A stretch of 39,181 nucleotides of DNA from Lachnospiraceae bacterium A4 (GTDB lineage Bacteria; Bacillota; Clostridia; Lachnospirales; Lachnospiraceae). Below, in pieces: positions 1 to 39,181 of the stretch. Both the position numbers and the translations under genes were made by a program. Where the stretch lies: contig KE159549.1 in NCBI GenBank assembly GCA_000403215.2, positions 354,846 through 394,026 of the forward strand. The letters are read 5' to 3'. Under the pieces are notes generated by a model. It made no database searches and was not told the origin of the DNA. It worked only from the letters and a program-made list of their open reading frames with translations. Within the stretch, counting starts at the first letter, position 1; the number at the start of each line of letters is the position of its first letter.

Positions 1-75
1 GAACAGAAGGCAGGATGCCATTGTATATTATCTTGGATTTCCAATGAGGTTTGTTCCTTTCGCTTTTGTGGTTTT

Positions 76-104
76 AGTATAACATATGAAAAAGGAATGC
101 GCAA
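76..104 (-). promoter_or_regulatory. Predicted sigma-A promoter firing leftwards out of the window
   Basis: On the minus strand a -35 box TTGCGC (99-104) and a -10 box TATACT (76-81) are 17 bases apart. Transcription would begin near position 69 and leave the window, so the gene it serves is not visible. A minus-strand ATG at 19-21 lacks a clear ribosome binding site, so I do not call a coding region there. Confidence 0.45.
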
Positions 105-159
105 CAAGCAGGAAAATTATGAAAGACTCGCTTAGGCTGCTATTCGTTTCCACAGGGAA

Positions 160-188
160 TTGCATTTTTGCGCGCACAGTGATACAAT
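160..188 (+). promoter_or_regulatory. Predicted sigma-A promoter of the aminotransferase/patatin/uppP genes
   Basis: TTGCAT (160-165) and TACAAT (183-188) are separated by 17 bases and lie about 55 bases before the aminotransferase start. No terminator is visible between the three following genes, so they may share this promoter. Confidence 0.5.
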
Positions 189-242
189 GAGGGGCAGGAT
201 AAAAATTATAAAATGAAATATTAAAAATAAAGGAGAAAGCGT

Positions 243-1436
243 ATGATTTCACAGAAGTATAAAGACCTGCTTGGCGCCAAGTCGGTTATCAGGCAGATGT
301 CAGAGTGGGCAGCAGGACGGGCAAAAGAGATTGGTATGGAGAATGTCTTTGATTTTAGTCTTGGCAATCCGTCTGTGGCAGTGCCGCAGGCATTGACGGA
401 CAAGCTGATCGAGTTATTGCAGACACGCGACACGATGGAGCTTCACGGCTACAGTCAGTCACAGGGGATTCCGTCCGTCCGCGCAAAGTTTGCAGAATAC
501 TTGAACCGGACGTATGGAATGGCGTACACGGCAGAACATTTGTTTATGACAACGGGTGCCGCAGGCGCTGTTGCGCACGCAGTGCGGGCGGTCACACAGC
601 CGGGCGATGAGGTGATTACGTTCGCACCGTATTTTCCAGAGTACAATCACTATGTCAATCAGACAGGGGCGGTGCTAAAGGTCGTGCCGGCTGACACAAA
701 ACAGTTCCAGATTCATTTCGAAGCGTTGGAAGCGCTGTTGAAGCCAGAGACGACGGCGCTGCTGATCAACACGCCCAATAATCCGTCAGGAACAGTTTAT
801 TCGACGGAGACAATCAAAAGGCTTGCGCAGCTTCTTGAGGCAAAGCAGCGGGAGTATGGGCATGATATTTTCCTGATTTCGGACGAGCCGTACCGCGATA
901 TTATCTTTGATGGGGTAGATGCGCCGTATATTTCAAAGTATTATGACAATTCCCTTTCCTGCTTTTCGTTTGCAAAGTCCCTTTCTATACCGGGAGAGCG
1001 CCTTGGGTATATTGCGGCAAATCCCAAGTGTACAGACAGTGAACTGATTTCGCCGATGTGTGCACAGATTTCAAGGGGAATTGGTCATAACTGTCCGCCT
1101 TCCATCATACAGATAGCAGTGGCAGAAGTTTTGGGGCTGACCTCAGAGCTGTCAGTCTATGAAACGAATATGAAAATCATCTATGATGAACTCATAAACC
1201 TAGGGTTTGAGGTTGTGAAGCCCGGCGGGACATTTTATATCTTTCCCAAAGCACTCGAGGAGGACTCAGTGGCTTTCTGCAAGAAGGCGATGAATTATGA
1301 TTTGGTGCTTGTGCCGGGTGATACGTTCGGATGTCCGGGGTATTTTCGGATGGCATACTGTATTGAGACGGAAAAAGTGCGCCGCGCGATGCCGGCGCTG
1401 CGGAGCTTTGTCGAGCAGGAATATAGTGACATATAA
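243..1436 (+). CDS. Pyridoxal-phosphate-dependent aminotransferase, class I/II
   Basis: This is a 397-residue fold-type I aminotransferase of the aspartate/aromatic aminotransferase superfamily, a cytoplasmic enzyme that transfers amino groups between amino and 2-oxo acids using PLP. Visible motifs are NTPNNPSG (about residues 176-183), SDEPYRD (213-219) with the PLP-ring-binding Asp and Tyr, and SFAKSLSIPGERLGY, whose Lys245 is the expected Schiff-base lysine. The length is normal for the family. The ATG follows an AGGAGA ribosome binding site. Substrate specificity cannot be read from the sequence, because aspartate, alanine and aromatic enzymes share these motifs. It is followed after 55 bases by the patatin-like gene, and a functional link is not evident. 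Confidence 0.9.
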   Translation: MISQKYKDLLGAKSVIRQMSEWAAGRAKEIGMENVFDFSLGNPSVAVPQALTDKLIELLQTRDTMELHGYSQSQGIPSVRAKFAEYLNRTYGMAYTAEHLFMTTGAAGAVAHAVRAVTQPGDEVITFAPYFPEYNHYVNQTGAVLKVVPADTKQFQIHFEALEALLKPETTALLINTPNNPSGTVYSTETIKRLAQLLEAKQREYGHDIFLISDEPYRDIIFDGVDAPYISKYYDNSLSCFSFAKSLSIPGERLGYIAANPKCTDSELISPMCAQISRGIGHNCPPSIIQIAVAEVLGLTSELSVYETNMKIIYDELINLGFEVVKPGGTFYIFPKALEEDSVAFCKKAMNYDLVLVPGDTFGCPGYFRMAYCIETEKVRRAMPALRSFVEQEYSDI

Positions 1437-1491
1437 AATTTTACTATCTTGCACTGGAGCAGGTTATTCAGATACGCTCGGGGAGGAAATT

Positions 1492-2358
1492 ATGATTGAA
1501 TGTGGTTTGGTGCTTGAGGGCGGCGGTATGAAGGGGATTTATACTGCCGGCGTTCTCGAGTATTTCATGGAGAAAAATTTATATTTTCAGAACTGCTATG
1601 GTGTCTCGGCGGGAGCATGCCACCTGTGCAGTTATATTTCAAAACAGAAGAAGCGCGCTTACAGAGTGGCGTTAAATTATTTGAAGGATAAGAATTATTG
1701 CAGTCTCCACAGCCTTTTGACGACGGGCGATTTGTTTAACGCCGAGCTGTGCTATAACCAGATTCCAAATAAGCTGGACCCGTATGACTACAAGACTGCT
1801 GCAAAATATGAGGGAAATGCCTATGCGGTGGTGACGAATATCCGCACAGGGGAAGCAGAATACATGCCGATGCGGGAGATGTACAAGGACACAATTGCAG
1901 TGCGGGCGTCTGCATCGCTGCCGCTGGTGTCCAGAAATGTAAAAATTGGCAATGAATACTATCTCGATGGCGGCATTGCCGATGCAGTTCCGATTCGCAG
2001 GGCGATTGCAGACGGGAATGTGAAAAATGTGGTCATACTCACAAAGGAGACAGGGTATGTCCGAAAGCAGGCGTCCCCGATGATGCTAAATATAATAAAA
2101 CTCAAGTATGCCAAATATCCCAAAATCTACGAGCTGACAGAGAACCGTTACGCGCGGTATAACGAGACGCTGCAGTTTCTTGAGAAGGAGGAGAAGGCAG
2201 GCAGGGCGTTTGTGATACGTCCCCAGCGGGCAAATGATATTGGCAGGATTGAGAAGAACCGGGAGAAGCTTGAAGCCCTGTACCGGTTAGGATATCAAGA
2301 TGCAAAAAAGCATTATGGAGAATTGGCGGCATTTTTGAAAAAAGAAAAGGAGTTATAA
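1492..2358 (+). CDS. Patatin-like phospholipase/acyl hydrolase
   Basis: This is a 288-residue patatin-family serine hydrolase, expected to cleave acyl chains from lipids with a Ser-Asp dyad. Seen in order are the glycine-rich oxyanion loop EGGGMKG (about residues 9-15), the nucleophile elbow GVSAG (Ser39) and the DGG motif at Asp159. There is no signal peptide, so it is probably cytoplasmic or at the inner membrane face. The reading frame is open further upstream, inside the aminotransferase gene, but ATG 1492 is preferred because GGGAGGA lies just before it and the patatin fold begins immediately (ECGLVLEGG). The stop lies 3 bases before uppP, so the two are almost certainly cotranscribed. 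The substrate is unknown. Confidence 0.88.
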   Translation: MIECGLVLEGGGMKGIYTAGVLEYFMEKNLYFQNCYGVSAGACHLCSYISKQKKRAYRVALNYLKDKNYCSLHSLLTTGDLFNAELCYNQIPNKLDPYDYKTAAKYEGNAYAVVTNIRTGEAEYMPMREMYKDTIAVRASASLPLVSRNVKIGNEYYLDGGIADAVPIRRAIADGNVKNVVILTKETGYVRKQASPMMLNIIKLKYAKYPKIYELTENRYARYNETLQFLEKEEKAGRAFVIRPQRANDIGRIEKNREKLEALYRLGYQDAKKHYGELAAFLKKEKEL

Positions 2359-2361
2359 AAT

Positions 2362-3198
2362 ATGGTAGAACTTCTAAAGGCGATACTGTTTGGTATCGTT
2401 GAGGGAATCACAGAGTGGCTTCCTGTCAGCAGTACGGGGCATATGATTATTCTGGACGAATTGATCAAGCTCAACTGTACGCCGGAATTTCTGGAGATGT
2501 TTTTGGTCGTGATCCAGCTCGGGGCGATACTGGCGGTGGTGATTTTGTTCTGGAATAAGATTTTTCCGTTTCAGTTCAGGGACAAAGAAAACCCAGTCAT
2601 CGAGATGGATAAGATCGTGCTCTGGCTAAAGATTATTGTGGCATGTATCCCGGCAGCGATTGTGGGAATTTTGTTTGATGATGTGTTTGAGGCATTGTTC
2701 TATCATGCCAGTTCTGTGGCGCTTGCGCTGATTGCATTTGGTGTGGCATTTATCGTTGTAGAGCGGCGCAACAAAGGAAAATCTGCGAAGGTGAGAAAAC
2801 TTGACGATATTACATTTCAGACGGCATTTATCATCGGAATTTTTCAGTTAATTGCGGCGATTTTCCCGGGAACTTCGCGCTCAGGCGCCACAATCGTAGG
2901 TGCGCTGCTCATTGGCGTGTCGAGAAGCGTGGCAGCGGAGTTTACATTTTTTCTGGCAATTCCCGTTATGTTTGGCGCAAGCCTGTTAAAGCTGGTGAAA
3001 TTTGGCCTGTCCTTCACCACACTGGAGGCGGGGGTTTTAATCATTGGAATGCTGGTGTCGTTCTTCGTGTCAATTTTTGTCATCAAGTTCTTGATGGATT
3101 ATATCAAAAAACATGATTTTCAGGTATTTGGATGGTATCGGATTGTGCTTGGAATCCTCGTTCTTGCGCTTGGGGCAGCCGGTGTGATCAACGTTTAA
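2362..3198 (+). CDS. uppP: Undecaprenyl-diphosphate phosphatase (BacA/UppP)
   Basis: This 278-residue integral membrane protein dephosphorylates undecaprenyl pyrophosphate, regenerating the lipid carrier for peptidoglycan and other wall polymers. Overproduction of the family gives bacitracin resistance. The two signature segments are present: EGITEWLPVSSTGH (about residues 14-27) and PGTSRSGAT (169-177, including the catalytic Arg173/Ser region), followed by several hydrophobic helices. The length is typical. The ribosome binding site AAGGAG overlaps the end of the patatin-like gene, suggesting coupled translation. A strong hairpin terminator begins at its stop codon. Confidence 0.96.
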   Translation: MVELLKAILFGIVEGITEWLPVSSTGHMIILDELIKLNCTPEFLEMFLVVIQLGAILAVVILFWNKIFPFQFRDKENPVIEMDKIVLWLKIIVACIPAAIVGILFDDVFEALFYHASSVALALIAFGVAFIVVERRNKGKSAKVRKLDDITFQTAFIIGIFQLIAAIFPGTSRSGATIVGALLIGVSRSVAAEFTFFLAIPVMFGASLLKLVKFGLSFTTLEAGVLIIGMLVSFFVSIFVIKFLMDYIKKHDFQVFGWYRIVLGILVLALGAAGVINV

Positions 3199-3222
3199 AA
3201 AGAGGTCTTATGACCTCTTTTT
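3197..3222. terminator. Bidirectional rho-independent terminator
   Basis: A perfect 11-base-pair stem AAAAAGAGGTC (3197-3207) / GACCTCTTTTT (3212-3222) with loop TTAT has A- and T-tracts on its two ends. It can therefore serve both uppP on + and the convergent ArsR-type gene on -. Confidence 0.9.
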
Positions 3223-3228
3223 GCTGCG

Positions 3229-4179
3229 TTACGCCATCGTTTCAGTATTTTCATAATTTTCATTTTCTTCATCATAATATGCCTTGATGCGTATGGCCTG
3301 ATTGTGATCACCGAAATCCTCGCCAAAGAGCGTGAGCCCGCCGCAGTTTGCAGTGTCCTTTGGAACCTCAAACTTGAAGGTGATATAGCTGTTGTAGTCA
3401 ATGCCCAGATCCTGTATCGTCACGTCGGAGAGCTTCTTGGTGCCGTCCATAAAACAGCCTTCGTTGTTAATAATCAAAGTTTTCAACAGACCATACTGAT
3501 TCAATAGCTCAGGCCACCAAGCAGGAGAGACGTAACCGCTGCGCCCGCCGTAATCGCCGGGGCTGATCCACATGCCGAGTGCGATGCCGTTGATCGAAAA
3601 GTAGATATCGGAGGGATAATCCTCATTGGTATTGGGACACTCCGAAGAGATCTCAAAAGAAATCTGAAGCTCTGTCAAGAGCTGTCCTGCCTGAAGGTGG
3701 TTTGGCAGGTTGTATTCAACATAGCCGCTGGAAAACCAGAGAATACCTGCCTGAAACCGGTCTGGAAAAGAAAAAACTCTGGGGTCGTCAAAAGAACCGA
3801 TAATCTCCTTGCTCGTGGCAAGACCGCAGGTCGGCGTGCCATGGCAGGTGGTGTAGTATCCGACACGAATGTCATCAATGTAGCAGTGCCGCGCCTCCTT
3901 GACCGGCGCCAGATCAATCATGAGCCGGTCATACCGCGGGCGGACAATCTTCATCGTGCCGCGCTTGCCGGAGGTGATCTTGATGCGCACAAGTCCGGCT
4001 TCTTCGAGTTTCCCTACATGCATGGATACCGCACCGTTGGTCAGGCCGAGTGCTTCCGCCAGATCATTCATGCTGAGGGAGTCGTCTTCGTAGATCATTT
4101 CCATAATTTTTACGCGCATAGGGGTGCTCAATGCCTTAAACACATTCTCGGCTTCTCCAACGGAACGAAAATATAGCAT
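3229..4179 (-). CDS. ArsR-type winged-helix regulator with a large unassigned C-terminal domain
   Basis: This 316-residue protein has an N-terminal ArsR/SmtB-like winged helix (about residues 5-85; ALSTPMRVKIMEMI, then LTNGAVSMHVGKLEEAGLV as recognition helix region and wing). The remaining roughly 220 residues are soluble, rich in aromatic residues and Gly, and include clusters such as YYTTCHGTPTCG, WISPGDYGG and SPAWWPELL. They look like a beta-rich ligand-binding domain, but I do not recognise a named family. No membrane segment is present. It is transcribed alone from a good promoter and has a palindromic site in its 5' leader, which suggests autoregulation. The ligand is unknown; a sugar or small metabolite is only a guess from the aromatic-rich composition. 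Confidence 0.82.
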   Translation of the reverse strand: MLYFRSVGEAENVFKALSTPMRVKIMEMIYEDDSLSMNDLAEALGLTNGAVSMHVGKLEEAGLVRIKITSGKRGTMKIVRPRYDRLMIDLAPVKEARHCYIDDIRVGYYTTCHGTPTCGLATSKEIIGSFDDPRVFSFPDRFQAGILWFSSGYVEYNLPNHLQAGQLLTELQISFEISSECPNTNEDYPSDIYFSINGIALGMWISPGDYGGRSGYVSPAWWPELLNQYGLLKTLIINNEGCFMDGTKKLSDVTIQDLGIDYNSYITFKFEVPKDTANCGGLTLFGEDFGDHNQAIRIKAYYDEENENYENTETMA

Positions 4180-4197
4180 ACTATACGACCTCCTTCT

Positions 4198-4227
4198 TAA
4201 TGTACCCTCGCAGAAGCAAGTACATTA
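4198..4227. promoter_or_regulatory. Inverted repeat, candidate operator of the ArsR-type regulator
   Basis: Perfect arms TAATGTAC (4198-4205) and GTACATTA (4220-4227) have centres 22 bases apart, which is two helical turns, as expected for a dimeric regulator. The site lies between the promoter and the start codon of the regulator. Confidence 0.55.
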
Positions 4228-4260
4228 TATTTGGGTAATGGACATCAGGTAGTTATATTT

Positions 4261-4289
4261 AGTATAGTGAATGCTAAAACAAAAGTCAA
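4261..4289 (-). promoter_or_regulatory. Sigma-A promoter of the ArsR-type regulator
   Basis: On the minus strand TTGACT (4284-4289) and TATACT (4261-4266) are spaced 17 bases. The predicted transcript starts near 4254 and has a leader of about 75 bases containing the 4198-4227 inverted repeat. Confidence 0.72.
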
Positions 4290-4380
4290 GGTTAAAATTG
4301 CCAAGAAAAGCAAGGTAAATGAGGACAGATAAGATTTACATTTTGTTTAATGATAGATAAAAATTTTATAGTTGAGTAAA

Positions 4381-5079
4381 CTATATAGATTCCTCTGCCT
4401 GCACCCGCACCATCAATTCCTCCCGCCGGCTGACACCGGTTTTTTCAAAAATATTCGACACATGTTTTTTGACCGTGGTCTCTGAGATAAATAGCTCTCC
4501 CGCAATCATGGCATTGGACTTTCCCTGTATTATAAGCTGCGTGATTTCCGTCTCGCGGCGGGTCAGCGCATACGTCATAGCAAACTCCTGTACGCCTATT
4601 TTCTTCTGGGCAGAATACTGCGGTGTGGAAGTCTCGTTTTCGGAAGCCTGTATGGTATCCAGATCTGCTGTATCCGCTTGCACCCCAGACAGTCCAGTGC
4701 CGTCAGGGTTTTTTGTGCTCTGCGTCTCCAGCCGTTCTGCCAGAAGGAGAAACAGGCAGAAGCCATATAACAACGGGCGGAAACACAAGGCGATATCGCT
4801 GAGCAGACGGCTGTAGCCTGCCTCGTTTTGAAGTCTGGCAAAGAGCAGCAGAAAAGTCTGTATAAAACCTGTATCAATGGATTTTCTGCCAAAAATATAC
4901 AGAAGCTCGCGGCGGCTGATTTTCCCTTCATAATAAGGAAGCGTTAAGAGCAGTGTGCCCACAAGCGTCAGAAAAATCAGACGCAGGTCTATTAATAAGA
5001 AGATATTAAAGTCAAGGGCACAGGCGACGATAAAAATATATAAAAGGACAGAGAGAACGGTCTGCCATCTCTTTTTCAT
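4381..5079 (-). CDS. Membrane-anchored LuxR-family transcriptional regulator
   Basis: This is a protein of about 232 residues with three or four N-terminal hydrophobic segments (QTVLSVLLYIFIVACAL and following, plus a later LLYGFCLFLLL), a polar linker of about 45 residues, and a C-terminal LuxR/GerE helix-turn-helix (LTRRETEITQLIIQGKSN through SETTVKKHVSNIFEKTGV). There is no receiver domain, so it is not an ordinary response regulator. The frame is open to 5172, overlapping the upstream gene. ATG 5079 is preferred because GGGGGA sits 5 bases before it and a GC-rich hairpin separates the genes, but ATG 5142 (AAGGA at 5 bases, overlapping the upstream stop) is a real alternative. It probably forms an operon with the MotA-like gene. 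The signal is unknown. Confidence 0.78.
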   Translation of the reverse strand: MKKRWQTVLSVLLYIFIVACALDFNIFLLIDLRLIFLTLVGTLLLTLPYYEGKISRRELLYIFGRKSIDTGFIQTFLLLFARLQNEAGYSRLLSDIALCFRPLLYGFCLFLLLAERLETQSTKNPDGTGLSGVQADTADLDTIQASENETSTPQYSAQKKIGVQEFAMTYALTRRETEITQLIIQGKSNAMIAGELFISETTVKKHVSNIFEKTGVSRREELMVRVQAEESI

Positions 5080-5092
5080 ACGAATCCCCCAT

Positions 5093-5108
5093 GCCGCCAT
5101 TGGGCGGC
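5093..5108. repeat. Short GC-rich hairpin between the MotA-like and LuxR-type genes
   Basis: GCCGCC (5093-5098) and GGCGGC (5103-5108) pair perfectly around a 4-base loop. The hairpin has no T-tract, so it may tune translation or mRNA stability of the LuxR-type gene rather than terminate transcription. Confidence 0.45.
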
Positions 5109-5128
5109 TCAAACAGAAATAGCTGGTT

Positions 5129-5605
5129 TTAGCGCGTTGCATCAGTGTCCTTGGGACTTGCTGCCGTCTCATCGGGAAGTTCGTACAGCCGCACGAGCAG
5201 CCGTGACCGCATGGGCAGCAGCAGGATACTGAAAAAGGCAGCGTACAGCAATGAAATCATGGAAATTCCGACAAATGCCCAGATGAATTTTTCTGTTGTG
5301 AAGGTGGAAATCAATCCTAACAAAGTATTCACAATGCCAGCTGCCCACAGCGCTTTGATTGCGAGGGTTACGGCCTCGGCAGCCCTTAGAAGCTCTGTCT
5401 TGGTGCAAACCGCATTGCGCTTGATACTTAACCGGAATGCATTGTTGAAATCGCGCAGCAGACCGGCGCTCAAAAGGACTGGCAGCGTGACCAGCAGCAT
5501 GATCAGGCTTGCAGGGTCAAGATAATTGATGAGGTCTGCGTTCATATTGATGACAGACCAGCCTATGCAGAGCAATATTAATAGTACGAGCGATAATAAA
5601 TACAT
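5129..5605 (-). CDS. Small membrane protein resembling a shortened MotA/ExbB-type channel subunit
   Basis: This 158-residue protein has four predicted membrane helices (about residues 1-20, 29-50, 81-101 and 107-131). The segment NYLDPASLIMLLVTLPVLL resembles the second helix region of MotA. The stretch AGIVNTLLGLIST followed by ISMISLLYAAFFSILLLP resembles the paired third and fourth helices of MotA/TolQ/ExbB proteins. The large cytoplasmic domain of true MotA is missing, with only about 30 residues between helices 2 and 3. AGAGGAGG precedes the ATG. No MotB-like partner is nearby; the only neighbour in the operon is the membrane-anchored LuxR-type regulator. The similarity is by eye and the function is unknown. 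Confidence 0.6.
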   Translation of the reverse strand: MYLLSLVLLILLCIGWSVINMNADLINYLDPASLIMLLVTLPVLLSAGLLRDFNNAFRLSIKRNAVCTKTELLRAAEAVTLAIKALWAAGIVNTLLGLISTFTTEKFIWAFVGISMISLLYAAFFSILLLPMRSRLLVRLYELPDETAASPKDTDATR

Positions 5606-5715
5606 AAAATGCCTCCTCTCACCGCTAACGTGTAATTGATTCCTGACACTGTAAGTTTAGCGCATTTTCAAGCATTTGGGAATGCTACTATAGCAGTAAA
5701 AGTGGTAGTATATTG

Positions 5716-6198
5716 CTATTTTTCGACCCATTTTTCAATATAGGAAGATAACGTGTCGAATTTGTCGTCATAAATTAGGTTCAAGAGACTGTCCAGTTTG
5801 CGCAGTGCCTGTGTGATGATGTGCGGCTCGCACAGAGTCTGCTCGATTGCCACCGCAAGCTCGTTGAGGTCGAGTACCTTGAGATAGCCGTCGGGGTAGA
5901 TGACCACATCGGCGAGGAGATCAGTGACAATCAGCGTATTCTCGGCTTCGCAGTAGGAATAGTCCACAATATCACAGTACCAGTACAAGAGAGAGTTGTC
6001 CTCGCGGTAAAATTTGCTCACTTTGTAGCCAAGCTTTAAGAAATAGCATGAGTAGCCATGATGAAAGTCGCGGCGCGGCTTCAAGGTGTTCCATTTGGTG
6101 ACAATGATGTCATCTGTTTTCTCCAAGATGATATCATCTTTTAATAAAATGCATTCGTCTGGTATCATGCGTTTGCGATAGATTTTTAAGTGCTCCAT
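5716..6198 (-). CDS. DUF402-family protein (predicted nucleoside phosphatase type)
   Basis: This 160-residue soluble protein has a recognisable DUF402 core: LLYWYCDIVDYSYCEAENTLIVTDLLADVVIYPDG followed by LKVLDLNEL, shown here only to mark the aromatic and Asp-rich positions (about residues 75-120). Characterised DUF402 proteins hydrolyse nucleoside tri- or diphosphates or act on phosphorylated small molecules using metal-binding carboxylates. The true substrate here is unknown. The frame is open upstream to 6291, but ATG 6198 has GGAGGA 9 bases before it and is the better start. A -10-like TATAAT lies on the minus strand at 6233-6238 without a convincing -35. The gene is transcribed divergently from the FIST gene. 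Confidence 0.75.
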   Translation of the reverse strand: MEHLKIYRKRMIPDECILLKDDIILEKTDDIIVTKWNTLKPRRDFHHGYSCYFLKLGYKVSKFYREDNSLLYWYCDIVDYSYCEAENTLIVTDLLADVVIYPDGYLKVLDLNELAVAIEQTLCEPHIITQALRKLDSLLNLIYDDKFDTLSSYIEKWVEK

Positions 6199-6285
6199 GA
6201 CGTGTATTCCTCCATAAAAATTTAGGTTTTCTATTATAGTGTACCTCTTTTCGAAGGCGGCTTCAATCAAAATCAGAAATATCCG

Positions 6286-6314
6286 TTGCACTTTGTTTAT
6301 TTTTAACGTATAAT
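6286..6314 (+). promoter_or_regulatory. Sigma-A promoter of the FIST/MCP genes
   Basis: TTGCAC (6286-6291) and TATAAT (6309-6314) are spaced 17 bases, 52 bases before the FIST start codon. Confidence 0.7.
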
Positions 6315-6365
6315 CATAACAGAAAAATTGAATAGAATGATAAGAATATTTAAGGAGGCGATAGC

Positions 6366-7421
6366 ATGAGGCAGTTTTTTGGAATGAGCCAGAGCGGCGA
6401 CCTGACAGAAGCAGTCAGCGGACTAGACAATCCTCAGTTTATTATGCTGATGTCAAACGGCGCGCAGTTCGAGACGCATGTCAAGGCGTTGGAAAAACTT
6501 TATCCCGGTGTTCCAAGTATCGGATGTATTGGAATGAGTTATGATGTCAGCGTGGTGGAAGAGGGGGTAGGCGTCGTCGCGTTTCTCGACGGCGTGGAAG
6601 CGGCGGCAAATGTATTGCAGCAGGTCTCATCTATGCCGGTAAAATATATTCAGCGTCTTGAAAATGACATGCTAAAGATTAACGGCTCGTCGGAGGACAC
6701 CGTGTGCATTGACTTCTGTGCTGGCAATGATGCGTGTGTGCTCACGACAATCAACACCGTGCTCAAGCACCGGGGGATACCACTGGTCGGCGGCACTGGC
6801 GATGCGGGAAAAGTCTCTGCAAACGGCAGGATTTATGAGGACGCAGTCGCGTATGCGCTCGTTCGGAATCTGGGAGGGCGCGTAAAGACCTACAAGGAAA
6901 ATATTTACCGCAAGTATGGGAATTACCGTTTTATCGCCTCAGACACAGACAAGGAAAAATATGTGCTTGGAACGCTCAATGGAAAGTCGGCAAAGCAGGT
7001 GTACAAGAGTATTCTGCATGTGACGGACGAGCAGATTCTGACCCAGACTTTTCAGAATCCTTTTGGAAAAATCAATGGAAGTGAAACCTGCATTATTTCG
7101 ATTAAAGAGGTTCAGGGCGATGCGCTTGCGTGCTTTCGTCAGGTAAATGATTCAGATGTGCTGATTTTGCTGCAGCTGGCGGACTATGAGGCGGTCACAC
7201 AGCAGACGATTCAGAAAATCTGCCATGATTTTCCGAACCGCTCCGCGGTATTCTCGGTCAACTGCCTGTTTCGGTACAAGTTGTTTTGTGAGCGCGGTTA
7301 TATGGATACATATTTGCAGAATATGTCTGAGCTTGGCAGTCATGCGGGACTGGTGGGATACGGAGAGCATTATAACAACCAGTTTGTCAACCAGTCGATG
7401 ACATGTGTGGTATTTGAGTAG
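6366..7421 (+). CDS. FIST-domain sensory protein
   Basis: This 351-residue soluble protein matches the FIST_N plus FIST_C architecture. The N-terminal half has the typical pattern of a conserved IGC (SIGCIGMSY near residue 52), then [10 protein letters not shown] (about 138-147) and [12 protein letters not shown]. The C-terminal half includes [17 protein letters not shown] and ends with [25 protein letters not shown] around the usual GE and N-rich motif. FIST domains are proposed to sense small ligands such as amino acids and are often fused to kinases or chemoreceptors. Here the domain is free-standing but lies 16 bases before a soluble chemoreceptor gene, which argues that the two proteins work together. 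AAGGAGG precedes the ATG. Confidence 0.85.
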
Positions 7422-7437
7422 AGAGGGAGGACGACAG

Positions 7438-8376
7438 ATGATATTTTCAAAAATACCTTGGAGAAATAAAAGCTCAGAACAAACAGGAAAAAACAGCCTT
7501 TATCCAGTACTGCACGTCATGGGCAGCCTGAAGGAATACCACAGGGATTTGGTCGGCAAGGAGGTAGATTCGCTGTGGGAACTGGGAATGGTCGGCAGCT
7601 CATTCAAAGGAGTGATTCAGAAGGCAGACCATTTTCATGATCAGTTGGAGAACTTTGAGCAGACCTTTGCGGAGATTAACGGCGCGGCGGGACAATTTGA
7701 CCAAGTGCGCGGCGCGATTAATATCGCCGTGACAGAGGCACAGGGCAAGGTGGAGGAATTAAAACATACTTTTGTGGAGGTCGAGAAGTCCTACAGTGAT
7801 ATGGAGCAGACCTTCGAGCAGCTGCAGGCCTCCGTCGAGGGAATCCAGCGCTGTATGAAAAAGATTATCTCCATCGCAGAACAGACAAACATTCTTGCGA
7901 TTAATGCGTCGATTGAGGCGGCAAGAGCAGGCGAGTCGGGCAGGGGTTTTGCGGTCGTTGCCGCGAATGTCAAGGAGCTGGCAGACGAGATCAAAGAGCT
8001 GGCGGAGGAGGTTGATACGGGGATTAACGAGGTCGAGCGCGGCACTGGCGAACTGAACAATTCGATCTCCGCGTCACAGCAGGCGCTTGACCAGAACATC
8101 AATACGGTCAACAGCACCTACGAATCCTTCAGCAAGATCACACAGACCGCAGATAATACGATGGAGGTGCAGGCGGAGATCTCCAATGTGATTGACGGCG
8201 GGCAGCAGGAACTGCAGAATATCGGACTGTTTTTCGATGAGATCAAACAGCAGTATCAGGACGTTGTGAAGCACATCGATCGCGCGAACCATCTCGGCAC
8301 GACCAAGAGCGCGATGTTTGAGGACATCGACCATATGCTCTCGCAGATTCCGCTCATCATTGAGGAGATCAGTTAA
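7438..8376 (+). CDS. Soluble methyl-accepting chemotaxis protein signalling domain
   Basis: This 312-residue protein has no membrane segments and no HAMP domain. Its C-terminal two thirds are a long helical hairpin with the highly conserved receptor tip [20 protein letters not shown] followed by [17 protein letters not shown] (about residues 143-184), the region that binds CheA and CheW. The N-terminal part (about 1-60) is short and carries no recognised sensor domain. The frame is open back to 7405, but ATG 7438 has GGGAGG 7 bases upstream. The adjacent FIST protein could be the missing sensory module. The coding region is followed by a separate promoter for the Hpt gene. Confidence 0.88.
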
Positions 8377-8407
8377 AATGAACAGAGGCGGGATTTGTGA
8401 AAGAGGT

Positions 8408-8436
8408 TGAATTATCCATCACTTTGAGCTATAATT
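8408..8436 (+). promoter_or_regulatory. Sigma-A promoter of the Hpt/HD-GYP genes
   Basis: TTGAAT (8408-8413) and TATAAT (8431-8436) are spaced 17 bases, about 60 bases before the Hpt start. The pair can therefore be expressed independently of the FIST/MCP genes. Confidence 0.7.
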
Positions 8437-8499
8437 TTGTCATAGATATTGAAGTAATTTTCGCATGATACGATAATAATTAAAATCAGGAGGAGAGTT

Positions 8500-8850
8500 A
8501 TGACAGTTCAGGAGTTTTACGAGGAAGTTGGCGGCGACTACAATGACATTATGTCCCGTCTCAGGACAGAGGAGAGAATCAAAAAATTTGCGGGGATGTT
8601 CACGAGGGATGAGAGCTACAACACGCTCATCCGCTGTGTCAACGAGGGAGATGCCGACGAGGCGTTCCGCGCAGCGCATACGATGAAGGGCATGTGTCAG
8701 AACATGGCATTTACACGTCTCTACCAGTCCAGCCATGCGATCACAGAAATACTTCGCGGCAAGGATATGGACGGTGCGAAACAGATGCTTGACACAGTGA
8801 CAGAGGATTATAATATTGTGATTGCAGGCATTCAAAAGCTGCTGGCGTAA
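8500..8850 (+). CDS. Stand-alone histidine phosphotransfer (Hpt) protein
   Basis: This 116-residue all-helical protein is a single Hpt domain. The phospho-accepting site is AAHTMKGMCQNM with His60 followed by the conserved Lys63 and Gly64. It should relay a phosphoryl group between receiver domains or from a kinase to a receiver. AGGAGG precedes the ATG. It is followed after 32 bases by a receiver/HD-GYP protein, its probable partner. No histidine kinase is encoded nearby, so the phosphate donor must lie elsewhere. Confidence 0.87.
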   Translation: MTVQEFYEEVGGDYNDIMSRLRTEERIKKFAGMFTRDESYNTLIRCVNEGDADEAFRAAHTMKGMCQNMAFTRLYQSSHAITEILRGKDMDGAKQMLDTVTEDYNIVIAGIQKLLA

Positions 8851-8882
8851 GAACCGATGTGAAGGGAAGGAAATGTGTGTCT

Positions 8883-9983
8883 ATGGAGACAATAGAAAAA
8901 GATACGATCTTGATTGCGGATGATGCAGAGCTAAACCGTGAGATGATTAAGTTTATATTTGAGGAGCAGTTCAATATCATTGAAGCCGCAGACGGCGTGC
9001 AGGCGATCAATCGGCTCGTCGAGCACAGCGACAGACTCTGTCTGCTGTTTCTGGATTTGCTGATGCCAAAAAAATCAGGGCTTGATGTGCTGCGTTTTAT
9101 GAACGAGGAAGATTATATCAACTACATTCCTGTGATCATGATCACAGGTGAGGCGACAGACGAGACGGACGAAAAAGCGTATGAGTACGGTGCGTCCGAT
9201 ATTATCTACAAGCCGTTTGCCCCCAATGTCGTCATGCGGCGGGCAAAAAACCTGATGGAACTTTTTGAGCACCGGATCTATGTAGAGCGCAAACTTGAGA
9301 AGCGCACCAGACAGCTTCGGGAGAGCCGCGAGAAATTAGAGCGGAATAATGAATTTCTGGTAAATGCGCTGAGTTCTGTCGTGGAGTTCAGGAGTCTTGA
9401 GTCAGGAGAACATATACAGCGCGTAAAGTATTTTACCGGAATTTTCCTAAAATACATCATGAAATATTATCCAAAGTACGGTATCGAGAAGGAGCAGGCA
9501 GATCTGATCATCAACGCGTCGGCGCTGCATGACATCGGCAAGATTGCGATACCGGACAGCATCCTCCTAAAGCCCGGCAGGCTCACGAAGGATGAGTTTG
9601 AGGAGATGAAGAAGCATACCTTATACGGCTGTGAGCTTCTTGAAAAGTTCAAGCAGGAGGATAATGAATTTTATAATTACTGTTATGACATCTGCCGTTC
9701 GCATCATGAGCGGTATGACGGAAATGGTTATCCCGACAGCCTCAAGGGCGATGAGATCCCCATCTGGGCGCAGATCGTGTCCATCGTTGATGTCTATGAT
9801 GCGCTGGTGAGCAAGCGTGTATACAAGGACCCCTATGTGGTGGACGAGGCGGCTCGCATGATTATGGAAGGGGAGTGCGGAATCTTCTCGCCGGAGATGC
9901 TCGACTGCTTCTCTCTTGCAAAGCATGAGCTGTTTGACGTGACAGAGGGTGCGCTCTCATTTGCGGATTCAGTGGTCAAATAA
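8883..9983 (+). CDS. Response regulator with HD-GYP phosphodiesterase domain
   Basis: This protein of about 366 residues has a receiver domain (residues 7-125: acidic Asp13/Asp14, phospho-acceptor Asp58 in LFLDLLMP, and Lys110 in YKPF), a short coiled coil (about 132-155) and an HD-GYP domain (about 158-350). Metal and family motifs are intact: HDIGK (His216-Asp217), IPDSILLKPG, and HHERYDGNGYP (274-284). HD-GYP proteins hydrolyse cyclic di-GMP to pGpG or GMP, so phosphorylation probably controls this activity. ATG 8883 is chosen as the start; in-frame GTG codons at 8859 and 8877 are alternatives, and the best ribosome binding site AAGGA would also suit GTG 8877. A strong terminator follows. 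Confidence 0.92.
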   Translation: METIEKDTILIADDAELNREMIKFIFEEQFNIIEAADGVQAINRLVEHSDRLCLLFLDLLMPKKSGLDVLRFMNEEDYINYIPVIMITGEATDETDEKAYEYGASDIIYKPFAPNVVMRRAKNLMELFEHRIYVERKLEKRTRQLRESREKLERNNEFLVNALSSVVEFRSLESGEHIQRVKYFTGIFLKYIMKYYPKYGIEKEQADLIINASALHDIGKIAIPDSILLKPGRLTKDEFEEMKKHTLYGCELLEKFKQEDNEFYNYCYDICRSHHERYDGNGYPDSLKGDEIPIWAQIVSIVDVYDALVSKRVYKDPYVVDEAARMIMEGECGIFSPEMLDCFSLAKHELFDVTEGALSFADSVVK

Positions 9984-9993
9984 ACAGTCAGTC

Positions 9994-10026
9994 AAAAGAG
10001 GACAGAATAGAAAATGTCCTCTTTTT
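9994..10026 (+). terminator. Rho-independent terminator after the HD-GYP gene
   Basis: AAAAGAGGAC (9994-10003) pairs with GTCCTCTTTT (10016-10025) around a 12-base loop and ends in a T-tract. Confidence 0.88.
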
Positions 10027-10118
10027 ATGCACACGGACGCGGAGAGGAAACAAGCAGCATAAGCTGCCCGCTTGATTTTAAATGCATGTTAAAAAATCTA
10101 CAAAAATTTGACATTTGC

Positions 10119-10147
10119 TAGACAATTTTACCAAGTTTTTGTATAAT
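10119..10147 (+). promoter_or_regulatory. Promoter of the ATP synthase operon
   Basis: TAGACA (10119-10124) and a perfect TATAAT (10142-10147) are spaced 17 bases, about 53 bases before the first gene. A perfect TTGACA at 10108-10113 is too far away (28 bases) to pair with this -10 box. Confidence 0.68.
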
Positions 10148-10199
10148 GAACTCTAGGACGTGAAAACGGAAGCGATTGCAGGCATATGGAGGCACACAA

Positions 10200-10448
10200 A
10201 TGGGAAAAAATAAGAAATATAAAAGGTCTGTGTATCAGTCGTTAGCTGTGATTACCCAGTTTGGCATCAATATGCTGGTTCCGATTTTTATGTGCTCTTT
10301 TGCGGGATTGTTTCTTGACAGGAAGCTAGGCACCGCATTTTGGTTTGTTTTATTGTTCTTTGTAGGAGCCTTAGCGGGTTTTCGGAATATTTATATTCTG
10401 GCAAGGAAGATTTACGAGGGAGATCGAGAGGATGATAAACAGAATTAA
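10200..10448 (+). CDS. AtpZ/AtpI-type small ATP synthase-associated membrane protein
   Basis: This 82-residue protein has two membrane helices (about residues 13-38 and 43-65) separated by FLDRKLGTAFW, the pattern of the ATPase_gene1 family encoded at the start of many atp operons. Members are thought to help assemble the c-ring or, with AtpI, to move divalent cations, but the role is not settled. The ATG at 10200 has GGAGG 7 bases upstream; the frame extends further without a good start. Its end overlaps the next gene by 17 bases, indicating coupled translation. Confidence 0.78.
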   Translation: MGKNKKYKRSVYQSLAVITQFGINMLVPIFMCSFAGLFLDRKLGTAFWFVLLFFVGALAGFRNIYILARKIYEGDREDDKQN

Positions 10449-10875
10449 GAAGATCAACACGGCGCTGCCGGGATTGCTATTTGGAATCCTTCTGGTGGGC
10501 ATTTTGTGTCAGGCAGTCGGCATCTTTCTCGTGGAGGATAAGGCAGACTACAGTGTAGGACTCTGGATTGGAGTGCTTACAGCAATATTTATGGCCTTTC
10601 ATATGGCGGTTACATTAAATTCTGCCGTTGAAAGAGATGTAAAGGGGGCGCAGGCAGCAGTAACGAAACAAAGTATCATCAGGTATCTGGTGGTGGTGGT
10701 GATCCTTGGGATGCTGATGCTGACCAGAATCGGCAATCCGCTGGCTGCTTTTGCAGGAGTCATGGGGGTGAAGGTATCGGCATATCTACAGCCGTTGTTC
10801 GCCAGGCTGTCTCACAAGGAGATGCAGGGGAATACCTCGCAGATCAAAGAATGCAACTATGAGGGTGACAAATAG
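10432..10875 (+). CDS. atpI: ATP synthase protein I (AtpI-like)
   Basis: This 147-residue protein has four hydrophobic helices (about residues 13-34, 42-63, 85-102 and 104-123), placed before atpB as in the ATP-synt_I family. AtpI is a non-stoichiometric assembly factor that helps build or stabilise the c-ring. The sequence is divergent and I assign it mainly from topology and position. The ATG overlaps the previous gene, with GGGAGATCGAGAGG before it. Its C-terminal 20 residues are polar and cytoplasmic. Confidence 0.7.
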   Translation: MINRIKKINTALPGLLFGILLVGILCQAVGIFLVEDKADYSVGLWIGVLTAIFMAFHMAVTLNSAVERDVKGAQAAVTKQSIIRYLVVVVILGMLMLTRIGNPLAAFAGVMGVKVSAYLQPLFARLSHKEMQGNTSQIKECNYEGDK

Positions 10876-10928
10876 CTGCAAAGTAATATGTAAAACTGAA
10901 TAAAGAAATAAAATAAGGAGGTGAGTGT

Positions 10929-11964
<1,036 letters not shown>

Positions 11965-12047
11965 TGATAACGAGAAGCTTTTATAGCGCTGATATCTCGT
12001 TTGACGAGGAGAAATTCAAGTAAATTTATGATAAGGAGGTACAAGGC

Positions 12048-12590
12048 ATGATACTTGCTACCGAGACAGAGGGATTGAGCCGGTTATTTGACCTGGACTT
12101 CCAGCTTTTGGCAGATACAGTTCTCATGATCATCGCAATGTTCGTCCTGTTCCTTGTGGCGTCGCACTTCTTATTCAATCCGGTAAGAAAGCTGCTCAAT
12201 GACAGGAAGGAGAAGATCAAGGGAGAGCTTGATCAGGCCGCATCAGACCAGAAATCTGCGGCCCAGACACGTGCCCTCTACGAAGAGAAGCTGAGTCAGG
12301 CAGGCAAAGAGGCGGAGGCAATTCTGGCGGATGCGCGCAAGAGAGGCATGGAGAATGAGGCAAAGATTGTCGCTGAGGCGAAGCAGGAGGCTGCCAGAAT
12401 CTTAGAGACAGCCAGAAAAGAGGCAGAGCTTGAGAAACAGAAGCTTGCCGATGAAGTAAAGCGCGAGATGATCGCAGTCGCTTCCGTGATGGCAGCGCAG
12501 ATCGTACAGGCCAATATCGACACAAATGCCCAGCATGAACTCATTGATAAGACATTGAAAGAAATAGGTGATAGCACATGGCTAAGCTAG
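12048..12590 (+). CDS. atpF: F-type ATP synthase subunit b
   Basis: This 180-residue peripheral stalk subunit has one N-terminal membrane helix (about residues 20-42, LADTVLMIIAMFVLFLVAS) and a long charged, Ala/Lys/Glu-rich helix (45-160) that forms the stator coiled coil. The conserved FNPVRKLLNDRKEKI follows the membrane segment. AAGGAGG precedes the ATG. The 3' end overlaps atpH by 13 bases, so the two are translationally coupled. Confidence 0.94.
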   Translation: MILATETEGLSRLFDLDFQLLADTVLMIIAMFVLFLVASHFLFNPVRKLLNDRKEKIKGELDQAASDQKSAAQTRALYEEKLSQAGKEAEAILADARKRGMENEAKIVAEAKQEAARILETARKEAELEKQKLADEVKREMIAVASVMAAQIVQANIDTNAQHELIDKTLKEIGDSTWLS

Positions 12591-13123
12591 TTTCCAAAAC
12601 GTATGCGCAGGCGTTGTTTGAACTTGCCGTCGAGGAGGGAAAGACCACAGACTTTTTGGAGGAAGCTGTGGCACTGCTTGAAGTACTCCGCTCCAATGCG
12701 GAGTTTGGACAGTTCATGAACCATCCTAAGATTCAGAAAGAGGATAAGCTTGAGGTGGTGAAGAACGTGTTTCGGGAGAAGCTCAGCAGGGAAATGCTGG
12801 GATTTCTGGTGACGATCGTCGAGAAGGACCGTTATTCAGAGATCGAGGCAATTCTTGGCGAAGTGATCTCCTCCATCAAGGAGTACAACAATATCGGAAC
12901 GGCTTATGTCACAACGGCTATAGCAATAAATGAGCAGGAAAAGCAGGATATTGAGAGCCGGCTGCTCGCTACCACCCGCTACAAGACGATCGAGTGCATC
13001 TATGATGTGGACAAGAGTCTGATCGGCGGCATGGTCATCAAGATGGGTGACAGGGTTGTGGACAGCAGTATTCGGACAAAATTGGATAAACTTCAGCGCG
13101 AGCTGCTCGCCATCCAATTATAA
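12578..13123 (+). CDS. atpH: F-type ATP synthase subunit delta
   Basis: This 181-residue soluble subunit links the peripheral stalk to the top of F1. It shows the typical N-terminal YAQALFELAVEEGKT and the C-terminal signature DKSLIGGMVIKMGDRVVDSSIRTKL, here quoted only in part (about residues 145-170). Length and position between atpF and atpA are canonical. The start overlaps the end of atpF. Confidence 0.94.
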   Translation: MAKLVSKTYAQALFELAVEEGKTTDFLEEAVALLEVLRSNAEFGQFMNHPKIQKEDKLEVVKNVFREKLSREMLGFLVTIVEKDRYSEIEAILGEVISSIKEYNNIGTAYVTTAIAINEQEKQDIESRLLATTRYKTIECIYDVDKSLIGGMVIKMGDRVVDSSIRTKLDKLQRELLAIQL

Positions 13124-13149
13124 TGGAACCGCTATGTTTCCAAAAATAA

Positions 13150-14676
<1,527 letters not shown>

Positions 14677-14697
14677 AGAAGGGGGGACTGAATATTT

Positions 14698-15549
14698 ATG
14701 GCCTCAATGAGAGACATAAAGAGACGTAAGGGCTCCGTACAGAGTACGCAGCAGATTACAAAGGCCATGAAGCTTGTTTCCACCGTTAAACTGCAAAGGG
14801 CGAAGGGACGTGCAGAGAAATCCAAGACTTATTTTAACTGCATGTATGAGACGGTGGTTTCTATGCTTTCCAAAGCAGGAGATATCAATCACCCGTTCCT
14901 GAAGGCAAACAATTCTCCGAAGAAGGCTGTGATCGTGATCACGGGAAACAGGGGACTTGCAGGCGGATACAATTCCAACATCATCAAGCTGGTGCGGGAC
15001 AATGACTGGAATAAGGATGATCTGATCATCTATCCGATTGGCACAAAGGGCAGAGATACCTTCACGCGGCTTGGTTATGAGATGGGCGAGGATTATTCCT
15101 CCGCGATTGATGAGCCGCTCTACGCAGATGCGATGCAGATCAGCAAACAGGTGTTGGAGGACTTTGCGACTGGCAGGGTAGGCGAGATCTATATTGTATA
15201 TACCGGATTCAAAAATACGGTGACGCATATCCCGACCAGATTAAAGCTTCTCCCCATCAAGATTGAGGATGAGCGCAGCGACGATGACAAGGCAGTGCTT
15301 GACTTTGAGCCTGAGACAGAGGAAGCGATTGATCTGATTATTCCCAAATATATCACAAGCCTGATATATGGGGCGATGATTGAGGCTGTGGCAAGTGAGA
15401 ACGGTGCCAGAATGCAGGCGATGGACAACGCGACCAACAATGCGGATGAGATTATCTCTAGTCTGTCACTGCTCTACAACAGGGCACGTCAGAGCGCGAT
15501 CACGCAGGAGCTGACTGAGATTATCGCGGGTGCGCAGGCAATATCATAA
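14698..15549 (+). CDS. atpG: F-type ATP synthase subunit gamma
   Basis: This 283-residue central shaft subunit begins with MASMRDIKRRKGSVQSTQQI and ends with the conserved C-terminal helix RQSAITQELTEIIAGAQAI, which sits inside the alpha-beta barrel. The Rossmann-like middle includes VIVITGNRGLAGGYNSN (about residues 79-95). A purine-rich AAGAAGGGGGG precedes the start. It lies between atpA and atpD as usual. Confidence 0.97.
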   Translation: MASMRDIKRRKGSVQSTQQITKAMKLVSTVKLQRAKGRAEKSKTYFNCMYETVVSMLSKAGDINHPFLKANNSPKKAVIVITGNRGLAGGYNSNIIKLVRDNDWNKDDLIIYPIGTKGRDTFTRLGYEMGEDYSSAIDEPLYADAMQISKQVLEDFATGRVGEIYIVYTGFKNTVTHIPTRLKLLPIKIEDERSDDDKAVLDFEPETEEAIDLIIPKYITSLIYGAMIEAVASENGARMQAMDNATNNADEIISSLSLLYNRARQSAITQELTEIIAGAQAIS

Positions 15550-15574
15550 CATACCGCGAAAAATAAATAGATAG

Positions 15575-16981
<1,407 letters not shown>

Positions 16982-16992
16982 GAGGTGCTGCT

Positions 16993-17397
16993 ATGGCAGA
17001 GAAGTTCAAGCTTACAATTGTGACGCCGGACCGCGAATTTTTCAATGAAGAGGCGGATATGGTGGAGTTCAATACAACAGAGGGCGAGATTGGCGTCTAT
17101 GCTGGTCACGCGCCGCTCACTGTTATCGTAAAGCCCGGTGTCCTTGCGATCACACAGGGCGATACCGTGAGAAATGCAGCACTTCATGCCGGATTTGTTC
17201 AGATATTGCCACAGGAGATTACGATTCTTGCGGAGATTATTGAGTGGCCCGGCGAGATTGACGAGACACGCGCCAACGCTGCAAAGCAGCGGGCGGAGGG
17301 TAGACTCGCAGAGCGCGGCGGCAGCATCGATGTCGCAAGAGCGGAGGCGGCACTGATGCGTTCGCTCACGCGTATTGATGCGGCGAAGCTGAAATAA
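16993..17397 (+). CDS. atpC: F-type ATP synthase subunit epsilon
   Basis: This 134-residue last gene of the operon encodes the epsilon subunit. It has an N-terminal beta sandwich (KLTIVTPDREFF through GEIGVYAGHAPL) and a C-terminal helical hairpin (about residues 87-134) that can inhibit ATP hydrolysis. AGGAGG is 6 bases before the ATG, 11 bases after atpD. A very strong terminator follows. Confidence 0.96.
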   Translation: MAEKFKLTIVTPDREFFNEEADMVEFNTTEGEIGVYAGHAPLTVIVKPGVLAITQGDTVRNAALHAGFVQILPQEITILAEIIEWPGEIDETRANAAKQRAEGRLAERGGSIDVARAEAALMRSLTRIDAAKLK

Positions 17398-17424
17398 AAA
17401 ATTGAGACGAATATAGATTGAACA

Positions 17425-17456
17425 GACAAAACGCGGTCACATGACCGCGTTTTGTC
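17425..17456. terminator. Bidirectional terminator between atpC and the DUF2262-like gene
   Basis: GACAAAACGCGGTCA (17425-17439) pairs perfectly over 15 bases with TGACCGCGTTTTGTC (17442-17456). It stands between two convergent genes and has A/T-rich flanks in both directions. Confidence 0.9.
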
Positions 17457-17477
17457 GTTTAGGAATATTTACTTGAT

Positions 17478-18290
17478 TTATCCGATAATACTTGCACTAG
17501 AAATTTTGCCATCAATCTTCGCGTAAATGACAATCGCATGATCTGTAAACATCTCGTCGGCATCATAGTACACGGTTATGCTGCCCTCTTCGTAAACCTC
17601 AATGCTCGCAATAGACAGCCTGCGCAGGAACTCGTCTCTCTGAATGGGTATTTCCACGTCAAAGTCATCGTCGCTATATTCATACCAGTCATTCGCAAGT
17701 TCTAATAGTTCATCGGCAGAAAACTGGCGGAACTTATCATCCCACACCTCCCTGTCTTGGTAGAGTGTCTGAAAATGTGCATACGCCTTCTCGGCGGTTT
17801 CGCCGTCCTCCTCGTCGGTCATCAGGTAGACATTGCATTTGGTGCCGCGCCAGTCCGCCGCGCCCACAAACCATGAATACTCGCGTTCGAGCAGGAAGGT
17901 GCCAAGTGTGCCATCCTCGATCGTCACCGGTGTTGACACATGCTCTTTGATTGGATTAAGCTGCGGGTCAGAGACATTTTCTTCAAGAATGTCAAGAAGC
18001 AGATAGTATTCTTTTAATTTTTTGTGTTTTCTTACACGGATGCGGTAAATCTGGAACTGCTCAAAGTCAAATCCCCAGCCTTCCCGGGTATCGTCGGGGA
18101 TTATCCATTGCAGAAGTCCTCTTTCCTGAGAGAGTTCTCCCGTCTCTAAATTGACAGAGGCAACAAAGCGCAGGGAAGGGACGATCATGCCATGTTCTTT
18201 ATAGCCGCCGCCGACGCGCTGATTGGTCAGAACCAGCAGTTCTGTTATTGCGGTGTCATAGTTACTTTCAAATTTTTTTATAAAATTCAT
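17478..18290 (-). CDS. DUF2262-like protein of unknown function
   Basis: This 270-residue soluble acidic protein has no membrane segment. The C-terminal third (about residues 185-270: FSADELLELANDWYE, RDEFLRRLSIASIEVYEEG, YYDADEMFTDHAIVI, DGKISSASIIG) resembles the DUF2262 family by eye. The N-terminal part (about 15-150) looks like the beta-rich domain that often accompanies it. No catalytic motif is apparent. GAGGAGG precedes the ATG. It lies 35 bases after another unknown gene on the same strand, and the two probably form an operon. Confidence 0.65.
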   Translation of the reverse strand: MNFIKKFESNYDTAITELLVLTNQRVGGGYKEHGMIVPSLRFVASVNLETGELSQERGLLQWIIPDDTREGWGFDFEQFQIYRIRVRKHKKLKEYYLLLDILEENVSDPQLNPIKEHVSTPVTIEDGTLGTFLLEREYSWFVGAADWRGTKCNVYLMTDEEDGETAEKAYAHFQTLYQDREVWDDKFRQFSADELLELANDWYEYSDDDFDVEIPIQRDEFLRRLSIASIEVYEEGSITVYYDADEMFTDHAIVIYAKIDGKISSASIIG

Positions 18291-18325
18291 CGAGCTTGTC
18301 CTCCTCAGGATGAAAGCGTATACGT

Positions 18326-19039
18326 TTAGTCATATTCCGCGCAGATATATTTGAAATCCGCAGTCTTGTCCAGCATTGGCAATGCGTGCTCTTCGATGTG
18401 CTTGGACATGAGCTCTACTGCGTACTGGAAATTGGCGGAGCGACAATCTCCGGCGCAGCGCACCATGATGCCCAGTCTCACATTATCGCCCTCAATGTTC
18501 TCAGAGGGGTAGTTGCCGGCATTGTCCAGCACATCGCTGTCGCCGGGATATTCTTGTCTGATCGCTTCCATTTGTGCCGGGGTGCCAAGCTTTGCATGGT
18601 AATCCATACAGTCTCCGTCAGAGTAATACTCGATGAAAAGCCTTGACACAGTTTCGGTGCATTGTTTGAGCTGTTCAATGATGGCATCGGCATTCTGGAG
18701 CGCGAATTTCCGGATTTCCTGTCTGGCGTGGTCCGCATTTTCATAGTAGATGTACAAAAGTGTTTCGTGACCGTCTAATGTGGCAGTGAGGTTCTGGAGT
18801 GTCCCGTCCTTGTCGTAGACAGCGCGCAGTGTCTGGAACAGATCTTCCTCGGGAACGCTGTACAGCGTCATCGCACATTGCTCCTCCTCTAGGGGAACGC
18901 TATAGTCGAGTATTTGATACTGCGTGTCATAGTCAAAAGAGATGGCATCGTCCGCGTCTGTATCCATGTATTCTGCAAATTCGCTGACGCCGTAGACGCC
19001 TTCTTTGTAGCGGAGTGGTATGTTGGGTAATTCTTGCAT
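18326..19039 (-). CDS. Hypothetical protein, first gene of a two-gene unit
   Basis: I do not recognise this protein. It has about 237 residues, is strongly acidic and soluble, has no signal peptide or membrane helix, and carries scattered cysteines (for instance near CAGDCRSAN). Tyrosine-rich acidic segments dominate. ATG 19039 is the start because GAAAGGAAGG lies 8 bases before it and a good promoter lies upstream; the longer open frame to 19252 would cross that promoter. Its partner is the DUF2262-like gene. Confidence 0.7.
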   Translation of the reverse strand: MQELPNIPLRYKEGVYGVSEFAEYMDTDADDAISFDYDTQYQILDYSVPLEEEQCAMTLYSVPEEDLFQTLRAVYDKDGTLQNLTATLDGHETLLYIYYENADHARQEIRKFALQNADAIIEQLKQCTETVSRLFIEYYSDGDCMDYHAKLGTPAQMEAIRQEYPGDSDVLDNAGNYPSENIEGDNVRLGIMVRCAGDCRSANFQYAVELMSKHIEEHALPMLDKTADFKYICAEYD

Positions 19040-19082
19040 TTGTGTATCCTTCCTTTCTGGTGTATTGGTTATGAATGGTATT

Positions 19083-19111
19083 ATTTTAACATAATGTACA
19101 GGGTGTTGCAA
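19083..19111 (-). promoter_or_regulatory. Sigma-A promoter of the 237-residue/DUF2262-like pair
   Basis: On the minus strand TTGCAA (19106-19111) and TAAAAT (19083-19088) are spaced 17 bases, about 44 bases before the start codon. Confidence 0.6.
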
Positions 19112-19396
19112 TAAAATTGGGACGTTAGGATATAAATAAATGTTGAATGATCTTGCCCGTGAGAAAGGTTTGCAGGGCGCCAAGGTTTTTATCTTCCGTT
19201 TGAATTTGGTTAAAGCAGTTGGACGATAAGTTAAAAAATGTAATGATGACAATACTGTACAAAGGTATTACTCAAAAATATTTGGTCAAAATGATGATAT
19301 TATTCAATATATAAAATAAAATTTTGTATATCTTTAGCAAAATATTTGTAAAAAAATGGCCAATATAACGAAATAGATGGAATCTACAAAAACGTA

Positions 19397-19424
19397 TTGC
19401 AAAAAATACAAAAACCATTATAAT
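19397..19424 (+). promoter_or_regulatory. Sigma-A promoter of the arabinofuranosidase genes
   Basis: TTGCAA (19397-19402) and TATAAT (19419-19424) are spaced 16 bases. The leader is about 85 bases and contains the 19479-19498 inverted repeat. Confidence 0.6.
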
Positions 19425-19478
19425 TTAGATATAATTGAAATATTTTATTATTTACAAAACAAAAAAAGAAGGTTTCAG

Positions 19479-19498
19479 TTACAAGTTTGAGATTGTAA
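19479..19498. promoter_or_regulatory. Inverted repeat before the GH43 gene, candidate operator
   Basis: TTACAA (19479-19484) and TTGTAA (19493-19498) are perfect arms around 8 bases and end directly before the ribosome binding site. A repressor here could control arabinose-polymer use. The arms are short and AT-rich, so chance is possible. Confidence 0.35.
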
Positions 19499-19514
19499 AA
19501 AAGGAGGCAGAACA

Positions 19515-20465
19515 ATGGATACACAGTTAAAATATAATGAGCCTTGGATTTTGCAGAGGGCAGACCCTTTTATATGCAGGCAGGATAATGGAAAATACTA
19601 TTTTACGGCTTCCGTGCCGGCATACGACAGGATCATTCTGCGATGTGCGGACACGCTGGCGGGGATAGCGGATGCTGAGGAAGTGACCATCTGGCACAAG
19701 CATGAGTCAGGACCGATGAGTGAGAATATCTGGGCGCCGGAGCTTCATAAGCTTGATGGAAAATGGTATGTTTACTATGCTGGCGGAGAGAAGGAGGATA
19801 TGTGGAATATCCGCCCGTATGTGCTCGAATGCGCGGACGAGGATCCCATGACAGGCACATGGAGAGAGCTTGGCATGATGCAGTGCGCAGATGAGGACGA
19901 GTTCTCCTTCCGTGCATTTTCACTGGACGCGACCGTGTTTGAAGATCATGGAAAACGCTACTATGTGTGGGCGGAGAAGGTCGGCGTCGGCAGGCAGATT
20001 TCCAATCTCTATATCGCGGAGATGGAAACGCCCAATAAATTAAAGACGGTTCAGGTGCTTTTGACAACGCCGGATTACGACTGGGAGCGGGTTGGCTTCT
20101 GGGTAAATGAGGGACCGGCTGTCATCAAGCGGGACGGAAAAATTTTTCTCACCTACTCTGCAAGTGAGACAGGGGCGCCGTACTGTATGGGAATGCTCAC
20201 GGCTGACAGCGGCGCAGACCTGCTCGACCCATTATCATGGAAGAAGGAGCGCTATCCGGTGCTGGCTTCCGATCCTTCGATCGAGGTGTACGGTCCGGGG
20301 CACAATTCCTTTACCGTGGACGAGGAGGGAAATGATATTCTCGTGTATCATGCCCGCAAGGAGAGCGTGATCGAGGGAGATCCACTCTATAATCCAAATC
20401 GGCATACGATGCTGATGAAGGTTCGGTGGGAAAACGGCAGACCAGTTTTTGACTATAAAAATTAA
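19515..20465 (+). CDS. Intracellular glycoside hydrolase family 43, probable arabinofuranosidase
   Basis: This 316-residue five-bladed propeller enzyme lacks a signal peptide, so it works on short imported oligosaccharides. Three GH43 catalytic carboxylates can be placed: Asp17 in RADPF (general base), Asp138 in LDATVFEDHGKRYYVWAE (pKa modulator) and Glu199 in VNEGPAVI (acid). Family members cleave arabinose or xylose side chains with inversion. The neighbouring GH51 gene suggests arabinofuranosidase or arabinanase activity, but a xylosidase cannot be excluded. AAGGAGG precedes the ATG. Confidence 0.88.
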   Translation: MDTQLKYNEPWILQRADPFICRQDNGKYYFTASVPAYDRIILRCADTLAGIADAEEVTIWHKHESGPMSENIWAPELHKLDGKWYVYYAGGEKEDMWNIRPYVLECADEDPMTGTWRELGMMQCADEDEFSFRAFSLDATVFEDHGKRYYVWAEKVGVGRQISNLYIAEMETPNKLKTVQVLLTTPDYDWERVGFWVNEGPAVIKRDGKIFLTYSASETGAPYCMGMLTADSGADLLDPLSWKKERYPVLASDPSIEVYGPGHNSFTVDEEGNDILVYHARKESVIEGDPLYNPNRHTMLMKVRWENGRPVFDYKN

Positions 20466-20501
20466 ATATTTACTAAAATAAATTAGGAGGCACATAGTAC
20501 A

Positions 20502-22007
20502 ATGGCGAAGCTTTATATCAATGAGAAAAATCAAAAGGGACATATCAATGCAGAAATTTACGGCAATTTCTCCGAGCATCTGGGCAGGTGCATTTATGAG
20601 GGACTTTATGTAGGAGAAAATTCTGAGATACCAAACACAAACGGTATGCGTAACGATGTCGTGGCAGCGCTTCGCGAGATGAAGCTTCCGGTACTTCGCT
20701 GGCCCGGCGGCTGCTTTGCGGACGAGTATCACTGGATGGAGGGAATCGGACCAAAGGAATCCAGAAAGAAAATGATCAATACAAACTGGGGCGGCGTGAT
20801 TGAGGACAACAGCTTTGGCACCCATGAGTTTTTTGAGCTGTGCGAGCAGATTGGCTGCAAGACGTATATCAATGGCAATGTCGGGAGCGGAACGGTACAG
20901 GAAATGTCAGAGTGGGTGGAGTACATGACCTTCGACGGTGTCTCCCCGATGGCGGAGCTTCGCAAACAGAACGGCCATGAGAAGCCCTGGAAGATTGATT
21001 ACTTTGGCGTGGGAAATGAGAATTGGGGCTGCGGCGGCAACATGACACCAGAATATTACGCCAATCTTTATCGCAGATATCAGACCTTTGTGCGGAATTA
21101 TAAAAAGGACGAGCACATCTTTAAAATCTGCGGCGGTCCCAATGTAGATGACACGTTCTGGACAGAGAAGGTGCTCAAAACCTGCTATGAGAACGCGCCG
21201 GAAGGCTCGCACGGTTTTATGGACGGCTTGTCAATGCACTATTATGTTCACCCTGAAGGATGGGAGAAGAAGGGCAGCGCCACAGAGTTTGACGAGAAAA
21301 CATGGTACAAGACGCTGTGGAAGGCACTCTATATAGAAGATTTGATCAAGATGCACACTGCAATTATGGACCAGTATGACCCCGAGAAACAAATCGGTCT
21401 GATCTGTGACGAGTGGGGGACATGGTTCACCTGCGAGCCGGGCACCAATCCGGGATTTTTATACCAGCAGAACACGATGCGCGACGCATTGGTAGCAGGT
21501 CTGTCTCTCAACGTGTTCAACAAGCACTGTGACCGCGTGAAGATGGCAAACATTGCGCAGCTCATCAATGTATTGCAGGCAGTGATTCTCACAGACGGGC
21601 CAAGAATGCTGCGCACGCCGACCTATCACGTATTCCATATGTACAAGTATCACCAGGATGCAGAGCTTCTGGAGAGCTATCTGGACGGTGCGAAAAAGAT
21701 CGGTGAGGAGGAGGACTACATGGTTCCGAATTTACAGGAATCTGTATCTGTTGACAAGGACGGCATCGTGACTGTCACACTCAACAATCTGTCTACCACA
21801 GACAGCGAGGAGATGGAGATTGTCTTTGCAGAGCGCCAGCCAAGCAGTGTGACCGCCGCCATTCTCACAAATAAAATGGATGCGTACAATACCTTTGACA
21901 ATCCTGATACAGTGAAGGAGAGTGTGTTTGAGGACTTTACGATCACTGACAGAGGTGTCACATTCACAATGCCTGCGTGCAGCGTGGTTCAGTTTCGGAT
22001 TCAATAA
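20502..22007 (+). CDS. abfA: Alpha-L-arabinofuranosidase, glycoside hydrolase family 51
   Basis: This 501-residue cytoplasmic retaining arabinofuranosidase removes terminal arabinose from arabino-oligosaccharides. The acid/base Glu173 is in [11 protein letters not shown] and the nucleophile Glu304 in LICDEWGTW. The N-terminal barrel starts with [19 protein letters not shown], and [13 protein letters not shown] binds substrate. The C-terminal beta domain is complete. It is 36 bases after GH43, has AGGAGG before the ATG, and is followed by a terminator. Neither a transporter nor arabinose isomerase genes are in this window. Confidence 0.95.
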
Positions 22008-22013
22008 AGCATT

Positions 22014-22051
22014 CGTCTCCCGGAATTTTCTTTGTGTCGGGAGACGATTTT
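22014..22051 (+). terminator. Rho-independent terminator after the GH51 gene
   Basis: CGTCTCCCG (22014-22022) pairs with CGGGAGACG (22038-22046) around a 15-base loop and is followed by ATTTT. Confidence 0.8.
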
Positions 22052-22072
22052 AAAGTTATGGAGGATGTCGTC

Positions 22073-22333
22073 TTGGGAGAACAGAATGAAAAAAAGCACT
22101 GTCTAAAGTGCCTCCTGCGCGAGATGGACAAAGAAGCCTACATGGAGAATCTATATGACTACATTCAAAGACTTGAGGAAGATATCAAAGCAGATCAGGC
22201 GCTCTATGAAGAGCGCCTGTCTGTGTGTAAGGCATGTGATTATCTTGAGGCTGGCATGTGCAGGGCATGCGGCTGCTTTGTCGAGCTGCGCGCAGTGATA
22301 AAAAACAACGTTTGTTCTTATAAAAAGTGGTAA
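22073..22333 (+). CDS. Small cysteine-rich (DUF6171-like) protein
   Basis: This protein of about 86 residues has paired cysteines at both ends: CLKC near the start, and CKAC, CRACGC and a final Cys near the end. They bracket a charged helix (about residues 20-50). The pattern suggests one or two zinc-binding sites. It resembles small Lachnospiraceae proteins annotated as DUF6171, but that is from memory of the pattern. TTG 22073 is the preferred start because GGAGG lies 8 bases before it; ATG 22058 overlaps that site and has no ribosome binding site of its own. The function is unknown. Confidence 0.65.
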   Translation: MGEQNEKKHCLKCLLREMDKEAYMENLYDYIQRLEEDIKADQALYEERLSVCKACDYLEAGMCRACGCFVELRAVIKNNVCSYKKW

Positions 22334-22345
22334 AAAATGCTTTCC

Positions 22346-22374
22346 TTGCATATCTGCCATATTTAGTGTAGACT
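22346..22374 (+). promoter_or_regulatory. Predicted promoter of the GH25 gene
   Basis: TTGCAT (22346-22351) and TAGACT (22369-22374) are spaced 17 bases, about 87 bases before the start codon. A second -10-like TATAGT lies nearer the gene without a good -35. Confidence 0.45.
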
Positions 22375-22460
22375 GTAGATACAGTTATTAGTCATAAAAA
22401 CAAACAGTTGCGGAATGTATTATAGTATAGAGCATTGCAGACCGGACATGGAGGAACATC

Positions 22461-23630
22461 ATGCAGACAAAACGAATCAGGACGTTACATAAAATTATCA
22501 CGGCGCTCATTATAGTGACAATGATCTCCCTGACATTTGCGGGGGCGATGGGTGCGCTGTATGTGCGGGAAGCCAGCGAGGTCAGCCGCCTGCGGGGAGA
22601 AAAGGGGCAGCTTGGCGCAGACCAGGCGCTGCCGGTGCTGTCCGTTGAGGTGGACAATAAGACAGCACAGAAGCAAGAGCCGGGGATGCCGGGGCAGGAC
22701 GCCTCTGCGGTGACGGAGGCAGCCACAGCCGGGGAGGACAGTCTGAGTGATGCGGACGCTGCAACGATCGCCGCGCTGATGCAGTCCAAGGAGGCTGAGG
22801 TAGAGCAGGCGATGAAGGACAGAATGAAAGATCTCGTGACAGGGGAGGATGGAAGCCCGCTCAAGATGCTTCGGTCTTTTTTTCCGGAAAATTTAATATA
22901 TTCTTTTGAAAATGAATATGTGTTTGCACCCGTGCTTGAGGAGGTCGAAAAGCACAGCCTGCTCGAAGAAAATTTTCAAAAGACTGAGGAAGGTCTGATG
23001 CAGTACGTGGAGAACGGCACTGTCACCTCGCACAAGGGCATCGACGTGTCAAAATATCAGGGAACGATCGACTGGGCTGCGGTCAAGGAGGAGGGCATTG
23101 AGTATGCCTTTATCCGTCTCGGGCTGCGGGGATATGAGTCTGCAAAGATCGTTTTGGACGAATATTATGAAGCCAATATGGCAGGGGCAAACAGCGCAGG
23201 CGTTGCGGCGGGCGTATATTTTTTCACGCAGGCAGTCACCGTCGAGGAGGCAAAGGAGGAGGCGGACTTTGTGATCGAGCACCTGAAGGGCTATGATGTC
23301 TCCTGTCCGGTGGTGTTCGATGTCGAGCGCATTTCAGGCGGCAAAGGGCGCGCAGACCAGCTCACCAAGGAGGAACGCACAGACATCACAATCGCGTTCT
23401 GCGAGGCGGTCAGGGCGGCAGGCTACACGCCGATGATTTATGGCAATGTGGTGTGTTTTACACGGCTGCTTGACATGGCGAAGCTCAATGACTATGAGAA
23501 ATGGTATGCATTTTACGACGATTATATGTATATGCCGTACAACGTAAGCTGCTGGCAGTATACTGAAAAGGGACTCGTCGAGGGCATACCCGGCAACGTG
23601 GATTTGAACATATCATTTAAGACATGGTAA
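22461..23630 (+). CDS. Membrane-anchored GH25 muramidase (lysozyme)
   Basis: This 389-residue protein has a short cytoplasmic start, one membrane anchor (about residues 12-34), a low-complexity Ala/Glu-rich linker of about 100 residues, and a C-terminal GH25 domain (about 190-389). The domain starts with GIDVSKYQGTIDW (Asp195). It contains the catalytic DXE motif in VVFDVERI (Asp287, Glu289) and ends with WQYTEKGLVEGIPGNVDLNIS, quoted in part. It should cleave the MurNAc-GlcNAc bond of peptidoglycan outside the membrane, in wall remodelling or division. GGAGGA precedes the ATG. Confidence 0.92.
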   Translation: MQTKRIRTLHKIITALIIVTMISLTFAGAMGALYVREASEVSRLRGEKGQLGADQALPVLSVEVDNKTAQKQEPGMPGQDASAVTEAATAGEDSLSDADAATIAALMQSKEAEVEQAMKDRMKDLVTGEDGSPLKMLRSFFPENLIYSFENEYVFAPVLEEVEKHSLLEENFQKTEEGLMQYVENGTVTSHKGIDVSKYQGTIDWAAVKEEGIEYAFIRLGLRGYESAKIVLDEYYEANMAGANSAGVAAGVYFFTQAVTVEEAKEEADFVIEHLKGYDVSCPVVFDVERISGGKGRADQLTKEERTDITIAFCEAVRAAGYTPMIYGNVVCFTRLLDMAKLNDYEKWYAFYDDYMYMPYNVSCWQYTEKGLVEGIPGNVDLNISFKTW

Positions 23631-23671
23631 AAGAAGGTAAGAGAAGCACAAAGCAAAAGGAGGGGGCTTAT

Positions 23672-24409
23672 ATGAAGAAGGAAATCGAAGCATTGCAGCA
23701 AATGGTTGACGAGAGCACAAAAATCGTCTTTTTCGGCGGGGCAGGTGTGTCTACCGAGAGCGGAATCCCTGATTTCAGGAGTGTTGACGGACTCTATAAC
23801 CAAAAGTATGACTATCCGCCCGAGACGATTCTGAGCCACACATTTTATATGAAGAAACCAGAGGAGTTTTTCCGCTTTTACCGCGACAAAATGCTCTGTC
23901 TTGACAAAAATCCGCAGCCAAACGCCGCGCACAAGGTACTGGCAAAGCTCGAGGCGCAGGGAAAGCTCACCGCAGTGGTGACACAGAACATCGACGGGCT
24001 GCATCAGGCGGCAGGCAGCAGAAAGGTGTTAGAGCTTCACGGCAGCGTGATGCGCAATTACTGTGAAACGTGTCATCAGGCATACGGTGTGGAGGAGATT
24101 GTAAACAGCACGGGCGTGCCCCGATGCACATGCGGCGGCCGGATTAAACCCGATGTCGTCTTGTATGAGGAGGGACTCGACCAGCACACCTTGCAGGAGG
24201 CTGTGCGCGTGATCAGCGAGGCGGATATGCTGATTATCGGCGGCACGTCGCTCGCAGTGTACCCGGCGGCCGGATTGATTGACTACTACCAGGGAAGCCG
24301 GCTTGTATTGATTAACAGGACACCCACGCAGCGCGATACCATGGCGAATCTGGTCATCACAGGCAGTATCGGCGAGGTATTTTCGCAGCTTGACCTGCAT
24401 GAGCAATGA
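23672..24409 (+). CDS. cobB: NAD-dependent protein deacylase (sirtuin)
   Basis: This 245-residue Sir2-family enzyme removes acyl groups from lysines using NAD+. Motifs seen are FFGGAGVSTESGIPDFRS (NAD binding, about residues 20-37), TQNIDGLHQAAG (104-115) and catalytic His123 in LELHGSV. The zinc site has a CETC pair (131, 134), while the second pair is CTC (152, 154), a spacing common in Firmicutes members with CGG. ATG 23672 is preferred because AGGAGG lies just before it. The stop overlaps the start of the DUF951 gene (ATGA). Confidence 0.94.
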   Translation: MKKEIEALQQMVDESTKIVFFGGAGVSTESGIPDFRSVDGLYNQKYDYPPETILSHTFYMKKPEEFFRFYRDKMLCLDKNPQPNAAHKVLAKLEAQGKLTAVVTQNIDGLHQAAGSRKVLELHGSVMRNYCETCHQAYGVEEIVNSTGVPRCTCGGRIKPDVVLYEEGLDQHTLQEAVRVISEADMLIIGGTSLAVYPAAGLIDYYQGSRLVLINRTPTQRDTMANLVITGSIGEVFSQLDLHEQ

Positions 24410-24615
24410 GAAAGCAGGCAGTGCAGATGGGATATGAATATGAAGTCGGCGATATCGTCAAATTAAAAAAACCGCATCCCTGCGGCAGTTTTGAGTGGGA
24501 AATTCTGCGCGTGGGGGCGGATTTCAGGTTAAAATGCATCGGCTGCGGGCATCAGGTGATGCTTGCGCGGCGTCAGGTGGAAAAAAGCACGAAGGGCCTG
24601 CACAAAAATTTATAA
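24406..24615 (+). CDS. DUF951-family small protein
   Basis: This 69-residue protein has the hallmark YEVGDIVKLKKPHPCGSFEW followed by RVGADFRLKCIGCGHQVMLAR. This is the DUF951 family of Firmicutes, usually near the rpsF or ribosomal maturation region. A CxxC pair and another Cys suggest metal binding, and the beta-rich fold may bind nucleic acid, but the function is not established. The ATG overlaps the sirtuin stop as ATGA; an internal ATG at 24427 would give a 62-residue form that begins at the conserved region. Confidence 0.85.
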   Translation: MRKQAVQMGYEYEVGDIVKLKKPHPCGSFEWEILRVGADFRLKCIGCGHQVMLARRQVEKSTKGLHKNL

Positions 24616-24655
24616 AAATTTTATAATTCTTCGATAGAAAAAATTGACAAAAGCC

Positions 24656-24684
24656 TTGCAAAATATGATGAATTATAGTATCAT
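24656..24684 (+). promoter_or_regulatory. Possible promoter of rpsF-ssb-rpsR
   Basis: TTGCAA (24656-24661) and TATCAT (24679-24684) are spaced 17 bases. A perfect TTGACA at 24644-24649 is present just upstream but pairs poorly with any -10 box. The leader of about 65 bases contains a weak hairpin. I could not match it to the known S6:S18 autoregulatory leader. Confidence 0.4.
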
Positions 24685-24754
24685 AAGCTCTTGTGATATA
24701 TAAATCCTTGCTTCTTTTCAGAAAAGAGGCCAGAGACCAAAAGGAGGTAACAGA

Positions 24755-25045
24755 ATGAACAAGTATGAATTAGCCGTTGTTGTCAGCGCAAAGCTTGAGG
24801 ACGATGAGAGAGCAGCTACCATCGAGAAGGTAAAGAATATGGTAACAAAACATGGTGGCACAATCACAAACGTAGATGAGTGGGGTAAGAAAAGACTTGC
24901 TTATGAAGTGCGTAAGATGAGAGAAGCTTTCTATTATTTCATTCAGTTTGACGGCGAAGCAAATGTTCCGGGCGAGATTGAGTCAAGAATCCGTCTCATG
25001 GAAAACGTTGTCAGATATCTGTGCGTTAGACAGGACGAGGAATAG
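24755..25045 (+). CDS. rpsF: 30S ribosomal protein S6
   Basis: This 96-residue protein has the S6 pattern MNKYELAVVVSAKLEDDE, quoted to residue 18, the middle GKKRLAYEVRKMREAFYY, and ESRIRLMENVVRYLCVR. It binds 16S rRNA with S18. AAGGAGG precedes the ATG. It is the first gene of the conserved rpsF-ssb-rpsR operon. Confidence 0.97.
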   Translation: MNKYELAVVVSAKLEDDERAATIEKVKNMVTKHGGTITNVDEWGKKRLAYEVRKMREAFYYFIQFDGEANVPGEIESRIRLMENVVRYLCVRQDEE

Positions 25046-25095
25046 AGTGCGTGCCTGTACAGAGCTGCAGGGCGCTTAGTGGAGAACTTTTATAT

Positions 25096-25572
25096 ATGAA
25101 TAAAGTAATTTTAATGGGACGTTTAACAAGGGACCCTGAGGTGAGATATTCGACGCAGGGCGATGGTCAGATGGCGATTGCGCGGTATACGCTGGCAGTG
25201 GACCGCAGGTTCAACCGCAATGGCGATGAAAACACAGCAGATTTCATCTCCTGTGTTGCATTTGGCAAGACCGGAGAGTTTGCTGAGCGATATCTCCGCA
25301 AGGGAACCAAGATCGCTGTGACAGGTCGGATTCAGACCGGCAGTTATACCAATAAAGATGGCGTAAAAGTCTATACCACAGACGTTGTTGTTGAAGAACA
25401 TGAATTTGTTGAGAGCAAGAACAGCAGTAGTTCCGATGGCGGTTTCGGGAACAGCAGTTACGGAAACAGCTTCGGAGGAGGCGGCAGCAGCCAGCCCGCA
25501 GCGCCGGCGGCAGCAGGCGATGGCTTCATGAATATTCCTGATGGAATTGACGAGGAACTTCCGTTTAACTAA
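25096..25572 (+). CDS. ssb: Single-stranded DNA-binding protein
   Basis: This 158-residue protein has an N-terminal OB fold (about residues 1-108; MNKVILMGRLTRDPEVRY, DFISCVAFGKTGEFAERYL), a Gly/Ser/Ala-rich flexible tail, and the acidic tip DEELPFN that recruits replication and repair proteins. ATG 25096 follows GGAG; the frame is open earlier, but the conserved fold begins here. It is embedded between the S6 and S18 genes, as in most Firmicutes. Confidence 0.96.
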   Translation: MNKVILMGRLTRDPEVRYSTQGDGQMAIARYTLAVDRRFNRNGDENTADFISCVAFGKTGEFAERYLRKGTKIAVTGRIQTGSYTNKDGVKVYTTDVVVEEHEFVESKNSSSSDGGFGNSSYGNSFGGGGSSQPAAPAAAGDGFMNIPDGIDEELPFN

Positions 25573-25620
25573 AGCGCTGTTTGCGTGTTTGAAAGAATTG
25601 AAAGAATAGGAGGCTTTATC

Positions 25621-25884
25621 ATGGCTTTTAATAAAACTGAAAAAGCTGATTCTCCAATGAAGAGAAGAGGCGGAATCCGTAGAAGAAAGAAAGTATGCGT
25701 ATTTTGCGGCAAAGACAATGTGATTGATTACAAGGATACAGCAAAGTTGAAGAGATATGTATCTGAGAGAGGCAAGATTCTTCCCAGACGTATCACAGGA
25801 AACTGTGCAAAGCACCAGAGAGCGCTGACGGTGGCAATCAAGAGAGCACGCCACATCGCATTGATGCCATACACGATTGATTAA
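25621..25884 (+). CDS. rpsR: 30S ribosomal protein S18
   Basis: This 87-residue basic protein contains [20 protein letters not shown] and [19 protein letters not shown]. The cysteines CVFC and the later Cys with its His suggest the zinc-binding form of S18. AGGAGG precedes the ATG. It is the last gene of the operon and a terminator follows. Confidence 0.97.
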
Positions 25885-25902
25885 GGAATTGTAAAACAGG
25901 AG

Positions 25903-25940
25903 AGACCAATGAACTGTCAGTAAGGTTTGTTGGTCTTTTT
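25903..25940 (+). terminator. Rho-independent terminator after rpsR
   Basis: AGACCAA (25903-25909) pairs with TTGGTCT (25930-25936) around a 20-base loop, followed by a run of T. Confidence 0.72.
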
Positions 25941-25974
25941 CATACACAGTGTGCAGCGGAAAGGAGAACGCACA

Positions 25975-27225
25975 ATGGCATACGCAACAGTAGTAGAAAA
26001 TTTTTTAAGATATGTAAAGTTTGACACCCAGTCGTCGGAGGAGACTTCGGACAAGGTGCCTTCGACAGACAAGCAGCGCGCGCTGGCGAAACTGCTGCAA
26101 CAGGAGTTGACCGCACTCGGCGCGTCGCAGGTGCGCTATGATGAAGCGCACAGTTACGTCTATGCGGTGATCCCCTCAAATATAGAGGGCCAGAACGAGG
26201 CTCCCGCCGTCGGATTTATCGCGCATATGGACACGGCGCCGGCAGTGAGCGGCGCAGATGTCAACCCGAGAATCATTGAAAACTATGATGGAAACGATAT
26301 TGTATTGAATCAGGAGCAACAGATCGTGACCCGTGTGTCAGAGTTTCCAATGCTCAGGGACTGCAGGGGAAAGCAGCTGATCGTGACAGACGGCAATACG
26401 CTGCTTGGCGGGGACGACAAGGCGGGTGTCGCAGAGATTATGGCGATGGCGGCGTATCTGCTTGCGCATCCCGAGATAAAGCACGGGAAGGTCTGTATTG
26501 GCTTTACGCCGGACGAAGAGGTTGGAAACGGCGTCGAATATTTTGATATCAAGAATTTTGGCGCGGATTATGCCTATACGGTGGACGGCGGTATGCTGGG
26601 AGATCTGAGTTATGAGTGCTTCCACGCGGCGGGCGCAGTCCTGACCGTCACAGGGAAGAGCGTTCACCCGGGCTATGCCAAAAATATCATGAAAAATGCA
26701 GTGAAGCTGGCTTATGAATTTCATGCGGCGCTTCCGGACGAATGCCCTGAGAACACAGAGGGCTATGAGGGCTTTTATCATGTGGACGGCATGAAGGGAA
26801 CAGTCGAGCAGGCAGTGGCAGAGTATATTATCAGGGACCATGACAAGACGAAGTTCGAAGAGCGCAAAGCCATTTTCCAAAAGACGGCAGAGACCTTGAA
26901 CCAGAAGTACGGCGCAGGCACGTTTGAGGTAAAAATCACAGATTCTTACTGTAATATGCGCGAGATGATTGAGAAGAAGATGGAGATTGTTGACAATGCT
27001 GTTGAGGCGATGAAGCAGGCTGGCGTAGAACCCAGGATTTCAGCGATACGGGGCGGTACGGACGGCGCAAGACTGTCGTTTGACGGTTTATTATGCCCGA
27101 ATATATGTACGGGTTCCGAGGGGCATCATGGCAGAAATGAGTTTGCCTGCGTGGAGGATATGGAGAAGATTGTGGAAATTTTATTGAATATTATCACAAT
27201 CACAGCAAAGAAATCGCATTTATGA
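25975..27225 (+). CDS. pepT: Peptidase T (tripeptide aminopeptidase)
   Basis: This 416-residue M20-family metallopeptidase removes N-terminal residues from tripeptides in the cytoplasm. Zinc-site motifs are visible: GFIAHMDTAPA, LLGGDDKAGVAE, FTPDEEVGNG and YTVDGG, with a later RGGTDGARLSF and a final His in TGSEGHHGRNEF. Length is typical. ATG 25975 has AAGGAG 7 bases upstream; the longer frame overlaps the preceding terminator. No further gene is coupled to it. Confidence 0.95.
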   Translation: MAYATVVENFLRYVKFDTQSSEETSDKVPSTDKQRALAKLLQQELTALGASQVRYDEAHSYVYAVIPSNIEGQNEAPAVGFIAHMDTAPAVSGADVNPRIIENYDGNDIVLNQEQQIVTRVSEFPMLRDCRGKQLIVTDGNTLLGGDDKAGVAEIMAMAAYLLAHPEIKHGKVCIGFTPDEEVGNGVEYFDIKNFGADYAYTVDGGMLGDLSYECFHAAGAVLTVTGKSVHPGYAKNIMKNAVKLAYEFHAALPDECPENTEGYEGFYHVDGMKGTVEQAVAEYIIRDHDKTKFEERKAIFQKTAETLNQKYGAGTFEVKITDSYCNMREMIEKKMEIVDNAVEAMKQAGVEPRISAIRGGTDGARLSFDGLLCPNICTGSEGHHGRNEFACVEDMEKIVEILLNIITITAKKSHL

Positions 27226-27247
27226 CGTGAAGAGACAAAATCTGCTA

Positions 27248-27276
27248 TGGAACTTTTGTTAAATTAATGATATACT
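27248..27276 (+). promoter_or_regulatory. Possible promoter of gdpP-rplI-dnaB
   Basis: TGGAAC (27248-27253) and TATACT (27271-27276) are spaced 17 bases, about 65 bases before gdpP. The -35 box is weak. Confidence 0.42.
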
Positions 27277-27340
27277 ATTGATATGCGCAGGCGCATGGAA
27301 GGAATCTGTTTCCGAAACGCATTTGCGGGAGGTATCATAC

Positions 27341-29383
27341 ATGAAGCAAAAAGTGAAATTAAAGGGACACCTGAAAGCATACCTTCAGACTACCTTGACA
27401 TTGGGAATATTGCTGGCGTTCGTGAATGTCGGTATCTATTTCCTGAATACAAAGGCAGGAATTTGTGTATCAGGATTTTTAGTGATTTATCTGCTGGTGA
27501 TGACTACTCTATTATATAAAAATAAGCCGGTCATTATGAATGAATTTATTAATTTTGCCACACAGTATGGCCAGATCCAGAGAAGGCTGCTGCGGGATTT
27601 AGAACTGCCCTATGTGCTGATGGATGACGACGGCAAGATTATTTGGACGAATGCAGCTTTTGAGCAGGTGGTACATAAAGAGAAAGGGTATCAGAAAGCA
27701 ATCAATACCATTTTTACAGGAATCACAAAGGACAAGCTGGAATTTGAGCAGGAGACACAGCTCGCAGTTTCTTTTGAGGAACATGAGTACATATTTAAGA
27801 TGAAACGGATCTCCATCAAAGACGTGCTGGAGAACAGCGAGGTGATCGAGAGCGCAGGGAATGAGAATTTCCTGATCGCAGGTTATCTCTTTGATGAGAC
27901 TGATTTGAAGCACGCACTGCGCGAGTGCGACGACCAGAGTCTTGCAGTTGGCATGATCTACATTGACAATTATGATGAAGCGCTTGAGAGCGTGGAGGAT
28001 GTCAGAAGATCGCTGCTCATGGCACTCATCGACAGAAAGATCAATAAGTACATCACGTCGATTGACGGCATCGTCAGAAAGACGGAGAAGGATAAGTATC
28101 TGGTGATTATGCGCAAGAAGGCGCTGATGAACCTGAAGGAATCCCGCTTTGATTTGCTGGAGGACGTCAAAACCGTCAATATCGGCAATGAGATGGCGGT
28201 GACCGTGAGCATCGGCGTCGGTGTTGACGCGGCTACATATGCGCAGAATGCCGAGTTTGCGCGCACTGCAATCGACTTGGCGCTTGGGCGCGGCGGAGAT
28301 CAGGCAGTGGTCAAGTCGCCGGATTCAATCGTCTACTATGGCGGCAAGAGCCAGCAGATTGAGAAAAATACACGCGTGAAGGCTAGAGTGAAGGCAAACG
28401 CGCTACAGGAAATCATTACAAGCAAGGACAAAGTACTGATCATGGGACACCGGCTGGCGGACGCGGATGCGTTTGGCGCGGCGGTCGGCGTAAGTTGTAT
28501 CGCGCGCGCGATTGGCAGAAAACCGCACATTGTCATCAATGATATCACAACCTCTGTAAAACCATTGGTAGAACTGTTCCGTGACAGAAATATCTATGAG
28601 GAGGATTTCATCATAGGCAGCACAGAGGCGCTCGAGATTGCGGACAGCAGCACTGTGCTGGTGGTGGTCGATGTCAACAAACCAAGCATCACAGAATGTC
28701 CGGATCTGATCAAGAGCTGCAAGACAGTGGTGGTGCTCGATCACCACAGACAGAGCTCAGAGGTCATCGAGAATGCGACGCTCTCCTATGTAGAGCCATA
28801 CGCGTCGAGCACCTGTGAGATGGTGGCGGAGGTACTGCAGTATATTGCGGGCACCGTCAAGGTGCGTAGCAACGAGGCGGACTGCATGTATTCGGGCATC
28901 ATGGTTGACACCAACAATTTTACCGCCAAAACAGGTGTCAGAACCTTTGAGGCGGCGGCGTTTCTAAGACGCTATGGGGCAGATGTGACGAGAGTCCGCA
29001 AGATGTTCCGCGATGGTGCGCAGGAGTACAAGGCAAAGGCAGAGACGGTGCGCAACGCAGAGATTTACAGGAATGCATATGCGATGGGCATGTGTCCATC
29101 AGAGGGGCTTGACAGCCCGACAGAGATTGGTGCGCAGGCTGCCAATGAACTGCTTGGCATCAATGGCATCAAGGCAAGCTTTGTCGTGACAGAATACAAT
29201 GGAAAAATATATATTTCAGCCAGATCAATTGACGAGGTCAATGTACAGATCATCATGGAGCGTCTGGGCGGCGGCGGGCATATGAATATTGCAGGCGCGC
29301 AGCTGACAGACACGACGCCTGAGCGGGCGGTGTTTGTCGTGAAGGAAACCTTGAACCAGATGCTGGAAGAGGGTGCCATTTAA
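27341..29383 (+). CDS. gdpP: Cyclic di-AMP phosphodiesterase GdpP
   Basis: This 680-residue membrane enzyme degrades cyclic di-AMP, the messenger that controls potassium balance and wall stress. Order of parts: two membrane helices (about residues 14-60), a PAS domain (about 80-160), a degenerate GGDEF domain (about 200-340) lacking GGDEF but retaining SIGVGVD, and a DHH/DHHA1 module (365-660). The module has LADADAFG (Asp374, Asp376), VLDHHRQSS (Asp467-His468-His469) and GGGGHMNIAGAQ near residue 642. All metal ligands appear intact. ATG 27341 follows GGGAGG; the frame is open further upstream. It lies 21 bases before rplI, the canonical arrangement. Confidence 0.95.
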   Translation: MKQKVKLKGHLKAYLQTTLTLGILLAFVNVGIYFLNTKAGICVSGFLVIYLLVMTTLLYKNKPVIMNEFINFATQYGQIQRRLLRDLELPYVLMDDDGKIIWTNAAFEQVVHKEKGYQKAINTIFTGITKDKLEFEQETQLAVSFEEHEYIFKMKRISIKDVLENSEVIESAGNENFLIAGYLFDETDLKHALRECDDQSLAVGMIYIDNYDEALESVEDVRRSLLMALIDRKINKYITSIDGIVRKTEKDKYLVIMRKKALMNLKESRFDLLEDVKTVNIGNEMAVTVSIGVGVDAATYAQNAEFARTAIDLALGRGGDQAVVKSPDSIVYYGGKSQQIEKNTRVKARVKANALQEIITSKDKVLIMGHRLADADAFGAAVGVSCIARAIGRKPHIVINDITTSVKPLVELFRDRNIYEEDFIIGSTEALEIADSSTVLVVVDVNKPSITECPDLIKSCKTVVVLDHHRQSSEVIENATLSYVEPYASSTCEMVAEVLQYIAGTVKVRSNEADCMYSGIMVDTNNFTAKTGVRTFEAAAFLRRYGADVTRVRKMFRDGAQEYKAKAETVRNAEIYRNAYAMGMCPSEGLDSPTEIGAQAANELLGINGIKASFVVTEYNGKIYISARSIDEVNVQIIMERLGGGGHMNIAGAQLTDTTPERAVFVVKETLNQMLEEGAI

Positions 29384-29404
29384 TTACAGAAAGGACAAAA
29401 TATC

Positions 29405-29851
29405 ATGAAGGTAATATTGTTGGAGGATGTGAAATCCGTAGGAAAAAAAGGAGATCTGGTAGAGCTCAAGGAGGGCTATGCCAGGAATTTTATCATTCCA
29501 AAGAAACTGGGCGTGGAGGCGACAGAAGCAAACAGGAATACATTGAAACTGCAAAAGCAGAATGAGGAGCGGCTTGCAAAGGAGCGGCTTGAGGCAGCAA
29601 AGGCTCTGGCAGCAGAGCTGGAACAGATGACCGTCAACGTGGAAATCAAGGGCGGTGAGGGCGGCAGAACCTTTGGCTCTGTGTCCTCGAAGGAGATTGC
29701 CAAGGCAGTTGCAGACCAGTATGGCAAGGAGATTGACAGGAAGAAAATACAGTTGAATGAGGCGATCAAGACGGCTGGAACCCACGAGGTGTCAGTAAAG
29801 CTGCACCCCAAGGTGTCGGCATGCTTAAAAGTGCATGTTGCGAGCGTTTAG
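29405..29851 (+). CDS. rplI: 50S ribosomal protein L9
   Basis: This 148-residue protein has the L9 signature LLEDVKSVGKKGDLVELKEG followed by GYARNFIIPKK, a long connecting helix, and a C-terminal RNA-binding domain including GGRTFGSVSSKEIAKAV. It binds 23S rRNA. AAAGGA precedes the ATG. It is between gdpP and dnaB, as in most Firmicutes. Confidence 0.97.
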   Translation: MKVILLEDVKSVGKKGDLVELKEGYARNFIIPKKLGVEATEANRNTLKLQKQNEERLAKERLEAAKALAAELEQMTVNVEIKGGEGGRTFGSVSSKEIAKAVADQYGKEIDRKKIQLNEAIKTAGTHEVSVKLHPKVSACLKVHVASV

Positions 29852-29863
29852 GAGGTCTGTGCT

Positions 29864-31201
29864 ATGCCGGAAATGGATGAGGCAGTCTTAAAGCGAGTTC
29901 TGCCGCACAGCATCGAGGCAGAGCAGTCGGTGATTGGCTCTATGCTGATGGATAAAGAGGCGATTACCATCGCAAGCGAACAGCTTCATGGTGAGGATTT
30001 TTATGGAAAACAGTACGGCATTCTCTTTGACGCGATGGTGGAGCTCAACGATGAGGGAAAACCGGTAGATCTGGTGACATTGCAGCAGCGGCTCAAGGAG
30101 AAGGGGACGCCGCCTGAGATTTACAGCCTTGAGTACATTCGGGATGTGATGGCGGCTGTGCCGACCTCCGCGAATATCAAGCACTACGCAAACATTGTGG
30201 CAGAGAAGGCAGTACTCCGAAAACTTATCCGCGTCAATGAGGAAATCGCAAATAGCTGCTATGCACAGAGCGAACCGCTCGAGTCCATCTTAGAGACATC
30301 TGAGAAAAGTATCTTTGATATCATACAAAAGCGCAACAGCGGCGACTTTGTGCCAATCAGGCAGGTGGTCATGAATGCCATGAATCTGATTGAGGAGGCG
30401 TCCAAGAACAAGGGGGCAGTGACAGGAATCGCGACAGGATTTCTGGATTTGGATTATAAGACAGCCGGAATGCAGCCCTCCGATCTGATTCTGGTCGCGG
30501 CGCGTCCCTCCATGGGAAAGACAGCGTTTGTGTTAAACATCGCACAGCATGTAGCCTTCCACGAAGGCAAGTCCGTTGCGATCTTTTCGCTGGAAATGTC
30601 AAAAGAGCAGCTTGTAAACCGTCTGTTATCCCTGGAGTCGAAGGTCAATTCGCAGGCAATCCGTACAGGAAACATGAAGGACGACGAGTGGGAACGCCTG
30701 ATCGAGAGCGCCGATGTGATTGGAAAATCAGGGCTTTTGATCGACGATACACCGGGAATCAGCATCGGTGAGCTGCGCTCTAAATGCAGAAAATTCAAGC
30801 TCGAATATGATTTGAAAATGATTATCATAGACTACCTGCAATTGATGTCAGGCTCGGGCAAAACGGAGTCAAGACAGCAGGAGATTTCGGATATTTCAAG
30901 GTCGTTAAAGGCGCTTGCGCGTGAGCTGCATGTGCCGGTGATAGCGCTTTCGCAGCTTTCGCGTGCTGTCGAACAGCGTCCAGACCACAGACCGATGCTG
31001 TCGGATTTGCGAGAGTCCGGCGCAATTGAGCAAGATGCAGATGTCGTGATGTTTATCTATCGCGACGACTATTACAATAAGGATACAGAACTTAAAAATG
31101 TGGCGGAGATCATTATCGCCAAGCAGAGAAACGGTGCGATTGGCACAATCAATCTGGCATGGCTGCCGGATTATACACAGTTTGCCAATCTGGCGAAATA
31201 G
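29864..31201 (+). CDS. dnaB: Replicative DNA helicase DnaB
   Basis: This 445-residue hexameric helicase unwinds DNA at the replication fork. The N-terminal domain begins LPHSIEAEQSVIGSML. The RecA-like domain has Walker A ARPSMGKTAF (Lys219, Thr220), a Walker B region MIIIDYLQLM, and ALSQLSRAVEQRP with SDLRESGAIEQDAD. No intein is present at the usual insertion sites. AGGAGG precedes the ATG, 12 bases after rplI. A terminator follows. Confidence 0.98.
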   Translation: MPEMDEAVLKRVLPHSIEAEQSVIGSMLMDKEAITIASEQLHGEDFYGKQYGILFDAMVELNDEGKPVDLVTLQQRLKEKGTPPEIYSLEYIRDVMAAVPTSANIKHYANIVAEKAVLRKLIRVNEEIANSCYAQSEPLESILETSEKSIFDIIQKRNSGDFVPIRQVVMNAMNLIEEASKNKGAVTGIATGFLDLDYKTAGMQPSDLILVAARPSMGKTAFVLNIAQHVAFHEGKSVAIFSLEMSKEQLVNRLLSLESKVNSQAIRTGNMKDDEWERLIESADVIGKSGLLIDDTPGISIGELRSKCRKFKLEYDLKMIIIDYLQLMSGSGKTESRQQEISDISRSLKALARELHVPVIALSQLSRAVEQRPDHRPMLSDLRESGAIEQDADVVMFIYRDDYYNKDTELKNVAEIIIAKQRNGAIGTINLAWLPDYTQFANLAK

Positions 31202-31226
31202 AAGTATTCATAATTCGATATTTTAC

Positions 31227-31261
31227 AAAAGAGGACATGGAAAGCGCATGCCCTCTTTTTT
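31227..31261 (+). terminator. Rho-independent terminator after dnaB
   Basis: AAAAGAGG (31227-31234) pairs with CCTCTTTT, extended by an inner CATG/CATG stem, and ends in a run of T. Confidence 0.85.
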
Positions 31262-31316
31262 ACTTTATACACACGGGTATTATCCCTCCCATATAACGAA
31301 GAAAGGAGTTTATGAA

Positions 31317-32252
31317 GTGGTAAAGGAAAAGTATTTGATCAACGAAGCTGCAAAAGAGGTGCATGTGGAATCGCATGTGCTAAGATACTGGGAGGAAGAG
31401 CTGGAACTGCCCATCAAAAGAAATGAGCAGGGACACAGAATCTATACACAGGAGGACATTGATCGGTTTATAGATATCAAAAATCTCAAGGACCAAGGCT
31501 TACAGCTCAAGGCAGTCAAGACCTTATTAGACCGGGTACAGAGTGACGATGGAGGCGGAGAGGATATGAGAGCAGACAATCCTTTTGCACAAAAGCAGTT
31601 GACAAAAATATCAAAAATGGGGGAGTCAAAGATGACAGCGTTAAAGTGTGCAGACGATGCAAAGTGGAATGAGCGTTTTGGCAGCAAAAAACAGGAGTTT
31701 GCTGCAAGTGAGGCAGTTCCGGCAGGCGAGGAGGAGCGGCGCAGCATGAGCAATATGATTCAGATCAAGGAGATGCGCTCACTCGATGAGGTGCCTGACT
31801 GTGCCAAGGAAACGGCAGTCAGCGAGGAGACAAAAGATCAGACCATGCGGTTACAGTACTTGTTCCAGAAGCTCATCAAAGAAGCTGTTGCTGCCAACAA
31901 TGAGGAGATGGCAAACCAGCTCGTAGAGCGCATCACAGAGAACGTAAAAGGCGATCTGTGCAAAGAGCTTGACTATCAGTTCCGCCTGATGGAAGAGCGC
32001 GATGAGGAGCGTATGACGACAAGGCACGAACAGGAGGACAAGCGAAATGAGGAGTATTACAAGCGGATTGATGAGCTGCTGCGCCAGTACAGCGGGAAAA
32101 ATACGAAATTAAAGGACAAAAATAAAGAGAAAAACAAGGAGAAAACCAAAGAAAAAACGATCCTGTTTCCAAATTCAAAGGAGAAGGGAGAACCGAAGGC
32201 CAAGAAGGAGTTCCATTTCTTTAGAAAGGCTGTGGAGGCTAAAATTGAGTAA
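31317..32252 (+). CDS. MerR-type DNA-binding protein with a long coiled-coil tail
   Basis: This protein of about 311 residues has an N-terminal MerR-like winged helix (about residues 1-70: LINEAAKEVHVESHVLRYWEE, quoted in part, then RIYTQEDIDRFIDIKNLKDQG). A charged middle and a Glu/Arg-rich helix (about 175-265) follow, then a Lys-rich low-complexity stretch of KEK-type repeats (about 267-290). This layout resembles RacA-like chromosome-anchoring proteins rather than a metal-sensing MerR. GTG 31317 is the start because AGGAG sits 8 bases before it; an ATG at 31312 is out of frame. It is transcribed in the dnaB direction beyond the dnaB terminator. The function is unproven. Confidence 0.72.
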   Translation: MVKEKYLINEAAKEVHVESHVLRYWEEELELPIKRNEQGHRIYTQEDIDRFIDIKNLKDQGLQLKAVKTLLDRVQSDDGGGEDMRADNPFAQKQLTKISKMGESKMTALKCADDAKWNERFGSKKQEFAASEAVPAGEEERRSMSNMIQIKEMRSLDEVPDCAKETAVSEETKDQTMRLQYLFQKLIKEAVAANNEEMANQLVERITENVKGDLCKELDYQFRLMEERDEERMTTRHEQEDKRNEEYYKRIDELLRQYSGKNTKLKDKNKEKNKEKTKEKTILFPNSKEKGEPKAKKEFHFFRKAVEAKIE

Positions 32253-32310
32253 GGAGTGGACAAGCATTGGCTGGTACATAAGAATGTCAGCAAAAGCTGA
32301 CGGACGCGCG

Positions 32311-32338
32311 AACAGGGGAAGGTAAACCTTCCCCTGTT
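32311..32338. terminator. Hairpin terminator between convergent genes
   Basis: AACAGGGGAAGG (32311-32322) pairs perfectly with CCTTCCCCTGTT (32327-32338) around TAAA. The T-tract is short, but the stem is strong and lies between the convergent MerR-type and ferredoxin genes. Confidence 0.75.
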
Positions 32339-32386
32339 TGATTGTGTTTATGAAGTTTATGCGTTGTGTTTTGCTGGATGCCTGTC

Positions 32387-32557
32387 TTATGCCTGCTCAA
32401 TGGAACCTGTAGGGCATGCGCCTGCGCAGGAACCGCAATCGATGCACTTGTCAGCATCAATCTCAAACTTGCCATCACCCATGCTGATCGCACCTACTGG
32501 GCACTGAGACTCGCAAGCCCCACAAGAAACACAAGCATCTGAAATCTGATATGCCAT
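32387..32557 (-). CDS. Two-cluster [4Fe-4S] ferredoxin
   Basis: This 56-residue clostridial-type ferredoxin is a cytoplasmic low-potential electron carrier. Two cluster motifs are complete: Cys9, Cys12, Cys15, Cys19-Pro and Cys38, Cys41, Cys44, Cys48-Pro, each CX2CX2CX3CP. AGGAGG is about 10 bases before the ATG. Possible partners are pyruvate:ferredoxin oxidoreductase, hydrogenase or the pflA activase encoded just upstream, which needs an electron for radical-SAM chemistry; this last link is inference. Its upstream region carries repeated TTGTCA words. Confidence 0.96.
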   Translation of the reverse strand: MAYQISDACVSCGACESQCPVGAISMGDGKFEIDADKCIDCGSCAGACPTGSIEQA

Positions 32558-32638
32558 AATACAAAATCCTCCTTCTACCAGTTATTGTTCGCAACATTCC
32601 GGCAATGTACAGAGATATCAATGATAAGTATCATAAAA

Positions 32639-32697
32639 TTGTCACCGGATTGTCACAGTTATCTGCTTCATGACAAGTACCATGAAAGACTTGTCAA
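32639..32697. repeat. Cluster of TTGTCA-type repeats upstream of the ferredoxin gene
   Basis: TTGTCAC occurs at 32639-32645 and 32650-32656, exactly 11 bases apart. An inverted pair TGACAAG (32671-32677) / CTTGTCA (32690-32696) follows. A separate TGATA-AG-TATCA palindrome lies just to the left. This may be a multi-site operator for the minus-strand ferredoxin gene. Confidence 0.45.
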
Positions 32698-32821
32698 TAT
32701 TCATATTTTAATATAATTTACGCTGAAATACAAGGCAAAATGGATAAATTATTATAAAAATCCTGTTACAGACCGCAAGCGATGCCAAATCACTTCGACA
32801 TGGCTTGGCAATCCGAGCTTC

Positions 32822-33580
32822 TTATTTGGCAGGCAGTCCACGCCGCTCGCGAATACCGTTTAGGATGTGCTGCTTCAGCTCTGGAATTTTGGATTTGTCC
32901 ATCTCGGGGACGCCTTCAAGCGGATACTTCATGCCCAGTTCGTCATATTTTTTCCTGCCCATCGTATGATAGGGGAGGACATCGAGCGCTTTGAGGTTTT
33001 TGAGTCCGCCGATAAAATAGCCCAATCGGTGCAGGTCCTCCGGGTTGTCCGTAATGCCGGGCACAACGACATGACGTATCCAGATTTCCACATTTTTGCT
33101 GTCAAGGTATTCTGCAAAGGCGAGGATACCGTCGTTTGGCTGTTTTACCAGCTCTTTGTGCTTTTCCGGGTCAATGTGCTTAATGTCGAGCATCACGAGG
33201 TCCGTTACCTCACAGAGTTTGTCCAGCTTGGCGAGCCATTCGGGATTGCCGTCGGGGCGGTAGGCGATGCCGGAGCTGTCAAGGCAGGTATGAATGCCGC
33301 GCTCGTGTGCCATCGTAAAAAGTTCCAGCAGAAAATCAAGCTGCATCAATGGCTCGCCGCCTGTCACTGTGATGCCGCCGCCCTTGTAGAACGGTTTGTT
33401 GCGCTCATAATTTTCGAGAATCTCCGCAGGCTCCATCAGCGTGCCGGCATTCATCTCCCACGTGTCGGGATTGTGACAATAAGCACATCTCATAGGACAG
33501 CCCTGCACAAAAACCACGTAGCGGACGCCGGGGCCGTCAACAGTTCCAAAAGATTCTAAAGAATGTATTTTTCCTTGCAT
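32822..33580 (-). CDS. pflA: Pyruvate formate-lyase activating enzyme
   Basis: This 252-residue radical-SAM enzyme abstracts a hydrogen from the glycine of pyruvate formate-lyase, making the catalytic glycyl radical. The cluster motif CPMRCAYC (CX3CX2C) is near residues 28-35. VTGGEPLMQ is the SAM-binding glycine-rich segment, and VMLDIKHIDPEKH and the C-terminal LPYHTMGRKKY are family blocks. The frame is open to 33805, but ATG 33580 has AGGAAAGG upstream and gives the normal length. A minus-strand TATAAT at 33623-33628 may be its -10 box, without a clear -35. The substrate genes lie 3 kb upstream on the same strand, separated by + strand genes. Confidence 0.95.
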   Translation of the reverse strand: MQGKIHSLESFGTVDGPGVRYVVFVQGCPMRCAYCHNPDTWEMNAGTLMEPAEILENYERNKPFYKGGGITVTGGEPLMQLDFLLELFTMAHERGIHTCLDSSGIAYRPDGNPEWLAKLDKLCEVTDLVMLDIKHIDPEKHKELVKQPNDGILAFAEYLDSKNVEIWIRHVVVPGITDNPEDLHRLGYFIGGLKNLKALDVLPYHTMGRKKYDELGMKYPLEGVPEMDKSKIPELKQHILNGIRERRGLPAK

Positions 33581-33671
33581 AGTATCAACCTTTCCTGTAT
33601 CATAATAATTTAATCTATTCACATTATACCCTATTTTCGACAAAGGAGATACTGTTTTTTGCAAAAAAAAT

Positions 33672-33699
33672 GGGACACAATCGAAATCCGCTGCGTCTA
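33672..33699 (+). promoter_or_regulatory. Possible ECF-type, self-activated promoter of the sigma factor
   Basis: GGGACA (33672-33677) and CGTCTA (33694-33699) are spaced 16 bases and lie about 50 bases before the sigma gene. A CGTC-type -10 is typical of promoters read by ECF sigma factors, which often transcribe their own genes. No good sigma-A promoter is seen. Confidence 0.42.
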
Positions 33700-33747
33700 A
33701 TGAGTATAAGGAAGGAGGCGGAAGGATGATAGAAACAGGAGAGGAGT

Positions 33748-34314
33748 GTGAGAACAGCCATGAAAAGTTTGGTAAAGCGTGCCCAGAAGGGAGACGCAGA
33801 TGCATTTACACAACTGATGCAGTCCCAGATGCAGAATATGTACAAGACTGCAAGGGCAGTCCTAAAAAATGACGCGGACGCTGCGGATGCCATTGCAGAC
33901 ACGCTTCTGGCGTGCTGGGAGAAAATCGGACAGCTGCGCAGGGCGGAATTTTTCCGCACTTGGATGACGAAAATTCTTATCAATAAATGCAATGATATTC
34001 TGAGAAAAAGGAAGGATTTGTATTTGGACAGCACAGTACAGGAGCTTCCGTCACAGACGCAGGAGTATAGCACCGTCGAATGGATGCAGGTGATGAAGAG
34101 TCTGGATGAAAAGTACCAGTTGATCATGATTTTGTACTATGTGGATGGACTGACTGCAGCGCAGATCAGTGAGGTGCTGCAAATGCCGGCAAGTACGGTG
34201 CGGACGAGACTGGCAAGAGGGCGGCAGCAGATTGCGGAAGCGTACTGCACATCACAACAGTGTAAAAACACGACAGCGCACCTTCAGCAGGAAGGAAACT
34301 GTTTAGAATCGTGA
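33748..34314 (+). CDS. ECF-type RNA polymerase sigma factor
   Basis: This 188-residue sigma-70 family protein has region 2 (about residues 8-80: ADAIADTLLACWEKI, FFRTWMTKILINKCNDILR) and region 4 (about 110-165: DEKYQLIMILYYVDGLTAAQ, ISEVLQMPASTVRTRLARGR), with no region 1 or 3. It directs polymerase to stress or envelope genes. GTG 33748 has AGGAG 6 bases before it; ATG 33760 is an alternative. The downstream membrane protein with DUF4179 is almost certainly its anti-sigma factor. Confidence 0.9.
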   Translation: MRTAMKSLVKRAQKGDADAFTQLMQSQMQNMYKTARAVLKNDADAADAIADTLLACWEKIGQLRRAEFFRTWMTKILINKCNDILRKRKDLYLDSTVQELPSQTQEYSTVEWMQVMKSLDEKYQLIMILYYVDGLTAAQISEVLQMPASTVRTRLARGRQQIAEAYCTSQQCKNTTAHLQQEGNCLES

Positions 34315-34345
34315 CCGGAGGGCGGTCAGAGAATGGAGGCAGAAC

Positions 34346-35503
34346 ATGAAAATAGATAAAACAGATAAAATTAAGGAGACATTACAGATGGAGATTGCGC
34401 TGCCCGCAGTTGTCCAGCAGAGGGCGGATGCCGTGTTTGAACAGATTCAGAGGGAGCACACAGGAAAAGGAGAAAAGATGATGCGAAAAAGCATGTGGGG
34501 AACCGTGGCGGCAGCGATGCTGGCGCTGAGTACAGTGACTGTGTGCGCAGCGGCGTATATGAATTGGAGCAGCGGTATGGAAGAACAATTTGACGCCACA
34601 GATGAGCAGAAAGCATTTCTGGAAGAGCAGGAGATGGTAAAGCCGATGAGCAGCAGCGTGACCAAGGAGGGCGTTACAGTCACAGCGCAGCAGAGCATTG
34701 CGGACAGCCGCTTTGCGCATCTTTCGTTTCGCGTCGAAGGCTATGAGGTGAAGGAGGGGGGCATCTTGCAGCCGGATTTTGAGACGGTGCATGTCACGGT
34801 GGACGGCAAAGAAGGTTTTGTGTTAAAACATGCCTTTTTTAACAACTGGCATATAACAGATGACGAGCGCACGTACACCAACGATGACACGCCGATACAG
34901 GAGCGCAGGGATGGAACGCTGGTGGAGCGCTACAGGAACGCTGACGGCAGTATGGAGTATATTATTACGGTTATGAAGGACTTTGAGGAGCACAGTCTGA
35001 TCGGAAAAGAAGTGCATGTGGAGCTTGAGAATCTGGGGACGCATGTACGGTATTCGAACGCCTACAGAAAGGAGATTGAGGCAGTGTGGAGCTTTGACTT
35101 TACGCTGGATGGCTCCGATCAGGTCAGAAGTGAGCAGATGTCACAGCCATTGGGAGACAGCGGCGCCACAGTGACCCAAGTCGAATTATCGCCCATTTCC
35201 TTCTATGTAGAGTATGAGTATGCGTTACCGTCAATAGAAATGAAAGCAAATCATGGTGTCTGGACGTTTGGAGGAGTGCCGCCGCTCGTTGGCGTTCGTC
35301 TGAAAGATGGCACAATGATTACCGGGGTAATGGGCGGCGCTTCAGAGGGGTATTCGGACAATGCTGGAATCTATGTATATTACGGGACAATCAACCGGAT
35401 TATAGACCCGCAGGAGGTGGATACGCTGTTGTTTAGTAAGTCCTCCCTATATGAGATGGAGGGAACGCGTCCTAAGGAAGAGTATTATTTTGTTCCTTTT
35501 TAG
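34346..35503 (+). CDS. DUF4179-type membrane protein, probable anti-sigma factor
   Basis: This 385-residue protein has a short cytoplasmic N-terminus (about residues 1-46) that could bind the sigma factor, one membrane helix (about 49-72: GTVAAAMLALSTVTVCAAAY) and a large extracytoplasmic beta-rich domain. This is the DUF4179 pattern of Firmicutes ECF-associated proteins. It begins 31 bases after the sigma gene. A signal outside the cell is presumed to release the sigma factor, but its nature is unknown. No clear terminator follows it. Confidence 0.82.
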   Translation: MKIDKTDKIKETLQMEIALPAVVQQRADAVFEQIQREHTGKGEKMMRKSMWGTVAAAMLALSTVTVCAAAYMNWSSGMEEQFDATDEQKAFLEEQEMVKPMSSSVTKEGVTVTAQQSIADSRFAHLSFRVEGYEVKEGGILQPDFETVHVTVDGKEGFVLKHAFFNNWHITDDERTYTNDDTPIQERRDGTLVERYRNADGSMEYIITVMKDFEEHSLIGKEVHVELENLGTHVRYSNAYRKEIEAVWSFDFTLDGSDQVRSEQMSQPLGDSGATVTQVELSPISFYVEYEYALPSIEMKANHGVWTFGGVPPLVGVRLKDGTMITGVMGGASEGYSDNAGIYVYYGTINRIIDPQEVDTLLFSKSSLYEMEGTRPKEEYYFVPF

Positions 35504-35573
35504 GACTTTTATCCAAAATTAAAATGATAAACTGGGTTGAAAATGCATGCTTTTATATAGAGGTATTACAGCA

Positions 35574-35590
35574 TTGTGAATTATACACAA
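35574..35590. promoter_or_regulatory. Palindrome TTGTG-N7-CACAA upstream of the BlaI-type gene
   Basis: The arms TTGTG (35574-35578) and CACAA (35586-35590) are perfect. The whole site differs from the palindrome upstream of pfl (39036-39053) mainly by one inserted base. It may bind the same regulator. Confidence 0.42.
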
Positions 35591-35603
35591 AATCAAGTAA
35601 AAT

Positions 35604-35651
35604 GCAATGTAAATATACTATAAAATTGAATTAAAAATAGCTTTACATTGC
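35604..35651. promoter_or_regulatory. Widely spaced inverted repeat, candidate autoregulatory operator
   Basis: GCAATGTAAA (35604-35613) and TTTACATTGC (35642-35651) are perfect 10-base arms with centres 38 bases apart. The right arm covers the -35 box of the BlaI-type gene. The TGTA/TACA cores recall BlaI/CopY half sites, though their orientation differs from the usual TACA-N2-TGTA. Confidence 0.55.
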
Positions 35652-35670
35652 CGCTAAAAAAAGGTAAAAT
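35642..35670 (+). promoter_or_regulatory. Sigma-A promoter of the BlaI-type gene
   Basis: TTTACA (35642-35647) and TAAAAT (35665-35670) are spaced 17 bases. The -35 box lies within the right arm of the inverted repeat. Confidence 0.62.
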
Positions 35671-35736
35671 AGAAATAGTAGGTAATTGTGGTAGAGCATT
35701 AACATACCGGGTTTTCAATTAATGGAGGAAGATACA

Positions 35737-36126
35737 ATGGATAGTAGGATTCGATGTGAAATGTCTCAGTCTGAGAGTCTGATTATGGAGTACTTGTGGA
35801 AAAATGATGAAGGTAAATGTTTTAGCGAAATTATGGAATATCTGAACGGAGAATTACAGAAGAACTGGAAGAAGCAGACGATCAATACGTTTATCAGACA
35901 TTTGATTGACAAGGGGCTTGTGACAGCGGAGGCAACCCAGAAGAGCAGACGCTATCATGCGGCATTGACACCCGTACAGTTTGCGCGTGGCAAGGCAAAT
36001 AAAATTCTCGCGGACTACTATGGCGGCTCTGTCCAGACCTTTTTGTCAGCCCTTACAGGCGGAAAGCAGCTCAGTAAAGAGCTGGCGGACGAGCTTCAGA
36101 AGATGGTGGAAACTGAAATTGAGTAA
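35737..36126 (+). CDS. BlaI/MecI/CopY-family transcriptional repressor, orphan
   Basis: This 129-residue protein has an N-terminal winged helix (about residues 9-75: SESLIMEYLWKNDEGKCFSE, then KKQTINTFIRHLIDKGLVTAE and RRYHAALT) and a C-terminal dimerisation helix region. This is the Penicillinase_R family. Classical members are cut by a BlaR1/MecR1 sensor protease encoded next door, but here none is present, so it may respond differently. ATG 35737 has GGAGG 9 bases before it. It stands alone between the ECF locus and a terminator and is convergent with the pfl operon. Confidence 0.88.
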   Translation: MDSRIRCEMSQSESLIMEYLWKNDEGKCFSEIMEYLNGELQKNWKKQTINTFIRHLIDKGLVTAEATQKSRRYHAALTPVQFARGKANKILADYYGGSVQTFLSALTGGKQLSKELADELQKMVETEIE

Positions 36127-36141
36127 TATTGAACATTGTAG

Positions 36142-36175
36142 AAAACTCTGGAAAACTCTCATTCCAGAGTTTTTT
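36142..36175 (+). terminator. Rho-independent terminator after the BlaI-type gene
   Basis: AAAACTCTGGAA (36142-36153) pairs perfectly with TTCCAGAGTTTT (36162-36173) around an 8-base loop and continues in T. Confidence 0.88.
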
Positions 36176-36194
36176 ATATGTTTGGGACTGTGCA

Positions 36195-36224
36195 TAAAAA
36201 AAGGAGGAAACAACGTTCCCTCCT
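36195..36224 (-). terminator. Rho-independent terminator of the pfl operon
   Basis: Read on the minus strand, AGGAGGGAAC (36215-36224) pairs with GTTTCCTCCT (36202-36211), with one G-T pair and a 3-base loop, followed by a run of T (36196-36202). It lies 13 bases after the glycyl-radical gene. Confidence 0.85.
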
Positions 36225-36236
36225 ATCTGCTTCAGA

Positions 36237-36482
36237 TTAGATTGCCTCGTGGAATGTACGAGAGATAACATCTGCCTGCTGCTCTGGTGTCAGCTTAATG
36301 AAGTTTACAGCATATCCAGATACGCGGATTGTCAACTGAGGATAATTCTCAGGATGCTTCTGCGCATCTAACAGTGTGTCTCTGTTCAATACGTTTACGT
36401 TGAGGTGATGACCACCCTTTGTTGCATAACCATCTAATAAAGAAACTAAGTTATCAACCTGTGCTGCATTATCTACTGCCAT
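36237..36482 (-). CDS. Stand-alone glycyl-radical domain of pyruvate formate-lyase (GrcA-like)
   Basis: This 81-residue protein is the C-terminal domain of pyruvate formate-lyase encoded as its own gene. It carries [31 protein letters not shown] with the radical-bearing Gly56, and the tail [14 protein letters not shown], all near-identical in pattern to the end of one-chain PflB and to GrcA/YfiD. AGGAGG stands 9 bases before the ATG, so it is translated independently and well. The large subunit in this operon lacks exactly this domain, so this protein is probably an obligatory subunit, not a repair part. It should be the substrate of PflA and must insert its glycine loop next to Cys406/Cys407 of the large subunit. 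It is the last gene before the terminator. Confidence 0.95.
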
Positions 36483-36513
36483 AGTTCTATACCTCCTAAA
36501 AATTCATTATCAA

Positions 36514-36717
36514 TCACTCATGATCCAATCCTTCGTGAAGTGTCGGAACACTGCACGCCATCGGATTGCTGGAACAGTCTGTACATCCAAGAGTCTGGAC
36601 TTCTTTCGTAGAAGCGTCCTCGCTGACATCTACATTGAAATGTCCGACAGCCTTCTCACCGGAGAATCCGGCATCAAGCTGGGATACAAGGTCGTCAATC
36701 ATTGATTTCTCATCCAT
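36514..36717 (-). CDS. Cysteine-rich small protein with a glycyl-radical-domain-like N-terminus
   Basis: This 67-residue protein lies between the two pfl genes. Its first half (IDDLVSQLDAGFSG, then GHFNVDV) aligns by eye with the start of the 81-residue glycyl-radical protein ([14 protein letters not shown], then HHLNVNV). The radical loop is absent and is replaced by a tail with Cys45, Cys48 and Cys55 (CTDCSSNPMAC) plus His61 and His66. The tail may bind a metal or act in redox control. I know no name for it. ATG 36717 is preferred because GAGGA lies about 12 bases upstream; ATG 36729 almost touches that site. The next gene starts 31 bases after its stop. Confidence 0.75.
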   Translation of the reverse strand: MDEKSMIDDLVSQLDAGFSGEKAVGHFNVDVSEDASTKEVQTLGCTDCSSNPMACSVPTLHEGLDHE

Positions 36718-36742
36718 AGATACACCCATTCCTCTCTATGAT

Positions 36743-36776
36743 CTGGCAGCTACAGGCAAATTCCTGCGGCTGCCAG
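36743..36776 (-). repeat. Hairpin between the large and small pfl genes
   Basis: CTGGCAGC (36743-36750) pairs with GCTGCCAG (36769-36776), and an inner CAGG/CCTG stem adds four more pairs. No T-tract follows, so it is more likely an RNA processing or stability element than a terminator. It could adjust the ratio of large subunit to the small proteins. Confidence 0.6.
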
Positions 36777-36818
36777 TGTATTTGGCTAAAATTAGCTAAG
36801 ATTCGTTAAAAAATAGGA

Positions 36819-38858
36819 TTAATTATTCAGGTCAAGCTCGATATCGCCAGAGAATACCTTTGCTTCCTTGCCAAGAGCGTTCGGAATGATTGTAAAGGTA
36901 TTGGAGATACCATCCTGTGCATCCTTGAACGGAAGTTTTGATACAGAGGACAGAGAAGCTACTGCACCATTTGTATCACGTCCGTGCATTGGGTTTGCAC
37001 CCGGAGCAAACGGCTGTCCCTTCTTACGTCCGTCAGGTGTGTTACCTGTAGCCTTACCATAAGTTACATTTGATGTAATTGTAAGGATTGAAGTTGTAGG
37101 AACACCATTTCTGTAGGTATGATGTCTTCTGATTGCAGTCATGAACTTGTGTACAACATCCTGTGCGATTAAGTCTACGCGGTCATCGTCATTACCATAT
37201 TTAGGGAACTCGCCAGTTGTCTCGAAGTCAACGATGATGCCGTCCTCGTCACGGATTGCCTTTACCTGTGCATACTTGATCGCTGATAAAGAGTCGGCAA
37301 CGATAGAAAGTCCAGCAACACCTGTAGCGAAGTATCTCTTCACGTCTCTGTCATGAAGAGCCATCTCTGCTCTCTCATAGCAGTACTTGTCATGCATATA
37401 GTGAATGATATTGAGTGTATTTACATACACGTCTGCCTGCCACTCAAGCATATCCATGAATTTGCTGTATACATCATCGTAATTGAGGATATCACCCTCA
37501 ACAGGACGATACTTCGGTCCAACCTGTTTCTTGGTAACTTCGTCCACACCACCATTTAAAGCGTAGAGCAAGCACTTTGCAACGTTTGCACGAGCGCCGA
37601 AGAACTGCATTTCCTTACCGATTACCATAGAAGATACGCAGCAAGCGATACCGTAGTCATCGCCGTGTGTCACTCTCATCAGGTCGTCGTTCTCATACTG
37701 GATGGAAGAAGTCTGGATAGACATCTTTGCACAGTATCTCTTCCAGTTCTCAGGAAGTCTTGTAGACCAAAGTACTGTCAGGTTTGGCTCTGGGCTGGGT
37801 CCGAGGTTTGTCAGTGTGTTCAGGTAACGGAAGGACATCTTTGTAACGAGAGGACGTCCGTCAACGCCAACACCGCCGAGAGACTCTGTTACCCATACAG
37901 GATCGCCAGCGAAGATCTGGTTGTATTCTGGTGTACGTGCAAATTTGATCAGACGAAGCTTCATGATGAAGTGGTCAACGAACTCCTGAATCTGCTCCTC
38001 TGTAAATGTTCCGTTCTTTAAGTCTCTCTGTGCATAGCAGTCAAGGAAAGTAGAGGTACGTCCAAGGGACATTGCAGCGCCATTCTGCTCCTTAACAGCA
38101 CATAAATATCCGAAGTATGTAGCCTGGATTGCTTCCTGTACGTTTGTAGCCGGCTTAGAGATATCGCAGCCATAAGAAGCAGCCATTTCCTTCATCAGCT
38201 TGAGCGCTACCATCTGCTCGGAAAGCTCTTCGCGGAGACGGATTACGTCATCTGTCATCACGCGTCCTGTGGAATCCTTCTGAGCCTGCTTATCCTCGAT
38301 CAGTCTGTCGATACCATAGAGCGCAACTCTTCTGTAGTCGCCGATGATACGTCCGCGTCCGTAAGCATCAGGAAGACCTGTGATGATGTGTGAAGAACGG
38401 CATGCTCTCATCTCCTGATTGTAAGCGTCAAAACATCCTGCGTTGTGTGTCTTTCTGTGTGTAGAGAAGAACTCACTAACCTCAGGGTCTACTTCGTAGC
38501 CGTTGTCTGAGCAAGCTTTCTCTGCCATTCTGATACCGCCGTATGGCTGCAATGAACGCTTGAAAGGCTTGTCGGTCTGGAATCCAACGATGGTCTCCTT
38601 GCTCTTGTCGAGGTATCCCGGACCATGAGAAGTGATCGTGGAGATTACTTTTGTGTCCATATCAAGAACACCGCCTGCTTCTCTCTCCTTCTTCTGAAGA
38701 TCAAGAACCATGTCCCATAAATCCTTTGTGTTCTGTGTAGGTCCTGCTAAGAAAGACTCATCTCCGTCGTATGGTGCGAAGTTCTTCTGGATGAAGTCAC
38801 GCACGTTGATTTCGCTTTCCCATTTTCCACCTACAAAATCTTTCCATTCTGGTCTCAT
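36819..38858 (-). CDS. pflB: Pyruvate formate-lyase large subunit lacking the glycyl-radical domain
   Basis: This 679-residue cytoplasmic enzyme subunit belongs to the reaction that turns pyruvate and CoA into acetyl-CoA and formate. The full barrel is present: [55 protein letters not shown], the catalytic pair Cys406-Cys407 in [10 protein letters not shown], and [20 protein letters not shown]. It ends at [20 protein letters not shown] plus a few residues, where ordinary PflB continues into the glycine loop. The stop TAA is followed by two more in-frame stops, so readthrough is unlikely. Large plus small protein equals 760 residues, the length of E. coli PflB. AGGAGG lies 9 bases before the ATG. 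Confidence 0.96.
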
Positions 38859-38895
38859 TTTGCAAAGCCTCCTAAAATAAAAATTTAAATTTCAT

Positions 38896-38910
38896 GCGGT
38901 GTGGCACCGC
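38896..38910 (-). repeat. Short hairpin in the pfl leader
   Basis: GCGGTG and CACCGC pair perfectly around a 3-base loop in the untranslated leader, about 40 bases before the start codon. It may stabilise the mRNA. Confidence 0.4.
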
Positions 38911-38955
38911 CAGTTACTAAGTTTAGAATGAATCCTGTCTCACATTCATAACTGT

Positions 38956-38985
38956 ATTATATCCTCAATTTTGTATACACGTCAA
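38956..38985 (-). promoter_or_regulatory. Strong sigma-A promoter of the pfl operon
   Basis: On the minus strand TTGACG (38980-38985) and a perfect TATAAT (38956-38961) are spaced 18 bases. The leader is about 90 bases. The remaining sequence to the window end (38986-39181) has no gene that I can support; it contains a palindrome and a long hairpin, listed separately. Confidence 0.8.
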
Positions 38986-39035
38986 CACTATTCTTTGTAC
39001 TTTTTTGTGTACAGCCGGGAAAAAATTATAAAAAT

Positions 39036-39053
39036 TTTGTGAATTATCACAAA
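39036..39053. promoter_or_regulatory. Palindrome upstream of the pfl promoter, candidate regulator site
   Basis: TTTGTGA (39036-39042) and TCACAAA (39047-39053) are perfect 7-base arms around 4 bases, about 50 bases upstream of the -35 box. The arms recall Rex and CRP/FNR half sites, but the spacing is 2 bases shorter than in those families, so I do not assign the regulator. Confidence 0.5.
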
Positions 39054-39137
39054 GGGCGCAGACATAGTATTGAGGGGGAGAAAATAACAGGGTTGTTTCA
39101 CGAAGAATAATTGAAACTAATAGACACGGCATTTTTA

Positions 39138-39177
39138 CGAGGGATATGGAAGCTATACATATTTTCCATATCCCTCG
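39138..39177. repeat. Perfect 14-base-pair inverted repeat at the window edge
   Basis: CGAGGGATATGGAA (39138-39151) pairs perfectly with TTCCATATCCCTCG (39164-39177) around a 12-base loop. It may be the terminator of a neighbouring gene outside the window, but the bases that would show a T-tract are cut off. Confidence 0.55.
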
Positions 39178-39181
39178 ACTT

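Follow-up and report, generated by a model that had tools for sequence, protein, structure and literature searches.

Pyruvate formate-lyase (PFL) converts pyruvate and CoA to acetyl-CoA and formate. It is a central pyruvate enzyme in many anaerobes, and oxygen destroys it at its glycine radical. The window analysed here, a stretch of 39,181 nucleotides from Lachnospiraceae bacterium A4, encodes a PFL large subunit that ends before the glycine loop, a small protein that carries the loop, and a third protein in between. The locus raises the question of whether this PFL is genuinely divided, and what job, unnecessary in a one-chain PFL, is done by the cysteine element that accompanies the division.

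The larger gene (36819..38858, minus strand) encodes a truncated PFL large subunit of 679 aa, referred to as tPFL, which was recognised from its ORF and from the NCBIfam PFL equivalog TIGR01255, whose cut-off it passed (1090 bits against 994.2). The match covered positions 2-665 of the 744 in the profile, and the glycine loop was not in the same chain. The protein supplies the barrel part and the Cys406/Cys407 pair (codons at 37638..37643, minus strand, computed from the ORF), which aligns with the catalytic cysteine pair of E. coli PflB (419/420, Met counted) and was kept in all 76 of 76 split rows. Profile positions 662-743 were matched by an 81-aa glycyl-radical subunit, GrcA3 (36237..36482, minus strand; ORF and NF038360). 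This protein passed the NF038360 'GrcA3' cut-off (160.8 against 158) and fell below that of TIGR04365 for GrcA/YfiD (99.7 against 170). Its predicted radical glycine, Gly56, is part of an RVSGYAV motif (codon at 36315..36317, minus strand, computed from the ORF). Identity to E. coli PflB was 423 of 679 aligned positions for tPFL and 48 of 81 for GrcA3. On this sequence evidence the division of the window PFL into tPFL and a separate glycyl-radical subunit, as proposed in the first-pass annotation, was confirmed. That annotation had also pointed out that 679 and 81 residues add up to 760, the length of E. coli PflB. The sum is right with Met counted but is partly a coincidence, since about 15 residues at the end of tPFL, which is cut at approximately E. 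coli PFL residue 677, have no counterpart in E. coli PflB. In the window the tPFL tail is short, acidic and free of cysteine.

An AGGAGG site was found upstream of both the tPFL gene and the GrcA3 gene, in agreement with the earlier claim that the small gene has its own ribosome binding site. A promoter-like site (TTGACG-18-TATAAT, 11 of 12 matches; 38956..38985, minus strand) lies about 100 bp upstream of the tPFL gene, and a terminator-like hairpin of 10 pairs followed by TTTTTT (36202..36224, minus strand) lies directly after GrcA3. It is position that supports these two sites, because the counts in the window were near those of shuffled sequence (5 promoter-like sites against 6.0 expected, and 3 hairpins against 1.9). 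The activating radical SAM enzyme is encoded by pflA (32822..33580, minus strand), the domain part of an ORF at 32822-33805, with a start inferred from the beginning of the family match (TIGR02493, 297.1 bits against a cut-off of 231.75). Three plus-strand genes sit between pflA and the GrcA3 gene.

A full-length pflB elsewhere in the genome was looked for with PF02901. The single match in this genome, which is 97.65% complete, was the window tPFL, and no other PFL, full-length or loop-bearing, was found by that search. PF01228 matched the two pieces in the window and a second GrcA3 on contig C11; it also matched, weakly, a 726-aa frame on contig C1, which we take for a putative anaerobic ribonucleotide reductase. 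The second GrcA3 gene adjoins a gene for a Crp-type regulator, and its presence would be compatible with the idea of exchanging a radical subunit damaged by oxygen.

The same split was sought in other Lachnospiraceae. In a family sample of 200 genomes, 158 were PFL-positive, and at least 80 of these carried a split PFL (76 loci, plus 4 at contig ends). Split PFLs were also present in other families of the Clostridia, giving 89 split loci in total, 13 of them outside the family sample. Recurrence of one arrangement across so many genomes indicates more than chance. A sequencing error or pseudogene was rejected, as first argued, by this family comparison, by the gene in between, by low dN/dS, and by in-frame stops between the tPFL and GrcA3 genes, of which there are nine, the tPFL gene's own included, rather than the three originally reported. 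In a quick tree six one-chain PFLs fell within the split group, and the well-supported (starred) branches forced at least two changes between split and one-chain labels, distant rows included. Re-fusion of one-chain PFLs is not established by this tree, because holding all 14 one-chain rows together was not rejected (p-AU 0.415).

The gene between tPFL and GrcA3 had served in the first-pass annotation solely as an argument against error. It encodes a protein of 71 aa, or 67 aa if the start is at 36717 (36514..36729, minus strand; recognised by homology), which is referred to as MID. Thus the separate radical subunit of the proposed two-part split stood, but the system has three parts, with a conserved MID in the middle. 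MID proteins, about 67 aa long, are homologues of the N-terminal half of the glycyl-radical domain, with a cysteine tail replacing the glycine loop; the window MID begins as that domain does (a helix and a strand by homology) and continues into a tail with GCTDCSSNPMACSVPTL at the place of the loop. BLASTP gave no alignment between the window MID and GrcA3, so profile comparison was needed to reveal their likeness (hhalign, 96.8%, E 3e-10, 36 columns). The window MID had no NCBIfam match at E <= 1. Among 33 MIDs, 30 matched the GrcA3 model weakly at E <= 1 (best 8.6e-07), and RVSGYAV was absent. With one query, MID was found in 52 of the 200 family genomes, and a scan of GTDB contigs returned 480 relatives, the named ones nearly all from Lachnospiraceae; of the best 80 of these 480, 77 were encoded between the tPFL and GrcA3 genes, while in the remaining 3 a contig end cuts the locus. 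A phylum-wide search of 299 genomes found MID in 2, which belong to the same family as the window, and the split loci outside the family sample added three other families of the class. MID is under purifying selection: dN was 0.062 and dS 0.98 against its nearest relative, and among ten near relatives the median dN/dS was 0.155 (16 usable of 45 pairs) compared with 0.061 and 0.067 for the neighbour genes, values that are low for all three genes.

Cysteines like those of the MID tail were also found, at other loci, on tPFL itself. The typical pattern of this element is C-x(0-8)-(A)C-x-(I/V)P-(T/N)-L, located either on MID or on a C-terminal tail of tPFL, with a spacing between the cysteines of 0 to 8 residues. 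Across the 89 split loci, 52 had MID beside the enzyme, 33 had a cysteine tail on tPFL, 2 had MID elsewhere and 2 had neither; none had both. Within the family sample the 76 loci comprised 47 with MID and no cysteine tail, 27 with a cysteine tail and no MID, 2 with neither nearby, and 0 with both. A whole-genome profile search located MID elsewhere in both of the genomes without a nearby element, so that 76 of 76 family loci have MID or a tail, and the same search found no MID in the 27 cysteine-tail genomes. The 13 loci outside the sample were divided into 5 with MID, 6 with a tail and 2 with neither. The latter (L219 and L220) had no MID by profile search and no cysteine tail, and one genome of this pair also has a 750-aa PFL frame; in another outside locus (L216) the tail contains only CC. 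Of the 29 B-type tPFL tails, 19 scored at least 5 bits with the MID tail profile, compared with 3 of 580 shuffled tails, and 8 of the 10 below 5 bits have at least two cysteines in another pattern, such as CACCEP. At the corresponding place the cysteine pair was absent from 13 of 14 one-chain PFLs, the motif being retained in one (L097). When the complementarity of MID and tail was tested by independent pairs, well supported branches yielded only 4 of them (p 0.25). No cysteine was common to more than 90% of split rows yet missing from the six nearest one-chain PFLs, so the split cores do not all share an evident, split-specific disulphide partner. C142 and C274 were confined to MID-bearing enzymes, in 36% and 43% of them. 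As judged from these comparisons, a previously unnoticed cysteine element accompanies the split.

Structure models were of low confidence and built on shallow alignments (mean pLDDT of 64.5 and 66.1 for the two models). One-chain PFL rows were left out of the folding alignment, since they lined up with the MID region and so would have decided the result in advance. The model of tPFL, MID and GrcA3 (mean pLDDT 66.1) aligned with whole E. coli PFL over 854 columns, with a TM of 0.83 of the target and an rmsd of 5.4, whereas tPFL with MID but without GrcA3 did not adopt a PFL-like fold (TM 0.39). MID had a pLDDT mostly below 50 in both models, and was not seen seated in the GrcA3 slot.

These data are likely to reflect an obligately split PFL, in which tPFL and GrcA3 would form the active enzyme and the cysteine element would manage the gap between subunits. 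The division is evident from sequence and comparison, and from these we infer the activity of tPFL with GrcA3: tPFL would give the barrel and the Cys406/Cys407 pair, and GrcA3 would complete the barrel with its last strand and carry the glycine loop, where PflA would install the radical. That a divided enzyme can function, perhaps with assistance, follows from E. coli PFL truncated at residue 695; according to the available part of PMC8683613, it has wild-type activity once activated with YfiD, but hardly binds it or is activated. Oxygen cleavage at the glycine that carries the radical would then call for a new 81-aa subunit only. The active site would be open whenever GrcA3 is off, and split PFLs may keep a third, cysteine-bearing element for this reason. 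The element would serve the empty or exchanging state: docked in the GrcA3 slot or close to it, it would use its thiols to shield the uncovered active-site cysteines, or to reduce them again, until fresh GrcA3 arrives. This is tentatively the most likely reading of its role, with recruitment as a close rival. A more speculative and rather doubtful form of it is that two subunits derived from one domain alternate, a radical one (GrcA3) and a thiol one (MID or the tail of tPFL), which would give the enzyme an oxygen-tolerant standby state. The cysteine form would fill the vacant slot and keep the active-site cysteines reduced, or quench stray radicals, and would be displaced by fresh GrcA3. No description of such a standby in a glycyl radical enzyme was found among the matches listed from the open-licence PMC literature.

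Recruitment would mean that the element, with no redox or shielding role, stands in for residues 696-733 of E. coli PFL and guides GrcA3 (or PflA) to tPFL. This is a possible alternative, somewhat less probable than docking with shielding. In the accessible portion of PMC8683613 the stretch 696-733 is required for YfiD binding, and with PFL cut at 695 binding of YfiD was not detectable and activation was 32-fold lower than with PFL cut at 733. Natural tPFL is cut even earlier (about 677), and part of what it lacks has a homologue in MID. However, recruitment alone does not explain why at least two cysteines are kept while the remaining tail varies, and the B-type tails appear, by eye, to be without any helix and strand half. 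The cysteines might instead bind a metal or an Fe-S cluster, as the small accessory subunits do in benzylsuccinate synthase. We consider this unlikely: small [4Fe-4S] accessory subunits are known for a glycyl radical enzyme, as far as the available part of the source goes, and 29 of 47 MIDs have three cysteines in their final 45 residues, but 17 of 47 have only two, a spacing of 0 to 8 is unlike a fixed site, and MID matched neither a chain of known structure in PDB sequences (best E 0.41) nor a known small-subunit family in Pfam or NCBIfam.

As a GrcA3 paralogue without the glycine loop, and with a dN/dS above that of its neighbours, MID could be a decaying or neutral duplicate, tPFL and GrcA3 alone being what matters. 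This is improbable given the purifying selection that still acts on MID, its 480 relatives in genome contigs, a tail that it has in common with tPFL tails yet never occurs alongside them, and its location elsewhere in the two family genomes without MID or tail nearby. A pflB broken by frameshift or nonsense mutation beside an ordinary spare-part GrcA gene would account for a large ORF without its essential domain, and GrcA-like spare parts do exist. It is scarcely credible against the nine stops and the conserved gene in between, the recurrence in at least 80 family genomes, the low dN/dS of all three genes and a genome without an intact pflB.

With the oxygen-fragile radical part on its own small protein, that part could in principle be replaced alone, and what is a spare-part idea in E. 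coli would become the normal architecture in a major gut family. A natural two-chain system would also make inter-subunit radical transfer and subunit exchange measurable. Annotation rules that look for the glycine loop within a single chain may misassign PFL in such bacteria. What appears to be new is the split PFL as a common architecture together with the cysteine element, the GrcA3 protein family having already been named by NCBI (NCBIfam NF038360) in a model that covers just the small protein. No report of a naturally split PFL, or of MID, was found in the open-licence PMC literature (titles and beginnings of abstracts, among the matches listed; most subscription journals lie outside it), nor was the word GrcA3 found there.

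Several known systems resemble parts of this one. Class I ribonucleotide reductase has a C-terminal dithiol arm that acts at the enzyme's active site, and in E. coli NrdA (class Ia; ...DDGCESGACKI) this arm is a C-x4-C tail comparable to CKDLACNIP and CGDMACKVP of split PFLs. This is a resemblance of motif alone, for which no homology is claimed, and PFL turnover, unlike that of ribonucleotide reductase, requires no net reduction. BSS-beta and BSS-gamma of benzylsuccinate synthase are, like MID, small cysteine-bearing partners of a glycyl radical enzyme, but no sequence match was found between them and MID, which derives from the glycyl-radical domain itself. E. coli PflB is like the window PFL in its barrel, Cys-Cys pair, glycine loop sequence and kind of activase, and differs in being one chain, where the window PFL is two chains cut near E. 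coli residue 677. GrcA/YfiD and phage Y06I are, like GrcA3, autonomous glycyl-radical domains that act on PFL from a separate chain; GrcA/YfiD, as described in the available part of PMC8683613, serves a PFL that once had its own loop, whereas the window tPFL never has one.

The pyruvate formate-lyase (PFL) of the window is divided between two minus-strand genes, encoding a 679-aa large subunit without the glycyl-radical domain (tPFL; 36819-38858) and a separate 81-aa glycyl-radical subunit (GrcA3; 36237-36482), with a 71-aa ORF, MID, between them (36514-36729). In the family models, the 679-aa protein matched the PFL profile as far as position 665 of 744, and the 81-aa protein covered the remainder; the latter also passed the NCBI GrcA3 model. 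Alignment with E. coli PflB placed the Cys-Cys pair at C406/C407 of tPFL. The tPFL can be followed in this alignment to about E. coli residue 677, directly before NLAGLMDGY, which opens the missing part of E. coli PflB and is where the window GrcA3 begins (NLVSLLDGY). Gly56 is contained in the RVSGYAV motif of GrcA3. Nine in-frame stops, including that of tPFL itself, separate the tPFL and GrcA3 genes. As there is a promoter-like site upstream of tPFL and a terminator-like hairpin 3' of the GrcA3 gene, the three genes seem to form a single transcription unit. The activase gene pflA (32822-33580) lies beyond three genes on the plus strand (33748-36126), for an ECF-type sigma factor, a DUF4179 protein and a BlaI-type (Penicillinase_R) repressor. 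Since a pflA-like gene was present inside the fetched flank in 56 of 80 related loci, this group may have inserted into the pfl region.

The first-pass annotation had called for a search for a full-length pflB, and a single PF02901 match was found in the whole assembly (6.96 Mb, 40 contigs, 97.65% complete). A second, stand-alone GrcA3 of 79 aa is present on contig 11 (L231:3017-3253, minus strand), with a Crp-type regulator gene and groEL upstream of it; a groES-like ORF was recognised by eye beside groEL. A Crp-type regulator gene was near three of seven unlinked GrcA3 copies, though one of the seven, at a contig end, is probably the cassette repeated.

The first-pass annotation had suggested looking for the same split in other Lachnospiraceae, and it proved common. 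In 200 family genomes, of which 158 had a PFL at E <= 1e-60, 90 PFL loci were fetched from 88 genomes, and 76 were split and 14 were one-chain. With four further genomes having the split cassette at a contig end, at least 80 of the 158 PFL-positive genomes have the division. Among the remaining PFL matches listed, most frames were about 750 aa or more. A class-wide sample comprised 291 genomes, 154 with PFL; 13 short-frame loci were taken from the matches listed, 12 of them from other families, and all 13 had a separate GrcA3-like gene. Both split and one-chain PFLs were found in G119 (L092, L121), G132 (L060, L122) and G452 (L219 and a 750-aa frame), and probably in G085 (L107 and a 754-aa frame). 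At L218:295-2421 (plus strand), one stop codon interrupts the large subunit, giving two ORFs. The split PFL of L220 (G390), only 66% identical to that of the window and without a cysteine element, is possibly an independent split.

When the 90 PFL cores were put into a quick protein tree, all 76 split loci fell in one 82-row group (SH-aLRT 91), together with six one-chain enzymes (L097; L087, L093, L100, L101, L103); eight more distant one-chain PFLs fell outside. The six may have been re-fused or may never have been split, as a tree holding all 14 one-chain rows together was not rejected (p-AU 0.415).

The intervening gene is a recurrent third element. A single-query search found the 71-aa ORF in 52 of the 200 family genomes, and a scan of GTDB contigs found 480 relatives; among the best 80 of these, 77 were between tPFL and GrcA3 and the other three were cut by a contig end. 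At L217:2840-3034 (plus strand) MID is last, the order being tPFL-GrcA3-MID rather than tPFL-MID-GrcA3. The first half of MID shares homology with the opening part of the glycyl-radical domain (36 columns, hhalign E 3e-10). The GrcA3 model was touched at E <= 1 by 30 of 33 MIDs (best 8.6e-07), with no match at this threshold for the window's own MID; BLASTP found no likeness between MID and GrcA3. In MID the glycine loop is replaced by a tail such as GCTDCSRTPLACSVPTL. D15, G25, H26, C48, A54, C55 and P58 were invariant in the 33 aligned MIDs; among the 14 of 47 outside that alignment, two stop short of the last Cys and in one Arg replaces the His. Each of the 47 carries at least two Cys within its final 45 residues. 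MID is under selection, though less strictly than tPFL and GrcA3. Between the window and its nearest relative, MID had a dN of 0.062 and a dS of 0.98, and the median dN/dS among ten near relatives was 0.155 for MID (16 usable of 45 pairs), 0.061 for tPFL and 0.067 for GrcA3.

The tPFL tails of split PFLs without MID had about 18 more residues (medians 33 vs 15), and the extra residues hold cysteines, e.g. CKDLACNIPNIEDSIDNE and CGDMACKVPTLHKGIDDDD. MID and this tail are complementary: of the 76 family split loci, 47 had MID and no Cys tail, 27 had a Cys tail and no MID, two had neither near by and none had both. When the 29 family genomes without an adjacent MID were searched in full with a MID profile, a MID was found elsewhere in just the two whose tPFL has no Cys tail either, well away from the PFL genes: on C64 in G002 (L238) and on C51 in G130 (an 80-aa ORF with CENSPVPMACGVPT, L244:1742-1984, plus strand). 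Thus each of the 76 loci has one or the other, and from its distant position in exactly these two genomes MID seems to work in trans. GrcA3 itself aside, the other matches were a tPFL tail (G092), a second copy in G002 (a 69-aa MID-like ORF with a degenerate tail, RCDV...LCDI; L245:1396-1605, plus strand) and a frame with internal stops (G057); no MID was found in the remaining genomes of the 29. The 13 loci outside the family sample comprised five with MID (once after GrcA3), six with Cys tails (one only CC) and two with neither, whose genomes had no MID elsewhere by profile search. All 89 split loci thus comprise 52 with MID, 33 with a Cys tail, two with MID elsewhere and two with neither. 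A MID-tail profile scored at least 5 bits in 19 of 29 tails of split PFLs without an adjacent MID vs 3 of 580 shuffled tails; no tail of the 47 MID-bearing enzymes and none of 14 one-chain sequences reached that score. A Cys pair at the tail position was present in one of the 14 one-chain PFLs (L097, CGCEEVTC). The tree required about nine changes for MID and eight for the tail; in row pairs differing in MID the tail never changed the same way, with only four pairs on well supported branches (p 0.25).

No Cys was common to the split cores and absent from the nearest one-chain cores. C142 and C274 (window tPFL numbering) occurred in 36% and 43% of the 47 MID-bearing enzymes and in no one-chain row or row of a split PFL without adjacent MID, and are possible MID contacts. 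At the column of tPFL residue 405, an extra Cys right before the catalytic Cys-Cys was present in two thirds of nine distant one-chain PFLs, including that of E. coli; all 76 split rows lack it.

Two AlphaFold2 models were made of L050 (tPFL 89% identical to that of the window), in which stops were read as glycine so as to link the neighbouring proteins; both were weak (mean pLDDT 64.5 and 66.1). The model with GrcA3 matched whole E. coli PFL over 854 columns (TM 0.83 of target, rmsd 5.4) and, weak as it is, formed the strand before the split. With MID alone this was not the case (662 columns, TM 0.39, rmsd 23.8). This fits GrcA3 completing the barrel, which models of this quality cannot decide; equally indecisively, they gave no support to MID as a structural stand-in for GrcA3.

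From the sequences, the enzyme would be tPFL plus GrcA3. According to the account in PMC8683613, E. coli PFL cut at 695 equals the wild type in activity once activated with YfiD, with YfiD binding undetectable and activation 32-fold below that of PFL cut at 733. A natural split enzyme accordingly lacks a recognition stretch, for which it may need a substitute. MID consists of part of this same region, plus cysteines. The cysteine element, on MID or on the tPFL tail, would serve a vacant or exchanging active site, its thiols shielding or re-reducing the exposed active-site cysteines. A role in recruitment is nearly as likely. The element might instead be a metal site, against which stand the varying number and spacing of its Cys and the lack of a match to known small subunits.

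GrcA3 is already a named NCBI family, and the spare-part GrcA/YfiD has been studied (PMC8683613). Among the open-licence literature matches listed, there was no report of a naturally split PFL, of GrcA3 by name or of MID, and the third part of the split PFL is believed to be new. The Cys tail resembles, in form only, the C-terminal dithiol arm of E. coli NrdA (CESGACKI, from the E. coli record).
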